From positions 62,001 to 126,000 of the forward strand of contig JAFUBX010000011.1 in the NCBI GenBank assembly GCA_017459985.1: DNA of 64,000 bases, given 5' to 3'. The first letter of the stretch is position 1. Every line of letters starts with the position of its first letter. The DNA is from Parasporobacterium sp. GTDB lineage: Bacteria > Bacillota > Clostridia > Lachnospirales > Lachnospiraceae. The position numbers and the translations under genes are program-made. Below the pieces are notes generated by a model, which was not told the origin of the DNA, made no database searches, and saw nothing but the letters and a program-made list of their open reading frames with translations. Below are positions 1-64,000 of the stretch, one piece after another.

Positions 1-770
1 ACTTCGTGCACGCTGGACGGGATAATATACAGATCGTCCTTCAGCTTTTCCGACAGCCTGCGCATCAGATCCTGATCCAGAATACAGGCTGCCCCGTAGC
101 TCCGGGAACGATTGGACAGGATAAACATCGGCGTCCGGTCCTCTCCGTCCAGGGCGGTCCGTATCTGCGGATCTTCCTCAAGTCCTGTCTGATCCAGAAT
201 TTCCCGGAACACTTCCTTCACCTCCTTCAGATAGGTTCCCAGGAGCCGGGAGGTATTGTTCAGAGCGATCTTATAGAGATCCTGCACGTCCTTTCCCCAG
301 CCTGTCAGGATCCGGTCTGTGATCTTGCTGGAATAGACCTCCCTTTCATGACAGAATGTGACCGTACAGTAAAAAACGATACTCAGGTCCAGGAAGGGAA
401 GATGGGGCGTTTCCTCCAGATACCGGCGGTTGACCGCGGTATTCAAAAGGCGGCAGGTGATATGCTCCTTCGCTTTGGAAAAATCCTCAAAATCCTGAAA
501 CTGCGGCGGCGCGCTACGGCTGTAATAATCATGAATCTCTATAATCCGGTCGGAAATCTCCCCGATGGTTCCCCCATTCTGATACACTTCATAAAAATCG
601 TTCAGATACAGGGTCGGTGCAGTCAGACTTCCCTCTTCCATGATAAAGATACTGTCCCGCTTCATATCATTGGCCTTCACCACTTCCCGGGTGATGACCT
701 CCGCGTTCCGTCCCCTGATCTTCTCCGATACACACTGCTTCACATCAACTTTAAATTCACTGTAATCCAT
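1..770 (-). CDS. DUF5688 family protein, 3' end beyond the window
   Basis: Start ATG at 770 follows a GGAGATTCA ribosome-binding site; the reading frame stays open for 256 codons to the window edge, so the C-terminus is missing. The product begins MDYSEFKVDVKQCV and contains PTLYLNDFYEVYQNG around residues 52-66, which I recognise as the pattern of DUF5688 proteins, common in Lachnospiraceae and of unknown function. No signal peptide or membrane segment is visible, so it is probably cytoplasmic. It has its own promoter (902-931) and a leader of about 125 nt that can form two hairpins. Members of this family often occur in several copies per genome; what they do is not known, and no catalytic motif was seen. 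Confidence 0.75.
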   Translation of the reverse strand, partial: MDYSEFKVDVKQCVSEKIRGRNAEVITREVVKANDMKRDSIFIMEEGSLTAPTLYLNDFYEVYQNGGTIGEISDRIIEIHDYYSRSAPPQFQDFEDFSKAKEHITCRLLNTAVNRRYLEETPHLPFLDLSIVFYCTVTFCHEREVYSSKITDRILTGWGKDVQDLYKIALNNTSRLLGTYLKEVKEVFREILDQTGLEEDPQIRTALDGEDRTPMFILSNRSRSYGAACILDQDLMRRLSEKLKDDLYIIPSSVHE

Positions 771-901
771 TGAATCTCCTTTCCATGCAACAAAAACATG
801 CTGCCCTTCGGCAGGCAGCTGCCAACACAGATTCGATTCATTGATGTGAGGTCTGACGGGGTGCCGGAAATCACCCCGCGGCACAGGGATTGTGCATTCC
901 G

Positions 902-931
902 ATTGTAATGTAATACAGGAAAGAATGTCAA
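902..931 (-). promoter_or_regulatory. promoter of the DUF5688 gene
   Basis: On the minus strand TTGACA (926-931) is followed after 18 nt by TACAAT (902-907). It starts within the T-run of the efp terminator, so efp ends and the next unit begins in a few bases. The roughly 125-nt leader contains GGGGTG/CACCCC and GCTGCC/GGCAGC stems; no known riboswitch was recognised in it. Confidence 0.6.
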
Positions 932-962
932 TAAAAAACTGCCGCAAACCTGCGGCAGTTTC
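931..962 (-). terminator. rho-independent terminator of efp
   Basis: Minus strand: AAACTGCCGCA, short loop, TGCGGCAGTTT, followed by a run of T. It lies 24 nt past the efp stop codon and closes the aroDK-efp unit. Confidence 0.85.
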
Positions 963-985
963 CATGGTTTCGTTTCCGGCGTCCG

Positions 986-1543
986 TCACGCTCTGGAAGA
1001 ATATTCACCCGTACGGGTATCGATCACGATCATCTCTCCCTGCTCAATGAACAGCGGAACATTGACCTGGGCACCGGTCTCCACGATAGCCGGTTTGGTG
1101 GCGCCTGTAGCGGTATTGCCCTTGAATCCCGGCTCTGTATTAGTCACTTCCAGCACCACAGTGATCGGCGGCTCGACGGAAAATACAGACCCCTTGTAGG
1201 AGCAGACCCTGACAGTTTCATTTTCCTTAACAAACTTCATGGAATCCCCGATCTGGTCATGGCTTAACTGTATCTGCTCATAGGTCTCATTATCCATAAA
1301 GTTGTACATATCGCCGTCGTCATAAAGATACTGCATATCCTTCCGGTCAATATGCGCGTTTTCAAACTTCTCGGTGGGACGGAAGGTCCGCTCCACCACG
1401 CTTCCTGCTATGACATTTCTCAGTTTTGTTCTGACGAATGCAGCGCCTTTGCCGGGCTTTACATGCTGAAATTCAACAATCTGATAAACATCACCTTCAA
1501 TTTCTATTGTCAGTCCGTTCTTGAAATCTCCAGCTGATACCAT
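986..1543 (-). CDS. efp: elongation factor P
   Basis: EF-P binds the ribosome between the P and E sites and relieves stalling at polyproline stretches. The 185-residue length is exactly that of the family, with the N-terminal KOW-like domain followed by two OB folds. The conserved loop PGKGAAF puts Lys32 at the position that is post-translationally modified in many bacteria, and the C-terminus carries the usual [13 protein letters not shown] signature. The ATG follows a clear GGAGGATGAATTT ribosome-binding site. It sits 36 nt downstream of aroD-aroK and is probably co-transcribed from the promoter at 2936-2964; a strong terminator follows. No modification enzyme gene is nearby. Confidence 0.97.
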
Positions 1544-1579
1544 AAATTCATCCTCCGATCTTTTCTGTCTGGATCTATT

Positions 1580-2845
1580 TTACAAGGTAAAGCCCAAACT
1601 TTCAACTATTTCCTTACAGATATCTTCCACAGTCTTGTCATCCGTGCTGATCACAAGGTCGGCCACATTCTGATAGAGCTGATCCCGCTGGGACATGAGG
1701 CCTCTGATATAGTCCAGATCCATATTGTCGCCGATCAGCGGCCGGGTCTTGTCATTCTTGATCCGCTGCACGATGGTTTCCGGATTGGCAGTCAGCAGAA
1801 TGATAATTCCCTTTTCCTTGATCAGCTGTACATTTTCCTCTTTCAGTACAGCGCCGCCGCCCAGGGAAACCACACGGTAGTCCTTGTTGATGATCTTCCG
1901 GAGATACTTGGTTTCCTTGCTCCGGAACACCTCTTCGGAATAGATATTGTAAATATCCGCAATACTGCTGTGTTCCTTCTGCTCAATATACGCATCCAGA
2001 TCGATCTTGCTGAGTCCGTATTTATTGGCCAGGCAGTTTGCCACGGCGGTCTTGCCGGTTCCCATGAAGCCGATCAGGAATACCCGCTTGTAATTGTCAT
2101 GGATCACATTCAGCACCATCTCCAGGTTGTCAATGTTGACCTGCCCCGGAGCGGACGCCCGGGTGATTGAGGCAAAGGAGATCGCGCTGTCGATGAATTC
2201 CCCCAGGATCCGGGTGATCATGCCGAGATGGCCCATGGAAATAGCAACCACGGGGCAGCTGGAATAATTGCTGGTCATCTCTTCCGTCGCATTGATCAGA
2301 CTCAGAACATCCTTCTTGCTGTTGGGCATATAGGCCACTTTGATGATATCCGGCCCCATCTTCTGCATCGTCAGCAGTGTCTTCAGGATCTCCGACTGGG
2401 TCGGTGTGGAGTTGAAATCATGAAGTGACAGGATAATATGCACTCCCATCTCCTTCAGCATCGGGATCAGGCTGGCATCGTCCTCCACGGCGGACCGTTC
2501 CACATCCACGAGTTCCGCATAGCTGTTGATCGCCACCATCTTCAGGATCTCGGCATAATAGCTGAGGGGAACCTGGACCTTGCCCCCCTCCTCAAACCGG
2601 CGGAACGTGAACAGCACCGGTTTGCGCACGATCTCCCGGATCTTCACCAGCAGCTCCCTCAGCCGGTCGATATCCAGAACATGTTCATAGATGTCGGCGC
2701 GGAATTCCACCATATCGCAGGCAGCGTCATTGCTCCGCCGGGCAAGATCCAGGATCTCCTCCTCGGTATCTCCGATGATGAGAGCGCAGATCTTGGGCCG
2801 CCCCTGCCCGATTTCCAGATTTTTGATCCTGATCACTTTACTCAT
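1580..2845 (-). CDS. aroDK: fused 3-dehydroquinate dehydratase (type I) - shikimate kinase
   Basis: One 421-residue chain carries two shikimate-pathway enzymes. Residues about 15-250 are a type I dehydroquinase: His142 in LSLHDF and the Schiff-base Lys169 in IIKVAYM fall almost exactly at the positions known from the AroD family (His143, Lys170). Residues about 253-421 are shikimate kinase, with Walker A GFMGTGKT at 259-266, the DLDAYIE shikimate-binding motif and RPLIG in the lid. The intervening shikimate dehydrogenase step is not encoded here. The start has a GGAGGATGCT ribosome-binding site. It precedes efp, a pairing also known in other Firmicutes, where a dehydroquinase gene often lies near efp. 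Both active sites look intact. Confidence 0.95.
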   Translation of the reverse strand: MSKVIRIKNLEIGQGRPKICALIIGDTEEEILDLARRSNDAACDMVEFRADIYEHVLDIDRLRELLVKIREIVRKPVLFTFRRFEEGGKVQVPLSYYAEILKMVAINSYAELVDVERSAVEDDASLIPMLKEMGVHIILSLHDFNSTPTQSEILKTLLTMQKMGPDIIKVAYMPNSKKDVLSLINATEEMTSNYSSCPVVAISMGHLGMITRILGEFIDSAISFASITRASAPGQVNIDNLEMVLNVIHDNYKRVFLIGFMGTGKTAVANCLANKYGLSKIDLDAYIEQKEHSSIADIYNIYSEEVFRSKETKYLRKIINKDYRVVSLGGGAVLKEENVQLIKEKGIIILLTANPETIVQRIKNDKTRPLIGDNMDLDYIRGLMSQRDQLYQNVADLVISTDDKTVEDICKEIVESLGFTL

Positions 2846-2935
2846 AGCATCCTCCTTTTCCTGCAGATGTTATGGATCGGACAAGAAGTCTCCGGTCCGG
2901 TCTGTTTCAGCACATTCCTCTGGGTGTATCTGTTT

Positions 2936-2964
2936 ATTATATAGTGATTAGTCCAGCTGGTCAA
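2936..2964 (-). promoter_or_regulatory. promoter of aroDK-efp inside the end of the ABC gene
   Basis: Minus strand TTGACC (2959-2964), 17-nt spacer, TATAAT (2936-2941). The -35 box lies in the last codons of the upstream ABC transporter gene, and no terminator separates the two units. Confidence 0.7.
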
Positions 2965-4717
2965 ACTGAGAATTATACAGATCCGTGTAAAATCCTCCCT
3001 GTGCCATCAGCTGGTCATGATTGCCCTGCTCGATGATATCTCCGTCCTTCATAACAAGGATCAGATCCGCATTCCGGATCGTGGAAAGCCGGTGCGCGAT
3101 AATGAAAGATGTCCGGTTCGCCATCAGCCGGTCCATGGCCTCCTGGATCAGTTCCTCGGTTCTGGTATCCACGGAGGAGGTTGCTTCATCCAGGATCAGG
3201 AACGGGGCATCCTCCACCATTGCCCTGGCAATGGTGATCAGCTGTTTCTGACCGGCGGAGACGCTGGCCTCTTCGTCCAGAATGGAATCATATCCTTCCG
3301 GCATGGTCATAATGAAATGATGGATTCCGGCAGCCTTGGCGGCTTCGATAATCTTCTCATCGGTTGCCTCTTTGCTGTATTTGATATTATCCCGGATGGT
3401 TCCTTCAAACAGCCAGGTATCCTGGAGCACCATTCCGAACAGCGCGTGAACCTCTTCCCGCCGCATCGTGCTGATCGGGATCCCGTCGATGGTGATTTCT
3501 CCGCTGTTCACCTCGTAGAACCGCATCAGAAGATTCACCATGGTGGTCTTTCCGGCACCGGTGGGACCGACAATTGCCACCTTCTTCCCCGCAGGCGCTT
3601 TTGCCGAGAAATCATGAATGATCGTCTTCTCCGGATCATATCCGAAATTCACGTGTTTGAACTCGATGTCTCCCTTTGCTCCGCCGAAGGGGATACGCAC
3701 CGGAAGATCCATATCATCCGGCAGGGACTCTTCCTCCATGAACTCGAAGACACGTTTCGAGGCGGCAGCCGTCGACTGCAGCTGAGTAAATACCTGTCCC
3801 AGCTGCTGCAGCGGAGAGGTATACAGACGGATATAGATCATGAAGGCCACGATCACGCCGAAGGTGATCTGACCATTTAACGCCATGACCGCTCCGACCA
3901 CACAGACTGCCACATATCCCAGATTGCCGACGAAGGCCATCAAAGGCGGCATCAGGGCGCCGAGGAACTGGGACTTCCAGACGGCTTCCGTGAAGCTGTC
4001 ATTGAGACTGTTGAACTTCTTTTCCTCAAAACTCTGGGCATTGTAGGCGTTGACCACATTATGGCCGGCGTAGATCTCTTCAATATGTCCGTTCAAAGCG
4101 CCTAAGAGCACCTGAGACCGGACGAAGAACTTCTGGGACCTGCTCATGATCAGGATCATGATGGTAAATCCAAGTACAGAAGCTCCAATGGCCACCAGCG
4201 TCAGCTGCCAGCTGACGGTAAACATGATGATCAGGACGCCGAAAAACTGCGTGCCTGACTGAAACAGGTTCCCCACCGAGGTGGTCATGGTCTGTCCGAT
4301 CGTATCCACGTCATTGACCACTCTGGAAAGGATATCTCCGATCAGGGTTTTGTCGAAGTAACGAAGGGGCAGATTATTGATCTTTTTAATAATATCATTA
4401 CGCAGACCGTAGGAAGTCTTCTGGGTAACCACCGTCATCAGGAACCCCTGCAGATAGGACAGCACCCAGGCGCAGGCATAGATGATCACCAGAAAAACGG
4501 CGATCCGTGTAACCCCTGCAATATCCAGTTCTCCGGTCAGTCCGGCCTGGATAATATCGGCGATCCGGCTGATATTCCGGGGACCGATTATGGTAAATAT
4601 CGTTCCTCCCACGGCGCAGATAATCGCGATCAGCAGGAGAACAACATATTTTTTCAGATATCTGATCAACGGAACCAGATACTTGAGACTGGCCCTTTCA
4701 CCATTTCCTCTACGCAT
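2948..4717 (-). CDS. ABC exporter half-transporter, second subunit of a heterodimer
   Basis: 589 residues: an N-terminal six-helix exporter membrane domain (about 1-320) followed by a nucleotide-binding domain. Walker A is GPTGAGKTT, Walker B LILDEATSS with the catalytic glutamate, and the switch histidine is in IIAHRLST. The ABC signature is non-canonical (SVSAGQ instead of LSGGQ). Its start overlaps the end of the preceding ABC gene by 8 nt, so the two are surely translated together. The pair resembles LmrCD- or TM287/288-type multidrug or lipid exporters; the substrate cannot be read from sequence. This subunit supplies the intact Walker B and H-loop while its partner supplies the intact signature, as expected for heterodimers with one active ATP site. 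Confidence 0.92.
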   Translation of the reverse strand: MRRGNGERASLKYLVPLIRYLKKYVVLLLIAIICAVGGTIFTIIGPRNISRIADIIQAGLTGELDIAGVTRIAVFLVIIYACAWVLSYLQGFLMTVVTQKTSYGLRNDIIKKINNLPLRYFDKTLIGDILSRVVNDVDTIGQTMTTSVGNLFQSGTQFFGVLIIMFTVSWQLTLVAIGASVLGFTIMILIMSRSQKFFVRSQVLLGALNGHIEEIYAGHNVVNAYNAQSFEEKKFNSLNDSFTEAVWKSQFLGALMPPLMAFVGNLGYVAVCVVGAVMALNGQITFGVIVAFMIYIRLYTSPLQQLGQVFTQLQSTAAASKRVFEFMEEESLPDDMDLPVRIPFGGAKGDIEFKHVNFGYDPEKTIIHDFSAKAPAGKKVAIVGPTGAGKTTMVNLLMRFYEVNSGEITIDGIPISTMRREEVHALFGMVLQDTWLFEGTIRDNIKYSKEATDEKIIEAAKAAGIHHFIMTMPEGYDSILDEEASVSAGQKQLITIARAMVEDAPFLILDEATSSVDTRTEELIQEAMDRLMANRTSFIIAHRLSTIRNADLILVMKDGDIIEQGNHDQLMAQGGFYTDLYNSQFDQLD

Positions 4718-6470
4718 TTTCCAGTTCCTCCTTTGACAGCTGTGAGTAAGCGATCTGACGATAGACCTCGCAGTTCTTCAGAAGCTCCTCATGGGTACCG
4801 ATTCCGGCCATTCTGCCCTCGTCCAGTACAATGATCTGATCCGCATCCTTCACGGTGCCGATCCGCTGGGCAACGATCAGGATCGTGGCTCCGCTGGTCT
4901 CCTGTTTGAGTTCATGTCTCAGCTTTTTATCTGTTTTGTAATCCAGGGCGGAGAAAGAATCATCGAAAATAAAGATCTCCGGTTTCTTGCAGATCGCCCG
5001 GGCAATAGAGATTCTCTGCTTCTGTCCGCCGGAGAAATTGGTTCCTCCCTGGGCGACTTCCGCCTCCAGTCCCTTTTCCTGTTTCTCTATAATATCCGAT
5101 CCCTGGGCCACTTCCAGAGCATGCCAGATGTCCTCATCGCTCACGTCGGCACTGTAATCATCTCCGTACCGGACATTCGATGCAATGGTTCCCTTGAACA
5201 GGACCGCTTTCTGGGAGACATAACCGATCTTATGCCGCAGCTCTTCCAGGGAATACTCCTTTACATTGACGCCGTCCACAAGAACTTCCCCCTCTGAGGT
5301 ATCGAAGAACCGGGGAACCAGGTTTACCAGAGTACTCTTTCCGGAGCCGGTGGAACCAATGAACGCAACCGTATCTCCGGAGCCTGCCCGGAAGGAGATA
5401 TCTGCAAGGACCCGCTCCTGGGCGCCGGGATAGCTGAAGCTGACATTCCGGAATTCGACAGTTCCTTTCTCCTGCGTCTTCTCTGCGCCTTTCCCGTCCA
5501 GGATCTTCGTCTGCATGGTCAGCACTTCCATGATACGGCCGGCGGACACCTGGGCTCTCGGAAGGAACATGAAGATCATGGATACCATCATAAAGGCCAT
5601 GATGATCTGGATGGCATAAGCCATAAACACCACCAGCTTGCTGAAGGTATCGATCCTTCCCATAAAATCCGGGGTATTCCGGATGATATTGGAACCGATC
5701 CAGTAGACGCACAGAGAAGTCATGCTCATGACAAACTGCATGGTAGGCATCAGAAACGCCATGATCTTTCCGGTAAACAGATGGTTCTGCATGATATCGG
5801 TATTGGCTTTATTAAATTTCACTTCCTGATAATGTTCCGCGTTATAGGCCCTTACAACCCGGACTCCGGTCAGATTCTCCCGGGTGATCAGGTTCAGCCG
5901 GTCTGTCAGCTTCTGGATCATCTTAAACTTCGGCGTCACCAGAGTCAGAACGATCAAGATCGTCATCAGCACAATCACCACCGCAATGGCGGTCACCAGA
6001 ATCCACTGCCAGCCCTTGTCCAGGATCTTGAACACCGCCCAGATCGCAATGATCGGGGCTCTCAGGATCATCTGCAGTCCCATGGAAATAATCATGACGA
6101 TCTGCGTAATATCATTGGTGGACCGGGTCACCAGGCTGGAGGTGGAAAAATTGTTGATCTCCTCCATGGAAAAGCCTACGACTTTATCATAGATTGCCTT
6201 TCTTAACCGGTTGGAAAACCTTGCTGCCATCTGGGCAGTGCAGTATCCCACCACCACGGTACAGATCGCATCTCCCAGAGCAAAGGCCAGCATAATGCCT
6301 CCCGCGCTCCAGACCTTTGAGATCGCTCCTCCGGTCTCCACCAGCTGGGTGATCTGGGTCATATAATCCGGCAGGGTCAGAGTGCACCAGACCGAAATAA
6401 TCACGAACACAAATACGGCAATGACATATCGTATTTCTTTCAGGCCCATGAATCGGAACAGTTTTGTCAT
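4710..6470 (-). CDS. ABC exporter half-transporter, first subunit of a heterodimer
   Basis: 586 residues with the fused membrane plus ATPase architecture of type IV exporters. Walker A GSTGSGKST and a canonical signature FSGGQKQR are present, but Walker B reads IFIFDDSFS, with Asp in place of the catalytic Glu, and the switch residue is Gln (IVAQRIGT) in place of His. These are the standard marks of the degenerate ATP site of heterodimeric exporters. It is the promoter-proximal gene of the pair: a promoter lies at 6517-6545, and the start has an AAAGGAGACATTCA ribosome-binding site. Substrate unknown; drug, lipid or peptide export are all possible. Confidence 0.92.
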   Translation of the reverse strand: MTKLFRFMGLKEIRYVIAVFVFVIISVWCTLTLPDYMTQITQLVETGGAISKVWSAGGIMLAFALGDAICTVVVGYCTAQMAARFSNRLRKAIYDKVVGFSMEEINNFSTSSLVTRSTNDITQIVMIISMGLQMILRAPIIAIWAVFKILDKGWQWILVTAIAVVIVLMTILIVLTLVTPKFKMIQKLTDRLNLITRENLTGVRVVRAYNAEHYQEVKFNKANTDIMQNHLFTGKIMAFLMPTMQFVMSMTSLCVYWIGSNIIRNTPDFMGRIDTFSKLVVFMAYAIQIIMAFMMVSMIFMFLPRAQVSAGRIMEVLTMQTKILDGKGAEKTQEKGTVEFRNVSFSYPGAQERVLADISFRAGSGDTVAFIGSTGSGKSTLVNLVPRFFDTSEGEVLVDGVNVKEYSLEELRHKIGYVSQKAVLFKGTIASNVRYGDDYSADVSDEDIWHALEVAQGSDIIEKQEKGLEAEVAQGGTNFSGGQKQRISIARAICKKPEIFIFDDSFSALDYKTDKKLRHELKQETSGATILIVAQRIGTVKDADQIIVLDEGRMAGIGTHEELLKNCEVYRQIAYSQLSKEELENA

Positions 6471-6516
6471 TGAATGTCTCCTTTATCCTAGATGTAAAAA
6501 ATGAATTTTGAGTAAC

Positions 6517-6545
6517 ATTCTATAGCAAGCGTATTGATATTTCAA
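6517..6545 (-). promoter_or_regulatory. promoter of the ABC exporter pair
   Basis: Minus strand TTGAAA (6540-6545), 17-nt spacer, TAGAAT (6517-6522), about 45 nt upstream of the start codon. No operator-like symmetry was obvious. Confidence 0.5.
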
Positions 6546-6583
6546 CAGAAATGCCCGGATCCGTCAAATAATGTGACAGGAGA

Positions 6584-7105
6584 TTACAGACTGTCACAAT
6601 GCCGGGAAGCGTAGATCCGGTAAAATACTTTCACGATTACCTCGCCTGCCCGTTTCAGAAGAATGAGGGGCTTATGGTCCAGACGGATCGGTCTGACCAG
6701 GATCGAAGGAATGCCGGTCCGGTTCGCGCCGAAGATGTCGGTAAACAGCTGATCCCCCATGAAGACCGTCTCAGAAGGGGTTGTGCCCATCAGTTCCATC
6801 CCTTTGCGATAGCCCCAGACCTTCGGTTTCCCGGCGTCACAGACATACAGGCTCCGGGTCCTTTCGGCGAAGGGAGCCACCCGGTTCTCGTGATTATTGG
6901 AAATAATGCAGGTCTGAAATCCCAGATCATGCAGCATGATAAAAAGAGCTTCGGATCTTTCATCAGCCGGAGCTCCATGTTCTACCAGGGTATTGTCGAC
7001 ATCGGTCAGAAGACCCCGGTATCCCTTCTCATATAAAGTTCTGAAATCAACCGAATACGCTGATTCACAGGATATCGTCGGATAAAACTTTCTGAACATT
7101 GTCAC
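6584..7105 (-). CDS. yqeG: YqeG family HAD IIIA-type phosphatase
   Basis: 173 residues of the HAD superfamily. Motif I is LLTDVDNTLV with both aspartates, motif II SNN, and motif III/IV is MGDQLFTD after the Lys in DAGKPK. This arrangement is typical of the YqeG group, small phosphatases found with yqeH and related ribosome-assembly genes in other Firmicutes; the physiological substrate is uncertain. The likely start is GTG at 7105, which overlaps the nrdR stop codon as GTGA; an in-frame ATG six bases later (7099) is an alternative, and neither has a strong ribosome-binding site, which suggests translational coupling to nrdR. A GTGACAG/CTGTCAC hairpin (6573-6597) overlaps the stop and may end transcription. 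Confidence 0.88.
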   Translation of the reverse strand: MTMFRKFYPTISCESAYSVDFRTLYEKGYRGLLTDVDNTLVEHGAPADERSEALFIMLHDLGFQTCIISNNHENRVAPFAERTRSLYVCDAGKPKVWGYRKGMELMGTTPSETVFMGDQLFTDIFGANRTGIPSILVRPIRLDHKPLILLKRAGEVIVKVFYRIYASRHCDSL

Positions 7106-7548
7106 TGCAGGGCTTTGATTTCCTCAATAAAAGTATCCACATCCTGGAACTGTCTGTAGACAGATGCAAACCTGACATAGGCGACCTGGTCCACTTCCTT
7201 GATCTTGTCCATGACGATCTCGCCGATCGTACTGGAACTCACTTCCGATTCCCCCAGAGCAAAGATCGCATTTTCAATTTCATCGACTGCCTTCTCAATG
7301 ATATCCGCAGTCACATGTCTTTTATAGCAGGCCTGTAGGATCCCCTGCTCGATCTTCCGTCTGTCGTAGGATTCGGTATTGCCGTCCTTCTTGATCACCA
7401 TCAGTGGAATCGTTTCAATTTTCTCATATGTAGTAAAACGCCGGTGGCAGCGTTCACACTCCCTCCGCCGGCGTATTGCCGTCTTATCATCGTTATGACG
7501 GGAATCTAATACTTTGGAATCCAGATATCCGCAAAATGGGCACTTCAT
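7102..7548 (-). CDS. nrdR: transcriptional repressor of ribonucleotide reductase genes NrdR
   Basis: 148 residues, the usual family length. A zinc ribbon with Cys3, Cys6, Cys31 and Cys34 is followed by an ATP-cone domain (about 48-138) that senses ATP and dATP; in the family, the dATP-bound form represses nrd operons. The start MKCPFCGY is the invariant family N-terminus, so the start codon is secure. There is no Shine-Dalgarno sequence, and the best promoter (7558-7586) puts the transcription start only a few bases before the ATG, implying a leaderless or nearly leaderless mRNA. It is followed by yqeG with a coupled start. No ribonucleotide reductase gene lies in the window. Confidence 0.97.
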   Translation of the reverse strand: MKCPFCGYLDSKVLDSRHNDDKTAIRRRRECERCHRRFTTYEKIETIPLMVIKKDGNTESYDRRKIEQGILQACYKRHVTADIIEKAVDEIENAIFALGESEVSSSTIGEIVMDKIKEVDQVAYVRFASVYRQFQDVDTFIEEIKALQ

Positions 7549-7557
7549 AATGCTTGT

Positions 7558-7590
7558 ATTTTACATGAAACTGTGTGGAATTACAATTCC
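7558..7590 (-). promoter_or_regulatory. nrdR promoter overlapped by a palindrome
   Basis: Minus strand TTGTAA (7581-7586), 17-nt spacer, TAAAAT (7558-7563) preceded by TG, an extended -10. The palindrome GGAATT-AC-AATTCC (7577-7590) covers the -35 box and could be an operator. It is not the known NrdR-box sequence. The expected start of transcription is near 7551, next to the ATG at 7548. Confidence 0.6.
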
Positions 7591-7625
7591 CTGTACTGTT
7601 TTTTCGGATCAAAAACATTTCTGTG

Positions 7626-7655
7626 AAAAGCAGGTGGTCCCGAAGGATCACCTGC
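7626..7655 (-). terminator. terminator of the sugar ABC transporter operon
   Basis: Minus strand GCAGGTGATCC, TTCG loop, GGACCACCTGC, then TTTTC. It follows the permease stop by about 45 nt. Confidence 0.75.
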
Positions 7656-7699
7656 CTGAATTGTATCTTTGTATTCTGTATTGCTGATCGATGGATCAA

Positions 7700-8740
7700 T
7701 TATGCGGCCTGAGCCTCCTTCGGAGGTTTGCCGGATACTTTCTTGGCTGCATTGATTGCGGCACGGGTCTGAAGAGTATCCAGTACGATAGCGGCCAGAA
7801 GAACGATGCCCAATACCACGTAAATCCAGTACTGGTTGAAGTTCAGATATTTCATACCGTAATCCAGCACACCGATCAGGTAAACACCAACAACCATGTT
7901 GCTGATCTTACCGCCGCCGCCGCCCATCTTGACGCCGCCGAGCATGGCACCAGCCATAACCGTGAACTCATCGCCTACACCGAAGGACTGCTGTACGGAA
8001 CCGCCCTTATTACCGATGTTGATGATCTGTGCGATACCGAAGAACAGACCTGCCAGAGCGAACACTGCGATACGCATCTTGGCAACGGAAACGCCGGAAA
8101 GTGCAACCGCATCCGGGTTGGAACCCAGTGCATAGACATTACGTCCGAAATGGGTCTTGTTCAGAATGATGGATCCGATGATGACCATGATAACCATCAC
8201 GATAACGCCGGTCTTAAGATTTCCGAGGAAAGAGATCGGAGTACCGCCCAGGCCCTTAAATGCCGGATTCAGCTTGGAGAAGGTCTTGTTCTGTCCGCCG
8301 GTCAGCAGGTAGGTTGCGCCCTGGAAAATATACTGGGTTGCCAGTGTAATAATGAACGGGAACACCGCCAGCCAGGAATACATCACGCCGTTGAATCCGG
8401 AAAGCACAACTGCCAGTGCGATACCAACCAGGAAGGTCAGCAGGAAGAAAGTTCCGTCTCCGGATTTGTTGCCGTCAACCAGAGCCATGACCATACCAAC
8501 GGTTGAAAGCAGATAACCGGTTGAAAGGTCCATAGCGCCGCCCAGCATGATGAATGTAATACCTACACCAACGATGACCAGATAGGCTTTCTGCGAGATC
8601 AGCGTAGTCAGATTGCTGATATCAAAGAAATTTCTGCCGACCATGGTCTGACCGAGGATCTCAAAGATAATGAGAACCAGGATCAGCACGAGAACCATCA
8701 TGTATTCCCGTAAATAATCTTTAAATTTTTTCTTTTGCAT
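7700..8740 (-). CDS. sugar ABC transporter permease, RbsC/MglC type
   Basis: 346 residues with 8-10 predicted membrane helices and the family core GSNPDAVALSGVSV followed by the GAMLGGVKMGGGGG stretch, the usual glycine-rich region of ribose/galactose-type permeases (BPD_transp_2). It forms the membrane channel for the double ATPase encoded immediately upstream (14-nt gap) and the binding protein before that. Only one permease gene is present, as in rbs and mgl systems, so the channel is expected to be a homodimer. A terminator follows. The substrate is not evident: a pentose, hexose, inositol or autoinducer-like sugar are all compatible with the family. Confidence 0.92.
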   Translation of the reverse strand: MQKKKFKDYLREYMMVLVLILVLIIFEILGQTMVGRNFFDISNLTTLISQKAYLVIVGVGITFIMLGGAMDLSTGYLLSTVGMVMALVDGNKSGDGTFFLLTFLVGIALAVVLSGFNGVMYSWLAVFPFIITLATQYIFQGATYLLTGGQNKTFSKLNPAFKGLGGTPISFLGNLKTGVIVMVIMVIIGSIILNKTHFGRNVYALGSNPDAVALSGVSVAKMRIAVFALAGLFFGIAQIINIGNKGGSVQQSFGVGDEFTVMAGAMLGGVKMGGGGGKISNMVVGVYLIGVLDYGMKYLNFNQYWIYVVLGIVLLAAIVLDTLQTRAAINAAKKVSGKPPKEAQAA

Positions 8741-8754
8741 TTTTCCACCTCACC

Positions 8755-10254
8755 TTATTCTGTTGCACCGCCGGTTGACGCCATATCAAGTATCGTTTCC
8801 TGTGAAAACTGGTCTTTGGTAAGTTCTCCCGCAAGACATCTTTCACCGAATACGACGATCCTGTCGGACATACCCAGGAGTTCTTCCATATCTGAAGTAA
8901 CCATGATGACACATTTCCCCTCTTCTGCCATCTGATTCATCAGCTCGTAAATCTCATATTTTGCTCCGACGTCAATACCTCTTGTCGGCTCATCGAAGAT
9001 AATGATGTCCGACTGGGTAGCCAGAGCTTTTCCGACTACGACCTTCTGCTGGTTACCGCCTGACAATGTCATAACCTTGGTCTTATCAAGGTTGGGTGCC
9101 TTTATACGCATTGCCTTTCCATAAAACTCGGCAATTTCACGTTCTTTTTTCTTATTCACGAATCCGGCATGGGAAATCTTGCCGAGTACGTTATATACAA
9201 TATTCCAGGAGATGGTTTCCATCAGGAAACAGCCTTCTCTTTTCCGGTCCTCCGGAATCAGGCAGATTCCATATTTATGCATCGCATCCTTCGGTGAATG
9301 GATATCTGCTTTCTTTCCGTTAACGTAGACCTCGCCCCATTGCTTTTTTTCGGCACCGAAGACCACCTTCATGATCTCGGTTCTTCCTGCGCCGACCAGT
9401 CCGGAAACGCCAAGCACTTCGCCGTGATGCGCTTTGAAGGAAATATTTTTGACCTTATTTCCGGTCAGATATTTCAGTTCCAGAGCCACATCGCCAATCT
9501 GTGCGTTTCTCGGCGGGAAGGTGGCGGTCATTTCACGACCGACCATGTATTTGATCAGCTCCGCACGGTTGGTTTCCTTGGTCATCAATGTCGTAATATA
9601 AACACCGTCACGTAAAATGGAAACTCTGTCCGTGAGCTCAAAAACTTCGTCTAATCTATGGGAGATAAATATAATAGCAACACCCTTATCCCGCAGCTGA
9701 TTTACGATCTTGAACAAAATTTCAACCTCTGCGACAGAAAGAGGTGCCGTCGGTTCATCCAGAATCAGGATCTTGCAGTTCTTGGAAACAGCCTTGGCGA
9801 TCTCTACGATCTGCATATGCCCGGGGGTCAGATCCCTGACCAGGGTCGATGGATTGATATCAACGCCGAAATCGTCGAAAATCTTTTTGGCGATCTCATT
9901 CATCTTGCGCTGATTCACGAATCGTCCCAGTTTCTCACCGTAGCAGATATTTTCCGCAGCGCTCAGTACGTCAATCAGGTTGAATTCCTGATAGATACAC
10001 TCGATGCCATGCTGTCTGGATAATGCAGGAGTCATAGCCGTGTAGGTCTCTCCGTCAACGGTGATCGTGCCGCCGTCCGGTGCATGGGCTCCGGTAATGG
10101 CTTTGATAAACGTTGACTTTCCTGCTCCGTTCTCACCGATCAGGGCATGTACTTCCCCCGGATAGAAATCGATGGAAACATTATCCAGAGCCACAACACC
10201 CGGGAATACTTTCCGGATGCCTTTCAGGGATAATGCCGGTACTTTTTCAGTCAT
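8755..10254 (-). CDS. sugar ABC transporter ATP-binding protein, RbsA/MglA type
   Basis: 499 residues made of two tandem ABC domains. The first has Walker A GENGAGKST and Walker B ILILDEPTAP. The second has the degenerate P-loop GLVGAGRTE typical of the family, a strong signature SGGNQQK and Walker B IIFDEPTRG. This two-in-one arrangement is specific to the ribose/galactose (CUT2) class. It lies between the binding-protein gene and the permease gene; a strong stem-loop in the 122-nt gap upstream (10292-10319) probably adjusts the relative amounts of binding protein and membrane parts. Confidence 0.95.
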   Translation of the reverse strand: MTEKVPALSLKGIRKVFPGVVALDNVSIDFYPGEVHALIGENGAGKSTFIKAITGAHAPDGGTITVDGETYTAMTPALSRQHGIECIYQEFNLIDVLSAAENICYGEKLGRFVNQRKMNEIAKKIFDDFGVDINPSTLVRDLTPGHMQIVEIAKAVSKNCKILILDEPTAPLSVAEVEILFKIVNQLRDKGVAIIFISHRLDEVFELTDRVSILRDGVYITTLMTKETNRAELIKYMVGREMTATFPPRNAQIGDVALELKYLTGNKVKNISFKAHHGEVLGVSGLVGAGRTEIMKVVFGAEKKQWGEVYVNGKKADIHSPKDAMHKYGICLIPEDRKREGCFLMETISWNIVYNVLGKISHAGFVNKKKEREIAEFYGKAMRIKAPNLDKTKVMTLSGGNQQKVVVGKALATQSDIIIFDEPTRGIDVGAKYEIYELMNQMAEEGKCVIMVTSDMEELLGMSDRIVVFGERCLAGELTKDQFSQETILDMASTGGATE

Positions 10255-10291
10255 AACACAAACCTCGCAAACTACTGATCATCTTTCCGGC

Positions 10292-10319
10292 GCGGCACGG
10301 AACAGAGGTTCCGTGCCGC
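10292..10319 (-). promoter_or_regulatory. intercistronic stem-loop between binding protein and ATPase genes
   Basis: GCGGCACGGAA and TTCCGTGCCGC pair as a perfect 11-bp stem with a 6-nt loop and no T-run after it. By analogy with other binding-protein operons, it may stabilise the upstream mRNA or partly attenuate downstream expression. Confidence 0.65.
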
Positions 10320-10376
10320 ATCCGATAAGACTCAACTTAACAAACAGTTTCGCCTGGCAATTACAGACACTGATGA

Positions 10377-11540
10377 TTAATACATAAAGTCGGGTACTCT
10401 GTACTCTTCTGCTGTATCAACATCACCCTGCTGCCACAGAAGGCTGAAATCATATACGTTCCATGCAGTGATGTCATCGTAGTAAGCTTCGCCGTAGGTC
10501 CACTCATAGTTTTCGCTTCCGCAGACACCCAGCAGGATTGCTGCCAGCTTGCCGCCGGTCGGTGAATATGCGGGATCGTTCTGATAACCAGCTGCCCAGA
10601 AAGCTTCGGTTTCTTCTTCGGTTCCTTCAGCACCATAGCTTGCATATCCCTTGATTGCGCTTGCGGAATGATCAGCCTTAACTTCTTCTACGATCTCAAG
10701 GAAGGTAGGATCCTGGCTGTAGCACGGAATGACGCAGAAGTCAGCCAGATCAAGGCCGTTGGTCTCTGCATAATCAGCGCATGCTGCTGCGATACCCATA
10801 GCTTCGTCCGGCTCATAGCAGATGAAGATACGAGTGTTCGGGTTAGCAGACAGAGCAGACTGTGCATTGGAGAATGCGGTATCATATGCGGAGTTGCCGT
10901 ATGCCTGAGTAGCGGAAACAGCTACCAGATTGTCGGAAGCTTCGATGGTTCCGAAGATTGCGTTGGAACGATAGATACCATCGATGATGCCGGTGTAGTA
11001 GTCAACTGCTACTTCATATTTTCCATCAGCATTCGGCTCAATGTTGCCGCCCTCAGCCAGTCTCTTCTCCAGCCAGTCCTGAGCTGTATAAACTGCATAC
11101 TGTCCGGTCAGGTCATAAGCGGTTGCGATGAAACCTGCCAGCGGATATTCCGGAGCAACGCCCAGCATGTTGATAGCGATACCAGCTTCTCTTGCCTGGC
11201 CGCAGACATCTTCCAGAAGTTCCGGATCCATTGCTGCGATCATCAGAGCGCCTACGTTGCCGGCGGAAATAGCCTGCTCTACGAACTCAACCTGCTTTGC
11301 CGGTGTCCCTTCAGCATCCTTAGCAGCGTAAGTCCAGCCTTCTTTTTCCATCTCGTAACCGCAGGAATCTGCATGCATCATCAGTCCGGGAACGCCTGTG
11401 GTAGGCAGGATTGCCCAGACTTCCTTGCATCCGTTCCACTCGAAATCAGCAGCCGGTTCTGCAGCTTCTTCAGCCATTACTGCACCTGCCAGGGCAAACA
11501 CCATGACAGCTGCCAGGATAATTGCTAAAAACTTCTTCAT
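10377..11540 (-). CDS. periplasmic-type sugar-binding protein of the ABC transporter
   Basis: 387 residues: an N-terminal signal peptide (basic MKKF, hydrophobic 5-20) then a type I periplasmic-binding-protein fold with the usual segments such as EFVEQAISAGNVGALMI. The protein should capture the ligand outside the cell and deliver it to the RbsC-type permease. Oddly for a Gram-positive bacterium, there is no lipobox cysteine: the signal ends AGAVMA followed by EEAAEP, so cleavage by signal peptidase I after Ala23 is predicted and the protein would not be lipid-anchored. A strong promoter is at 11598-11626 and the ribosome-binding site is TAGGAGGTAACTATA. First gene of the transporter operon. 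Ligand unknown. Confidence 0.9.
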   Translation of the reverse strand: MKKFLAIILAAVMVFALAGAVMAEEAAEPAADFEWNGCKEVWAILPTTGVPGLMMHADSCGYEMEKEGWTYAAKDAEGTPAKQVEFVEQAISAGNVGALMIAAMDPELLEDVCGQAREAGIAINMLGVAPEYPLAGFIATAYDLTGQYAVYTAQDWLEKRLAEGGNIEPNADGKYEVAVDYYTGIIDGIYRSNAIFGTIEASDNLVAVSATQAYGNSAYDTAFSNAQSALSANPNTRIFICYEPDEAMGIAAACADYAETNGLDLADFCVIPCYSQDPTFLEIVEEVKADHSASAIKGYASYGAEGTEEETEAFWAAGYQNDPAYSPTGGKLAAILLGVCGSENYEWTYGEAYYDDITAWNVYDFSLLWQQGDVDTAEEYRVPDFMY

Positions 11541-11597
11541 TATAGTTACCTCCTATAAAATTATGTGGGCACTTGATGCACCCTTATTAACAGATAA

Positions 11598-11626
11598 ATT
11601 ATATTATTTCGCTATTACGGAGTCAA
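11598..11626 (-). promoter_or_regulatory. strong promoter of the sugar ABC operon
   Basis: Minus strand TTGACT (11621-11626), 17-nt spacer, TATAAT (11598-11603), about 57 nt upstream of the start. The upstream flank is very AT-rich. No convincing catabolite-repression (cre) site was found. Confidence 0.75.
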
Positions 11627-11729
11627 TTTGTTTAACGAACTGCCGAATAAAATTAATATTTCCCGCAACAATTTGTCTGTTTCTCACAAAATCTACTGAT
11701 TTTATATGTTTAATATCCTGTCCGCAGAA

Positions 11730-12149
11730 TTACTTTGCGGGCTGCTGGATCAGCTCAATCAGGGTTCCGCTGGGATCACGGATAAACATCACGTGGTCTT
11801 CTCCCATATTCACTTCATGGGCAATGCTTCCGCCGAACTGCTCCAGTTTCGGTTTGAATGCATCCACATCATCCACTGCGACTGCCAGATGCTTGGTTCC
11901 GCAGGTCTGAAGGTCAGAATTGGGAAGCAGTCTGTCCTCCGGCACCGGCTTCGGATCATCGTACTTGAACAGCTCGATCTGATATCCTGTCGGATGCTCG
12001 ATGAAATACAGATGCGCGCCCAGAGGCGGAACATATCCCTGATCATATACCGGCTTAAAACCCAGCACATTCTCATACCACGCAAGGGCTTCATCCATAT
12101 CCCTTACGCTGATTCCTGTATGCAACTCTTTAATTACTACACCAGCCAT
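11730..12149 (-). CDS. VOC superfamily (glyoxalase I-like) protein
   Basis: 139 residues, two beta-alpha-beta-beta-beta modules, the standard VOC/glyoxalase size. Candidate metal ligands sit where expected: His10 in KELHTG, Glu in YQIELF, His in TKHLAVAV and Glu in LIELIQ near the C-terminus. It could be a lactoylglutathione-lyase-like isomerase, an epimerase or a dioxygenase; nothing selects one. It lies 58 nt downstream of the beta-helix gene in the same orientation and shares that gene's promoter. The association with the neighbouring sugar transporter suggests a role in processing the imported compound, but this is inference. Confidence 0.82.
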   Translation of the reverse strand: MAGVVIKELHTGISVRDMDEALAWYENVLGFKPVYDQGYVPPLGAHLYFIEHPTGYQIELFKYDDPKPVPEDRLLPNSDLQTCGTKHLAVAVDDVDAFKPKLEQFGGSIAHEVNMGEDHVMFIRDPSGTLIELIQQPAK

Positions 12150-12207
12150 TCTTACACTCCTTTTCTTTTATTTGTTCCGATTATATTCCTTCAACCTTAA
12201 AATTACA

Positions 12208-13611
12208 TTATAACTGCCCGGTAATTATTAATTTTCCGCCGCTGAACAGATCATATTCTCCCTCGGTCTGAGCCTTTGCCCGGATCGTAACTCCCGCCGG
12301 CGCGTCAATCTGATTTACAGATACATCACCGGTAAAGGTTACGTCCGAATCCTTGTCCGCGTACCAGAAGCTCCGGACATCCATGCAGAGGTTTGCGCCT
12401 TTGACTGCCCCGGTCATATGGACCTTCCGGAAGTCCAGGAACATCTCCCTGGCCGGATCTTCATGAATAAAGTCCCCTTCCAGCTTCATTTCCTCGAAGA
12501 CGGCATGGATTCCGAACGGATGATCCGACGGGATCGTGCGGGCCAGATCGTCATTTTCCTCAGACCGGAGGATTACGCCGCAGTCTGAGATGAGGGAGGT
12601 TCCGATAAAATGCATCCTGACATTCTCGCTGCGGCAAAGGATCGCTTCCTTTCCGGTCCGGATCTCACTGTTTGTCACCTCCAGCTCTCCCACTTCCTCC
12701 GGAAGGCCGTTGACATTATGGATCAGTGCAAAATACGTGCCATTGACGCAGACACATTCGTTAAAATGGGCATCGGACTTTCCTGCCAGGATCAAAGACA
12801 TATCCGCCACATCGAAATTGCAGCGGTTGAAATAATCATGGCAGTCCGGATCCGCATAGGCGCCGTAGCCCCGTTTTGTTACGATCACGTCGCAGTCATT
12901 GGCCTCCAGATATACGTATCCTTCCGCACCTTCTGTGGATAGTGCGCCCCAGCCGTCGCAGATAATCTTGCTGTCATAGAAATAGCTCCGGGAATTGGTC
13001 ATCGTACAATGGGTACGGCAGTTTCCTTCAATCAGCAGTGCCGCAGGAGGCGTGGCCATCGGCTCCGTGATCGGTTCAAATCCGTCGCCCCAGGGCTGCC
13101 CGTGAGACCACAGGACGGAATCGTAAACATACAGTTCGGACCCGGTCTCAGCGGTGGTACAGAACCTGCTCTTTCCATATCCGTTGATCACTGCGTTCTT
13201 CACCGTCACCGTAGCCTTGTTTCTTGCGGAGATTCCCGTATCCGGGCCTCCGACGCCTCTGCCGGCCCCTTCCAGGGTAATGTAGGCGTTCTCCACCAGC
13301 ACATCGGTGTCCTCTCCCTCGCAGTAGACTCCTCCGTCCCGTCCGTCATATCCCACAACCTTCAGATTGTAGATATGCTGACCGTCCACATCGCAGCTCA
13401 TCAGAATCTTCTCATTTCCAATCTCCAGAATCCCGTCCCGCACCTCAATGGCGGCCTGCGCGTCTTCGTAACCCGCAAACCAGTCAAACACCGGCCCGCC
13501 CGGGTTCATGATCTGATTGACTGTTGTCACCAGATCCGCCACCTTCAGCGTGATCTGTGCATGTTCTTCCTTCGGAAGCTCTATCTTCCTTCCGATGATC
13601 TTCTCTCCCAT
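12208..13611 (-). CDS. predicted cytoplasmic right-handed beta-helix protein
   Basis: 467 residues without a signal peptide or membrane segment. From about residue 60 onward the sequence is a chain of short strands and turns (for example NAYITLEG, ATVTVKNAVING, SELYVYDSVLW, GYVYLEANDCDV) typical of right-handed parallel beta helices such as pectate lyases and carbohydrate epimerases. No specific family was recognised and no pectate-lyase Arg/Lys motif was identified with confidence. The N-terminal 40 residues (MGEKIIGRKIELP...) look like a cap. It is the first gene of a two-gene unit with the VOC protein, with its own promoter (13668-13696) and a strong AGGAGGGAG ribosome-binding site. A cytoplasmic carbohydrate-active enzyme is plausible but unproven. 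Confidence 0.75.
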   Translation of the reverse strand: MGEKIIGRKIELPKEEHAQITLKVADLVTTVNQIMNPGGPVFDWFAGYEDAQAAIEVRDGILEIGNEKILMSCDVDGQHIYNLKVVGYDGRDGGVYCEGEDTDVLVENAYITLEGAGRGVGGPDTGISARNKATVTVKNAVINGYGKSRFCTTAETGSELYVYDSVLWSHGQPWGDGFEPITEPMATPPAALLIEGNCRTHCTMTNSRSYFYDSKIICDGWGALSTEGAEGYVYLEANDCDVIVTKRGYGAYADPDCHDYFNRCNFDVADMSLILAGKSDAHFNECVCVNGTYFALIHNVNGLPEEVGELEVTNSEIRTGKEAILCRSENVRMHFIGTSLISDCGVILRSEENDDLARTIPSDHPFGIHAVFEEMKLEGDFIHEDPAREMFLDFRKVHMTGAVKGANLCMDVRSFWYADKDSDVTFTGDVSVNQIDAPAGVTIRAKAQTEGEYDLFSGGKLIITGQL

Positions 13612-13667
13612 ATTATACTCCCTCCTGATTCCGCGCTCCCTCTTGCATATTTAGTGAGAATATACAA

Positions 13668-13696
13668 ATTATACTATCGAAGGCTCCGTTTTACAA
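13668..13696 (-). promoter_or_regulatory. promoter of the beta-helix/VOC unit
   Basis: Minus strand TTGTAA (13691-13696), 17-nt spacer, TATAAT (13668-13673). It starts just past the groEL terminator. Confidence 0.7.
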
Positions 13697-13713
13697 GGCA
13701 TTCTGCACAGCAA

Positions 13714-13748
13714 AAGATCCCTGCCGGATACACTCCGGCAGGGATCTT
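13714..13748 (-). terminator. terminator of groESL
   Basis: Minus strand AAGATCCCTGCCGGA, 5-nt loop, TCCGGCAGGGATCTT, then TTTT. The T-run is short but the 15-bp stem is perfect. Confidence 0.8.
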
Positions 13749-13793
13749 CCCATTGGTTTGATCGATTATTCTGCTGCTATGCTGCGGCTGTTC

Positions 13794-15428
<1,635 letters not shown>

Positions 15429-15469
15429 TTATATGCCTCCTGTATAATATATTCCTCTGAATCAGCGGA

Positions 15470-15754
15470 TCATTCTACGATTGCAAGGATATCATCCTGA
15501 CGAACGATCACGTATTCTTCTTTTTCCAGCTTGACTTCGTTTCCGGCGTATTTGGAATAGATCACCTTATCATCCACCTTCACATTCATGGTAACTTCTT
15601 TGCCGTCAACCGTGCCTCCCGGTCCGACTGCGACCACGACTGCGACCTGGGGCTGCTCCTTGGCCTGGCCCGGCAATACGATTCCGGATGCGGTGGTTTC
15701 TTCTGCTTCTACATGTTTAAGTACGACTCTGTCTCCTAATGGTACTAATTTCAT
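15470..15754 (-). CDS. groES: co-chaperonin GroES (10 kDa)
   Basis: 94 residues with the family signature: LVPLGDRVVLKH at the N-terminus, the mobile loop EAEETTASGIVLPG and the C-terminal YVIVRQDDILAIVE. It caps the GroEL ring during folding. First gene of the operon; the ribosome-binding site AGGAGGCAGAG precedes the start, and the CIRCE operator lies about 24 nt upstream, so HrcA would control both genes. Confidence 0.98.
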   Translation of the reverse strand: MKLVPLGDRVVLKHVEAEETTASGIVLPGQAKEQPQVAVVVAVGPGGTVDGKEVTMNVKVDDKVIYSKYAGNEVKLEKEEYVIVRQDDILAIVE

Positions 15755-15777
15755 CTCTCTGCCTCCTTATCGATTTA

Positions 15778-15804
15778 TTAGCACTCGATAATGTTGAGTG
15801 CTAA
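15778..15804 (-). promoter_or_regulatory. CIRCE operator (HrcA site)
   Basis: Perfect TTAGCACTC - 9 nt - GAGTGCTAA inverted repeat, identical to the CIRCE consensus. It lies just downstream of the groESL promoter, in the transcribed leader. The hrcA gene itself is not in the window. Confidence 0.97.
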
Positions 15805-15814
15805 CCTAGTGCAT

Positions 15815-15843
15815 ATATTACTCCATCGTCCTTTGTTTTGCAA
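15815..15843 (-). promoter_or_regulatory. groESL promoter
   Basis: Minus strand TTGCAA (15838-15843), 17-nt spacer, TAATAT (15815-15820), directly upstream of CIRCE. Confidence 0.75.
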
Positions 15844-15884
15844 GTCTTTTTTCATATTATTTTTTATTTTCCGGAACGGGGATT

Positions 15885-15922
15885 AAAAAGGCTGCCTTAC
15901 CTTGCGGGTAACGCAGCCTTTC
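15885..15922 (-). terminator. terminator of ftsZ / division cluster
   Basis: Minus strand AAAGGCTGC, a 17-nt loop that can itself pair (TTACC/GGTAA), GCAGCCTTT, then T. About 30 nt after the ftsZ stop. Confidence 0.8.
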
Positions 15923-15952
15923 GTTCAGACGGGTTTGTTTTTACTTTCCGGA

Positions 15953-17251
15953 TCAGTGCCTCTTCAGAAAATCCGGAATGGTAATATCCTTGCCGGAGGA
16001 ATTCCTGGAAGCGGAGCTGTTGGATGTTCCGAAGCTCATGGGCTGTCTGGAGGAATTCTGTCTTCCTGCCAGAAGGTCCGCTCTGGGTTCTGAGGTATCC
16101 GGTCTTCTCGGCGTCGTGGAAGGACGGCTGGTCAGAGGAGATACAATCCCCGGGTTCATTCCGGACAGTCCCGGAGTGGCCGCCGGTCTGGAGGAAGCGG
16201 TTCCTGCAAATCCGGAGGTGGCAGCGGATAACGACGGTTTGAAGCCGGTCGTCCCTGCCGCAGTTCCCAGCGGTCCGTTCATCCTTGCCGGAGCAGAGGA
16301 ATCATTGATCCCGGTGGCAATCACCGTGATGGAGCAGGTATCTGCCGGATCCGCATCATACCGGGCGCCGAAGATAATATTGGCGCCGTCGCCTGCCAGT
16401 TCCTGTACATAAGAAGCGGCATCATTTGCCTCAATCAGGGAAATATCACCGCTGATATTAACGATCACATGGGATGCGCCCTTGATGGTGGTCTCAAGCA
16501 GCGGAGATGTCACAGCTGCTTTCACGGCATCCTCTGCCTTGGTATCGCCTGTGCCGGATCCGATGCCGATATGGGCGATTCCCTTATTCAGCATGACGGT
16601 ACGGATATCTGCAAAGTCCAGATTGATCAGTGCAGGTACATTGATCAGATCCGTGATTCCCTGCACGGACTGCTGAAGCACTTCATCCGCTTTCCGGAAA
16701 GCATCTGCAATGGAAGTCCTTCTGTCCACGATCTCCAGAAGCTTATCATTCGGGATGACAATCAGCGTATCCACCACTTCTTTCAGACGCTCGATCCCCA
16801 TCAGGGCATTATTCATACGGGTCTTATTTTCAAAACGGAAAGGCTTGGTAACCACAGCTACCGTCAGAATGCCCATTTCCTTCGCAACCTTGGCAATGAC
16901 CGGTGCGGCTCCGGTTCCGGTTCCGCCGCCCATACCACAGGTGATAAACACCATATCAGCTCCGGAAATCGCCTTCTGAATGATCTCGACACTCTCCTCA
17001 GCTGCCTTCTGCCCCACCTCCGGCTGTGCTCCTGCACCGAGTCCTTTGGTGAGCTTTTCACCGATCTGTATCACAACGGGAGCCTTACTGAAGGATAACG
17101 CCTGTTTATCGGTATTGATCCCGATAAATTCGACCATCTTTACGGCATCATCGCCTTCTGACATCCTGTTAACAGCATTATTGCCTGCGCCGCCAACTCC
17201 GACAACCAGTATTCTGGCGCCTCTCTCTGAATCATAATCATATTCTGCCAT
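15953..17251 (-). CDS. ftsZ: cell division protein FtsZ
   Basis: 432-residue tubulin homologue that polymerises into the Z ring. The GTPase core spans about residues 10-320 with the signature [10 protein letters not shown] and the synergy-loop region [12 protein letters not shown] long low-complexity linker rich in Ser, Thr, Pro and Arg (about 325-420) leads to the conserved C-terminal peptide [10 protein letters not shown] that binds membrane tethers. It is the last gene of the division cluster but has its own promoter region at 17281-17316. ftsA, the usual tether gene beside ftsZ, is absent here; SepF or a distant FtsA would have to anchor the ring. Confidence 0.98.
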
Positions 17252-17280
17252 ATATCTTATCCTCCAATTATAGTCTGTCT

Positions 17281-17316
17281 TAAATATACTATATATTCAA
17301 TCCTGTCAAATTTCAA
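17281..17316 (-). promoter_or_regulatory. overlapping candidate promoters of ftsZ
   Basis: Two interleaved matches on the minus strand, both with 17-nt spacing: TTGACA (17304-17309) with TATTTA (17281-17286), and TTGAAA (17311-17316) with TATAGT (17288-17293). They give ftsZ expression independent of the upstream cluster. Confidence 0.6.
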
Positions 17317-17327
17317 CAGAAAAATCA

Positions 17328-17879
17328 CTACTTTGCCCTGAAAGTATAGCCGTAGTTATTGGCATTTCCGTTCTGCATGAACAGCGTCCCCGCCTGTCCA
17401 TCCAGTTTATCGATAAAATCCGCCAGATCGTTGATCTTGTCATCCGTCTTCTCGTTTTTGCCCAGCTGGATCTCCAGCCGGTCAATATAGATCGAAGCCA
17501 TCCGGTTCTCATAGGCAATCTTATCCGCCCGGATGTCCTGCTTCTTCAGATCCAGGGCGATCCGGATCACATATTCCAGCGCATTGCTTTCCGTCGCCTG
17601 TGCCTTTTCTCCGAAGGACACACTGGAAAAGTCGATCCCCGTGATTTCCGGAAGAGCGGTCGGCCGGGAAGAATTGTTTGCGCATACGATCCCGTTCTGG
17701 TCCAGAGAGAGATAGGTATCCGCATAATAAACATACACCAGAGCCTCTTCTGCTTTCCTGGCCTTCTCTTCCGCTGCGAAGGCCCTCGAACGGCTCCGTC
17801 CTCCGAAGCTGCAGATAAGAACAACTGCCGCCGCCAGCGCAATGATCAATAATAAGACTGTCAGGATCCGCCGTTTCAA
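17328..17879 (-). CDS. membrane-anchored FtsQ/DivIB-like division protein, short form
   Basis: 183 residues. A basic N-terminus and a single membrane helix (about 5-25) are followed by a short basic and coiled stretch (to about 50) and an extracytoplasmic domain. The segment YLSLDQNGIVCAN ... ALPEITGIDFSSVSFG resembles the beta domain of FtsQ/DivIB (a strand about the default value of the peptide followed by P-x-I-x-G). It occupies the ftsQ position between ftsW and ftsZ. The POTRA domain (about 70 residues) that normally separates the membrane helix from the beta domain appears to be missing. Function by position and resemblance: divisome assembly with FtsL and FtsB-like proteins. Confidence in the family is moderate. 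Confidence 0.65.
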   Translation of the reverse strand: MKRRILTVLLLIIALAAAVVLICSFGGRSRSRAFAAEEKARKAEEALVYVYYADTYLSLDQNGIVCANNSSRPTALPEITGIDFSSVSFGEKAQATESNALEYVIRIALDLKKQDIRADKIAYENRMASIYIDRLEIQLGKNEKTDDKINDLADFIDKLDGQAGTLFMQNGNANNYGYTFRAK

Positions 17880-17911
17880 ATTATACGCCTCGCAAGATCT
17901 TCGTTTCGGGA

Positions 17912-19123
17912 TTACTGTGTTTCTCTGATAACATAGCCCGTATCGTACACATTGTTTTTCGCTCTGTCAAGCCTTTCCCGATAGACCGATAATACAAGAC
18001 CGATCTCTCCCAGCAGGATCAGAAGCGATGTTCCGCCGTAACTGATGAACGGAAGCGGAACGCCTGTATTTGGGAGAAGATTGGCCATAACCGCCATATT
18101 GATCACTGACTGCAGACCGATATGGGCTGTCACCCCCGCCACAATGATCTTCCCGTACAGATCCGTTATTTCATGATAGATTCTCCGCAGTCTCAGGAGC
18201 AGGATCACAAACAGCACGATCAGAAAGATCCCTCCGATGATCCCCAGTTCCTCGCATACGATGGTGAAAATCATATCCGTATGCGGTTCCGGAATAAAGA
18301 CTTTCTGCACGCTCTTTCCGAGTCCCCGGCCAAACCATCCTCCGGATCCGATGGCATAGAGTCCTTCCTGAATCTGATACCCCAGGTCGGAAGTGTTATG
18401 CTGCAGATCCAGCCATGCGCTGATCCGTCCCATCCGGTAAGGAAACAAAAGGGTGAAGCCCACCCCAGCACAGGCTGCCACAATCAGGACTGTGAGCAGA
18501 TACCGGATACCGGGACTTACGGACAGCAGAATGAGAAATCCGATTCCGAAAATGATGATTGCCGTTCCCAGATCTTTTGTCACGATCACGACCAATGCCG
18601 CTGCTGCTGCGATCAGCAAGATCGGCAGCAGATAGCCTCTTCGTTCCCGGAGGAACACTTTCTTGTCGATTTCTTTATAATTTCTGAAAAATTCAGTGAA
18701 CCGGATCCGCTCCAGTCCGTTGATTTCGTGAAAATATTTACAGATCACGCAGGCAAGGGCCAGGATCAGCCCTGCCTTCACCATCTCAGAGGGCTGAAAC
18801 CGGACAGGTCCGATCTCGATCCATCTCCGGGCGCCTTTGACGGTTCTGCCCAGAACCGCCGTAGCACCGGTCATGACCAGCGATGCTCCATAGAACGCCA
18901 GAGACAGTTTATTGATGATCCTGGGAGGGATCAGGCTGATAAGGAAAACCGCCGCAAATCCGGCTGCGGCGAAAATCCCCTGTTTCTTCACCAGATCCAG
19001 GTCATAAGAGCTCGCGCTGTACTGCATGATCAGGCCGAATATGACAAGGGCGGCGACGATCAGCAGAAGCATCCAGTCCATCGGCCCCCGCCCTTTTTGT
19101 TTTTTTTGTTTTTCTTTCGTCAT
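17912..19123 (-). CDS. ftsW: SEDS-family septal peptidoglycan glycosyltransferase FtsW
   Basis: 403 residues with about ten membrane helices. SEDS hallmarks: RRWIEIGPVRFQPSE after helix 3, the catalytic-region Asp in VTKDLGTAI, the large loop GRISAWLDLQ ... GYQIQEGLYAIGSGG, and the C-terminal LPNTGVPLPFISYGGTS. FtsW polymerises lipid II together with a class B PBP, here encoded three genes upstream. Its start overlaps the murD stop by 4 nt (ATGA). Position in the division cluster favours FtsW over RodA. Confidence 0.95.
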   Translation of the reverse strand: MTKEKQKKQKGRGPMDWMLLLIVAALVIFGLIMQYSASSYDLDLVKKQGIFAAAGFAAVFLISLIPPRIINKLSLAFYGASLVMTGATAVLGRTVKGARRWIEIGPVRFQPSEMVKAGLILALACVICKYFHEINGLERIRFTEFFRNYKEIDKKVFLRERRGYLLPILLIAAAAALVVIVTKDLGTAIIIFGIGFLILLSVSPGIRYLLTVLIVAACAGVGFTLLFPYRMGRISAWLDLQHNTSDLGYQIQEGLYAIGSGGWFGRGLGKSVQKVFIPEPHTDMIFTIVCEELGIIGGIFLIVLFVILLLRLRRIYHEITDLYGKIIVAGVTAHIGLQSVINMAVMANLLPNTGVPLPFISYGGTSLLILLGEIGLVLSVYRERLDRAKNNVYDTGYVIRETQ

Positions 19124-20475
19124 AGATTCTTTACGTAATCCTTAAAGAGTCTGCCCCGCTGTTCATAGCTCTTAAACTGATCCCAGCTTGCGCAGGCCGG
19201 AGACAGCAGCACCGCGTCTCCCTTCCGGGCCAGAGCCGCCGCCTTTTTGACAGCAGACTCAAGATCCCCTTCCATATGAAGGCTGGTAAATCCGCAGGAT
19301 AATGCGCTTTCACGGATCTTTTCCGCCGTCGCCCCGATCAGGATCATATCCCGGATCTTTCCGTTAAAGCCCCGGATCCAGTCGGTAAAATCCGCGCCTT
19401 TGTCATATCCCCCGGCAATCAGGATCGTGGGAGCGACCATGGACTGTACCGCCTTGGCTGCCGCGTCGGTATTTGTTCCCTTGGAATCATTATAGTAGGT
19501 GACTCCGTTTTTCTCGCAGACGAACTCGATCCGGTGCTCCACCGCTTTGAAATTCCGGATCACGGGCACCAAAAGATCCAGCTCCACGCCAAAGGAGACC
19601 GCGATCCCGATGGCCGCCATCACATTTTCCACATTGTGATCGCCCAGCAGATTCATATCATAACGGTTCAGAACCGGAACCGTCTGTGTTCCGTCGGAAT
19701 ACATGATCACATCCTGATCCAGATAAACGCCCTTCTGCAGTTTCTCTTTCCGGGAAAAATACAAAGGCTCCGGGATCAGATCTTCTGACAGCCGGCGCAG
19801 ATACTCATCATCGTAATTAATGATACATTTTTGCTCCGGCGTCTGGTTTTCGGCGATCCGCATCTTACAGGCCGCGTAGTTTTCAAAGGTTCCGTGCCGA
19901 TCCAGATGATCCGGCGTCAGATTCAGCACAGCGCTTACCTCCGGGTGAAAAACCCGGATACTTTCCAGCTGAAAGCTGGAAACTTCCGCAACGATCACGC
20001 TGTTCTTCGTGGTTTCATCCGCCACGGAAGCAAAGGAAGTTCCGATATTTCCGACCACAAACACCTCCGGAAAGACCGCTTTCATGATCTCTCCCACCAG
20101 AGCGGTGGTGGTGGTTTTTCCGTTTGTCCCCGTGATCCCGATCACTCTGCCCCGGGAGGCCTCAAAGGCAATTTCCAGCTCTCCCAGAATCTGCAGGCCC
20201 AGATCCTTCGCCATCTGAACCCCCGGTTCCCGGGCAGGAACTCCGGGACTGATCACAAGGGCATCGATCCCTTCCAGATCTTCCTTTCTTAAAGTCCCGG
20301 TAAGGATCTGTGTCGTTTCCGGAAGATCCAGTTCTTTTAGAAGTCCCTGTCTGTCCAGATCTTCCTTTTTATCATATAAGACCATGATCACATCTTTGGA
20401 TTTCAGGAGTCTTGCTGTTCCCTTTCCGCTGATTCCCATGCCATAGATCAGTATTTTCTTATTTGTAAGGTCCAT
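19120..20475 (-). CDS. murD: UDP-N-acetylmuramoyl-L-alanine--D-glutamate ligase
   Basis: 451 residues. It adds D-glutamate to UDP-MurNAc-L-Ala in the cytoplasmic stage of peptidoglycan synthesis. The ATP loop GITGTNGKTTTT is present, with LNLTPDHLDRHGTFENY in the central domain and NDSKGTNTDAA in the C-terminal part. The reading frame extends 20 codons upstream, into the end of mraY, but the start at 20475 is chosen because GGGAGAATTCAAT precedes it and MDLTNKKILIYGMG is the family N-terminus. It lies 20 nt after mraY and overlaps ftsW by 4 nt. Confidence 0.96.
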   Translation of the reverse strand: MDLTNKKILIYGMGISGKGTARLLKSKDVIMVLYDKKEDLDRQGLLKELDLPETTQILTGTLRKEDLEGIDALVISPGVPAREPGVQMAKDLGLQILGELEIAFEASRGRVIGITGTNGKTTTTALVGEIMKAVFPEVFVVGNIGTSFASVADETTKNSVIVAEVSSFQLESIRVFHPEVSAVLNLTPDHLDRHGTFENYAACKMRIAENQTPEQKCIINYDDEYLRRLSEDLIPEPLYFSRKEKLQKGVYLDQDVIMYSDGTQTVPVLNRYDMNLLGDHNVENVMAAIGIAVSFGVELDLLVPVIRNFKAVEHRIEFVCEKNGVTYYNDSKGTNTDAAAKAVQSMVAPTILIAGGYDKGADFTDWIRGFNGKIRDMILIGATAEKIRESALSCGFTSLHMEGDLESAVKKAAALARKGDAVLLSPACASWDQFKSYEQRGRLFKDYVKNL

Positions 20476-20495
20476 ATTGAATTCTCCCGGCGCAA

Positions 20496-21464
20496 TTATA
20501 ATACAAAGCCCATTCCCGCATAGGCGAGAATGCATCCGATCAGGGTCACAACCGTAAAGATCGTGACCACTCTGGTCTCCGACCAGCCTCCCAGTTCAAA
20601 ATGATGGTGCAGCGGCGCCATCCGGAAGATCCGTTTCTTCCCGTGGGTCATCTTAAAGCTTCCCACCTGCAGGATTACCGACAGGATCTCCGCAAGATAG
20701 ATAAATGCGATGAAGATCAGAAAAATCGGCATCTTGAGAGCAAAAGCGCTGGCAGCAACAAATCCTCCCAGAGCCAAAGACCCGGTATCTCCCATAAACA
20801 CCTTCGCCGGATAGCAGTTATAACACAGAAAGGCGCAGAGGGCTCCGGCCATGGATAACGCCGCAGGGGAGATCCCTCTTCCCAGAACCGCAGACGCCAC
20901 CGTGATAAATCCGGCAATCACGATGGTCACAGTGCTGGCAAGTCCGTCCAGTCCGTCTGTAAAATTAGCTCCGTTAACGGTTCCCAGAATCGCAAAGACC
21001 GCCAGCGGATAGAACCAGCCTCCGAAATTGACCAGTCCATAGAACGGAACCAGCAATGAGGTGCCATTTTCCGTACCCAGAGCGACAAACAGAACCATTG
21101 CCGCTGTTACGATGATCTGAAGCCCCATTTTCTGCCAGGCTTTCAGCCCCTCCGACTGATGATGCACGATCTTGAGCATATCATCAATAAAGCCGATCGC
21201 ACCGAACAGCAGCGTCATAAGCAGGATCATCCAGATCCCCGGATCTCTTCCGACGAACCAGACCGCGCCGATGATCATGGCAATGACAATGGCAATTCCG
21301 CCCATGGTGGGCGTACCTGATTTTTTCAGATGGGATTGGGGCCCTTCCTCCCGGACGTTCTGTCCGAACTTCAGCTTCCGAAGTATGGGAATCATGACAG
21401 GACACATGATCACACACAGGATAAAACTAATGGCAAACGCCAGTATAACCACAAGATTATTCAT
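20496..21464 (-). CDS. mraY: phospho-N-acetylmuramoyl-pentapeptide-transferase
   Basis: 322 residues, ten membrane helices. It transfers phospho-MurNAc-pentapeptide to undecaprenyl phosphate, making lipid I. Diagnostic motifs: KKSGTPTMGG near the N-terminus, the Mg-binding FIDDMLK, NFTDGLDGLA, GDTGSLALGG and the histidine motif APLHHHFELGGW. It is embedded in the division cluster between the PBP and murD genes, with gaps of 18 and 20 nt. Confidence 0.98.
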   Translation of the reverse strand: MNNLVVILAFAISFILCVIMCPVMIPILRKLKFGQNVREEGPQSHLKKSGTPTMGGIAIVIAMIIGAVWFVGRDPGIWMILLMTLLFGAIGFIDDMLKIVHHQSEGLKAWQKMGLQIIVTAAMVLFVALGTENGTSLLVPFYGLVNFGGWFYPLAVFAILGTVNGANFTDGLDGLASTVTIVIAGFITVASAVLGRGISPAALSMAGALCAFLCYNCYPAKVFMGDTGSLALGGFVAASAFALKMPIFLIFIAFIYLAEILSVILQVGSFKMTHGKKRIFRMAPLHHHFELGGWSETRVVTIFTVVTLIGCILAYAGMGFVL

Positions 21465-21482
21465 GATCCATTCTCCTCATTC

Positions 21483-23696
21483 TCAATACCATTCTCCGTC
21501 CGCATAGACCGGCTCATCGTAATATCCGCCGTAGTCGTAATCTCCGCTGTAATAATCTTCCTCCCAGGCATTCTCATCCCAGGTGTCTTCTTCCCAGGTA
21601 TTCTCATCCCAGGTATCCTCTGCCCAGGCATCTTCCTCCCAGGCATCCTCCTCCCAGGCATCCTCCTCCCAGGTATCCTCCTGGTACCAGTCCCCGTCTT
21701 CTTCGCCGCCGTCCTCATCTTCTTCGTCGGAGGGCTCCCCGTCTTCTTCGGGTTCCACATCCGGCGCATCGTCCTCTTCGTCCGTCTCTTCTCCGCTGTA
21801 ATCGAGGTCTTCCTCCTCCGTCACATCCGGCGATCCTTTGCCTGTCGGATCATAATCCATGGAGGCCGGCACCGCATTCAGATATGGAAGAACATCCCCC
21901 ATGATCCTGCTGAAAAGTTCGCAGGCATATTCACTGCTGCCGTCACCGCCGGATGCCGGCTCATCGATCACGACATAACAGACGATCTCCGGATTTTCAT
22001 ACGGCGCAAATCCGATGAAGGACGCAACCCACAGGTCCTCGTTTCGTTTTCCCTTCTGAGCCGTTCCGGTCTTTCCTGCTGTAATATATCCCGGAACCAC
22101 CGCGTCGGTCCCGGTTCCGTCCGTAACCACGCGCCGCAGGGCCTGCTTGATGAAATTGCAGGTCTCCTCCGAAACAGGCTGGGAAACCACGGTTTTTCCG
22201 TTGGATTTGATCAGCTCTCCGCTTGCATTGTATATTCCCTTCGCGACAAAGGGTTTGTAATAGGTCCCTCCGTTGATCAGGGAGCAGAACGCCGACGACA
22301 TCTGCACCATGGTCACGTTAAATCCCTGTCCGAAGGAATAGGTGGCCAGGTCGATATCGGTCAGGGTATCCCGTCCCCGCATCAGACTCTTGCTGTTCAG
22401 TTCATTGGGAAGATCGATATCCGTCAGCGGTCCGAATCCGAACTGGGACTGGTATTTGGAGAAGATATCGATTCCTTCCTGCTCTGCAATATCCATCATT
22501 GCAAGATTGCAGGACTCCGCCAGGGCATCCGTCAGGGAAATCTCCCCATGCCCGTCGATCTGGGCGCAATGGATGATATAATCCCGCATCGGGGTACTTC
22601 CGTCACAGTAGAAAAACTGATCCTCGTCGATCACGCCCTCTTCCAGCCCGGCAGCCACCGTAAAGGCCTTAAAGGTCGATCCCGGCTCATAGGAATAGGA
22701 AATGCAGTAGTTGTCCCAGTTTTCAGCAAGGGTCCGGCTGGCGCGTTCATTATCATCGCTGATGTAGGCGATCTCCTCTTCGGTATACCGGACAGACAGA
22801 TCCCTCGGGGAATTGGGATCAAAGATCCCCGTATCCGCCATGGCCAGAAACTCTCCGGTATCCGCTTTCTGGATCGTAACCGCCACGGTGCTCGCGCCGG
22901 ATTCCTCCAGCATGTCCATCATGTGCTTCTCCACAATCGACTCGATATTATAATCGATGGTCAGCTGGATGGTATTGCCGTCCTGCGCATCTTTATACAC
23001 ATTCTCTTTCTGGTTTTCGTCATTCAGATAGGAATATTTTTCCCCATCCGTTCCGGTCAGATCTTTATTATAGTATTTCTCGATCCCGTATTTTCCGATG
23101 CCGTTCTCCACATATCCCAGCACGGAGCAGGCAAAGGGTCCGTATGTATAATTCCGGCTGTAGCCTTCTTCCAGCCATGCTCCTTTGGCCTTCAGGCTGT
23201 CGGCATAGTCTTCCGGAAAATCGAGAAACTCTCTTCTTTCCTCATAGGTTTTATCACTGAATTCCACAAATTCCCGGACATCGTTATAGGTCAGTTCCTT
23301 CAGGAGCGGAACATATTTGCTTCCAGGGGATTCCAGGGCTGTCTGCCGGATCTCCTCCGCCGGAATCCCGAAACATTTCTCAATCAGGGCGGAGGTCACT
23401 TCCAGATAATTGGTATTCTCCGTCAGGATGATATAGGGATCCAGGATCAGATCATATTCCATGGTGCTCGAGGCCAGCAGAATATTGTTCCGGTCCAGGA
23501 TATCTCCCCTTCTGGCGGAGATCGCCGTGACCGTCCGGGTCCGGTTCAGGGTTTCCCTGGCATAGGACTTTCCGTTAATAAGTTCAATCAAAAAAAGGCT
23601 TATGACCAGAATAGCCATAGCTCCGACAAAAATAAATGTAATGATATTAAATCTTTTCTTCAGCCTTTCGGCTGTATTCAGGACTTTTGATTTCAT
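21483..23696 (-). CDS. class B penicillin-binding protein (division transpeptidase) with Trp/acidic repeat tail
   Basis: 737 residues. A membrane helix at about 17-38 anchors the protein; a dimerisation (pedestal) domain follows, then the transpeptidase domain with GSTFK (active-site serine), SCN and KTGTAQ motifs. It cross-links septal peptidoglycan with FtsW, and position in the cluster makes it the FtsI/Pbp2B counterpart. The unusual part is the C-terminus: after about residue 610 there is an extended acidic region, and residues 675-714 are eight consecutive pentads of the form [AT]-W-[EDA]-E-[DN], followed by a Tyr/Gly/Asp-rich end. No PASTA domains were seen. The tail should be outside the membrane. 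The gene starts 1 nt after the ftsL-like gene ends. Confidence 0.95.
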   Translation of the reverse strand: MKSKVLNTAERLKKRFNIITFIFVGAMAILVISLFLIELINGKSYARETLNRTRTVTAISARRGDILDRNNILLASSTMEYDLILDPYIILTENTNYLEVTSALIEKCFGIPAEEIRQTALESPGSKYVPLLKELTYNDVREFVEFSDKTYEERREFLDFPEDYADSLKAKGAWLEEGYSRNYTYGPFACSVLGYVENGIGKYGIEKYYNKDLTGTDGEKYSYLNDENQKENVYKDAQDGNTIQLTIDYNIESIVEKHMMDMLEESGASTVAVTIQKADTGEFLAMADTGIFDPNSPRDLSVRYTEEEIAYISDDNERASRTLAENWDNYCISYSYEPGSTFKAFTVAAGLEEGVIDEDQFFYCDGSTPMRDYIIHCAQIDGHGEISLTDALAESCNLAMMDIAEQEGIDIFSKYQSQFGFGPLTDIDLPNELNSKSLMRGRDTLTDIDLATYSFGQGFNVTMVQMSSAFCSLINGGTYYKPFVAKGIYNASGELIKSNGKTVVSQPVSEETCNFIKQALRRVVTDGTGTDAVVPGYITAGKTGTAQKGKRNEDLWVASFIGFAPYENPEIVCYVVIDEPASGGDGSSEYACELFSRIMGDVLPYLNAVPASMDYDPTGKGSPDVTEEEDLDYSGEETDEEDDAPDVEPEEDGEPSDEEDEDGGEEDGDWYQEDTWEEDAWEEDAWEEDAWAEDTWDENTWEEDTWDENAWEEDYYSGDYDYGGYYDEPVYADGEWY
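21555..21674 (-). repeat. 15-bp tandem repeats encoding Trp/acidic pentads
   Basis: Eight in-frame copies of a 15-nt unit, each coding for [AT]-W-[EDA]-E-[DN]. Copies differ at few positions, consistent with recent slippage or recombination. They lie within the last tenth of the division PBP gene. Confidence 0.93.
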
Positions 23697-23697
23697 A

Positions 23698-24210
23698 TCA
23701 ATCAGCGGGCACCTTTGCCAGCTGCTGCAGGTACTCGGAATTCTTCGTGCTGTAGGTTACGACCTGGGACAGGTTGCTCCGCACCATGCCAAGTTCCTGG
23801 GTAGCCACTTCGATTACATAATTCAGATCTACGGAACTGTCGATTTCATATTCTCTGGCATCATTTGCCACGGTCAGGGCATTCAGCTCACTTTCCTTTG
23901 ACTCCACTTCCATTGCCAGAGCATTGCCCTTTTCCAGAGAGTTCAGCATCACTGCGCACAAAGCGATAAAGATCACGGAGCCGATGGCCCCCAGGGCGAT
24001 CAGCCTCCTTCTCTGGCTTGCGAGGGCTTTCGCAGCGGAAATGGATGTTGTTTTCTTTTTCCTTTTTCTGATCCTTACCGGTTCCTGTTTTTTCGGGACG
24101 CTCTTGCGTACAACATTTCCCTCCACAGTATGTTCTGTGTGCCTATTCAGTTGTACCTGCCTCTGAGTCATGGTCGCGTAATACTCATTTGCCCTTGTTC
24201 TGCATCCCAT
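23698..24210 (-). CDS. ftsL: FtsL-like bitopic division protein
   Basis: 170 residues: a long basic cytoplasmic N-terminus (rich in Arg/Lys, about 1-68), one membrane helix (about 69-90, ALGAIGSVIFIALCAVM) and a short extracytoplasmic coiled-coil segment with heptad-like spacing (about 92-135) ending in QELGMVRSNLSQVV. This is the FtsL/septum-formation-initiator layout. FtsL scaffolds FtsB and FtsQ and helps activate the FtsW-PBP pair. Position between rsmH and the PBP gene matches ftsL in the classical cluster. The sequence itself is poorly conserved, so the name rests on topology and position. Confidence 0.8.
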   Translation of the reverse strand: MGCRTRANEYYATMTQRQVQLNRHTEHTVEGNVVRKSVPKKQEPVRIRKRKKKTTSISAAKALASQRRRLIALGAIGSVIFIALCAVMLNSLEKGNALAMEVESKESELNALTVANDAREYEIDSSVDLNYVIEVATQELGMVRSNLSQVVTYSTKNSEYLQQLAKVPAD

Positions 24211-24229
24211 CTGTTACAACCTGTTTCGT

Positions 24230-25162
24230 TCAGTAATGCTCAAAAACTCTTAATTTCGCGCTTGAAGCCCGTTTATTTCTGGTACATTCCTCTTCCGTAG
24301 GAATGATTGGTTTCCTGGTTATGATCCTTCCTCTGGGAACCGCTCCGCAGGTGCAGACCGGAAATCCTGGCGGACAGGTACAGGGATTTTCATTTTCCCT
24401 GAATTTGTTTTTCACGATCCGGTCTTCCAGAGAGTGGAAGGTGATGATCGCCAGTCTCCCTCCCGGTTTCAGCCGTCCGATCATGGTATCAATGGAGGCC
24501 TCCAGAACATCCAGTTCCGAGTTCACCTCAATTCTCAATGCCTGAAAGGTCTTTTTTGCAAATCCCGCCTGTCCCTTCCGGACGGCTGCGGGGATCGCGT
24601 GTTCGATGATCGTTTTCAGCTGTCCCGTCGTTTCGATGGGGCTGCGGGAACGTTCTTCCACGATATGCTTCGCGATGTTGGAAGCGAATTTTTCTTCCCC
24701 GTAATCCCGGATGATCCGGGCCAGTTCCTCCTTGGGATAGGTATTTACAATATCCCTGGCGGTCAGAGCAGATTCCCGGTCCATGCGCATATCCAGTTCC
24801 GCATCTTCCCGATAGGAGAACCCCCGGTCAGGATTGTCCACCTGATAGGAAGAGACCCCGATATCCAGCAGGATCCCGTCCACTTTGTCGATCTCTAGCC
24901 CGTCCAGGATCGACTCAATATTGACAAAATTATCTTTGACCAGCGTGACCTTGTCTCCGAAGATCGCCAGTCTTCTCAAAGCTGCGTCCAGGGCGTCCTG
25001 ATCCTGATCGATCCCGATCAGACGGCCGTTTTTCAGCCTTTGAATGATCTTGAATGAATGTCCTGCGCCTCCCAATGTTCCATCTACATAGATTCCGTCC
25101 GGATGTATATTTAAACTGTTCAGGGTTTCGTTGATCAAAACCGGCTCATGTTTAAATTCCAA
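24230..25162 (-). CDS. rsmH: 16S rRNA (cytosine(1402)-N(4))-methyltransferase
   Basis: RsmH (MraW) methylates C1402 in the ribosomal P site using S-adenosylmethionine. Motifs: EPVLINETL at the N-terminus, the SAM loop [39 protein letters not shown] and the C-terminal [12 protein letters not shown]. About 310 residues. The frame is open back to a TTG at 25189, but the TTG at 25162 is preferred: it would give M-EFKHEPV, which matches the usual family start, and a purine-rich GGGAGAGTGGGGAT precedes it. Either way it overlaps the end of mraZ, implying coupled translation. Confidence 0.95.
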
Positions 25163-25586
25163 ATCCCCACTCTCCCATTTGTTCGGCAAGGTCGTCTACA
25201 TTATCAAAGGTGGATACATCGGTCCAGGTCTCCTTGTTCCAGATCTCCACTCTGTTGCCTGCTCCGGTAGAAACAACGTCCTTGTCCAGATGCGCATATT
25301 CTCTCAGGCTCTGGGGCAGGAGGATTCTCCCCATCTTGTCTGTCTCGACCTCTGTGGCTCCGGCCAGGAAGAAACGGCTGAAATTACGAGCATCTTTTCT
25401 GGCAACAGGCAGGCTTGTGAGTTTCTCCGAAAATGCCTCCCATTCGGAAGACGGAAAAACCCACAAGCAGCCGTCAAGTCCCTTCGTCACGACAAACTGG
25501 TCTCCCAGCTTCTCGCGGAACTTCGAAGGGACTATTATCCTGCCCTTGGCATCTATGGAGTGATTGTACTCACCCATAAACTTCAT
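25152..25586 (-). CDS. mraZ: transcriptional regulator MraZ
   Basis: 144 residues with two SpoVT/AbrB-like repeats, each carrying the family motif ([13 protein letters not shown] near residues 13-25 and [13 protein letters not shown] in the second half). MraZ forms ring-shaped oligomers that bind repeated decamers upstream of its own gene and regulate the division and wall cluster. Such decamer repeats are present at 25661-25710. It is the first gene of the cluster; the ribosome-binding site is GGGAGGTAACAGGTAAGC. Its 3' end overlaps rsmH. Confidence 0.97.
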
Positions 25587-25660
25587 GCTTACCTGTTACC
25601 TCCCAGCGACTAAAAAACAGTCTATATACTTATGGAGTTCCGTGCCCTTTCCTCAAGGAG

Positions 25661-25710
25661 GCTTTACCACTTTCCCCCACTAAGTGCTACTTTTCACCAC
25701 TTTCCATCAC
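25661..25710 (-). promoter_or_regulatory. MraZ-binding repeats upstream of mraZ
   Basis: Read on the minus strand, five adjacent decamers start with GT: GTGATGGAAA, GTGGTGAAAA, GTAGCACTTA, GTGGGGGAAA and GTGGTAAAGC. Known MraZ boxes are direct repeats of a GTGG(G/T)-type core spaced by one helical turn, which fits. The central copy is the most divergent. A candidate start region (TAAGTATATAGA) lies downstream of the repeats, toward mraZ. Confidence 0.8.
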
Positions 25711-25726
25711 TATAACCCCCTATAGC

Positions 25727-25766
25727 AAAAAAATCAAGCACTTTCTCCCGAAAGCACTTGATTTAA
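25727..25766 (-). terminator. terminator of the rpsB-tsf-MATE unit
   Basis: Minus strand AAATCAAGTGCTTT, loop CGGGAG, AAAGTGCTTGATTT followed by further T. The 14-bp stem lies about 35 nt after the MATE stop and insulates the mraZ promoter. Confidence 0.9.
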
Positions 25767-25800
25767 AGAAGTTGTAATGTTTCTGCGGAATAATTACCGT

Positions 25801-27177
25801 TTATTCCGGCAGTTCTTCACTTTCATACTGCCTGGTAATCGTTTTATCCGTGGCAAAATAGTAAATCGTACACAACAGATTCTGCATGACGGTGGAGATC
25901 GGAGTGGCCAGTCCGATCACAAACAGGGACTCTGAAAGGCCCTTCAGAATAAACGCGGAGGTGATCCTCACCACCACTCCCAAAAGCCCCTGAAGCATGG
26001 TCAGAGTGGTCCTGCCGCACCCGTTGAAATATCCCAGGAAGCTGAACAGGAAGGAACACAGGAAGCAGTCCACCGCATAAGCCTTCAGATATTCCGCTGC
26101 AGCCACCATGACCGCCGGATCCGAGGTAAAGATCCCGGTCAGGACCGTCCCATTAAAATAGGACAGGATCGACATCAGACAGGAGAAGGCCAGATTCATC
26201 CAGATACAGTGCAGCAGAGCCTTCTTGGCTCTGTGAAGCCTGCGGGCCCCCACATTGTGCGCCACAAAAGCGGAAAGAGCCTGCACCGCCGCATCCGGAA
26301 ACAGCATGATAAAGGTAACCAGCCGTCCGGCAACACCAATTCCGGCGGAGGCGATCAGCCCCAGAGAATTAAGAATCCCCTGCAGGATCAGAAAAGATCC
26401 GCTGACCACCAGACTCTGAAGCGCCAGAGGAATCCCAAGTTTAAAGACCTGAAGAGCCAACGCCCGTTCAAAATGCAGTTCTTTCCATTTCAGATCAAAG
26501 GGAAGGCCTCTTTTTCCTGCTATGGAAACAGCGATCCATACGCTGATTCCCTGGGCAACCACCGTCGCAATGGCCGCGCCGGCGGCTGCCATATGAAAAA
26601 CACCTACCAGAAGAAGGTCGCCGGCAATATTGACGGCGCAGGCGATTCCTACCGCAATCAGCGGGGTTTTGGAATCACCGATTCCCCGGAAGATACTGCC
26701 CATGACATTATAGGCAACAATGAAGATCATTCCCACAGAACAGATCCGGACATATACGGTTCCTTCCCCCATGGCCTCCGCCGGCGTTTGAAGAAGACTC
26801 AGGCCGGATCCTGCAAAGAGGAACAAAAGGACCGTCACAGCGACGGCAATCCCCGCGAACAGAAGGATGCTGGTGCCCACCACCCGGCTGGCATCTTTGC
26901 GTCTTCCCTCACCGATGTACTGTCCCAGCAGGATCGTAGTTCCCATTGCCAGAGAAGTAATAAAGGACTGGACCGCAAAGGTCAGGGATCCTCCCACGGA
27001 AACCCCGGAGACATTCACGGCAGTCCCGAACTGCCCTACGATCATCAGATCCACGGCGCTGTACAGCGACTGGATCATCAGCGCGGCAAGAATTGGTCCC
27101 ATAAACCGGACTAATGGCCCCAGAACAGGGCCATTAGTAAAATCAGTTTCTCTTTTTTTCGTGCTGTTTTCAGCCAT
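25801..27177 (-). CDS. MATE family efflux transporter
   Basis: 458 residues with twelve predicted membrane helices in two pseudo-symmetric halves; the start of the first half (NGPVLGPLVRFMGPILAALMIQSLYSAVDLMIVGQF) has the usual MATE pattern of a short amphipathic segment then helix 1. MATE proteins export cationic drugs or metabolites using Na+ or H+ gradients. It begins only 11 nt after the tsf stop with no clear Shine-Dalgarno sequence, so it is probably read from the rpsB-tsf transcript. This is an unusual place for a transporter, since pyrH and frr are the common followers of tsf. Substrate unknown. Confidence 0.92.
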   Translation of the reverse strand: MAENSTKKRETDFTNGPVLGPLVRFMGPILAALMIQSLYSAVDLMIVGQFGTAVNVSGVSVGGSLTFAVQSFITSLAMGTTILLGQYIGEGRRKDASRVVGTSILLFAGIAVAVTVLLFLFAGSGLSLLQTPAEAMGEGTVYVRICSVGMIFIVAYNVMGSIFRGIGDSKTPLIAVGIACAVNIAGDLLLVGVFHMAAAGAAIATVVAQGISVWIAVSIAGKRGLPFDLKWKELHFERALALQVFKLGIPLALQSLVVSGSFLILQGILNSLGLIASAGIGVAGRLVTFIMLFPDAAVQALSAFVAHNVGARRLHRAKKALLHCIWMNLAFSCLMSILSYFNGTVLTGIFTSDPAVMVAAAEYLKAYAVDCFLCSFLFSFLGYFNGCGRTTLTMLQGLLGVVVRITSAFILKGLSESLFVIGLATPISTVMQNLLCTIYYFATDKTITRQYESEELPE

Positions 27178-27188
27178 AAACGAATCGG

Positions 27189-28280
27189 TTACATCATCTG
27201 CTTTGCGACTTCTTCCGCAAAGTTTTCCACTTTCTTTTCGATGCCCTCACCAACCTCGAAACGGACGATATTGGTGATCACGATGTTCTTGTCTACGGAC
27301 TCCAGGTATTTTCCGACGGTCTGCTTGCCGTCTTCTGCTTTTACATACACCTGATCCAGCAGGCAGATATCCTTCAGCTGTTTGGAGAACCGGCCTTCCA
27401 CCAGTCCGCCGAAGATCTTGTCGGTGACGATGGATTCTTTGTTCTTCATCGCCTGCTCCGCAACAATGGTCTTGGCTTCCTTGGAAAGGAAGTTGAACAG
27501 ATAGTTCAGATTGTTCTTCTGCTCTTCATAAATCGCAGCATCTTCCGCTGACCATAAGGACTCTGCCAGAACCTGATCGATCATTCTGGTCAGGATCGGT
27601 TTTGCAAGGGTCTCCGGAGTATTCAGGGAGCTGTCGATCACCACTTCCTTCAGATCTGCCAGTTCCTTCTCCGACATGTTGTCTCTGCTGATATACTGCG
27701 GATTCATGGCTGCGACCTGCATAGCCACGTTCTTCAGGGCTTCTTTGTTTGCATCGTTGTTCTCTGCCTGAGCCTCTACCAGCACGCCGATTCTTCCGCC
27801 GCCGTGCACATAACCGACAACCAGTCCGTCAGACATGATCCTGGCGAATCTTCTGATGGTGAGATTCTCGCCGATGGTTGCGATCTGGTTCACCAGTTCT
27901 TCTCCGACGGTTCTGGACGGATCGCTGAGCAGTTTGTCGTTCTTCAGTTCATCAACATCCACTGCATCGGAGGCGTAGACCTGCTCTACCACTTCCTTTA
28001 CGAAATTCTGGAACTTATCTGTCTTCGCAACGAAGTCTGTTTCGGAATTGACTTCTGCGATTGCTGCGTTTTTATCTTCTTTCACAACCAGGGCAACCAG
28101 ACCTTCTGCTGCGATACGTCCGGCTTTCTTGACAGCCTGTGCCTCACCGCGCTTACGCAGGGCTTCGACTGCCTTGTCCATATCGCCGTCATTCTCCACC
28201 AGAGCATTCTTGCAGGCCATGATGCCGGCTCCGGTCATGTCTCTTAACTCTTTTACCATTGCTGTGGTTACTGCTGCCAT
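27189..28280 (-). CDS. tsf: translation elongation factor Ts
   Basis: EF-Ts regenerates GTP-ready EF-Tu. The N-terminal UBA-like domain (VKELRDMTGAGIMACKNAL) and the EF-Tu-contacting TDFVAK motif are clear. At 363 residues it is longer than the 283 of E. coli; the extra length lies around residues 210-300 in the dimerisation region (for example SLNTPETLAKPIL ... NNLNYLFNFL). No frameshift is seen. It sits 33 nt downstream of rpsB, the almost universal arrangement, with an AAAGGAGATAGAAC ribosome-binding site. Confidence 0.97.
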   Translation of the reverse strand: MAAVTTAMVKELRDMTGAGIMACKNALVENDGDMDKAVEALRKRGEAQAVKKAGRIAAEGLVALVVKEDKNAAIAEVNSETDFVAKTDKFQNFVKEVVEQVYASDAVDVDELKNDKLLSDPSRTVGEELVNQIATIGENLTIRRFARIMSDGLVVGYVHGGGRIGVLVEAQAENNDANKEALKNVAMQVAAMNPQYISRDNMSEKELADLKEVVIDSSLNTPETLAKPILTRMIDQVLAESLWSAEDAAIYEEQKNNLNYLFNFLSKEAKTIVAEQAMKNKESIVTDKIFGGLVEGRFSKQLKDICLLDQVYVKAEDGKQTVGKYLESVDKNIVITNIVRFEVGEGIEKKVENFAEEVAKQMM

Positions 28281-28313
28281 GTTCTATCTCCTTTATCTTC
28301 TTTCGTTTTCAGA

Positions 28314-29063
28314 TTATTCTTCAGCGGCTTCTTCGAATGCTTCTTCCGGAGCTTCTTCCGCAGCTTCTACTTCATATTCCATTCCCTGATTTGCCTCGAT
28401 CACAGCATCGGCCATCTTGGAAACGATCAGCTTGACAGCGCGGATTGCATCATCGTTGCCCGGGATCACGTAATCCAGTTCTTCCGGATCGCAGTTGGTA
28501 TCGCAGATACCGATCAGAGTGATGCCCAGCTTATGAGCTTCCTGGATGCAGATTTTTTCCTTCTTCGGGTCCACAACGAAGATGGCATCCGGGAGCTTTC
28601 TCATTTCCTTGATACCGCCAAGGTTCTTTTCCAGCTTCTCCTGCTCCTTGCGGATCGCGATAACTTCCTTCTTGGGCAGAACATCAAAGGTGCCGTCCTC
28701 TTCCATTCTCTCGATGTCTTTTAATCTTCTGACTCTGGACTGGATGGTCTTGAAGTTGGTCAGCATACCGCCGAGCCATCTCTCATTGACATAGAACATT
28801 CCGCAGCGCTCTGCGTCGGTGCGGATTGCTTCCTGCGCCTGTTTCTTGGTTCCTACGAAAAGGATCGTCCCGCCCTGGGCAGTGATATCGGAGACTGCAT
28901 CGAAGGCATCGTCGATCAGTCCGACGGTCTTCTGCAGGTCGATGATATAGATACCGTTTCTCTCGGTATAGATGTACGGAGCCATCTTAGGGTTCCATCT
29001 GCGGGTCTGATGTCCGAAATGAACACCTGCTTCCAATAACTGTTTCATTGAAATAACACTCAT
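28314..29063 (-). CDS. rpsB: 30S ribosomal protein S2
   Basis: 249 residues. S2 binds the back of the 30S head/body junction and is needed for S1 binding and initiation. Signatures: [26 protein letters not shown] at the N-terminus and the [12 protein letters not shown] region. The C-terminal 20 residues are strongly acidic (Glu/Ala-rich), a common variable tail. It is the first gene of rpsB-tsf-MATE with a strong AGGAGGAAAAAA ribosome-binding site and a leader of about 100 nt that may carry autoregulation. Confidence 0.98.
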
Positions 29064-29171
29064 TTTTTTCCTCCTTTTTTCTTCCCCACGCCCTTCTTTT
29101 CCGGGGACCGGACCGAGTGCATCCGGCAGGGCCCGGCAAGCAGGCGTGCGTGTTTATTTCACAACTTGTGT

Positions 29172-29200
29172 ATTGTACTTGATTCTCAGGCAAAACACAA
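29172..29200 (-). promoter_or_regulatory. rpsB promoter and leader
   Basis: Minus strand TTGTGT (29195-29200), 17-nt spacer, TACAAT (29172-29177). The transcript would have a GC-rich leader (about 29064-29165) with pairing potential between GCCGGG and CCCCGG segments. An S2 autoregulatory leader is plausible at this position, but I could not match it to a known structure. The -35 box begins right after the yfhO stop codon. Confidence 0.6.
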
Positions 29201-29204
29201 GCAG

Positions 29205-31736
29205 TTATTTCTGCTTTTTTCTGTTTTGGGCCCTGTTTTTCCGGAACAGATACAGATATGCCAGGCTCCCCGCGAACAAAGCTGTACAAGCCCCGGAAAC
29301 CACGATTCCCGCGGTCAGTCCCAGGGGCCAGTACCGAAATTCGATCTCATGCTCCCCCGGCTCCAGATCCACCAGGATAAAAGATTTTTCAAAATCCCGG
29401 TAATCCCTCTCTTCGCCGTCCACATAGACGCTCCACCCCTCGTCATAAGGGATCGTTGTAAACAGGACATCCTCTGCCCCCACCGATACATGTCCCCGGA
29501 CCTTCGTATCCGTAAACTCCGTGATCTGCATATTCCGGGTCATCAGGATCTCCATAGCCTCTTCATACCGGTTATAGTCCATGACTGCGGGATACAGGGT
29601 GGAATATCCGCCGTCCTCATAATTTCCTGAAATAATGACGGTATCTTCCTTCTGCACATCCCCGATGTCTATGATCTGCGGAAGTTCCAGGGAATCGAAT
29701 TTTTTCGTAAAGACCGGTTCCCCGTCTCTTGTGATCTCCACGTCGCAGCTGTCCATATCGCCGGTCAGATATACCAGGCATCTTCCTTCCTTCCGGGTCT
29801 GGAACTGGGCGTGATCGCCGCTGTAACTGTCCATAACCTGAAATACTTCTTCAAGTCCCGTGAAATCCTGTATCAGACCGTTCTGAAATCCGAAGGGATT
29901 GGACATCGGCGCGACCGCGTCATCGATTTCGTGACTCACCAGAAATCCCAGAGACAGCGCATATTTATTTTCATAGAACCAGGAATCCCCGATATTGGCC
30001 AGCGTTGTCATCAGCGGATCCGTCTGGGGTTCCTGGGCGATCTCATAGCGGACGCCAAGCAGTGCCTGGGTAAAGGGCGTATGCCCGTAATAGGAGAACG
30101 CGTTGGTTCTTCCCTGCATGCCGAGGCTGCTGTACAGGTCCGAGTTTCCGGATACGGTTGTGGAAGAAAACACAGACGCGCTGCGGTAATCGTTCCAGGT
30201 CCCGTCATTTTTGGTCTTCCGGGTCACCTTCTCCACACGGTAGAAGGGCTCGTCAAGGGCCATGGACAGCATCTGGGAAATCTCTTCGTTATCTCTCATA
30301 TAGGAAGTTCTGCTGGTTGTGGAATAGCCGGTCTCATTGGTATTGATCAGAATCTCCGCGATGGAGACCACCATCAGGGCGATCATGATCAGCGTCTTAT
30401 AGTCCCTTTTCTTTTTCAGCAGCAGGGAGATCCCCAGATAGAAAAGGATAAACAGTGCTCCGAGAAACGCCTGATTCAGCGTCAGTCCCTCAGACTCATA
30501 CAGGGCCTGCAGCACGAATACCCCCAGCACTCCCGCCAGGGCGCACAGAACGATCTCCCGGACGCGGAAACGCCGGATACTGATCAGCGCCTGATATGCC
30601 ATCACCAGCGTCAGAAAAATATAAATAAAGGAATAGCGGCACGGCAGGCTGTTCGGGAAATGGAACCCGTGCCAGATATAGGTCGGAATATTGAACATGA
30701 AGCTGAAAGCCAGCAGGAAAAGAAGCGATGTCTTTCCGGCCTTTTCCCGGGCCGGTACGCCTTTGCCGATCCAGTACAGCGGCACCAGCACAAATACGGC
30801 CATGGTACTGTATATATTCGGATAATGTCCGCTGAACACCGCAGGTTCCGTATTGATCACCGACTTGGAAAGCATGGCCAGCAGATTGTAATACGCAGTC
30901 ATGGAATAGGGGAAGGAGGAATCCGAGGATGCGGTAATAAACAGATTAAACAGCGCCGGAAGAACAATGAACATGGCCATTCCGCCTGCGATCACCGAAT
31001 AAACCAGAAACCGGCAGATACTGCACAGGACATCCGGTCCCCCTGCCCTTCTTTCACAAAGGATCAGATACAGGAAATAAAACACCAGAAAGATACATAT
31101 CATGATCGATATGTAATAATTGGAAATAATTGAGACCGCCAGCGATATGACATAGAGCCGGAACCGCCCTTCCTTCACCAGGGCCTCCAGCCCGTACAGG
31201 ATCAGGGGAAACAGCACCAGGCAGTCCAGCCACATAACATTCCAGCTGAAGGCGGCCATATAGGCGCTCATGGCATAAAAGCATCCGAAGACAGTGGCGG
31301 TGTAGTCATTTCTTCGGAACTTCCGGATCAGATACCAGGCAAAAAGGGAGGACATCAGTCCGGATTTGAGGATCAGCATCAGATTCATGAACTCCGGAAC
31401 CAGAGTATCCGGGAGCAGAGGAAGCAGCCAGTTTGCCGGAGAAGCCAGATAATAGGCATAGGTGCTGGCAAAATTGTTGCCCAGACCGATATTCCAGGAA
31501 TACAGAAGGCTCCCGCCGTTCTGCAGTATACGCTGGAACTCCCGGGTAAACGGAGCATACTGATGATACATATCGCTCCTCAGATACATATTTTCCCCAA
31601 ACGGAAAAACTTCTCTTCCAATATAAAGGATCAGAAGGATCAGGACTGGGATCAGGAAAGCCATGATCACCGGCAGTTTCCGGATCAGATACGGTCTTAT
31701 GGAGGAATGTCGCTGCATCGTTTCTGTCTGCTTCAT
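29205..31736 (-). CDS. YfhO family membrane glycosyltransferase
   Basis: 843 residues, about twelve to fourteen membrane helices followed by a large extracytoplasmic C-terminal domain and one or two last helices. The N-terminal pattern YLRSDMYHQYAPFTRE followed by GSLLYSWNIGLGNNF is the GT-C-like signature of YfhO proteins. In Bacillus, YfhO acts with the polyprenyl-glycosyltransferase CsbB to decorate lipoteichoic acid; the same pairing is present here, since its start overlaps the end of the CsbB-like gene by 4 nt (ATGA). Likely role: transfer of a sugar from undecaprenyl phosphate to a cell-envelope polymer. The acceptor is unknown. Confidence 0.9.
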   Translation of the reverse strand: MKQTETMQRHSSIRPYLIRKLPVIMAFLIPVLILLILYIGREVFPFGENMYLRSDMYHQYAPFTREFQRILQNGGSLLYSWNIGLGNNFASTYAYYLASPANWLLPLLPDTLVPEFMNLMLILKSGLMSSLFAWYLIRKFRRNDYTATVFGCFYAMSAYMAAFSWNVMWLDCLVLFPLILYGLEALVKEGRFRLYVISLAVSIISNYYISIMICIFLVFYFLYLILCERRAGGPDVLCSICRFLVYSVIAGGMAMFIVLPALFNLFITASSDSSFPYSMTAYYNLLAMLSKSVINTEPAVFSGHYPNIYSTMAVFVLVPLYWIGKGVPAREKAGKTSLLFLLAFSFMFNIPTYIWHGFHFPNSLPCRYSFIYIFLTLVMAYQALISIRRFRVREIVLCALAGVLGVFVLQALYESEGLTLNQAFLGALFILFYLGISLLLKKKRDYKTLIMIALMVVSIAEILINTNETGYSTTSRTSYMRDNEEISQMLSMALDEPFYRVEKVTRKTKNDGTWNDYRSASVFSSTTVSGNSDLYSSLGMQGRTNAFSYYGHTPFTQALLGVRYEIAQEPQTDPLMTTLANIGDSWFYENKYALSLGFLVSHEIDDAVAPMSNPFGFQNGLIQDFTGLEEVFQVMDSYSGDHAQFQTRKEGRCLVYLTGDMDSCDVEITRDGEPVFTKKFDSLELPQIIDIGDVQKEDTVIISGNYEDGGYSTLYPAVMDYNRYEEAMEILMTRNMQITEFTDTKVRGHVSVGAEDVLFTTIPYDEGWSVYVDGEERDYRDFEKSFILVDLEPGEHEIEFRYWPLGLTAGIVVSGACTALFAGSLAYLYLFRKNRAQNRKKQK

Positions 31737-32671
31737 CGTTCGTCTTTATCCCTGTCGGAGTCCTTCTCAAGATTGGTCTCATCCAGAAGATAGAGAGGCC
31801 GGTTCTTGGACTCCATAAAAATCCTTCCAATATAACTGCCCAGGATCCCGACAGAAAGCAGTATGATCCCGCCCATAAACAGCAGCACCACCAGCAACGT
31901 CGCATAACCCGGCACGTCGATCCCATTGATCAGCGTCTTGATCAGAGTTGCGATGATATAGATCACCGCCAGCAGGCAGATGGCTGCGCCGGCCCAGGAG
32001 ACGACCCGCAGCGGGATAACGCTGAACCCGGTCAGACCGTCAATGGCATAGGACAGAAGCTTCCGGAAATTCCATTTGCTCCGTCCCACTGTCCGGGGAC
32101 CCTGCACATAATCCAGCCATTTCACCCGGTATCCGACCCAGGCAAACAGCCCTTTGGAGAACCGCTGGTTCTCACAAAGGCTCAGGACGGCCTGTACGAA
32201 TTTCCGGTTCATGCACATGTAATCCGTGGCCCCGGTCTGCAGTTTGACTGTGGACATTTTATTGTTGATGCTGGTAAACAGCCGGGAAAAGGTCCCCGGC
32301 GCGCGTTTGGCTCCGCATGCATCCCAGCCTTCGCAGGTCACGCTGCCCAGCATTTCCGGGATCAGCTCCGGGGGATGCTGCAGGTCCGCGTCGATCAGAA
32401 TGGCAAGATCCGCATCGCAATGCTGCAATCCCGCATAAATGGCTGCCTCCTTGCCGAAATTCCGGGAAAAGGAAAGATACTTCACCCTCTCATCCGCTGC
32501 TGCCAGCTGCCTGATCACTTCGATGGACCGGTCGCTGCTGCCGTCATTTACAAAAAGATAAGAACAGTCATATTCCTCAAGAGTTTTAAGGACTTCATTC
32601 ACTGCCTGATAAAAACGGTTCAGTCCTTCTTCTTCATTATATACCGGTACGATAATCTCTACAGTTCTCAT
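31733..32671 (-). CDS. CsbB/GtrB-like polyprenyl-phosphate glycosyltransferase
   Basis: 312 residues. The N-terminal GT2 domain has the nucleotide-sugar motifs VPVYNEEEG, VNDGSSDRS and the DXD-like IDADLQHP; two membrane helices (about 228-250 and 263-290) follow, the GtrB/CsbB/DPM-type layout. It should transfer a sugar from UDP-sugar to undecaprenyl phosphate on the cytoplasmic side, supplying YfhO. It starts 2 nt after the parvulin-lipoprotein gene and overlaps yfhO, so the three form one tightly packed operon. Sugar identity is not deducible. Confidence 0.92.
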   Translation of the reverse strand: MRTVEIIVPVYNEEEGLNRFYQAVNEVLKTLEEYDCSYLFVNDGSSDRSIEVIRQLAAADERVKYLSFSRNFGKEAAIYAGLQHCDADLAILIDADLQHPPELIPEMLGSVTCEGWDACGAKRAPGTFSRLFTSINNKMSTVKLQTGATDYMCMNRKFVQAVLSLCENQRFSKGLFAWVGYRVKWLDYVQGPRTVGRSKWNFRKLLSYAIDGLTGFSVIPLRVVSWAGAAICLLAVIYIIATLIKTLINGIDVPGYATLLVVLLFMGGIILLSVGILGSYIGRIFMESKNRPLYLLDETNLEKDSDRDKDER

Positions 32672-32673
32672 TC

Positions 32674-33621
32674 TTACTCCATGACAGTCAGATCATATTC
32701 ATCCCAGGCTTTGGTATTAAACCGCATTTTGCTCTTCCGGGCAAATTCATCATAGGCTTCCTGAAATTTATCTCTTCTGGCGTCGGCGATCATCCGGTTT
32801 TTATTTGCAATGGATTCGGCGACTTTATAATCCTCCATGCAGAAGATGATATAATAACCATCCCGGGTCTCTATGATCTCGCTGACTTCATTATCCCGAA
32901 GAGCAAACGCCTTGGCATCCACGGGGGCCGGCAGATTTCCCTTTGTCTCCGTCAGGTCAACGACCGGAACATACCCGTAGGCGCTGCATACCGAGGCAAA
33001 ATCCGCGCCGCCCCGGACTTCATTTCTCATCCGCTCTGCTGTCTCAATTCCATCCTCCACAGGGATAAACACATAGCTGATCTCAATCGCCTTGGTATCT
33101 GCCTCGCTGATCTCCATGCTGATATTCTCGGAAAGTTTCTCATAGACCTTATTATAATAGGTCCGTTTGACCAGAAGATCGATGGCATCTTCCCAGGTAA
33201 TATTGTACCGGGCAAGATTGTAACGGCTGTTGAGATCATCAAACAATGCCTGGGCGTCGGTCTCGATCCGGATGCGGTCTTCCTCGCTGATGAACACGGT
33301 AAGACTCTGGGCCATCACCTCCGCCGAGGTATACCGGAGCAGTTCATCCGTCACCGTGTCTTTAATATATTCAGCCAGTGTGGTCTCGCCAATCCTTCTG
33401 CTCCACAGCAGCACATCATCAGCGTCTTTATAATTTTCCTTAGCCTCGAGAAGTGCCAGAACTCCGGTACCCATCGAGCAGGTCGTATCGTTGATCTCCA
33501 ACAGAGTATTATTGCCCAGGGAACGGGTCACCCGGATCTCAGTACAGCCGCTCAGAAACATAAGCAGCAGCACTGCGGCCATGCAGATCACGATCCTCAA
33601 TTTAGCGGAGTTTCGACGCAT
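32674..33621 (-). CDS. PpiC/parvulin-type peptidyl-prolyl isomerase lipoprotein
   Basis: About 315 residues from the ATG at 33621, preferred because GGGAGGAATCA precedes it and it starts a typical signal peptide; the upstream extension of the frame has no such features. The lipobox LMFLSGC gives a lipidated Cys26. A SurA-like helical N-domain is followed by a parvulin-like domain (about 190-280), ending with AFALRDNEVSEIIETRDGY, the common PpiC end motif. The role would be folding of exported proteins at the outer face of the membrane, as for PrsA. It leads the operon with the glycosyltransferase and yfhO genes. The conserved parvulin histidines are not obvious, so catalytic activity is uncertain. 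Confidence 0.82.
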   Translation of the reverse strand: MRRNSAKLRIVICMAAVLLLMFLSGCTEIRVTRSLGNNTLLEINDTTCSMGTGVLALLEAKENYKDADDVLLWSRRIGETTLAEYIKDTVTDELLRYTSAEVMAQSLTVFISEEDRIRIETDAQALFDDLNSRYNLARYNITWEDAIDLLVKRTYYNKVYEKLSENISMEISEADTKAIEISYVFIPVEDGIETAERMRNEVRGGADFASVCSAYGYVPVVDLTETKGNLPAPVDAKAFALRDNEVSEIIETRDGYYIIFCMEDYKVAESIANKNRMIADARRDKFQEAYDEFARKSKMRFNTKAWDEYDLTVME

Positions 33622-33713
33622 TGATTCCTCCCAGGTCCTTTCCGGAAACAGTATTTCTGTTAAAACTGCATATAAGATACCACAAATAAAAAAATATTTC
33701 TTTACAAAAGTAA

Positions 33714-33745
33714 TTGTTGAAATCAGAAATGAATTATGATATTTT
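33714..33745 (+). promoter_or_regulatory. candidate promoter of the tRNA-Thr gene
   Basis: Plus strand TTGAAA (33717-33722), 17-nt spacer, TATTTT (33740-33745); an alternative TTGTTG (33714-33719) with TGATAT (33737-33742) overlaps it. The tRNA begins about 60 nt downstream. Confidence 0.5.
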
Positions 33746-33803
33746 ATACAGGTGCTTTTAAGACACGCGTGCATTATAGCACATCTGTTTTAAAAAGTCT
33801 CAT

Positions 33804-33877
33804 GCTACTGTAGCTCAGCCGGTACGAGCGCGTCATTGGTAATGACGAGGTCGCGGATTCGAATTCCGCCAGTAGCT
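33804..33877 (+). tRNA. tRNA-Thr (anticodon GGT)
   Basis: 74 nt fold as a complete cloverleaf: acceptor GCTACTG/CAGTAGC (7 perfect pairs), D stem GCTC/GAGC, anticodon stem CGTCA/TGACG with loop TTGGTAA, so the anticodon is GGT reading ACC (and ACT), T stem GCGGA/TCCGC with loop TTCGAAT, discriminator T. No CCA is encoded. It is transcribed opposite to the flanking protein genes and followed by a large stem-loop. Confidence 0.96.
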
Positions 33878-33897
33878 TTAGCGAAATGAGATAAGCA

Positions 33898-33960
33898 AAT
33901 CGGAAACAAATGATCAGTCGCCATGCTTGCATGAGCGGCTGATTATTTGTTTTTCGATTT
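33898..33960 (+). terminator. large stem-loop after tRNA-Thr, probable terminator
   Basis: AAATCG-AAACAAAT-ATCAG-CGC-ATGC pairs imperfectly with the matching arm ending GATTATTTGTTTTTCGATTT, with T-runs on the 3' side. It begins about 20 nt after the tRNA. Confidence 0.65.
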
Positions 33961-34109
33961 ATTTGGCGAAAACGGAAACGAGGAGAGCGCAGCGATCCGA
34001 GTGTCCTTTTTCGCCAAATGGCTTGCGTCAGCAAGCCGCTTAGCTCATGGAAGTACAACTATTGGTCCGGAAACCGACCTGAGTGCGAGCGTCAGTGAGT
34101 GCGAGCGTC
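33961..34109 (+). repeat. inverted repeats and short direct repeats downstream of tRNA-Thr
   Basis: ATTTGGCGAAAA (33961-33972) pairs with TTTTCGCCAAAT (34008-34019). Directly after it, GGCTTGC-GTCA-GCAAGCC forms another hairpin. Then GAGTGCGAGCGTC occurs twice (34081-34093 and 34097-34109). No gene is supported here. Confidence 0.75.
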
Positions 34110-34270
34110 CTCCTTTCACTCCAGCACAGCCTTTTGCAGCAAGCCGAATAACTTCCTTTAATACTATTTCATTCTTCATCCGCAATATGTCCCTTACACG
34201 TCTTTTCAGTATGCTGTGATTGTGGTAACATTTCCAGCTCCGCTTCTGCACAAGATTCTTCCATATATGA
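34110..34270. other. gene-free stretch with no feature recognised
   Basis: Part of the roughly 820-nt interval between tRNA-Thr and the MBL-rubredoxin gene. Short open frames on both strands lack ribosome-binding sites and recognisable products. It may hold decayed sequence. The same holds for 34419-34558. Confidence 0.5.
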
Positions 34271-34418
34271 AATGTCATGCGTTTTTTCAAGTTTTCATTT
34301 TCCGCATGACTTTTTCTGTCGGAATGTCATGCGTATTTTCAGGTTTTCATTTTTCGCATGACTTTTCCTGCCAGAATGTCATGCATTTTTCGAAGTTTTT
34401 ATTTTCCGCATGACTATG
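34271..34418. repeat. three tandem 52-bp units, each a hairpin
   Basis: The unit starts AATGTCATGCG and recurs with an exact 52-bp period (GTCATGCG/GTCATGCA at 34274, 34326 and 34378). In each unit it is matched 21 nt later by CGCATGAC (34303, 34355, 34407), so every copy forms an 8-bp stem (7 bp plus one mismatch in the third) with a T-rich 21-nt loop. Because 52 is not a multiple of three, the array cannot be a coding repeat. Third unit incomplete. Confidence 0.9.
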
Positions 34419-34558
34419 TGGTCCAAAGCATGAAAATATTAAGAAGCTCTCCAAGAAGTTCTCCCATTTCAGGCAGCGGGAGCAGGGATAAGAAAACTCA
34501 AATATTATTTTCAGTCCAATTCAGGCCTTCCGCAGTATTCTGATGACCATATTCAAAA

Positions 34559-34614
34559 ATTACCAGATACTATCCCCTGTTTCCCGGATCGGCACAGGGA
34601 TAATATCTGGTAAT
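34559..34614 (-). terminator. long stem-loop, probable terminator for the minus-strand operon
   Basis: ATTACCAGATA-CTATCCC-CTGT pairs with ACAG-GGATAA-TATCTGGTAAT; on the minus strand it is followed by TTTTTG. It lies about 90 nt beyond the stop of the MBL-rubredoxin gene. Confidence 0.65.
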
Positions 34615-34660
34615 TCCTATTCAGAGCAATCATTGCCGCAATCAGGACGGCCTGGATCAG

Positions 34661-34688
34661 GAAGTGCCTGGACAAATCCAGGCACTTC
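34661..34688 (-). terminator. stem-loop right after the MBL-rubredoxin gene
   Basis: GAAGTGCCTGGA and TCCAGGCACTTC form a perfect 12-bp stem with a 4-nt loop, 14 nt after the stop. There is no T-run, so it may stabilise mRNA rather than terminate. Confidence 0.5.
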
Positions 34689-34701
34689 CCTGGTGTGCTT
34701 A

Positions 34702-35649
34702 TTATGCCTTATTAAACTTTTCTTTTCCCTGCCTGCATCTCGGGCACTTCCAATCCTCCGGCAAATCTTCAAATGCGGCTCCGTCATGCTCCGCAGGATC
34801 ATAGACATAGCCGCAGATGGAACAGACATACTTGCCGGATGCTGCTGCCTGGCTGAAATCCGCTTCCGCGAACACCGTCGGTACCGGATGATCCAGATCC
34901 ATCACCCGTTTTGCTTCCAGATTCTCATACCCCTGCGGCGTATGGGTTCCCATATAAACCGTCGGATGATTACGGACAAATTCCCGTACCCGGTCCAGAG
35001 CTTCCCGGGCTGCCGGAAGATCGTCAAAGACCACTGAGAGCTTGTTTTCATATAGAGCTTCATCCACATAGGTAATATCCGCCTCAAACATATAGAACAG
35101 GTCTTCATTTTCTGCAATTACAAGACTGTTGCCGTTTGTATGTCCTTTTGCTTTCACAAGATAAATGCCGTCCCGGATCTTCTGACTTTCCGGAAAATTA
35201 TAATAAGCTCCATCCGTAAAGCTGACGGGCACAACATTGTCGATTCCCTTCAGTTCTTCCGCCTCCAGCTCCTCTTCATTCACATAAATCTTTGCATTCG
35301 GGAAAGACCTCAGTTCTCCGGAATGATCGCCGTGCTTATGGGTGAGGAGGATCTTCGTCACCTGCTCCGGCTTATAGCCCAGAGCAGCAAATGCCTCCAT
35401 GTAGCTGCAGATGTCTTTTCCCGTATACAGGGCACTGGTCTCATCTGGGACCTCTTCCGGTGTCCCGGCCGGAAGTCCCGTATCCACAAGGATCACTTCA
35501 TCGCCGGTATCGATCAGATAGTTCTGCAGACTGCCGCGATACCTCACCCCGGGATCGAATTTGTCCGGACCTTCTTCCCCGCCAAACACAAACGGCTGGG
35601 TATAGAATCCGTCTTTTCTGAATTTTACTGCTTTGATCTCCATATTCAT
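34702..35649 (-). CDS. metallo-beta-lactamase-fold protein fused to C-terminal rubredoxin
   Basis: 315 residues. Residues about 1-265 are an MBL-fold hydrolase with [11 protein letters not shown] (His104, His106, Asp108, His109) and later AKGHTNGNS and a C-terminal GTHTPQG, in the lactonase/glyoxalase II-like branch. Residues about 272-312 are a complete rubredoxin: [12 protein letters not shown] with Cys276 and Cys279, and DWKCPRC with Cys302 and Cys305. No flavodoxin domain lies between them, so it is not a canonical flavodiiron protein, and the metal ligands of the MBL part look like the dinuclear hydrolase type. A redox role (for example oxygen or peroxide handling) is possible but inferred. 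It is the last gene of a run of same-strand genes. Confidence 0.88.
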
Positions 35650-35676
35650 TCTCCTTCCTGTGATACGGGTTCCTGT

Positions 35677-36660
35677 TTATTTTTCCTTCCGGGTATTCCG
35701 GTAATCATAGAATCCGATCCCGGCATTGACTCCGGTTTCTCCACGGTCTATTTTTTCCTTAAGAAGCTGGTTCAGCCTGTAAATCGTGGAGCCCTCCACC
35801 TGTGCATCCGGCTTCATTTTATTAATGGCATATACAGTATCCAGCCCGATCACATCAATGTGTTCAAAGGGCCCAAAGGGACATCCCAGCCCCACCTTCC
35901 AGGTGAGATCCACCGTTTCCGGATCCGCGACTCCGTTGACCCATAAAGCTTCCCCGGCAGCCAGCCAGGGAACGAGAACAGAATTCAGGATGTACCCTGG
36001 CTGCTCTTTATGCAGCTGCAGCGGAATCATGTTCAGCTGTTCCGCAAATTCGACCACCTTTCTGTAGACCTCCGGGTCTGTCCCGGAATGGCCCATGATC
36101 TCTGCCGTATTGCACCGCCAAATCGTATTGGCGAAATGCAGGGCGCAGAACCGCTCCGGCCGCCCTGTGTGCTGCGCGAACCTGCTGGGCAGCAAGGTGG
36201 AAGAATTCGATACCACGATGGTTTTCGCCGGCAGCAGATTCCGGATCGATTCGTAAAAATCAGTTTTTATTTCCGGATTCTCGGTTACCGCTTCCACGAC
36301 AAAATCCGCATCCTGAAACAGATCCGCGGAAAGTTCATTCACAATCCGAAGATCCGCATGACACCTCTGTCTGGTATCCCCGATCATCTGCGCAAGCTTA
36401 TCCCTGTTCAGATCCTTCCAATCCCGGATCATCCCGTGGGGATAAACCGCCTGTTCCTCCGGCACTCCGAGAAACAGTTCCGCCTGGTCCAGATCCTGCA
36501 GCATCATTGCCGCATATCTGGCCAGCTTGGTCCTGGTCTGCTCTTCGGAATCTTCTTTCCGGATCAGGATCGTCACATCAATCCCGGCATATGCGCACAT
36601 CAGACTGATCTGGGATCCCAGCACACCGCCTCCGGCAACAATTACTTTCTTTACTGTCAT
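35677..36660 (-). CDS. 3-hydroxyacyl-CoA dehydrogenase family protein
   Basis: 327 residues: an NAD-binding Rossmann domain starting VIVAGGGVLGSQISLMCAYAG, followed by the all-helical 3HCDH C-terminal domain (about 195-300, beginning KEQPGYILNSVLVPWL). The family catalyses NAD-dependent oxidation of 3-hydroxyacyl-CoA or related hydroxy acids. The catalytic His region reads ALHFANTIWRCNTAEI rather than the usual HFFNP of 3-hydroxybutyryl-CoA dehydrogenases, so the substrate may differ. No other beta-oxidation or butyrate genes are nearby. It starts about 30 nt after the PrsW gene ends, with an AGGAGGATGTATA ribosome-binding site. Confidence 0.88.
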   Translation of the reverse strand: MTVKKVIVAGGGVLGSQISLMCAYAGIDVTILIRKEDSEEQTRTKLARYAAMMLQDLDQAELFLGVPEEQAVYPHGMIRDWKDLNRDKLAQMIGDTRQRCHADLRIVNELSADLFQDADFVVEAVTENPEIKTDFYESIRNLLPAKTIVVSNSSTLLPSRFAQHTGRPERFCALHFANTIWRCNTAEIMGHSGTDPEVYRKVVEFAEQLNMIPLQLHKEQPGYILNSVLVPWLAAGEALWVNGVADPETVDLTWKVGLGCPFGPFEHIDVIGLDTVYAINKMKPDAQVEGSTIYRLNQLLKEKIDRGETGVNAGIGFYDYRNTRKEK

Positions 36661-36689
36661 TATACATCCTCCTGTCTGTCATCCATCCG

Positions 36690-37442
36690 TTACCGGGATC
36701 TGCGATAGCTGCGGCGACTTTCGAAATACCGGTCGTTCTTCGCCATCTTGTTCACCAGGTAATAGGAAACTGCAAAAAGCACCGCAATAAACAGGATAAA
36801 GCCCCATTCTCCGCTGGTCTGTGATGTCGCGATATAATCGTAGGTTCCATGGATCAGGGCTGGGACCACGACGCTCAGGACCAGACAAAGCTTCGACTTC
36901 GACCGGTCGTTCATAACCTGATATCCTTTGGCCAGACCATAAAAAATCCCCATAAACACTCCGAAGCAGGCATGGCCCGGGATCGCCGTTACCGCCCGTA
37001 CAAGGGCCGTGCTGAACCCAAAATGCAGCACATAACTGATGTTCTCCCACAGCGCAAATCCCAGGGAAACAAACACAGCATAGACGACTCCGTCGTACTG
37101 GCAGTCAAATTCCGGGGACTTCCAGGTTCGGATCCGCAGTGCGGCATATTTGGTGCCCTCCTCCGCAAACGCAACGATCACGAAATACAGGATCACCTGA
37201 TATGTTGTAGATGATTCCGAAGCAACAGCTCCCAGGATCCCCTCTCCGATCCGCTCCAGCACCATCGCTGCCAGCGTGGCCAGGATCCCTGCCAGCACCA
37301 GACTCCGCAGCATGGGGCCGCTTTCACTTTCCAGACGGTCGGATCTGTACACCTTGATCATCAGAAAAACCGCCGGCACCAGGGCGGCCAGAATCAGGAT
37401 CCACCTGTAAGCCATATAGGGCATCATTAAAAAATAAAACAT
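36690..37442 (-). CDS. PrsW family intramembrane metalloprotease
   Basis: 250 residues with about eight membrane helices. The family's catalytic pieces are present: AEEGTK (Glu94, Glu95, Lys98), FALWENISY, PGHACFG and a C-terminal HGTYD. PrsW proteases in Bacillus cleave an anti-sigma factor at site 1 in response to envelope stress; no sigma or anti-sigma gene is in this neighbourhood, so the target here is unknown. It abuts the CYTH gene with one base between, so they are co-translated. Confidence 0.88.
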   Translation of the reverse strand: MFYFLMMPYMAYRWILILAALVPAVFLMIKVYRSDRLESESGPMLRSLVLAGILATLAAMVLERIGEGILGAVASESSTTYQVILYFVIVAFAEEGTKYAALRIRTWKSPEFDCQYDGVVYAVFVSLGFALWENISYVLHFGFSTALVRAVTAIPGHACFGVFMGIFYGLAKGYQVMNDRSKSKLCLVLSVVVPALIHGTYDYIATSQTSGEWGFILFIAVLFAVSYYLVNKMAKNDRYFESRRSYRRSR

Positions 37443-37443
37443 C

Positions 37444-37992
37444 TCAGGACTCTCCTTCTATCTCATCATAGACGAAACCGTTTCTGGCTAATGAGGAATT
37501 CGTATACCGGTCATCCTCCGTTACTTCCTTTATGATACTCAGACAATCCGGAAATACAAATTCCTGATCCTCGTTTTCCAGTTCGACCTCGGCAAAGGCC
37601 CGGTCCGTCCATTCCGGAAAAATATCGATCTCGAAGCACAAATCCCCCGACGGCAGGTCATACCGCGTCTTTTGGATGGTCTGCGCATCCGGGATCGCTT
37701 CCTTCAGAAGCTCCCGGTACTGCGCTTCTGTGATCTGCCGTTCCCGTTCGATCCGGGTGGTATCCGAAAGCTTTACCTTTTCATTATACCAGTAATCCTC
37801 TTCTCCGTTGATAGTCCTTCTGCGGACTCTCCTGGACAGTTTCTTCTCCGACCGCAGATAAGTCTGGCTCATATCCGCTTTCCTGCTGCAGATACGCTCC
37901 AGCAGTGAAACATCCGGATACCGGATCAGAAACTTCCGCTCGATCTCCAGGGGTTCTTCTGCTGAAGGTCTGCTCTGCACTTCCTTGTCCAT
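37444..37992 (-). CDS. CYTH domain protein
   Basis: 182 residues of the CYTH/triphosphate tunnel metalloenzyme superfamily: EIERKFLI near the N-terminus is the diagnostic ExExK motif, and alternating charged strands such as SRRVRRRTING and DLCFEIDIFPEW line the tunnel. Members hydrolyse tripolyphosphate or thiamine triphosphate or are adenylate cyclases; nothing decides here, though bacterial stand-alone CYTH proteins are most often polyphosphatases. It lies 7 nt downstream of the exonuclease gene and 1 nt upstream of prsW. Confidence 0.88.
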   Translation of the reverse strand: MDKEVQSRPSAEEPLEIERKFLIRYPDVSLLERICSRKADMSQTYLRSEKKLSRRVRRRTINGEEDYWYNEKVKLSDTTRIERERQITEAQYRELLKEAIPDAQTIQKTRYDLPSGDLCFEIDIFPEWTDRAFAEVELENEDQEFVFPDCLSIIKEVTEDDRYTNSSLARNGFVYDEIEGES

Positions 37993-37999
37993 TGTTCCA

Positions 38000-38773
38000 T
38001 CAGCCCCTTTGATCCAGCAGTTCTTTCAGTTTCGCAGCCTCTTCCTCCGTCAGGGTCACGCCCTTACCCATTTTTGCCCGGTCCGGAGCCCAGTCCCTGA
38101 TATCATATTTCGGAGCGTTGCCGTTCCAGGAGATCCTGTTGAATTCCTTTCGCCATCCTTTGGCATTTTCCGAAAGAACTCCGATCTCCTCTGTAATCTC
38201 ATAAGTAAAATCTGCCATATAGTAATTCCTTTCCACCCGCTTTTTCAGATCGTAGGTGCGAAGAAACTGCTCCGGGTCCGCCCCCTGCTCCAGATAATGC
38301 AGCAGGATCTGTGCGCAGGCATTGCTGTCGCTGTCCGCATGGTGATGATCCAGCGCGATATGATAATAGCCGCACAGAATATCCAGATTGTGTCTCATCC
38401 CCGGAAGGAGTCTCCGGCCCATCTGTACGGTACACAGATAAGGGACATCCGTTCTCCACCCGATTCCGTAATCCCTCAGGCAGCTTCTCAGGACGCCCAG
38501 ATCAAACACCGCATTATGGGCGACCAGTACCCCGTCGGACATCAACGGTTCGATCTGCTCCCACAGTTCCGGAAATGTCGGCGCGCCGGCGACCATATGC
38601 TCATTGATCCCCGTCAGCTGAATATTAAACGGATCGAATGCCGTTTCCGGATTAACCAGGGTATAGAACTCCCGGATCACCCGGCCATTCTCCAGGACCG
38701 TGATCCCGATCGCGCTCATGCGGTTATTATACCGATTGGGCGTTTCCACATCAAAAACGACATATCGCTGCAT
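38000..38773 (-). CDS. DEDDh-type 3'-5' exonuclease (DNA polymerase III epsilon-like)
   Basis: 257 residues. The exonuclease motifs are FDVETPN (ExoI), VAHNAVFDLGVL (ExoII) and HHADSDSNACAQ (ExoIII, DEDDh histidine). After about residue 165 comes an 80-residue tail of no recognised fold, ending with helical VTLTEEEAAKLKELL. It probably trims DNA or RNA 3' ends; a proofreading subunit role is less likely because no polymerase is near. Part of the rhodanese-exonuclease-CYTH-prsW run. Confidence 0.88.
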   Translation of the reverse strand: MQRYVVFDVETPNRYNNRMSAIGITVLENGRVIREFYTLVNPETAFDPFNIQLTGINEHMVAGAPTFPELWEQIEPLMSDGVLVAHNAVFDLGVLRSCLRDYGIGWRTDVPYLCTVQMGRRLLPGMRHNLDILCGYYHIALDHHHADSDSNACAQILLHYLEQGADPEQFLRTYDLKKRVERNYYMADFTYEITEEIGVLSENAKGWRKEFNRISWNGNAPKYDIRDWAPDRAKMGKGVTLTEEEAAKLKELLDQRG

Positions 38774-38796
38774 CTTCTGTACGCTCCCTGACCGCC

Positions 38797-39117
38797 TTAT
38801 TTTTCAATCGGCCCATGATAGGACGCGATCCCTCCGATATTCCGGACATGCCGGTATCCCATGCGTTTAAGCGCGATCGCTGCAAGATCGCTGCGTCTTC
38901 CGGAATAACAGTACGTATAGATCTCCGTCTCCGGATCCGGAATCAGCTCCCCTGCTTTTTCGATCTCATCTCTGGGAAGATTGACCGCCCCGGGAATGTG
39001 TCCGCTGCTGTATTCCTGGGTATCCCGGACATCCAGCAGCACTGCATGCTCCGAAGCCTGAAACTCCTGGATCCCCTGATTGATATCCGGAAGTTTCAAA
39101 AATCCAAACAGCCCCAT
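38797..39117 (-). CDS. single-domain rhodanese-like protein
   Basis: 106 residues, a single rhodanese module. The active-site loop is CYSGRRS with the catalytic Cys, preceded by LLDVRDTQEYSSGHIPGAVNLP. These proteins move sulfane sulfur between carriers such as thiosulfate, persulfides and cyanide; the in vivo partner is unknown. It is the first gene of the minus-strand run reaching to 34702, with an extended -10 promoter at 39154-39182 and a GAAGGTGAAT ribosome-binding site. Confidence 0.92.
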   Translation of the reverse strand: MGLFGFLKLPDINQGIQEFQASEHAVLLDVRDTQEYSSGHIPGAVNLPRDEIEKAGELIPDPETEIYTYCYSGRRSDLAAIALKRMGYRHVRNIGGIASYHGPIEK

Positions 39118-39153
39118 AAATTCACCTTCTTAATGTTCTTTTTGTTTTCCGGA

Positions 39154-39182
39154 ATTATATCACAGGCAGTTTGCTTTTAACA
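39154..39182 (-). promoter_or_regulatory. promoter of the rhodanese operon
   Basis: Minus strand TGTTAA (39177-39182), 17-nt spacer, TATAAT (39154-39159) with an extended TG at -15. It is 20 nt from the LexA box on the other side. Confidence 0.6.
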
Positions 39183-39201
39183 GCCCATGATTTCATTTTT
39201 T

Positions 39202-39215
39202 CGAACATATGTTCG
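39202..39215 (+). promoter_or_regulatory. LexA/DinR box (SOS operator)
   Basis: CGAACATATGTTCG is a perfect palindrome and an exact match to the Firmicute LexA consensus CGAAC-N4-GTTCG. It stands between the divergent rhodanese operon and the small plus-strand gene at 39341. A possible -10 for the latter (TACAAT, 39248-39253) lies 33 nt downstream, with a weak -35. Confidence 0.9.
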
Positions 39216-39340
39216 ATGTTTTCCTTTTTATCGGACAGGATCTCTGCTACAATCGGATTACCCTGATGATCACCCATCACAGGGAGACGCCCTGATCCTT
39301 CCCGGATCACAGGACGGCAGGAAAGGAGGCGGACAGCGAC

Positions 39341-39592
39341 ATGAAAGATCCCGACAGGATCCCCGCGGATTTCCCTTACCGGGAAGTCTATCTGAAAGGA
39401 AAACCGAAACACGACAGATTTGACCCCTTCCGGATCCGGCATCCGGCAATGGATCTTGTTCACCGGGCGAAGATCTTCAGCCCCTTTGATGCGCTGCGGG
39501 GATTTCAGGAAGCCCTCGCCGCAGCGGGCGAACCGGATCCGGCTCTTTTCGAAGGCAGAGAGCCGGAAGAAGATCATCCCTCTTCCGGCTGA
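39341..39592 (+). CDS. small SOS-associated protein, YolD-like pattern
   Basis: 83 residues, soluble. The ATG is preceded by AAAGGAGGCGGACAGCGAC, an almost perfect Shine-Dalgarno sequence, which supports a real gene on the strand opposite to its neighbours. The core RHPAMDLVHRAKIFSPFDAL resembles the RAxxFxPFxAL motif of small proteins that accompany Y-family (DinB/UmuC-like) polymerases in Clostridia (YolD-like). A LexA box stands about 125 nt upstream, fitting SOS induction. No polymerase gene follows; instead the 3' end overlaps the convergent nuclease gene by 19 nt. Function unproven; a polymerase accessory or orphan SOS effector is the best guess. Confidence 0.7.
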   Translation: MKDPDRIPADFPYREVYLKGKPKHDRFDPFRIRHPAMDLVHRAKIFSPFDALRGFQEALAAAGEPDPALFEGREPEEDHPSSG

Positions 39593-40359
39593 ATCCGGCT
39601 GCTGCCGTCCCAATGGTCGATCACGATCCCCGGCTGTTCATTATAAATGAACACACAGAAGCTGAGCTCTCCCGGATCCTCCGGAGACAGCCCTTCCATC
39701 AGGACTCCTCTGCAGCTTCTCTCGGATCCCGCAAAAACCGGCGTGACCCGGTACAGAATATGATGGGAGCGGTGGCTGTACAGATACCGGGCGGCCTGAT
39801 TCTCATAAGGAAGCATTCCCTCAATATTGAAGGCTCTGGTGCCGGCGATCAGATTCCGGCCGGAGGTCTCTCCGCCCAGCTGCCAGCCCAGCAGATGGCA
39901 GCGATGATATAAAAACCGGTGTTCCACCAGTTCCTCCGGATACTCGGTCTGTTGATATCCGGTGGGAATGATGGTCATACGGCTCTCCTCATCATCTCTG
40001 GGATTCTCCGGAAGGTCTGCCGCGCAGAGACTGGCTGTGACGCTCCCGCACCGTCCCAGTTCATCCAAAGAAGAATACCGGACCGTTCCCTCCGGGAGAT
40101 TCCGGTCTTCCTCCGAAAACAGCGGAACATTGTGATTGACCGGCACAGCGATGGTCTTTCCGTCCCACGGCGGAAGATCCTTCAGATCCGGGCTGACGAA
40201 AATTCCCTGCACTTCTTCCGTTCCGGTAAGAAGGCGCAGGAAATAAACCGCCGTTTCTGCAAATCCTCTGGAGTTTCGCCAGGCGGAAACCCCGATTGTC
40301 CCCGCGGCAAGCGCAAGGATACATAAGATAATCAGAAAAATCCTCCGGATCCTTTTCAT
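39574..40359 (-). CDS. DNA/RNA non-specific endonuclease (EndA/NucA type)
   Basis: 261 residues: an N-terminal signal anchor (about 5-24), then a beta-beta-alpha metal nuclease domain. The catalytic segment YHRCHLLGWQLGG corresponds to the DRGH region of EndA; the Arg-Cys-His form is common in clostridial members. GRNLIAGTRAFNIEGM carries the metal-binding Asn. Such enzymes degrade extracellular DNA for uptake or nutrition. The start overlaps the stop of the molybdopterin oxidoreductase by 4 nt (ATGA), so the two are translated together, an odd functional pairing. Confidence 0.9.
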   Translation of the reverse strand: MKRIRRIFLIILCILALAAGTIGVSAWRNSRGFAETAVYFLRLLTGTEEVQGIFVSPDLKDLPPWDGKTIAVPVNHNVPLFSEEDRNLPEGTVRYSSLDELGRCGSVTASLCAADLPENPRDDEESRMTIIPTGYQQTEYPEELVEHRFLYHRCHLLGWQLGGETSGRNLIAGTRAFNIEGMLPYENQAARYLYSHRSHHILYRVTPVFAGSERSCRGVLMEGLSPEDPGELSFCVFIYNEQPGIVIDHWDGSSRIQPEEG

Positions 40360-43172
40360 GTTCCGTTACGGTTCCTTATCGTCGATTCCGGACAAGCCGC
40401 AGCAAGATCCCCGGATCCTGTCTGCGCCGCACTTACCTGGACCAGACAGGAATGCTGGGGATTGGCCCTGGCAAGGGCTGTCGGCCGGGAGGTTGTCAGG
40501 GTGTTGACGCATCCTCTGAGATCGGTCCCGTTCTGATCCGGCGTATACCAGGCCCCCTGGGGGATGCAGACCACCCCGGGCATGATCTCCCGCGTCAGAT
40601 GGGCCCGGATGCGGACCCTGCCCCTGTCATTGGATACTTCTGTCATAGTCTCCTCCCGGATCCCCCTTTCTGCGGCATCCTCCGGATGGATCCACAGACG
40701 GTGGGGTTCTTGCTTCTCCAAGACCGGATTCTGATCTCCTACCGAATGGGTCCGCCGCTTCGTATGCCATCCGATCAGCTGCAGCGGATACCTGCTCTTT
40801 TTCGGGTCCGTCACCCCTTCAAATCCGCCGGTATATCTGGGAATCCCGGAAATTTCTTCTTCCTTCATCGCATGCAGCTGTGGGGAGAAGATCTCGATCT
40901 TTCCGCTCTTTGTGGGAAATTTATGATGCTCCGGATCCCGGATCTCGCTGCAAAAAGCAATATGCTCCGGATGTTCCCGGAACCGGAATCCCCCGGCTTT
41001 CTGAAATGCTTCATACTCCGGCAGCTCCGGTTCTTCTTCTCTGGCCCGTTCGTACAGTTTCTGATACCACTCCCCGGTATTTTGAAATCCTTCTGTCGTT
41101 CCTTCCGCACCCAGCAGTTCTCCCAGTTCCCGGATCCAGTCCGCTTCGAACCGGCTTTCAAATAAGGGTTCGATCACCTGATCCGCATAGAGAAGATATT
41201 CTCCCTGCCCCCAGGGCCTGCACAGATAGGAATCTTCAAACATCCCCGTTCCCGGAAGCAGCAGATCCGCATACCGGGCACTGGCGGTCATATACAGATC
41301 TGATACAACGATGAATTCACATTTGGAAGGATCCTTCAGGATCCGGGCAGTCCGGTTTACATCGCTGTGCTGGTTCATCATGGTATTTCCCGCAAGATTA
41401 AACAGGATCTTGATATCGCTTTCCAGCTGCTCCCGTCCCCGGATATGATGCTCTTTCCGGTTCATATGTTTTCCGTCCAGGATCGCATCCGTCCAGAGAA
41501 AGGCCGGGATCATCCCCCGGTACGGATTGTCCCCTTTCGGAAAGGATGGGTATGCCGGATGGGGAAGATATCCGTTGTAGCCGGTTCCTCCGCCCCTTCG
41601 TCCCACGGTTCCCAGCATGCAGCAGAGGGCTGCAATGCTGCGGACGTTCTGTTCTCCGCCGGCGGTTCTCTGACAGCCTCTTCCCGCAAAAACAGCCGGA
41701 GGATCTGCTGCTGCCAGATCTCTGGCAAGCTTCCGGATCCTCTCCGCCGGGATCCCGGTGATCGGCTCCGCCCATTCCGGATCCTTGGGCTGTCCGTCCC
41801 GGATTCCGAACACATAATCATGGAAGGATTCCTCCTGTTCCATCCCTTCCGGCATATGAGCAGCATCAAATCCCAGACAGTACCGGTCCATAAAGGCCTG
41901 GTCACACAGTTCCTCATCCCAGAGCACATAGGCAAGACTGACCGCCAGGGCGGCATCGGTGTCCGGCCGGATCGGGATCCACTGCGCATCCAGCATTTTT
42001 CCCGTTTCATGAAAATGAGGATCAATCACGATCACCCGGGTCTTTTTCTCCTGATAGGTCTGAAGCAGCCGGAGCCATTCCCCGCAGTATTCCGTTACCA
42101 GCGGATTATTCCCCCAGAAAACAGCCAGACGGGCATCCGAAAAGGAGGACAGCGAGGATCCTGTAGAAACGGTGCCATAAAGATATGGCAGGGTATAGGT
42201 GATACAGGCGGAGCTGTAATCATTAAAATGTCCCAGATATCCGCCGGTCTTTCCCAGAAGTCTCTGCATCACCAGATCTCCGCTGATCTGGGATTCCACT
42301 CCGGAGGAATAATTCACGTACCGGCATCCCGGGCCGTATTCTGCCGTCAGGGAAGTCAGTTTCTGCGCAATCAGCTGAACCGCTTCCTTCCAGCTGATCC
42401 TCCGGAACCTTCCCTCTCCCCGCATTCCCGTTCGCAGCATAGGATAACGCAGCCTGCCGGGATGCAGATAGGTCTGCCGGTAAGCCCTTCCCCTGGCGCA
42501 GGGCGGAATGGTGATCGGGTCTTTCTGTTTTACCCCGTGAAGATCAAGGATACAGCCGGCGGTCACCTCTGCTTCCAGCCCGCATTTTCCGCCGCAGTTT
42601 CCCCGTCCCGCAGTCAGAACAACGCGACGTTTCAGCCGTTCCCGGATCTGCTCTTCCGATATGGTCTGAAAACCGCTCTTCTCGGGAAGACCGCACCGGT
42701 ATTTGGCAAGGCTTCCGGGCTGTTCCGCGCAACAGCAAAGTTCCTGAAGCAGTTCCTCTGCCCCGCGGGCCAGTTCCGAATAATAAGGGCAGGAGTCCAC
42801 GGACCGGATCCCGGAAAGCACATGCTTAAGAAGCACTCCCAGATGAAGTTTAAAAAAGGCGGCAGCCCGGTCATACTTCTGCCGTTCCAGAAGGATCAGG
42901 AAGAATTCCAGTTCCAGCCCAAGGTCATCCGCTGGCAGGTGTACATCCGCCGGTGTCAAATGTTCCTGAAAATAGCATTCGAGCACCTGAAGCGTCACCT
43001 GATTTAACAAGACCGGATCTTCTTTGTATGCGGATTCCCACAAAGGGATCTGAATGTCCGCGGCGGTCCCCTCAAACAGCCATCCGTACCACAGCCGGAT
43101 CTCCTCCCCGGCGCTTCTGTCCGGCCCCTGCCGGATCTCCTTCAGCAGATTGATCAGTGTCAGTGTTGTCAT
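40356..43172 (-). CDS. DMSO-reductase-family molybdopterin oxidoreductase with fused N-terminal TorD-like chaperone
   Basis: About 938 residues from the ATG at 43172, which has the ribosome-binding site GGAGGAGAA; the frame is open 51 codons further but without a start signal. Residues about 1-150 are helical and carry HLPADDLGLELEFF, the TorD/DmsD motif. From residue 184 a DmsA-like catalytic chain follows: NCGGKC, later PPCARGRAYRQTYLHPGRLRYPM, then FNDYSSACI at the molybdenum-ligand position, where Ser is expected, and the C-terminal cofactor domain (HPEDAAERGI, RPTALARANPQ). The first cysteine of the usual C-x3-C-x3-C FS0 motif is replaced by Gly189, leaving Cys193, Cys197 and Cys225. No Tat signal and no DmsB/DmsC genes nearby: probably a cytoplasmic stand-alone enzyme. 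Substrate unknown. Confidence 0.88.
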   Translation of the reverse strand: MTTLTLINLLKEIRQGPDRSAGEEIRLWYGWLFEGTAADIQIPLWESAYKEDPVLLNQVTLQVLECYFQEHLTPADVHLPADDLGLELEFFLILLERQKYDRAAAFFKLHLGVLLKHVLSGIRSVDSCPYYSELARGAEELLQELCCCAEQPGSLAKYRCGLPEKSGFQTISEEQIRERLKRRVVLTAGRGNCGGKCGLEAEVTAGCILDLHGVKQKDPITIPPCARGRAYRQTYLHPGRLRYPMLRTGMRGEGRFRRISWKEAVQLIAQKLTSLTAEYGPGCRYVNYSSGVESQISGDLVMQRLLGKTGGYLGHFNDYSSACITYTLPYLYGTVSTGSSLSSFSDARLAVFWGNNPLVTEYCGEWLRLLQTYQEKKTRVIVIDPHFHETGKMLDAQWIPIRPDTDAALAVSLAYVLWDEELCDQAFMDRYCLGFDAAHMPEGMEQEESFHDYVFGIRDGQPKDPEWAEPITGIPAERIRKLARDLAAADPPAVFAGRGCQRTAGGEQNVRSIAALCCMLGTVGRRGGGTGYNGYLPHPAYPSFPKGDNPYRGMIPAFLWTDAILDGKHMNRKEHHIRGREQLESDIKILFNLAGNTMMNQHSDVNRTARILKDPSKCEFIVVSDLYMTASARYADLLLPGTGMFEDSYLCRPWGQGEYLLYADQVIEPLFESRFEADWIRELGELLGAEGTTEGFQNTGEWYQKLYERAREEEPELPEYEAFQKAGGFRFREHPEHIAFCSEIRDPEHHKFPTKSGKIEIFSPQLHAMKEEEISGIPRYTGGFEGVTDPKKSRYPLQLIGWHTKRRTHSVGDQNPVLEKQEPHRLWIHPEDAAERGIREETMTEVSNDRGRVRIRAHLTREIMPGVVCIPQGAWYTPDQNGTDLRGCVNTLTTSRPTALARANPQHSCLVQVSAAQTGSGDLAAACPESTIRNRNGT

Positions 43173-43281
43173 TTCTCCTCCGGATCTTTTTGCCTGCCGG
43201 ACAGGCTTTTGCCCTTCCAGGCGGTTTTTCCCGGAACCTTTGTGCTGTTTTCCGGTTGTTTCCCGGAACATCGGTGTTTTC

Positions 43282-43310
43282 TTGACATTCCAATAGTGCC
43301 ATGATATATT
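43282..43310 (+). promoter_or_regulatory. promoter of scfA (SCIFF)
   Basis: Plus strand TTGACA (43282-43287), 17-nt spacer, TATATT (43305-43310), about 60 nt upstream of the SCIFF start. A weaker divergent candidate for the oxidoreductase (TTGAAA at 43313-43318, minus strand) overlaps it, so the two directions may compete. Confidence 0.75.
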
Positions 43311-43369
43311 TTTTTCAAAGTTCATGCAAGGCCTTTACCGCCCTGCGTCAGAAGATTGGAGATAGTATC

Positions 43370-43519
43370 ATGAAGAGAATTCAGACCCTTGAAACCCGCA
43401 ATCTGTGTGAAAGTGCCAAAAACGGCGGATGCGGCGAATGCCAGACTTCCTGCCAGTCCGCATGCAAGACCAGCTGCGGCATTGCCAACCAGCAGTGCGA
43501 GAAGAAAGAAACAAAATAA
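43370..43519 (+). CDS. scfA: SCIFF ranthipeptide precursor, seven cysteines
   Basis: 49 residues from the ATG at 43370 (GGAGATAGTATC ribosome-binding site). The sequence has the almost invariant SCIFF core CGECQTSCQSACKTSC and the ending NQQCE. SCIFF peptides (six cysteines in forty-five residues) are found in nearly all Clostridia; the radical SAM enzyme encoded next door forms thioether bonds from cysteines to neighbouring residues. This copy has Cys21, 24, 28, 32, 36 and 43 plus an additional Cys13 in the leader (NLCESA). A terminator between it and scfB suggests that precursor is made in excess. Biological role of the mature product is not settled. Confidence 0.95.
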   Translation: MKRIQTLETRNLCESAKNGGCGECQTSCQSACKTSCGIANQQCEKKETK

Positions 43520-43531
43520 TCAGAACGGTCT

Positions 43532-43564
43532 AAAAATGCCGCCTGAGCAAGGCGGCATTTTTTA
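43532..43564 (+). terminator. terminator/attenuator between scfA and scfB
   Basis: AAAATGCCGCC, 7-nt loop, GGCGGCATTTTTT. It is complete with a T-run, so only part of transcription should continue into the maturase gene. Confidence 0.88.
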
Positions 43565-43582
43565 TTCATTAAGAGGTTTTTT

Positions 43583-44971
43583 ATGGTCCATCAATACAAA
43601 TCCGCAGGATTGAATATTGTACTGGATACCTGCTCCGGTTCCGTGCATGTGGTAGACGACATTGCCTATGAGCTGATTCAGCTGTATCCGCAGGAGAAAG
43701 AAGAAGATATCATCCGGATCATGCTGGACCGGCACCGTGAACGCAGCGGATCCGGGCAGGAGGCACTGACAGAGGAGGATATCCGGGAATGTCTGCAGGA
43801 TATCCGGGAACTGAAATCCAGGGGGCAGCTCTTTACCCCCGACACCTTTGCGCCGGCGGCCGATACCTTCAAGGAACGCAGCGGCGGTGTGATCAAAGCG
43901 CTCTGCCTTCATATCGCCCACACCTGCAATCTCAACTGTTCCTACTGCTTCGCAAGTCAGGGCAAATACAACGGCGAGCGCTCCGTCATGAGTTATGAAG
44001 TCGGGAAACAGGCCCTTGATTTTCTGATCGCCCACTCTGGAACAAGGCACAATCTGGAGGTGGATTTCTTCGGCGGCGAGCCTTTGATGAACTGGGACGT
44101 GGTAAAGCAGCTGGTGCGCTATGCCCGCGGGATCGAAAAGGAACACAATAAGAATTTCCGGTTCACCCTCACGACCAACGGGCTTCTGATCGATGACGAC
44201 GTCATTGATTTCTGCAATCGGGAAATGAGTAATGTGGTCCTGAGTCTGGACGGAAGAAAACAGATCCATGACCGCTATCGCGTGGACTACGCCGGATGCG
44301 GCAGCTGGGAGCGGGTGGTCCCGAAATTCCAGAAATTTGTGAAGGCCCGTCAGGGCCGGAATTACTACATTCGCGGCACCTTTACCCATGCCAATCCGGA
44401 TTTCGTCAAGGATATCCGCTGCATGCTGGACCTGGGTTTTACAGAGCTGAGTATGGAGCCGGTGGTTGCCGGTCCGGATGACCCGGAGGCTCTGACCGCC
44501 GGAGATCTGGAGATCGTAAAACAGCAGTATGAGGAGCTGGCGGATCTGATGCGCCAGCGGCGCAAAGAAGGCAGGCCCTTTACCTTCTATCATTATATGA
44601 TCGACCTGTCCGGCGGTCCCTGCATCTACAAGCGGATCTCCGGCTGCGGATCCGGAACCGAATATATGGCGGTGACGCCCTGGGGAGATCTGTATCCCTG
44701 CCATCAGTTTGTCGGTGAGAGCGATTACCGGCTGGGAGATATCTGGAACGGCATTACCAATCCCGGCAGGCAGGAGGAGTTTCGTTCCTGCAATGTCTAT
44801 TCCCGTCCGGAATGTGCCGACTGCTGGGCGAAACTGTGGTGCTCCGGCGGATGCGCCGCAAATGCATTCCATGCCTCCGGCAGTATCCGGGGCATCTATC
44901 CGCCGGGATGCGAACTGTTCCGGAAACGGATCGAATGCGCCATTGCGCTGGAAGCTGAAAAGCAGCTGTAA
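43583..44971 (+). CDS. scfB: SCIFF-maturing radical SAM protein (thioether cross-link enzyme)
   Basis: 462 residues: an N-terminal peptide-recognition (RRE-like) region to about residue 95, a radical SAM core with HTCNLNCSYC (Cys115, Cys119, Cys122 binding the SAM cluster), and a C-terminal SPASM-type domain rich in cysteines (GPCIYKRISGCGSG ... YPCHQF ... CADCWAKLWCSGGC) for two more 4Fe-4S clusters. It installs the thioether cross-links in the SCIFF peptide. It lies 63 nt downstream of scfA after a terminator, and 5 nt upstream of the decarboxylase-family gene. Confidence 0.96.
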   Translation: MVHQYKSAGLNIVLDTCSGSVHVVDDIAYELIQLYPQEKEEDIIRIMLDRHRERSGSGQEALTEEDIRECLQDIRELKSRGQLFTPDTFAPAADTFKERSGGVIKALCLHIAHTCNLNCSYCFASQGKYNGERSVMSYEVGKQALDFLIAHSGTRHNLEVDFFGGEPLMNWDVVKQLVRYARGIEKEHNKNFRFTLTTNGLLIDDDVIDFCNREMSNVVLSLDGRKQIHDRYRVDYAGCGSWERVVPKFQKFVKARQGRNYYIRGTFTHANPDFVKDIRCMLDLGFTELSMEPVVAGPDDPEALTAGDLEIVKQQYEELADLMRQRRKEGRPFTFYHYMIDLSGGPCIYKRISGCGSGTEYMAVTPWGDLYPCHQFVGESDYRLGDIWNGITNPGRQEEFRSCNVYSRPECADCWAKLWCSGGCAANAFHASGSIRGIYPPGCELFRKRIECAIALEAEKQL

Positions 44972-44976
44972 CTGCC

Positions 44977-46482
44977 ATGAAAGATACGATATCTACTCCG
45001 ATCTGTGATTTTCTGCTGGATTACGCCGACTCCGGCATTTCCCGCTTTCATATGCCCGGCCACAAGGGAGCCGCCCCGGAGGATGCTGTGTTACAGTATT
45101 CCCATGATATCACGGAGATCCCCGGCGCCGACTCCTTATATGAAGCCGCGGGAATCATCCGGGCCAGTGAGGAAAATGCCTCCTCCTTATTCGGAACCGC
45201 GCTGACACTTTATTCCACGGAAGGATCCAGTCAGTGTATCCGGGCCATGCTGGCACTCGCGGCGGGATTTTTCTCCCGTGCCTCCAACTCTGTCGCAGCT
45301 GCCCTCCGCGCGGGTTCACCCGGCGTCCAGGAGGATCCCTGCTTCATCGGGGAGGGCCGGCCGGTGATCCTGGCTGCCAGGAACGTGCATCGTTCCTTCC
45401 TTACCGCAGCCGCTCTGCTGGATCTGGACGTGAAGTGGCTGTATCCGGAAACGGATTCCTGGTCGCTCTGCGCCTGTCCCGTCAGCGCCGCCTCGGTCCG
45501 TGACGCGATCCTCTCCCTTCCGGTGCCTCCGGCAGCGGTGTACCTGACCTCTCCGGATTATCTGGGAAATCTGCAGAAGATCCGGGAGATCGCCGCAGCT
45601 GCCCACGAATTCGGGGTGCCTCTGCTGGTGGATAATGCCCACGGCGCCTATCTTCATTTTCTGGAAAATCCCGTACATCCCATGGATCTCGGGGCGGATC
45701 TTTGCTGTGATTCCGCTCATAAGACGCTGCCGGCTCTGACGGGATGCGCCTATCTGCACATCAGTGCTTCCGCGCCTTCCGCATTCCTCTCCCATGCCCG
45801 CAGGGCCATGGCTCTGTTCGGTTCCACCTCTCCGTCCTATCTGCTTCTGGAGTCTCTGGACCGGACCAATGCGCTTCTTTCAGGTCCCTGGAGAGCCTCC
45901 CTGGCAGCCTGCGAAGCCAGAGTTCACGGGGTCAAACAGCGGCTGCAATGCCACGGCTTCGTCCTTGCGGAAGACTGCTTTCCCCTTACGCCCGAACCCC
46001 TGAAGATCACCCTCTGCGCATCCCGATCCGGATATGACGGCAGAGCTCTGGCACAGATCCTCCGTTTCCGGGGAATCGAATGCGAATATGCCGATCCGGA
46101 CGATCTGGTTCTGATGGTTTCTCCCGGTAATTCCGCCGGCGAGCTGGACCATCTGACAGCTGTACTGGAATCGCTGCCGGTACCTGCTCTGCAGAGCTCT
46201 GGGGCTTCCTCTTCCCCGCAAGAAAAACTGCACTCCCCGGAGCCGGTCCGCCGGCCCCGCTGTCCGCATCCGGAACCGATCCTTTCCATCCGGTCCGCGC
46301 TTCTGGCTCCTTCTGTTGAGATCCCGGCAGAAGAATCGGCCGGCTGCATCTGCGCGGATCCCGCGCTTGTCTGCCCGCCGGCCGTTCCGATCATCATCTG
46401 CGGGGAACGGATTCCCCGGGAGGCGATCTCCATATTTCGTCATTACGGGATTTCCCGGATCCGGGTCCTGGAATCCGAATGA
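44977..46482 (+). CDS. Orn/Lys/Arg decarboxylase-family PLP enzyme
   Basis: 501 residues. Fold type I PLP enzyme with FHMPGHKG near the N-terminus, the fixed motif LLVDNAHGA and the PLP Lys249 in CDSAHKTLPALTG. This is the short, YaaO-like form of the aliphatic amino-acid decarboxylase family (lysine, ornithine or arginine to polyamines); the substrate cannot be told from sequence. The C-terminal 100 residues are Pro/Ser-rich and diverge from the family (VPALQSSGASSS ... ), followed by a short conserved end. It follows scfB with a 5-nt gap, so it is part of that transcript. Confidence 0.88.
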   Translation: MKDTISTPICDFLLDYADSGISRFHMPGHKGAAPEDAVLQYSHDITEIPGADSLYEAAGIIRASEENASSLFGTALTLYSTEGSSQCIRAMLALAAGFFSRASNSVAAALRAGSPGVQEDPCFIGEGRPVILAARNVHRSFLTAAALLDLDVKWLYPETDSWSLCACPVSAASVRDAILSLPVPPAAVYLTSPDYLGNLQKIREIAAAAHEFGVPLLVDNAHGAYLHFLENPVHPMDLGADLCCDSAHKTLPALTGCAYLHISASAPSAFLSHARRAMALFGSTSPSYLLLESLDRTNALLSGPWRASLAACEARVHGVKQRLQCHGFVLAEDCFPLTPEPLKITLCASRSGYDGRALAQILRFRGIECEYADPDDLVLMVSPGNSAGELDHLTAVLESLPVPALQSSGASSSPQEKLHSPEPVRRPRCPHPEPILSIRSALLAPSVEIPAEESAGCICADPALVCPPAVPIIICGERIPREAISIFRHYGISRIRVLESE

Positions 46483-46570
46483 TCTGTCTGTTTGTTCAGT
46501 TTACTTCAATGACAACGCCTTCATACGTCGTTCCCGGCTTAACATCCGGCACAATATGGAAGTTTTTCAA

Positions 46571-46599
46571 TTGCGCCGGTTTTCCATGACTGCTATAAT
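46571..46599 (+). promoter_or_regulatory. promoter of proBA
   Basis: Plus strand TTGCGC (46571-46576), 17-nt spacer, TATAAT (46594-46599) with an extended TG one base upstream. The proB start is 40 nt downstream. Confidence 0.7.
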
Positions 46600-46638
46600 A
46601 GCGGTTGCAGACTTTATACAGATACAGGAAATCCATTT

Positions 46639-47412
46639 ATGAGAATTGTAATCAAGATCGGCACTTCCACCCTCGCCCATGCGGGCGGAAGGCTCAATAT
46701 CAGAAGGACCGAGGAACTGTGCAAAGTGATCAGCGACCTGAAAAATTCAGGGATGGAGATCATTCTGGTTTCCTCCGGCGCGATCGGCATGGGAGTCGGT
46801 AAACTGTCCCTGACAAAGAAACCTTCGGATATGGCCACGAAACAGGCAGCTGCGGCCATTGGCCAGTGTGAGCTGATGTATGTTTATGACAAGCTGTTTT
46901 CCGAATATAACCACACGGTGGCGCAGATTCTGATCACCGCCGCCGATGTCCGGCACGAGGACCGGCACCGCAATTTTTCCACAACCCTGAACCGGCTGCT
47001 GGAGCTGGACGTGATCCCGATCATCAATGAAAATGACTCGGTCGCCACCGAGGAGATCGTCATCGGAGACAACGATACCCTGGCTGCGATCGTGGCGACC
47101 AGTGCCAGAGCGGAACTGCTGGTTCTGCTCTCCGATATCAACGGTCTGTATACAGCGGATCCCCACAGGGACAAAGATGCGCTTCTGATTCCGGAGGTTC
47201 CGGAACTGACGGAGGAGATCCTCGCTCTTGCCGGGGACAAGGGATCCGCCCTCGGAACCGGCGGAATGAAAACCAAGCTGTCCGCGGCCCGGATCTGCAC
47301 GGAGGCAGGCTGTGATATGATCATTGCGAATGGCGCAGATCCGGCTCTGCTCTATGATATTGCCGACGGAAAGCCGGTAGGAACCCGGTTTCTTGCCGGT
47401 GGAAAGTCCTGA
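46639..47412 (+). CDS. proB: glutamate 5-kinase, short form without PUA domain
   Basis: 257 residues of the amino-acid kinase fold: VIKIGTSTLAH, VSSGAIGMGVG, the glutamate-site segment NENDSVATEEIVIGDNDTLAA and GTGGMKTKLSAA. It phosphorylates glutamate in the first step of proline synthesis and is usually feedback-inhibited by proline. The PUA domain of the longer enzymes (about 367 residues in E. coli) is absent, a known variant in Clostridia. It precedes proA by 45 nt in one operon. Confidence 0.95.
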   Translation: MRIVIKIGTSTLAHAGGRLNIRRTEELCKVISDLKNSGMEIILVSSGAIGMGVGKLSLTKKPSDMATKQAAAAIGQCELMYVYDKLFSEYNHTVAQILITAADVRHEDRHRNFSTTLNRLLELDVIPIINENDSVATEEIVIGDNDTLAAIVATSARAELLVLLSDINGLYTADPHRDKDALLIPEVPELTEEILALAGDKGSALGTGGMKTKLSAARICTEAGCDMIIANGADPALLYDIADGKPVGTRFLAGGKS

Positions 47413-47457
47413 CAAGGCAGCTGTTTTCACCGGACCTGATATGATTGGAGAATACCT

Positions 47458-48717
47458 ATGACGACAAAAGAAATCTTACTCTCTGCCAAAGAAGCGAAAA
47501 CCGCCTTTGCGTCGATCACGGCTGAACAGAAAAATGAAGCTCTGGCGGCTATGGCCGATGCACTGGAACAGGAAGCCGAAGAGATCCTGACACAGAACCG
47601 GCTGGATCTGGAAGCCGCAAAGGGAACGGTCAGTGATGTAATGCTGGACCGTCTGATGCTGACGATGGACCGGATCCGGGGAATGGCCGACGGGATCCGG
47701 GATGTCATACAGCTTCCGGATCCGGTGGGAAGGATCCTGACCGAGAGAACGATCACCGACGGGCTGAATCTGAAGAAGGTTTCGGTTCCCCTGGGGGTGG
47801 TGGCCATCATTTATGAAAGCCGCCCCAATGTCACGTCCGATGCAGCCGCCCTGTGCCTGAAAAGCGGGAATGTCTGCATCCTGCGGGGCGGCAAAGAAGC
47901 ATACCGTACCTCCAAATCGGTGGTTAACGCAATGCGTAAGGGGCTTCGCTCGGTTGGTCTCTTGGAAGAACTGATCAATATTGTGGATGATACGACCCGG
48001 GCCAGCGCTCAGGAACTGATGCAAGCACGGGGATATGTGGATCTGCTGATTCCCAGGGGCGGCGCAGGCCTGATCCGGGCCTGTGTGGAAAATGCGACGG
48101 TTCCCTGCATTGAGACAGGTACCGGAATCTGCTCCATCTATGTGGACAGCAGCGCGGATCTTCCCAAAGCGCTGAAGATTATCAACAATGCTAAAACGCA
48201 GCGGCCGTCTGTCTGCAATGCGGAAGAAACGCTCCTGGTCAATGAACAGATCGCTGCGGCATTTCTGCCGGATCTGAAACAGCTGCTGGTGGATCAGCGG
48301 ATCGCAGAGGGGAACCCCCCGGTGGAACTGCGGCTGTGTGAAAAGGCACTGGCCATCATTCCAGGAACGCCTGCAGTCAGTCAGGATTTTGATACCGAAT
48401 TTCTGGATTATATTCTGGCAGTGAAGATCGTAAAAGATGTCAGAGAAGCCGTGGAACACATTGCCCGTCACAGCACGCATCACAGCGAAGCCATCCTGAC
48501 GCAGGACATGAATGCCGCAGATTATTTCACGACCCATGTGGACAGCGCTGCTCTCTATGTCAATGCATCCACCCGCTTCACGGATGGCGGAATGTTCGGC
48601 CTTGGCTGTGAAATGGGAATCTCGACGCAGAAGCTCCATGCCAGAGGCCCTATGGGGCTCGAAGAACTGACCAGCTACAAGTACATTGTTACCGGCGATG
48701 GCCAGATCCGCAGCTGA
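47458..48717 (+). CDS. proA: gamma-glutamyl phosphate reductase
   Basis: 419 residues, aldehyde-dehydrogenase superfamily. It reduces gamma-glutamyl phosphate to glutamate semialdehyde with NADPH. Motifs: [33 protein letters not shown], the catalytic Cys in [14 protein letters not shown], and [10 protein letters not shown] near the C-terminus. Its 3' end overlaps the convergent GIY-YIG gene by 29 nt. proC is not in the window. Confidence 0.97.
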
Positions 48718-48952
48718 TCAGCTGCTCTTTCTCCCTGCGGGAAAGCCTTTTGATATGCCACTCCCGGCTTTGGGCTTCCTGCTTCGTTTCAAACAGTTCA
48801 TAATATACCAGAGTAACCGGAAGACGGGAGCGGGTGTACCTTGCACCTGCTCCTTCATTATGCGCTTTTACTCTTTTCTCCAGATCATTCGTCCAGCCCG
48901 TGTAATAGGTGCCGTCCCCGCATCGCAGAATATAGGTATAATTCATCCCCAT
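48689..48952 (-). CDS. GIY-YIG domain protein (UPF0213 / YhbQ type)
   Basis: 87 residues, one GIY-YIG nuclease domain: [20 protein letters not shown], the catalytic Arg in [10 protein letters not shown] and the Glu in [15 protein letters not shown]. Small proteins of this type are predicted structure-specific endonucleases with unsettled roles. It is convergent with proA and overlaps it by 29 nt, so the 3' ends of both messages are complementary there. Confidence 0.9.
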
Positions 48953-48969
48953 GTCCTATATAACTCCGG

Positions 48970-49755
48970 CTATGACTTCAGGAACCACTGCTCCAGGATC
49001 CCGTACATTTCCCGGATCAGACTTGTGGGAAGGAGATACCAGGCTGTCGCTGCCGGCAGTGTCTCCGCATCCTCCAGGCCAGCTTCCCGGGCGTAGTTCT
49101 CCGCCCGATAAGCATGATATCCGTTTGTTGCCAGCGCCACATGCGGATTAAGGCCCTCCTCTTCTATGATCTGTCTGGAATAGCGCAGGTTCTCCTGCGT
49201 ATCCGTCGACTGATCTTCCTGCCGGATCCGTTCCGGGTCGATCCCCTGCCCGATCAGATACTGATACATGACCGAGGCCTCCGTTGCGGTCTCGTTCTTT
49301 CCCTGTCCGCCGGATACAATGCAGACCGATTCCGGATACTCATTCAGATACCTAACCGCCTCGTCCAGCCGCCCCTTCATCGCCCGGCTGACCCGATTGC
49401 CGTACACCCGCGCCCCCAGAACGATCACGGTGCTTCCCGGTTCCGGGCTGCCCTGAAGCCCTTTAATCATGGCCGCCGTGCAGGCGCCGGCCAGAGCCAG
49501 GATCCCGGCACAAACCACGATCAGCAGGATCCCAAGGATCCGTCCAGCCGTATGTTCCCATCCGGACCGGATCAGCGCATTGATCTTTATCCCCAGAATA
49601 CCATACAGGATCATCAGCAGACTGAGTCCCATTCCGGTCAGCGCGCCGATATTGAAATTATGCAGAAAGACCGCAGGCAGGAAAAACCATAAGAAAAGCA
49701 ATCCGCCTGCGATCAGAATCAGGATCCTGAAAATTGTAAAACCGTTCATGTTCAA
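48970..49755 (-). CDS. YdcF-like (DUF218) membrane protein
   Basis: 261 residues: three or four N-terminal membrane helices (about 7-100) then a DUF218 domain with VIVLGARVYG, YPESVCIVSGGQG and the C-terminal ALATNGYHAYRAENYA. This family (ElyC/SanA/YdcF) has been linked to lipid-carrier recycling and envelope integrity in other bacteria, but biochemistry is poor. It lies 21 nt after glnA (stop at 49778) in the same orientation, so they are probably co-transcribed. Confidence 0.88.
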   Translation of the reverse strand: MNMNGFTIFRILILIAGGLLFLWFFLPAVFLHNFNIGALTGMGLSLLMILYGILGIKINALIRSGWEHTAGRILGILLIVVCAGILALAGACTAAMIKGLQGSPEPGSTVIVLGARVYGNRVSRAMKGRLDEAVRYLNEYPESVCIVSGGQGKNETATEASVMYQYLIGQGIDPERIRQEDQSTDTQENLRYSRQIIEEEGLNPHVALATNGYHAYRAENYAREAGLEDAETLPAATAWYLLPTSLIREMYGILEQWFLKS

Positions 49756-49777
49756 ATTGTGTGTGATGCCGCCTTTA

Positions 49778-51100
49778 TCAATACTTCAGTAAATACTTCT
49801 CGATCTCCCAGTTGCTGATCCTCTGGGAATACTCGGACCATTCGTTATTCTTGGCGGAGATATACCGTTCAAAAATATGCGCTCCCAGGACTTCTTTTAC
49901 AAACCGGTCCTTCTCTGCCTTCCGGATCGCCTCATACATATTCAGCGGAAGCATATGAACATGGGACCGGGACAGCTCCCGTTTGCTCATCTCGAAAATA
50001 TTCTTGTCTACCGGAGCAGGCGGGACCATCTCCCTGCGGATACCCTCCAGGCCGGCTTCCAGACACAGAGCCAGTGCCAGATAGGGATTTGCGGACGGAT
50101 CCGGGTTGCGCAGCTCGATCCGGGTCGACTGTCCTCCGGAAGTGGGAACCCGGAATAAAGGCGAACGATTCCGGGCGGACCAGGCAATATAAAGGGGCGC
50201 TTCAAAATCCGGAACCAGACGCTTGTAGGAGTTGATCAGCGGATTGGTGAAAATGGTGATCCCTTCAATATGCTTCATGATCCCGGCCATGAAGGAATAG
50301 GCCTCTTTGGACAGTCCGTTCTTATCCGATTCGTCCACAAAGGAGTTCTTTCCGTTCTTCATAAGGGACATATTCAGGTGCATGCCGTTGCCGGCGGCTC
50401 CGTAGAAGGGCTTCGGCATGAAGGTGGCATACATCTGATGCTTCTCCGAAATCGTCTTTACCGCATACTTGAAGGTCATGATATTATCCGCAGCTGCCAG
50501 AGCAGAGGCGTATTTGAAATCAATCTCATGCTGTGCGGGTCCGCATTCATGATGAGAAGCCTCGATCTCAAATCCCAGCTTTTCCAGGGCGAGTACGATA
50601 TATTTCCGGACATCCTCCCCCACATCATTGGGGCCCAGATCAAAATATCCGCCTTCATCATAGGAATCCAGAACAGGTCTTCCGTCAGCGTCGGTCTTCA
50701 TCAGATAGAATTCACACTCGGGACCGACATTAAAGGAATACCCCATCTCTTCCGCATGCTTTAAAGCCTTCCGCAGAATATATCTGGGATCTCCCTCAAA
50801 GGGATTGCCGTCAGGGGTATAGACATCACAGATCAGACGGGCAACCTTGCCCTTTTCCTGATCCCAGGGATGGATCCGAAATGTATCCAGATCCGGATAC
50901 AGACACATGTCTGACTCTTCGATCCGGGCAAATCCGTCAATGGAAGAACCGTCAAACATCATCTTGTTATTCAGAGCCTTCTCGATCTGGGACGGGGTAA
51001 TGGAAACGTTCTTCATCGCTCCGAAAATATCCGTAAACTGGAGCCGGATGAATTGAATGTCTTCCTCTTTAATCGTTTTTATGATCTGTTCCTTTGTCAT
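49778..51100 (-). CDS. glnA: glutamine synthetase, type I
   Basis: 440 residues, GSI-alpha size. It condenses glutamate and ammonia. The beta-grasp N-domain (FIRLQFTDIFGAMKNV) and catalytic motifs FDGSSIDGFARI, GPECEFYL, ASHHECGPAQHEIDF, GNGMHLNMSL and NRSPLFRVP are all present. Without the 20-residue insertion and adenylylation Tyr of GSI-beta, regulation by feedback and by GlnR-type mechanisms is expected; no GlnR box was seen. The start overlaps the upstream flavin reductase stop by 4 nt (ATGA), so it is not transcribed from its own promoter unless that lies inside the neighbour. Confidence 0.97.
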   Translation of the reverse strand: MTKEQIIKTIKEEDIQFIRLQFTDIFGAMKNVSITPSQIEKALNNKMMFDGSSIDGFARIEESDMCLYPDLDTFRIHPWDQEKGKVARLICDVYTPDGNPFEGDPRYILRKALKHAEEMGYSFNVGPECEFYLMKTDADGRPVLDSYDEGGYFDLGPNDVGEDVRKYIVLALEKLGFEIEASHHECGPAQHEIDFKYASALAAADNIMTFKYAVKTISEKHQMYATFMPKPFYGAAGNGMHLNMSLMKNGKNSFVDESDKNGLSKEAYSFMAGIMKHIEGITIFTNPLINSYKRLVPDFEAPLYIAWSARNRSPLFRVPTSGGQSTRIELRNPDPSANPYLALALCLEAGLEGIRREMVPPAPVDKNIFEMSKRELSRSHVHMLPLNMYEAIRKAEKDRFVKEVLGAHIFERYISAKNNEWSEYSQRISNWEIEKYLLKY

Positions 51101-51684
51101 TTATGTCTCCTTTTGCTGTTGTTTCTTTTTCTGACACTGTATCCGAAGGTTCCCAGGATCTTTCCCGGGGAAAGATAGGTTCCGTGGGAATAGGAGGTCA
51201 GTGATGCCCGGTTCAGATGGAACGCGCCCTTTTCATCCAGAAGATCCTCATCCACAGTGACCCCCGTAACCCTGGCCAGGAACATGTCATGGCTTCCCAG
51301 CTTGATCATCTGCTCCACTGCGCATTCAATACAGACCGGACTTTCGGCGATGGAAGGGGCCTTTACCGTCTGGGAGGGGATCGCTGTCAGATGACATGCC
51401 GCGAATTTGTCCACATCTCTTCCGCTCTTCACTCCGCAGTAGTCCATGCTTCCGGTCAGTTTCTCACTCACCAGGTTGATCACAAATTCGCCTGTGGAGC
51501 AAAGGATCTCATGACTGTACCGTTCCGGGCGGACAGAGATATACACCATCGCCGGATCAGAGCAGACGGTTCCGGTCCAGGCAACGGTAATAATGTTCGG
51601 ACGCTGTCCGGGCTTTTGGCAGCTCACCATCACGCAGGGCAGCGGATAAAGCATATTTCCGGGTTTAAAACTGGTTCTTCCCAC
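51097..51684 (-). CDS. flavin reductase-like FMN-binding protein
   Basis: 195 residues of the flavin reductase-like domain: LYPLPCVMVSCQKPGQRPNIITVAWTGTV, the FMN contacts CSDPAMVYISVRPERYSHEIL and EFVINLVSE. The start is taken as the GTG at 51684 because AAGGGATCAG precedes it and an upstream extension would run into the zinc-ribbon gene; no ATG is available. The family reduces or binds FMN; some members serve as redox partners. Coupled to glnA (ATGA overlap). Confidence 0.88.
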   Translation of the reverse strand: MGRTSFKPGNMLYPLPCVMVSCQKPGQRPNIITVAWTGTVCSDPAMVYISVRPERYSHEILCSTGEFVINLVSEKLTGSMDYCGVKSGRDVDKFAACHLTAIPSQTVKAPSIAESPVCIECAVEQMIKLGSHDMFLARVTGVTVDEDLLDEKGAFHLNRASLTSYSHGTYLSPGKILGTFGYSVRKRNNSKRRHK

Positions 51685-51698
51685 GCTTTTCTGATCCC

Positions 51699-51887
51699 TT
51701 ATTCCACATCCTCGTAGGGTCTGGTCGCATCCCCCACCGGACCTTCCGCATCCAGATTGCCTTCCGATCCGCATACCGGGCATTTGCCGTAATCAGCGCC
51801 GAAATCTCCGATCAGGTCGATGGCGTATCTGTATTTCTTTCCGCAGTTTTTGCATGTATAACACATATACTGTGCACCCCAGGTCAT
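51699..51887 (-). CDS. small zinc-ribbon protein
   Basis: 62 residues. CYTCKNCGKKYRY and GKCPVCGSEG provide two metal-binding Cys pairs (Cys-x2-Cys twice) in a rubredoxin-like or zinc-ribbon arrangement. The start ATG at 51887 is preferred to the one at 51893 since it is 7 nt from the GGAGG; the 51893 ATG overlaps the malY stop with almost no spacing. It may be a redox partner of the adjacent flavin reductase, which is inference from position only. Confidence 0.8.
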   Translation of the reverse strand: MTWGAQYMCYTCKNCGKKYRYAIDLIGDFGADYGKCPVCGSEGNLDAEGPVGDATRPYEDVE

Positions 51888-51889
51888 TT

Positions 51890-53110
51890 TCATACCTCCC
51901 TTTTGTTAAACACGTATTGATTCATTCGTTCAAAGGCCTCTTCCACCCGGGCACGGGGGAGGGCCAGATTCATGCGCAGATGGCACGGGCCATGGAACAT
52001 CTGTCCGTCCTGAACCGCTGCCCCCACATCCCAGCAGGCATGCTCCACATCCTCGATCGTTTTGTGATGCGCCCTGCACCAGTCTTTACAGTCGACAAAC
52101 AGCATGTAGGTTCCCTGGGGCTGACAGACACGGACTCCTTCGAAGTGATCCCGGATATACTGACAGGCAAATGCGACATTTCCGGTGAGGACCTGGTTGA
52201 GTTCATCCACCCATTCATAACCCTCCGGGTGATAGGCCCCGATCAGCGCATGCATGGACAGGACATTCATCTCATTGTAAAGGGACAGGGAAGATTCTTT
52301 TCTCAGACGTTCCCGCATCCATGTATTATATACGATATGATAACTTCCTACCAGTCCCGCCAGGTTAAAAGTTTTGGAAGGCGCATAAAACGCCGCTGTC
52401 CGCATTCTGGCATCCTCCGACACCGACTGAAGCGGAATATGCTGATATCCCTCCAGAATCAGATCCGACCAGATCTCATCCGAGACCACATAGACATCAT
52501 ATCTCCGGAACAGTTCCATCATCTGCTCCAGCTCCTTCCTTTCCCAGACCCTTCCGGTGGGATTATGGGGAGAACAGAAGATCGCCGCGTGGATCTTCTC
52601 TTTCCGGATCTTCTTCTCCATGTCCTCCAGATCCATGCGCCAGACGCCCTCCGCATCCACACGCAGCGGACTGTGTACGATCTGATAGCCGTTATTGCCC
52701 AGGGAATTGGTGAAGCCGATGTAGGTCGGAGAATGAACCAGGACCTTGTCCCCCCGGGAACAGAAGACATTCAGGGCAGCGATCACGCCTCCCAGGACTC
52801 CGTTTTCATAACCAATGCAGCTTCGATCCAGACCTTCCACATGATTTCTGGTACGCTGCCACTTTATGATGGACTCATAATACTCCTCCCGGGGACTGAA
52901 ATATCCGAAGGACGGATGGGATACCCTCCGGCTGATGGCCTCCGTAATGGATGGGCACACCGGGAAATTCATATCCGCAACCCACATCGGGATCGCGTCG
53001 AACCCTTCCTTCGGAGCCCCCGGCGCAAATCCCGGTATCTTTCCCAAAGCGTCCAGAGCAATGGCGTCCCTGCCCTTCCGGTCCAGGATGGAAGTAAAAT
53101 CGTATTTCAT
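51890..53110 (-). CDS. MalY/PatB-type PLP aminotransferase / cystathionine beta-lyase
   Basis: 406 residues of aminotransferase fold type I. N-terminal MWVADMNFPVCPSI, the segment CSPHNPTGRVW, DEIWSDLI and the PLP Lys in YAPSKTFNLAG are characteristic of the MalY/PatB branch, which splits cystathionine or cysteine (beta C-S lyase). First of four overlapping genes with the zinc ribbon, flavin reductase and glnA. The upstream gap includes the BKACE terminator; a weak promoter (TTGGCC, 16 nt, TACAGT on the minus strand) overlaps it. The ribosome-binding site is AGAGGTTGAT. Confidence 0.93.
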   Translation of the reverse strand: MKYDFTSILDRKGRDAIALDALGKIPGFAPGAPKEGFDAIPMWVADMNFPVCPSITEAISRRVSHPSFGYFSPREEYYESIIKWQRTRNHVEGLDRSCIGYENGVLGGVIAALNVFCSRGDKVLVHSPTYIGFTNSLGNNGYQIVHSPLRVDAEGVWRMDLEDMEKKIRKEKIHAAIFCSPHNPTGRVWERKELEQMMELFRRYDVYVVSDEIWSDLILEGYQHIPLQSVSEDARMRTAAFYAPSKTFNLAGLVGSYHIVYNTWMRERLRKESSLSLYNEMNVLSMHALIGAYHPEGYEWVDELNQVLTGNVAFACQYIRDHFEGVRVCQPQGTYMLFVDCKDWCRAHHKTIEDVEHACWDVGAAVQDGQMFHGPCHLRMNLALPRARVEEAFERMNQYVFNKREV

Positions 53111-53132
53111 ATCAACCTCTGACTGTAGAATT

Positions 53133-53160
53133 TAAGAAAAGCGGGCCAACAGGCCCGCTG
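53133..53160 (-). terminator. terminator of the BKACE gene
   Basis: Minus strand AGCGGGCC, TGTT loop, GGCCCGCT followed by TTTCTT. It begins about 25 nt after the stop. Confidence 0.85.
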
Positions 53161-53185
53161 TCTTATGGGTAATCGATTTGCAGAA

Positions 53186-54058
53186 TTACTCGTTGTACGG
53201 AGCAAGGTGAAGCAGCTGACGAGCCTCATCCGGAGTAGCGACCTCACGGCCGAATTCCTTAACAACGCGAACAGCTCTTTCCACGAACTGCTTGTTGGAC
53301 TCTGCCAGAACGCCCTTGCTGTACAGAACGTTGTCTTCCATACCGACACGGATGTGTCCGCCCAGAGCGGTTGCGCCGTAGAGCATTTCCATTGCGGAAT
53401 GGCCAACACCGAAGCAGGACCATGTGTAGTTTGCCGGTCCGACCAGACGGTCAGCTTCTTCCTTCATGAAGATCAGGTTCTTCATGGTTCCGGAGATACC
53501 ATTTGCACAGCCCATGCAGAACTGGAAATGAACAGGAGTCTTCAGGACACCTTTCTTGATGTAGTATGCGGCATTGCCGATCATACCGGGATCAAATGCT
53601 TCGATTTCCGGCTTTACGCCCAGCTCCTGGAACAGAAGTCCGCACTCCTCAAGGAACTTCGGGCTGTTGATGAACAGGCCGCTGTTCAGCCAGTTCATGG
53701 AACCGCAGTCATAGGATGCCATTTCCGGCTTAAGTTCCTTAACATGAGCAACACGGATGTCATCATCTGCGTGAATATCACCGGAGGTGGTGAGATTCAG
53801 AACGATATCGCAATCCTTATGAGCCTTGATCAGTTCAACGGTCTTCTTGAATCTTACGGGATCCATTCTTCCGTTGCCTTCTTCGTCTCTCATATGAAGA
53901 TGAGCAACTGCTGCGCCGGCTTTCCAGCATTCATATACGTCTTCAGCGATCTCTTCCGGATCCATCGGAACGTTCGGATTATCTTTCTTTTTCGGCCATG
54001 CGCCGGTCGGTGCAACTGTGATGATTGTTTTGTTCTTCAGTGCCTTTAAATCTGCCAT
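53186..54058 (-). CDS. BKACE family beta-keto acid cleavage enzyme
   Basis: 290 residues of the DUF849/BKACE TIM-barrel family. Metal ligands His53 and His55 in VAHLHMRDEEG, followed by LNLTTSGD and SMNWLNS near the substrate pocket, and GGHIRVGMEDN at the C-terminal side. BKACE enzymes condense a beta-keto acid with acetyl-CoA to release acetoacetate and a CoA ester; the best known is 3-keto-5-aminohexanoate cleavage enzyme (Kce) of lysine fermentation. None of the other lysine-fermentation genes is here, so the substrate may differ. Start at 54058 (GGAGGTTTGACA); an upstream ATG at 54082 lacks a ribosome-binding site. Confidence 0.92.
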   Translation of the reverse strand: MADLKALKNKTIITVAPTGAWPKKKDNPNVPMDPEEIAEDVYECWKAGAAVAHLHMRDEEGNGRMDPVRFKKTVELIKAHKDCDIVLNLTTSGDIHADDDIRVAHVKELKPEMASYDCGSMNWLNSGLFINSPKFLEECGLLFQELGVKPEIEAFDPGMIGNAAYYIKKGVLKTPVHFQFCMGCANGISGTMKNLIFMKEEADRLVGPANYTWSCFGVGHSAMEMLYGATALGGHIRVGMEDNVLYSKGVLAESNKQFVERAVRVVKEFGREVATPDEARQLLHLAPYNE

Positions 54059-54079
54059 TGTCAAACCTCCATAAATTAA

Positions 54080-54107
54080 CATTTTAAATTAAGCTTAAAT
54101 TAAAATG
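54080..54107 (-). promoter_or_regulatory. 28-bp near-perfect palindrome in the BKACE leader
   Basis: CATTTTAAATTAAG faces CTTAAATTAAAATG with one mismatched pair. It lies downstream of the -10 box and upstream of the ribosome-binding site, in a position where a bound repressor would block transcription. Confidence 0.65.
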
Positions 54108-54142
54108 CTTCGGCCCGCAGGCCTTAGCCTCTTAACTATCGA

Positions 54143-54171
54143 ATGATAACACTAAACAGTCCCGTTTTCAA
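54143..54171 (-). promoter_or_regulatory. promoter of the BKACE gene
   Basis: Minus strand TTGAAA (54166-54171), 17-nt spacer, TATCAT (54143-54148). The leader is about 80 nt and includes the palindrome at 54080-54107. Confidence 0.65.
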
Positions 54172-54212
54172 GCGGATACTGGAAATATATAAAAACCGTA
54201 TCCGTCCACGGA

Positions 54213-55478
54213 TCAGATCCGGTGGATAAACAGGCCGCTCTGCAGCTTCGGTTCAAACCAGGTGGACTTCGGCGGCATGACAAGCCCCGCATCCGTTACC
54301 CGGAACAATTCCTCCAAAGAAGTGGGATACAGTGCAAATCCGATTTTCATATCTTCCTTGCAGCGCCGCTCAATCTCTTCGAACCCTTTGATCCCGCCGA
54401 CAAAATCCATCCGCTTATCCGCGCGGATGTCCTTCACGCCCAGGATCGGCTCCAGAATATTGTCCTGCAGCAGGGAGGATTCCAGCGTCCCCACCGGATC
54501 CTTCTTCAGGATCTCCGGATGGGCCTTCAGCCGGTACCAGCAGCCCGACAGGTAAACGGCAAATTCTCCTTTGCCCCGGACGGTATTGGCCCCCCGCTGT
54601 TTTTCTTCCTCTGTAAACTCCTGCGGCACCCGTTCCACATCAAACCCGTGCTCCGGCAAAGCCGCGAGGAACTGTTCGTCCGTCAGTCCGTTCAGGTCCT
54701 TCATAACCCGGTTATAAGGACAGATCACCAGCTGATCATGGGGAAATGCGACAGCCATGAAATAATTGAACTCTTCGGTTCCGTTATAATCCGGATGCTC
54801 TTTCCGGCGCTTCAACGCAACGGCCGCGGCGGAAGCGCACCGGTGATGTCCGTCCGCAATATACAGGCTCTCCATCCTGTCAAAGGCCCGGGTCAGGCCT
54901 TCAATCTCCTGCGGATCATCCACTTTCCAGACGATCTGCCGCACCTCATCCCTGGAAATAAAATCGTATAACGGTGCCCTCTTCGTAATCTGCCCGATCA
55001 GCTCCTCCGGATTGTATTGTTTCTGGAACGCCAGGAATACCATGCCCGTCTGGGCATTGCAGATATCGATATGCTTCGTCCGGTCCGTTTCCTTGTCATG
55101 ACGGGTAAACTCGTGCTTTTTGATTACATTATTAAGGTAATCATCCACGGAGTAACAGGCGACGATGCCGGTCTGGCTGCGGCCCTGCATCACCTGACGA
55201 TAGATATAGTAGCATTCCGTCTCGTCCTGCTTCAGGAAATTGCTCCGGATGTCCGCATCCAGTTCATCCCTGGCCTTGAGATAGACCTCATCTCCGTACA
55301 TATCCGTCCCCTCCGGAAACATGGTTTCGGGACGGACGATCTTCAAAAAAGACCTGGGATTGGCTGCGACTGCCTCCCGGGCCTGCTTCTCTGTAAACAC
55401 ATCATACGGAAGGGTTGCAACCTCCCTGCAATACGTCCTTCTCGGTCTGATCGCTCTGAATGGTTTGACATTCGCCAT
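54213..55478 (-). CDS. DUF1015 family protein linked to serine synthesis
   Basis: 421 residues. MANVKPFRAIRPR at the N-terminus and YIADGHHRCASAAA (Asp209-Arg213) are the hallmarks of DUF1015. The DGHHR motif recalls the ParB/Srx-like fold used by free-serine kinases (SerK, SbnI). It is the last gene of serC-serA-DUF1015, an arrangement common in Clostridia; serB, the phosphoserine phosphatase, is not in the window. A function with free serine or phosphoserine is plausible but unproven. Start MANVKPF with a rather weak ribosome-binding site. Confidence 0.88.
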   Translation of the reverse strand: MANVKPFRAIRPRRTYCREVATLPYDVFTEKQAREAVAANPRSFLKIVRPETMFPEGTDMYGDEVYLKARDELDADIRSNFLKQDETECYYIYRQVMQGRSQTGIVACYSVDDYLNNVIKKHEFTRHDKETDRTKHIDICNAQTGMVFLAFQKQYNPEELIGQITKRAPLYDFISRDEVRQIVWKVDDPQEIEGLTRAFDRMESLYIADGHHRCASAAAVALKRRKEHPDYNGTEEFNYFMAVAFPHDQLVICPYNRVMKDLNGLTDEQFLAALPEHGFDVERVPQEFTEEEKQRGANTVRGKGEFAVYLSGCWYRLKAHPEILKKDPVGTLESSLLQDNILEPILGVKDIRADKRMDFVGGIKGFEEIERRCKEDMKIGFALYPTSLEELFRVTDAGLVMPPKSTWFEPKLQSGLFIHRI

Positions 55479-55592
55479 ATTCTGTCTTCCTTATAATCTG
55501 TAATATCCCGGATCTCCGCATCATCCGGACCATAAAGGAAAACGAAAAACCGTTCCTTCACGGAAGGGGATGATACGGAAATCGCATGAATT

Positions 55593-56750
55593 CTATGAAT
55601 GGATGATCCTTACTTTCAAAATACCATCGACGCAGACGGTATCTTCAATTCCCTCCGGGCAGGTGGTCAGATCAAACATCGAATACGCATAATCGCCCTT
55701 TTCCTTCCCGGTCATTCCCTTCAGGACAGCTCCGGCCTTCGTCAGGAGGTTTGCGATCTCATTGGTCTTCACGGAGGATCTGTGGGCAACGCACAGACGA
55801 ACAGCGCCATCCGCTCTGCCGAAATCCACCGGCGGATAATTCACGGAATTCCTGATATTGCCGTTCTCCATGAAATCCACAATCTGCTGTACGGCCATAA
55901 CCGCGCAGTTGTCCTCCGACTCCTCCGTGGAGGCTCCCAGATGCGGGATGATGATCGCATTCTTCATGGCAGCGGCTCCCGGAGTCGGGAAATCACAGAT
56001 GTATTTTCCGACCTGTCCGAGACTCAGGGCAGCCTGCATATCCGGTTCATTGACCAGAGTATCCCGGGCCAGATTGATAAAGATCACCCCGGTCCGGCAT
56101 TTTGACAGAAAATCCGCGTTGATCATTCCGATGGTACCTGCCATGGCCGGCACATGGATCGTGATCAGCTGGGATCTGGCTGCGATCTCATCCAGACTGT
56201 CGGTTACCTGTACCAGACTGTCCAGGGAAGCCCTGGCAGCTTCCGAAAGATACGGATCATAGCCGATGACCTTCATTCCCAGAGAAACCGCCGCATTGGC
56301 CACCTTGACGCCGATGGCTCCCAAGCCGATCACTCCCAGGGTCTTGCCCATGATCTCATGACCGACAAACTGTTTCTTGCTCTTCTCAGCAAGGGCGGCA
56401 ATCTCCGGATTGCCGAATTCTCCCTCTGCCCATCGGATTCCGCCCAGGATATCCCGGACCCCGGCGATGGCGGCAAACAGGAATAATTCCTTGACTCCGT
56501 TGGCATTGGCGCCGGGGGTATTGAATACCACGATTCCCTGTTCCGCACAGCGGTCCAGAGGAATATTGTTGACGCCGGCTCCCGCCCGGGCGACACAGAC
56601 CAGTTCCTTATCCAGTTCCATGTCATGCATCTTCGCGCTTCTTACCAGAATGATCTGCGAAGGCTGATCTTCACTGACCTTCTGATAGTTTCCGGAAAAA
56701 TGATCCAGCCCTACCTGGGCAATCGGATTCAGGCATTTATATGTATACAT
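55593..56750 (-). CDS. serA: D-3-phosphoglycerate dehydrogenase
   Basis: 385 residues. It oxidises 3-phosphoglycerate, the first step of serine synthesis. NAD-binding GVIGLGAIGVKVANAA, the catalytic Arg/Glu region around ARAGAGVNNIPL and INLARDTLVNE, and the active-site His in IPHLGASTEESEDN are visible. The C-terminal 70 residues from SVKTNEIANLLTKAG form a short ACT-like domain that may bind serine. The start overlaps the serC stop by one base (TGATG), so the genes are translationally coupled. Confidence 0.95.
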   Translation of the reverse strand: MYTYKCLNPIAQVGLDHFSGNYQKVSEDQPSQIILVRSAKMHDMELDKELVCVARAGAGVNNIPLDRCAEQGIVVFNTPGANANGVKELFLFAAIAGVRDILGGIRWAEGEFGNPEIAALAEKSKKQFVGHEIMGKTLGVIGLGAIGVKVANAAVSLGMKVIGYDPYLSEAARASLDSLVQVTDSLDEIAARSQLITIHVPAMAGTIGMINADFLSKCRTGVIFINLARDTLVNEPDMQAALSLGQVGKYICDFPTPGAAAMKNAIIIPHLGASTEESEDNCAVMAVQQIVDFMENGNIRNSVNYPPVDFGRADGAVRLCVAHRSSVKTNEIANLLTKAGAVLKGMTGKEKGDYAYSMFDLTTCPEGIEDTVCVDGILKVRIIHS

Positions 56751-57832
56751 CAGGCATTCTCCTTTTCAAACCGATCCATAAACTCCACCAGCTTCACGAC
56801 GCCTTCATAGGGCATCGCATTGTAAATGGAAGCTCTCATACCGCCGACGGTCCTGTGGCCCTTCAGCTGGACAAGGCCGTTCTGCTTTGCTTCCTCAATA
56901 AATTTCGCGTTCAGTTCGTCAGACCCGGTGATAAACGGCACATTCATCAAAGACCGGTATTCCTTCTCCACAGTTCCGACAAACAGCTTGCTCTGATCCA
57001 GGAAATCATACAGGACCTTTGCCTTTTTCTCATTGCGTTTCTTCATCTCTTCCAGGCCGCCCATCTCCCGGATCCAGCGGAAGACCTTTCCGCAGATGTA
57101 GATACCGTAGGCGTTCGGCGTATTATACAGAGAATCGTTGTCCGCCTGGGTCTTATACTTCAGCATGGTGGGTGTTCCGGGAAGCACATCCTCGGTGATC
57201 AGATCCTTGCGGATGATCGCGATCACATTTCCGGCCGGGCCCACGTTCTTCTGGGCTCCCGCAAAGATCAGACCATAGCGGGTAACATCGCAGGGCTCCG
57301 AAAGGAACATGGAACTCTGGTCAGAGACCAGGATCTTTCCTTTTGTATTCGGTAATTCTTTGTATTTGGTTCCGTAAATCGTATTATTCTCACAGATATA
57401 TACATAATCCGCATTTTCCGAGACCGGAAGATCGGATACGTCCGGAATGTAGGTAAAGGTCTTATCCTCGGAAGAAGCGATCTTATTGGCCTGACCGTAA
57501 ATCTTGCCCTCGGCCAGAGCCTTCTTGGCCCACTGCCCGGTCACGATGTAGTCCGCCACTTTGTTCTTCATCAGATTCATCGGGACAGCTGCAAACTGCT
57601 GGGATGCTCCGCCCTGTACAAACATGACCTGATAATTCTCCGGTATTCCGAGAAGATCCGTCAGATCCTGTTTGGCGTCCTGAAGGATTCTTTCAAAATC
57701 CTTGCTCCGGTGGGACATCTCCATGACGCCCAGTCCGCATCCCCGGTAATCCAGCATCTCCTCTGCGGCTTCTCTCAATACTTCCTCCGGCAGCACTGCA
57801 GGACCTGCAGCAAAATTATACACTCTGTTCAT
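56750..57832 (-). CDS. serC: phosphoserine aminotransferase
   Basis: 360 residues, the family length. It transaminates 3-phosphohydroxypyruvate to phosphoserine. N-terminus NRVYNFAAGPAVLPEEVL and the PLP Lys in AGAQKNVGPAG are diagnostic, as are FVQGGASQQFA and the C-terminal GMRASIYNAMPYEGV. First gene of the serine operon, with an AAGGAGAAACAG ribosome-binding site and palindromic sequence upstream (57864-57889). No promoter could be assigned with confidence. Confidence 0.97.
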   Translation of the reverse strand: MNRVYNFAAGPAVLPEEVLREAAEEMLDYRGCGLGVMEMSHRSKDFERILQDAKQDLTDLLGIPENYQVMFVQGGASQQFAAVPMNLMKNKVADYIVTGQWAKKALAEGKIYGQANKIASSEDKTFTYIPDVSDLPVSENADYVYICENNTIYGTKYKELPNTKGKILVSDQSSMFLSEPCDVTRYGLIFAGAQKNVGPAGNVIAIIRKDLITEDVLPGTPTMLKYKTQADNDSLYNTPNAYGIYICGKVFRWIREMGGLEEMKKRNEKKAKVLYDFLDQSKLFVGTVEKEYRSLMNVPFITGSDELNAKFIEEAKQNGLVQLKGHRTVGGMRASIYNAMPYEGVVKLVEFMDRFEKENA

Positions 57833-57863
57833 CTGTTTCTCCTTGCCATATAATAATTGATCT

Positions 57864-57889
57864 GTGATTTTATCACTTTAGTCTGATAA
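57864..57889 (-). promoter_or_regulatory. interlocked palindromes upstream of serC
   Basis: GTGAT-TTT-ATCAC (57864-57876) and TTATCA-N8-TGATAA (57870-57889) share a half-site, giving three TGAT(A)-type half-sites in 26 bp. The arrangement resembles an operator. No regulator was identified. Confidence 0.45.
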
Positions 57890-57907
57890 ACTATCTGATT
57901 ACAAAAT

Positions 57908-57933
57908 CGAGGGAATCCTCTCGGATTCCCTCG
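57908..57933 (-). terminator. terminator of the tgt-yajC unit
   Basis: Minus strand CGAGGGAATCC, GAGA loop, GGATTCCCTCG, then ATTTTG. About 35 nt after the yajC stop. Confidence 0.8.
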
Positions 57934-57965
57934 TGTCTTTTCTCATTCAGGGGTCCGACAGAATG

Positions 57966-58487
57966 TTACTGGGCACTATCAGATGAGGAATCACTGGAGG
58001 ATTCGCTCTGACTGTCGGAACCGGACTCTTCCTTTGCGGTTTCGGTGATCTCTTCCGCATCTTTCTTTCTGCCGAAGAACTTCTTCACCGGCGCAGCCTC
58101 TGCGCTGGTCGTGCCTGCACTGCCGGCCTTCTCCACCTGGGAAATTGCCTGCTTGGCCATAGGAATACGGCAGTTCTTGTTATTACCGAACTCTACGATC
58201 ACGGTATCTCCGTTCACGGCCACGATCGTTCCGTAGAATCCGCTGGTGGTCAGCACGCTGTCACCCGGCTGCATGGAACTCATGGTCTCTTCCTGCTGCT
58301 TCTTCTGCTTTCTGGAAGGTCTGATCATGATAAAATAAATAAATGCAGCAAAGATCACTACATAAATGACGATAATATACCAGGAGCTTCCCTGCTGTGC
58401 AGGAGTCCCGTCTGCGTTGGTTGCGACTTCGGTGGCAGTCTGGCCTGTCAGTCCGGCGCACATCAGCAACATGTTCAATAAATTCAT
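57966..58487 (-). CDS. yajC: preprotein translocase accessory subunit YajC
   Basis: 173 residues, longer than the usual 100-110. One membrane helix (about 36-55, WYIIVIYVVIFAAFIYFI) is followed by MIRPSRKQKKQQEE and the MQPGDSVLTTSGFYGTIVAV motif of YajC. A Lys-rich then acidic, Ser-rich tail of about 55 residues (SDSQSESSSDSSSD) is an unusual addition. YajC associates with SecDF in protein export. It follows tgt by 26 nt, the classical tgt-yajC order; secD and secF would come next elsewhere but are replaced here by serC after a terminator. Confidence 0.93.
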   Translation of the reverse strand: MNLLNMLLMCAGLTGQTATEVATNADGTPAQQGSSWYIIVIYVVIFAAFIYFIMIRPSRKQKKQQEETMSSMQPGDSVLTTSGFYGTIVAVNGDTVIVEFGNNKNCRIPMAKQAISQVEKAGSAGTTSAEAAPVKKFFGRKKDAEEITETAKEESGSDSQSESSSDSSSDSAQ

Positions 58488-58513
58488 ATTCTCCTCCAGT
58501 TCCGGCAGTCCGA

Positions 58514-59656
58514 TCAGTCCTCTTCTCCGTCTGCGCAGAATCCATTCAGTTTTTCCCGCTTATATCCGGAGAACCTGTGCTCCAGGATCGCTTCGCGAGC
58601 TTCGCACATCATTTTATTATAAAAGTATAAATTATGCAAGACACAAAGACGCATTCCCAGCATTTCTTTCGCTTTCAGCAGATGCCGGATATACGCCCTG
58701 GAAAAATGCCGGCAGGCCGGGCACTGACATCCTTCTTCAATGGGTCGTTCATCCAGTTCATACCTGGCGTTGAAGAGATTCAGCTTCCCCCGGTTTGTGT
58801 ACACATGTCCGTGTCTTCCGTTTCTGCTGGGATAAACACAGTCAAAAAAGTCCACGCCCCGCTCGATCCCTTCCAGGATATTGGCGGGAGTCCCGACTCC
58901 CATCAGATACACCGGCTTGTTCTGCGGAAGATGGGGCACCGTCTCATCCAGGATCCGATACATCTCCTCATGGGTCTCCCCCACGGCCAGACCGCCGATG
59001 GCATAGCCGGGCAGATCCAGCTCCCGGATCTGCTGCGCATGGGCGATCCGAAGATCCGCAAAACAGGCTCCCTGATTGATCCCGAAGAGCATCTGCTCCG
59101 GATTCACGGTATCCGGTTCCTGATTCAGCCGCTCCAGTTCCTGTTTGCACCGGATCAGCCACCTTGTAGTCCTTTCCACGCTGGGAGCCACATAATCCCG
59201 TTCTGCGACAGAGCTGGGACACTCATCAAAGGCCATGGCGATGGTGCTCCCCAGATGGGACTGGATCCTCATGCTCTCTTCCGGCCCCATGAAGATCTTC
59301 CGTCCGTCGATGTGGGAATGAAAATAGACCCCCTCTTCTTTGATCTTCCGGAGGCTTGCCAGGGAAAACACCTGAAATCCGCCGGAATCCGTCAGCACCG
59401 GACCGTCCCAGCACATAAACTTGCGGACTCCGCCCATCTTATGAACGATCTCATCCCCCGGACGCACATGCAGATGATAGGTATTGCACAGTTCCACCTG
59501 TGTTCCCACATCCTTCAGATCCACAGAACTGACAGCGCCTTTGATCGCTGCCACCGTCCCGACATTCATAAACACCGGGGTACGGATCGTTCCGTGAACC
59601 GTCTCCATGGTCGCTGCCTTGGCTTTTCCTTCCGTGCAGTCAATCGTATATTTCAT
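58514..59656 (-). CDS. tgt: tRNA-guanine transglycosylase
   Basis: 380 residues from the ATG at 59656 (AGAGGTTTCT ribosome-binding site); the frame extends 18 codons upstream into the aspS end without a start signal. It exchanges guanine-34 in GUN-anticodon tRNAs for preQ1, toward queuosine. VLTDSGGFQVFSL carries the proposed Asp nucleophile, GGLAVGE and PSRNGRHGHVYTNRG line the base site, and the Cys-x-Cys-x2-Cys ... His zinc site is CQCPACRHFSRAYIRHL. Lies 14 nt after aspS. Confidence 0.97.
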   Translation of the reverse strand: MKYTIDCTEGKAKAATMETVHGTIRTPVFMNVGTVAAIKGAVSSVDLKDVGTQVELCNTYHLHVRPGDEIVHKMGGVRKFMCWDGPVLTDSGGFQVFSLASLRKIKEEGVYFHSHIDGRKIFMGPEESMRIQSHLGSTIAMAFDECPSSVAERDYVAPSVERTTRWLIRCKQELERLNQEPDTVNPEQMLFGINQGACFADLRIAHAQQIRELDLPGYAIGGLAVGETHEEMYRILDETVPHLPQNKPVYLMGVGTPANILEGIERGVDFFDCVYPSRNGRHGHVYTNRGKLNLFNARYELDERPIEEGCQCPACRHFSRAYIRHLLKAKEMLGMRLCVLHNLYFYNKMMCEAREAILEHRFSGYKREKLNGFCADGEED

Positions 59657-59670
59657 AGAAACCTCTGTCG

Positions 59671-61470
59671 TTATTCCTGTTCCTCTTCCGGCAGATCCAG
59701 TTTCAGACACAGTTCTTTCAGCTGCTTGTCATCCACTTCTCCCGGAGCTTCGGTCATCAGACAGGACGCGTCCTTGACCTTCGGGAACGCGATTACGTCA
59801 CGGATGGATTCCGCACCAGTCATCAGCATCATCAGCCGGTCAAATCCGAACGCCAGTCCTGCATGGGGCGGAACTCCGTATTTGAAAGCGTCCAGAAGGA
59901 ACCCGAACCGCTCATAGGCCTCTTCCGGCGTAAATCCCAGAGCCTCGAACATTTTCTCCTGGATCTCCGGATCATAGATCCGTTCGGATCCGCCTCCCAG
60001 CTCCACGCCATTCAGCACGATATCATAGGCAGCCGCATGGGCTTTCCAGGGCTCCGTATCCAGGTATTTCAGATCGCTTTCCAGAGGCATGGTGAAGGGA
60101 TGATGCATCGCCACCCAGCGTTCCTGCTCTTCGGAATACTCCAGCAGCGGAAACTCCGTCACCCACAGGAAATTGAATCTGCTGTGGTCAATGAGGCCCA
60201 TCTGCTCTCCCAGCTGCAGCCGCAGGGCGCCTAAGGATGCAAAGACGACTTTGTCCGTATCGGCGCAGAAGAACATCATGTCCCCGGGCTGTGCCTCCAT
60301 CTCATCGATGATCCTGTGAATCTCTTCCTCCGTCAGGAATTTCGCGAAGGAAGATTTATAGGTCCCGTCCTGATTGATTCCCAGATAAGCGAGACCTTTG
60401 GCGCCGTAGGTCTTCACAAATTCTCCCAGCGCGTCGATCTTTTTCCTCGGCATCTCCGCCTGGCCCTTCGCCAGAATCCCCCGGACGCTGCCGCCGGCGC
60501 TGACCGCATTGGCGAAAACGGAGAATCCGCATTCCGCGACGCTGTGGGTCAGATCCTTCAGTTCCATCCCGAACCGGGTATCCGGTTTATCGGAACCGAA
60601 ACGTTCCATGGCTTCCTGCCAGGTCATTCTCTGGATCGGCAGTTCCACATCATGATCCAGGATCTCCTTGAAGATGTGGGCGATCAGCCGCTCATTCAGA
60701 TCCATGACCACATTCTGGTCCGCGAAGGAAAATTCCATATCGATCTGTGTGAATTCCGGCTGTCTGTCGGCCCGCAGATCCTCGTCACGGAAGCATTTCG
60801 CGATCTGGAAATACCGGTCATACCCGGAGCACATCAGAAGCTGTTTATAGATCTGGGGAGACTGGGGAAGGGCATAAAAGCTGCCCGGATGCACACGGCT
60901 CGGCACCAGATAATCCCTGGCTCCCTCCGGAGTACTCTTGCAGAGCATCGGGGTCTCGATCTCGAGAAATCCTTCCGAGGTCATGAAACTGCGGATACTC
61001 TGTGCAGTCCTGCTGCGCAGCATAATCTTGCTCTGCAGTTCCGGCCGTCTCAGATCCAGGTATCTGTATTTCAGTCTCAGCTCATCCTTGGTCTGGATCC
61101 CGTCCTCCACCGGAAACGGCGGGGTCAGGCTCTCTGACAGGACTCTCAGCTCCAGGACTTTGATCTCGATCTCTCCGGTCACCAGATTCTCATTGACGGC
61201 GCCGCCCCGTTTCTGGACCAGTCCTCTGACAGCGATGACAAATTCATTCCTCAGTGTTCCGGCTTTTTCAAATCCTTCCGCTCCGATGTTATCCTCGTCA
61301 AAAAGGAGCTGGATCAGGCCGCTTCGGTCTCTCAGGTCCACGAAGATCAGACTTCCAAGATTCCGGCGCTTGTTCACCCATCCCATCAGGGTCACCAGTT
61401 CTCCCATCTGCGCGTTCACTACTTCCGTACATCTGTGGCTTCTGTTCAGGCCACTCATTGATTCTGCCAT
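59671..61470 (-). CDS. aspS: aspartyl-tRNA synthetase
   Basis: 599 residues, the bacterial class II type with an N-terminal anticodon OB domain (about 1-110), catalytic domain with motif 2 FRDEDLRADRQPEFTQID and a GAD insertion domain (about 300-410), and motif 3 GLAFGFDRLMM near residue 550. It charges tRNA-Asp; whether it also charges tRNA-Asn cannot be read here. It follows hisS by about 55 nt in the relA-hisS-aspS-tgt run. No T-box leader was found upstream. Confidence 0.97.
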   Translation of the reverse strand: MAESMSGLNRSHRCTEVVNAQMGELVTLMGWVNKRRNLGSLIFVDLRDRSGLIQLLFDEDNIGAEGFEKAGTLRNEFVIAVRGLVQKRGGAVNENLVTGEIEIKVLELRVLSESLTPPFPVEDGIQTKDELRLKYRYLDLRRPELQSKIMLRSRTAQSIRSFMTSEGFLEIETPMLCKSTPEGARDYLVPSRVHPGSFYALPQSPQIYKQLLMCSGYDRYFQIAKCFRDEDLRADRQPEFTQIDMEFSFADQNVVMDLNERLIAHIFKEILDHDVELPIQRMTWQEAMERFGSDKPDTRFGMELKDLTHSVAECGFSVFANAVSAGGSVRGILAKGQAEMPRKKIDALGEFVKTYGAKGLAYLGINQDGTYKSSFAKFLTEEEIHRIIDEMEAQPGDMMFFCADTDKVVFASLGALRLQLGEQMGLIDHSRFNFLWVTEFPLLEYSEEQERWVAMHHPFTMPLESDLKYLDTEPWKAHAAAYDIVLNGVELGGGSERIYDPEIQEKMFEALGFTPEEAYERFGFLLDAFKYGVPPHAGLAFGFDRLMMLMTGAESIRDVIAFPKVKDASCLMTEAPGEVDDKQLKELCLKLDLPEEEQE

Positions 61471-61525
61471 GTTCTTACACTTTCCCGGCCAACGCCGATT
61501 TATTGATGATGCAGCATTCCGCTTA

Positions 61526-62767
61526 TTAAATGATCACTTCCGCGATACGGTCCACAGGCACTTCCTGTTCCGTTCCTTCCTTCATGTTCTTCACCCGGAC
61601 GATCCCGCTCTCCAGCTCATTTTCGCCGAGGATCACGGTATATTCCGCCCCGATCTTATTGGCGTATTTCATCTGCGCCTTTACGGAACGGTCCAGATAA
61701 TCCGTCTCCACCGTGATTCCCTGATCCCGGAGGGATTTCACCAGCTGATATCCCCGGGCTTTGCTGTCTCCCAGAATTCCCAGGTACAGCTTCGGTGCCG
61801 GCGGTTCTCCCAGATCGATTTCCTGAAGATCCAGGAAATACAGGATCCGCTCCAGCCCCATTCCGAAGCCTGCTGCCGGAATGTCCAGTTTTCCGTCGAT
61901 CTCCTTCACCAGATTATTGTAACGTCCGCCGCCGCACAGAGTGAAGCCGTCTTTATTGACAAACTCAAACACGGTACGGGTATAATAATCCAGTCCCCGG
62001 ACGATCCCGGTGTCGACCTTGTAGTCGATCCCCATCTGCGTCAGCAGACCTTTCAGCTGTTCAAAATGCTCCGCACATTCCTGATCCAGATAATCCAGCG
62101 TTCTCGGTGCATTCGCGACGATCTGCTTACATTGCTCGTTCTTGCAGTCAATCACCCGGAGCGGATTGCGTTCCATCCGTTCCTGACAGGTTTTGCAAAG
62201 TCCTTCCCGGTGTTCGTTCAGATAGTTCAGCAGGGCTTTGTTGTATTCCTTTCGGCAGTCCTGACAGCCAATGGAGTTGATGTGGACTTCCATATCCCGA
62301 AGGCCCAGACTGCGGATAATATCCGTGACCAGACTGATCAGTTCCACTTCCACCAGCGGGCTGTCGGATCCGATGTATTCCACTCCGAACTGATGATGCT
62401 GTCTGAGGCGCCCGCTCTGGGGCTTTTCATACCGGAACGCCGGCGTCACATAGCACAGTTTGGAAACACCGGATTCCGCATAAAGGCTGTGTTCCAGATA
62501 AGCTCTGATCACCCCTGCGGTTCCTTCCGGTTTGAGTGTAATGCTGCGTCCGCTTTTGTCTTCGAAGGTGTACATTTCCTTCTGGACAACATCTGTGGTT
62601 TCTCCGACACCCCTGGCAAAAAGTATCGTATGCTCGAACATGGGGGTCTGAATCTGCTGGATATGATACCGTTTCGCGATCGCGAAACAGAGAGATTCGA
62701 TCACTTCCCTGCGGTACATGTCTTTGCCGTACCAGTCGGCGGTTCCTCTTGGAGCCTGTGTTATCAT
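61526..62767 (-). CDS. hisS: histidyl-tRNA synthetase
   Basis: 413 residues, class II. Motif 2 [14 protein letters not shown], the histidine-A loop [10 protein letters not shown], the second motif [15 protein letters not shown] and motif 3 [12 protein letters not shown] are present, with a C-terminal anticodon-binding domain (about 325-413, [15 protein letters not shown]). The N-terminus [11 protein letters not shown] is typical. It lies downstream of the MBL hydrolase and relA genes and upstream of aspS, the usual Firmicute arrangement. No T-box was seen. Confidence 0.97.
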
Positions 62768-62793
62768 TTGTTTCTATCCTCCGTCTGTCTTGT

Positions 62794-63417
62794 CTAACCT
62801 TTATATCCGTGAACCATCCGTTCTTCCCCGATGGTTGTGGTTCCTTCATGTCCCGGGAGCACCACCGTATCCTCCGGAAGCGTAAGGAGCTTCTCCCGGA
62901 TCGACCGGAACAGCTGCAGCTCATCGCCCCCTGCGAAATCCGTCCTTCCCCAGGAATGCCGGAACAGGGTGTCTCCGGAAAACAGGATCCCGTTCTCCTT
63001 CAGGTAGTAACAGGTTCCTCCTTCGGTGTGGCCGGGGGTATGGATGGCTTCAAAGTCCATGCCTCCGACGGTAAAGCGATCCCCGTCGTGCACCATCACA
63101 TCATCCGGCCGGATCTCGTAGGATGCTTCCACGAATCCGCCCTGATATTTCATCCGGTACGCGTCATCCGCCGGAATATAGACCGGAACCTGATAATAAT
63201 CCCTGATCCCGGTAAGACCTTTAAAATGGTCCCCGTGTCCGTGGGTCAGCAGCACCGCGGATACACGGACGTCCATTTTTCCGATGCATTCCTCCAGATA
63301 GTCCGCCTGATCGCCGGGGTCCACAATCACCGCCTGCCGGATCTCCTTGTCATAAACAATATAGCAGTTTGTCTGGATCATCCCGACCCGGGCACATCTG
63401 ATCTCGATCTCTCCCAT
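62794..63417 (-). CDS. MBL-fold hydrolase (YcbL/GloB-like)
   Basis: 207 residues, glyoxalase II-like branch of the metallo-beta-lactamase fold: LLTHGHGDHFKGL holds the metal-binding HxHxDH, followed by HTPGHTEGGTC, FSGDTLF and a C-terminal LPGHEGTTTIG. Stand-alone hydrolases of this type are often found between relA and hisS in Clostridia; the substrate is unknown (thioester or S-lactoylglutathione analogues are guesses). It starts about 53 nt after relA, with a GGAGAATAC ribosome-binding site. Confidence 0.92.
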   Translation of the reverse strand: MGEIEIRCARVGMIQTNCYIVYDKEIRQAVIVDPGDQADYLEECIGKMDVRVSAVLLTHGHGDHFKGLTGIRDYYQVPVYIPADDAYRMKYQGGFVEASYEIRPDDVMVHDGDRFTVGGMDFEAIHTPGHTEGGTCYYLKENGILFSGDTLFRHSWGRTDFAGGDELQLFRSIREKLLTLPEDTVVLPGHEGTTTIGEERMVHGYKG

Positions 63418-63470
63418 CTGTATTCTCCTTCTTGTCCGGCCGTCATACGGCCTGCAGGTACCGGCGCTTT

Positions 63471-64000
63471 TCAGCCGGTGGTTCTCTGAATGTCGATCAC
63501 GCCTTCGATCTGATTGATCTTCTCGATGACCCGGCCCAGTTCATCCGCCGATGCCACCTTAAAGCTCATTTCGATCGTTGCCACATTCTGTTTATTGACG
63601 ACACAGTTCAGTTTGTTGATATTGAGGCCTCTGCTGGACATGACCTTGGAAACCTCCACCAGCATGCCGACTTTATTTTCCGCGAAGATCGTGATTCCGG
63701 CCTCATACCGCTCCTCCAGGAAGGCAGAGGAGGGCTTGTCCCACTCAGCGTCGATAAGGCGGGCCCTGTCCACAGAACTCATATTCAGGATGTTGATGCA
63801 GTCTGTCCTGTGAATGGTGACGCCCCTGCCCCGGGTCACATATCCGACGATCTCATCTCCGGGCAGCGGGGAACAGCATTTGGAGAACCGGACAGCCACA
63901 TCATGGATCCCCTTTACGATGATCCCGTTGCGGTGTTTGGCATCCGAGGGAAGGCTGGCCGCCTGGGCGGCACTTTCCAGCACGTCCTCATCCGTCATCT
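63471..64000 (-). CDS. relA: RelA/SpoT bifunctional (p)ppGpp synthetase/hydrolase, C-terminal part
   Basis: Only the last 176 codons lie in the window; the frame continues beyond it. Visible are the conserved zinc-finger/RIS segment RFSKCCSPLPGDEIVGYVTR with GVTIHRTDC, and the C-terminal ACT domain YEAGITIFAENKVGMLVEVS ... LNINKLN. These regulatory domains sense the ribosome and amino acids and control the N-terminal synthetase and hydrolase, which are not seen. It heads the MBL-hisS-aspS run. Confidence 0.95.
   Translation of the reverse strand, partial: MTDEDVLESAAQAASLPSDAKHRNGIIVKGIHDVAVRFSKCCSPLPGDEIVGYVTRGRGVTIHRTDCINILNMSSVDRARLIDAEWDKPSSAFLEERYEAGITIFAENKVGMLVEVSKVMSSRGLNINKLNCVVNKQNVATIEMSFKVASADELGRVIEKINQIEGVIDIQRTTG

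Follow-up and report, generated by a model that had tools for sequence, protein, structure and literature searches.

Chaperones of the TorD family have two jobs, the guarding of Tat signals and the insertion of cofactor. A gene in a 64,000-nucleotide stretch of Parasporobacterium sp. DNA (contig JAFUBX010000011.1; the whole stretch is called the window here) raises the question of which of these jobs is left when the chaperone is fused to an enzyme that has no detectable Tat signal.

A chaperone domain and a catalytic chain in one frame

The gene and the parts of it that are referred to in this report are:

40356..43172, minus strand: TorD–DmsA fusion gene, 938 amino acids, one uninterrupted frame
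43173..43181, minus strand: ribosome-binding site GGAGGAGAA, directly 5' of the ATG at 43172
42723..43172, minus strand: TorD/DmsD-family domain, about residues 1–150 (Pfam match 18–106)
42624..42722, minus strand: linker, about residues 151–183, containing no start codon
40431..42623, minus strand: DmsA/YnfE-type catalytic chain, residues 184–914 (TIGR02166, PF00384, PF01568)
42606..42608, minus strand: Gly189, at the first FS0 cysteine position in an alignment of 36 catalytic chains
42552..42554, minus strand: Cys207, a cysteine private to a ten-member clade of fusions
42213..42215, minus strand: Ser320, at the Mo-ligand serine position of the DMSO reductase group

The preliminary description of this sequence read the N-terminal part of the protein as a TorD domain and the remainder as a DmsA-like catalytic chain, and the profile searches that it suggested place both above cut-off. 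PF02613 (Nitrate_red_del) matches residues 18–106 (28.2 bits, 2.2e-6; gathering cut-off 22.2) and TIGR02166 (dmsA_ynfE) matches residues 170–914 (806.7 bits; curated NCBI cut-off 777.7). Pfam also finds Molybdopterin (PF00384) at 240–685 and Molydop_binding (PF01568) at 797–909 of the window protein, with Molybdop_Fe4S4 scoring under its cut-off. The ATG at 43172 is immediately preceded by GGAGGAGAA, and the stretch from residue 126 to residue 202 contains no start codon. Among the internal starts within the first 260 codons, TTG 72, which lies within the TorD domain, is alone in having even a 4-base SD match. Upstream of the fusion start, an in-frame ATG at 43325 lacks any recognisable ribosome-binding site and the 51 codons that follow it show only a small codon-position bias.

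Residues 78–91 of the fusion read HLPADDLGLELEFF. A single-sequence phmmer search with residues 1–155 gave no match to a TorD structure, even with E values up to 10 admitted; a profile made from nothing but ten fused domains recovers DmsD (1s9u, E = 2e-8), and one built from the window protein and the two relatives closest to it matches three TorDs that are separate proteins (hhalign, 97%), one of which is cut by a contig end. PF02613 scores above its cut-off in nine of the eleven full fusion proteins (the window, seven of nine relatives and L070) and below it in two (genomes G846 and G831, loci L085 and L086), whose TorD part was assigned by alignment, not by Pfam. In AlphaFold2 models of residues 1–190 (mean pLDDT 49.1, alignment of 3 sequences) and of the full chain (mean pLDDT 42.6, alignment of 4 sequences) the N-terminal part is helical, but both models are of too low a quality to be relied on, and Foldseek returned zero PDB matches at E <= 0.001 for the low-pLDDT model of residues 1–190.

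The motif E-P-x-D-H of DmsD is a mark of the TorD/DmsD/NarJ chaperone family. Its P and D are retained in all ten fused domains, and its H is replaced by Y in eight and by D in two. The window is one of these two and lacks the full motif, which is not strictly defining, since the H is also missing from the unfused TorD that the same genome encodes. Ten columns are invariant across the ten fused domains (W45 and D82 among the invariant residues). DmsD W87 is likewise present in all ten and, as this residue is important for signal-peptide binding, peptide binding has not been cleanly lost. The idea that the fused domain keeps the assembly residues mapped in Salmonella DmsD and drops the signal-binding ones (PMC5203670) was set aside because the pattern is not clean: the V16 region is shortened or absent in the subclade of the window, W87 is kept, W91 and G100 are not, and the separate TorD of the distant relative L007 also has other residues at the W91 and G100 positions.

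DmsA and YnfE have four FS0 cysteines. This four-cysteine motif is not complete in the window fusion, which retains C193, C197 and C225 and has Gly189 at the first position; glycine is found there in ten of the eleven fusions, the window included, and cysteine in 18 of 25 unfused relatives. Cys207 is present in all ten members of the fusion clade versus none of the 26 other chains in the 36-chain alignment, and it arose once on the tree, so that the ten occurrences count as one event. Cys207 was rejected as a plain replacement for the lost first cysteine: both cysteines occur together in G873, and those unfused relatives whose first position is glycine have no Cys207, so that it tracks the fusion clade, not the cysteine loss. 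Serine occupies the Ser320 position in all eleven fusions and in 34 of the 36 chains.

Recurrence, history and neighbours of the fusion

The architecture had been called the most unusual in the window. The fusion is real but not unique: a survey of the window's phylum, together with one exact-peptide-pattern scan of every genome contig, found it in at least 11 genomes (window included), among them another genome of the genus with the same architecture at 62% identity. Nothing was found in viral contigs. Ten of the fusions form one clade (95/93), spread over three family codes. A single clade of all eleven, and with it a single origin, is rejected (AU test, p = 4.4e-5, performed after the tree had been seen and on a group set by architecture), and the eleventh fusion looks independent of the ten-member clade. 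In L007 (Syntrophomonadaceae) the gene order is torD, Tat-dmsA, dmsB, dmsC, with Pfam support for TorD, ferredoxin and DmsC in the cluster; a separate torD directly upstream of dmsA, as seen there, is the likely starting point of the fusion.

In each of the three pairs compared, the rate of evolution is higher in the fused part than in the catalytic chain. In the closest pair dN/dS is 0.09 for TorD plus linker versus 0.057 for the catalytic chain, and the TorD part gives 0.09, 0.13 and 0.23 in the three pairs, of which the first has synonymous sites close to saturation and the second and third have them saturated. These values lie far under 1, and the fused domain is under purifying selection. 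In the window's subclade its N-terminus is about 43 residues shorter than that of DmsD (profile alignment count), and here the domain is being eroded. Might it then be a decaying remnant, tolerated but unneeded, at least in this subclade? The shortened N-terminal part, the faster divergence, the lack of Pfam detection in G846 and G831 and the existence of three Tat-less relatives in which no TorD was detected would fit such a remnant. We think it rather unlikely, given the low dN/dS values, the ten invariant columns held across ten members and the retention of the domain over a clade spanning three family codes.

The preliminary description also had the enzyme working without DmsB or DmsC partners. 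This holds for the window, in which no dmsB or dmsC was found beside the fusion, either by eye or by tblastn within the window with two DmsB queries and one DmsC query; it does not hold for the architecture, as DmsB-like sequences accompany six of the eleven fusions. A DmsB-like gene adjoins five of the loci, and in the sixth DmsB is fused in front to give a DmsB-TorD-DmsA triple fusion. Some relatives have both DmsB and flavoprotein genes beside the fusion, and in three relatives the electron donor is probably NAD(P)H, acting via the flavoprotein and the DmsB-like protein. These DmsB and flavoprotein neighbours, the triple fusion and the private Cys207 are new here. A SCIFF maturase gene adjoins the fusion in the window and in L069.

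With DmsB-like genes or domains at six of the eleven fusions, one fused directly ahead of the TorD domain, and with Cys207 appearing on the branch where the fusion also arose, the domain might be imagined as a permanent structural part, either a surface on which DmsB or some other electron donor docks or a dimerisation module, and not as a chaperone. That no DmsB-like gene is present in the stretches examined of the window, G846, G856 and G873, and that the literature describes NarJ/TorD proteins as maturation factors, makes this highly improbable. The possibility that two genes pass for one through a false assembly join, an overlooked stop or a misplaced start hardly merits consideration, for although the genome assembly is a 131-contig draft, the gene lies inside a 228-kb contig, its linker has no start codon, and the same fusion occurs in independent assemblies (the genus genome and nine further genomes), which speaks against an artefact.

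Export, cofactor supply and the role of the fused domain

No [RK]R-x-F-[ILVM] Tat motif is found near the N-terminus of the window fusion, in keeping with the earlier claim that it has no signal peptide. TatC was undetected in nine of the eleven fusion genomes, that of the window (G000) included, in a search whose control was positive in 11 of 14 genomes; as G000 is a draft, 94.75% complete, absence there is not proof. The other two, G920 and G284, have TatC. The window enzyme is probably cytoplasmic, as had been suggested. A MoaA domain is found in G000 and in eight of the eleven fusion genomes overall, but not in G683, G143 or G103, and in six of the eleven PF02613 matches the fused domain and nothing else. 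TorD is undetectable in the Tat-less unfused relatives G879, G806 and G693, and such an enzyme may therefore manage without it; in G806 no MoaA domain was found, so its enzyme may be idle.

We consider it probable, from sequence comparison, that the window fusion is a cytoplasmic DmsA/YnfE-like Mo-bisPGD reductase carrying its own maturation chaperone, in which cofactor insertion was kept after export proofreading had become pointless. A separate torD upstream of dmsA would have been joined to it and the Tat signal lost, most carriers now showing no Tat system. With the signal peptide that it guarded gone, the tethered TorD domain would most likely bind the core of its own apo-enzyme, in cis, and keep it open so that the iron-sulphur cluster and Mo-bisPGD can enter, whilst the tether would provide a fixed 1:1 ratio and a high local concentration of chaperone and client. 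The substrate is probably an S- or N-oxide. The preliminary description suggested that the covalent chaperone could replace signal-peptide proofreading: the chaperone is indeed tethered, but proofreading has no object where a Tat system is lacking, and the role kept is thus more likely cofactor insertion. Distinctly doubtful is a bolder version, according to which the TorD domain would stay permanently on the finished enzyme, one iron-sulphur cluster ligand would in the fusion clade have shifted to Cys207, and the chaperone, the catalytic chain and the cluster would thereby have evolved jointly into a soluble, self-maturing reductase, fed by NAD(P)H or ferredoxin, outside the DmsABC plan.

A fusion without detectable Tat separates the two chaperone jobs and offers a natural test of a role beyond export control; because chaperone and client are fixed in one chain, the insertion complex is also open to structure work.

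Comparison with known systems

TorA is not known to have an FS0 cluster. TorD belongs to the same chaperone family as the fused domain and, as described in PMC10609526, acts on the signal-less enzyme core, aiding Mo-bisPGD insertion into TorA even when the signal peptide is missing; the second binding site of TorD on TorA was not located in the studies reviewed there. Unlike the window fusion, TorD and TorA are separate proteins and the enzyme is periplasmic. DmsD with DmsA/YnfE, from E. coli and Salmonella, provides both a homologous chaperone (profile match) and a homologous catalytic chain (TIGR02166), but again as separate proteins where the window fusion has one chain. DmsA and YnfE are described as bearing Tat signals and partnering with further subunits (PMC10609526, PMC5203670), and DmsA deprived of its signal is reported still to give active cytoplasmic DmsAB (PMC10609526). 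NarJ with NarG resembles the proposed arrangement in that the enzyme faces the cytoplasm and the chaperone works without export; according to the same source, the two are nevertheless separate proteins, NarGHI is membrane bound and the FS0 of NarG is His-coordinated (PMC10609526). In the torD-dmsA-dmsB-dmsC cluster of L007 the homologous genes are arranged such that joining would yield this fusion, although there TorD and DmsA are separate and the Tat signal and four cysteines are retained, unlike in the window. The series found among related genomes, which runs from separate genes to fusion and on to a triple fusion and an eroding domain, illustrates how a client can absorb its chaperone.

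The fusion gene and its product

The fusion gene lies in the window on the minus strand, in a frame (43172-40356) that encodes 938 residues. The preliminary description had read it as a TorD-type domain and a DmsA-like chain in one protein, and this is borne out by PF02613 and TIGR02166, both of which score above cut-off:

Family matches along the fusion protein
Residues 18-106: Nitrate_red_del (TorD family, PF02613; Pfam), 28.2 bits, threshold 22.2
Residues 170-914: dmsA_ynfE (TIGR02166; NCBIfam), 806.7 bits, threshold 777.7
Residues 240-685: Molybdopterin (Pfam)
Residues 797-909: Molydop_binding (Pfam)

The Pfam family Molybdop_Fe4S4 stays below threshold (15.9 against 22.7), and a search of the N-terminal region for a Tat motif gave none. 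The sequence GGAGGAGAA stands immediately before the ATG at 43172, and the only alternative start in the first 260 codons with even a four-base Shine-Dalgarno match, TTG 72, lies within the TorD domain. A start placed after the N-terminal part, which the same description had named as evidence against a fusion, was looked for, and there is no start codon between residues 126 and 202. The stop codon overlaps (ATGA) the ATG of a non-specific endonuclease gene (PF13930; window 39574-40359), suggesting coupled translation of the two; in G846, another fusion genome, a different gene follows the fusion.

Used alone as query, the N-terminal sequence from the window matched no TorD structure. A profile built exclusively from the fused domains of ten proteins matches the DmsD proteins of Salmonella (1s9u, 2e-8) and E. 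coli (about 5e-7) as well as TorD (1n1c, 0.0075). Against three separate TorDs, of which one is truncated at a contig end, profile-profile comparison reached 97.5% for the ten fused domains and 97% for a profile of the window protein and its two closest relatives. PF02613 exceeds its cut-off in nine of the eleven full fusion proteins (those of the window and locus L070, and seven of the other nine) and does not reach it in the window's two nearest relatives, L085 and L086. Judged by sequence, the TorD identity of the fused domains is therefore sound for the group, and the domain is fading within the window's own subclade. The fused domain is also short N-terminally, with 28 residues ahead of a conserved aromatic against about 71 in DmsD (alignment count). 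The N-terminal part is helical in both structure models, the quality of which is too poor for use.

Distribution and history

A survey for the same fusion in other genomes, as earlier proposed, identified ten carriers (G846, G831, G683, G920, G856, G873, G609, G143, G103 and G284) besides G000, the genome of the window. With the window protein as query, and G000 counted each time, overlapping samples contained fusions in 7/299 genomes of the family, 3/246 of the order, 3/398 of the phylum and 2/14 of the genus; for the genus of G103 the figure is two of seven. The N-terminal domain was judged at the fetched loci, second or weaker copies elsewhere in the phylum and order samples being covered by a TorD census; a fragment at a contig end in G1034 is not counted. 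In the phylum sample (398 genomes) that census found TorD in 79 genomes, with at least 138 matches, of which at least three lie in open frames longer than 900 residues; a sample of 392 genomes of the order had ten matches, spread over 8 genomes, with three in such long frames. TorD is thus rare in the window's order, and no additional long-frame TorD was present among the matches listed for either sample. A triple fusion, DmsB-TorD-DmsA, occurs in G683, where ferredoxin domains, TorD and DmsA are encoded in a single frame (L087:7094-10495; 1134 residues counted from the ATG); the opposite-strand gene after it has a MobA-like domain.

A tree was built from 36 catalytic chains at fetched loci scoring at least 215 bits by BLAST against the window, redundant or partial rows (L005, L041, L058) being left out. 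Ten fusions form one clade (support 95/93), whilst that of G284 is placed apart, close to Tat-bearing DmsA (branch supports 91/88 and 92/77, one neighbour being longer-branched); a single clade of all eleven is rejected (p = 4.4e-5). The unfused chains nearest to the ten-member clade (G879, G806, G693) also have no Tat motif. At the Syntrophomonadaceae locus L007, torD, Tat-bearing dmsA, a DmsB-like ferredoxin and dmsC are separate adjoining genes, and loss of a stop codon and of the signal from such an arrangement could have produced a fusion of this kind. The fused part remains under selection. For the pair G143 and G103, dN/dS is 0.09 in TorD plus linker, compared with 0.057 in the catalytic chain; in two more distant pairs, whose synonymous sites are saturated, the TorD part has values of 0.13 and 0.23 and the catalytic chain 0.10 and 0.11.

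The first cysteine of FS0, the iron-sulphur motif of the catalytic chain, is replaced by glycine in 10/11 fusions and also in 5/25 unfused chains, so its loss predates fusion on this tree. An extra cysteine, Cys207 (window 42552-42554), is found in all ten members of the clade and in none of 26 other chains. A simple swap of one for the other is ruled out by G873, which has both, and by the G284 fusion, which has no Cys207. This residue, which from domain topology we take to lie near a hairpin turn, may well not reach the cluster.

Tat, cofactor supply and electron donors

TatC, the component of the Tat export route that was searched for, went undetected in 13 of the 17 genomes examined, G000 included; nine of the eleven fusion genomes fall in this group, G920 and G284 having the protein. 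The fused domain is the sole TorD match in six fusion genomes (G683, G856, G873, G143, G103, G609), with extra matches in G000 (one), G920 (one) and G284 (two); G846 has only a separate TorD above threshold, and the search of the G831 genome gave none. In G000 the separate TorD sits with two other Mo enzymes:

L038:7689-17428 (contig C14): second Mo-enzyme cluster of G000, with an 882-aa enzyme, a ferredoxin, the separate TorD and a 1007-aa pyrogallol-hydroxytransferase-like enzyme

Further reductase-like proteins are present there (judged by eye). Moco synthesis, scored by the MoaA C-terminal domain, is present in 8/11 fusion genomes, G000 among them; the domain was missed in three incomplete fusion genomes, G683 (93%), G143 (77%) and G103 (88%), as well as in G806, which has no fusion.

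A DmsB-like gene adjoins the fusion in G609, G143, G103, G284 and G920; in G609, G103 and G920 the two are separated by a gene for a pyridine-nucleotide-type flavoprotein. These neighbours suggest that in part of the clade electrons could pass from NAD(P)H via the flavoprotein and DmsB to Mo. Neither gene was found in the stretches fetched at the window, G846, G856 and G873. In G831 only a short ferredoxin-like frame, perhaps a reduced DmsB, lies directly 3' of the fusion gene, with which it shares a strand (L086:7501-7900). An unfused Tat-less relative of DmsA (L006:7986-10502) has a C-terminal ferredoxin-like domain (Fer4_7, 28.0 bits, cut-off 27), another way to join electron carrier and enzyme.

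The genes directly upstream of the G846 fusion, on the same strand (L085:5140-7498), encode a rubredoxin-containing flavin reductase, a desulfoferrodoxin and a flavodiiron-type protein, a hint of oxidative stress; no such neighbours were seen by eye at the window. In the parts of PMC12096835 consulted, hypochlorite induces E. coli dmsA, and methionine sulphoxide and N-oxides are given as substrates that DmsABC reduces. A SCIFF peptide maturase gene (TIGR03974; 43583-44971) adjoins the fusion in the window, another (L069:6647-8032) lies downstream of the fusion at its locus, and a third (L091:613-2007) is 6.5 kb from an unfused relative; this proximity may be chance.

Comparison with known TorD and DmsD systems

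According to the sections of PMC10609526 consulted, TorD can help TorA to receive its Mo-bisPGD even when the signal peptide is missing, some TorD variants are impaired in binding the signal and others in inserting Moco, signal-less DmsA still makes active cytoplasmic DmsAB, and FeS insertion into DmsA has to come before Moco. Such a role in insertion would suit a TorD that is tethered to its enzyme in a cell lacking Tat. V16 of Salmonella DmsD, as described in the part of PMC5203670 consulted, is required to bind the signal; selenate reductase assembly depends on W91 and G100, which signal binding does not need; E. coli DmsD W87 is cited there as a key residue for binding the DmsA signal peptide. 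Residue mapping gives no clean answer, since the V16 region is short or absent in the window's subclade, W87 is retained in all ten fused domains and W91 and G100 are not; H127 (DmsD numbering of PMC5203670) is Y or D. 

Among the openly licensed papers listed, none described a natural TorD-enzyme fusion in its title or abstract opening, and neither 'fusion' nor 'fused' occurs in the main text of a 2015 NarJ-family survey (PMC4464133); the architecture may already stand, without comment, in domain databases. We rate the TorD-DmsA fusion as a variation on a known type of enzyme and chaperone, apparently undescribed.
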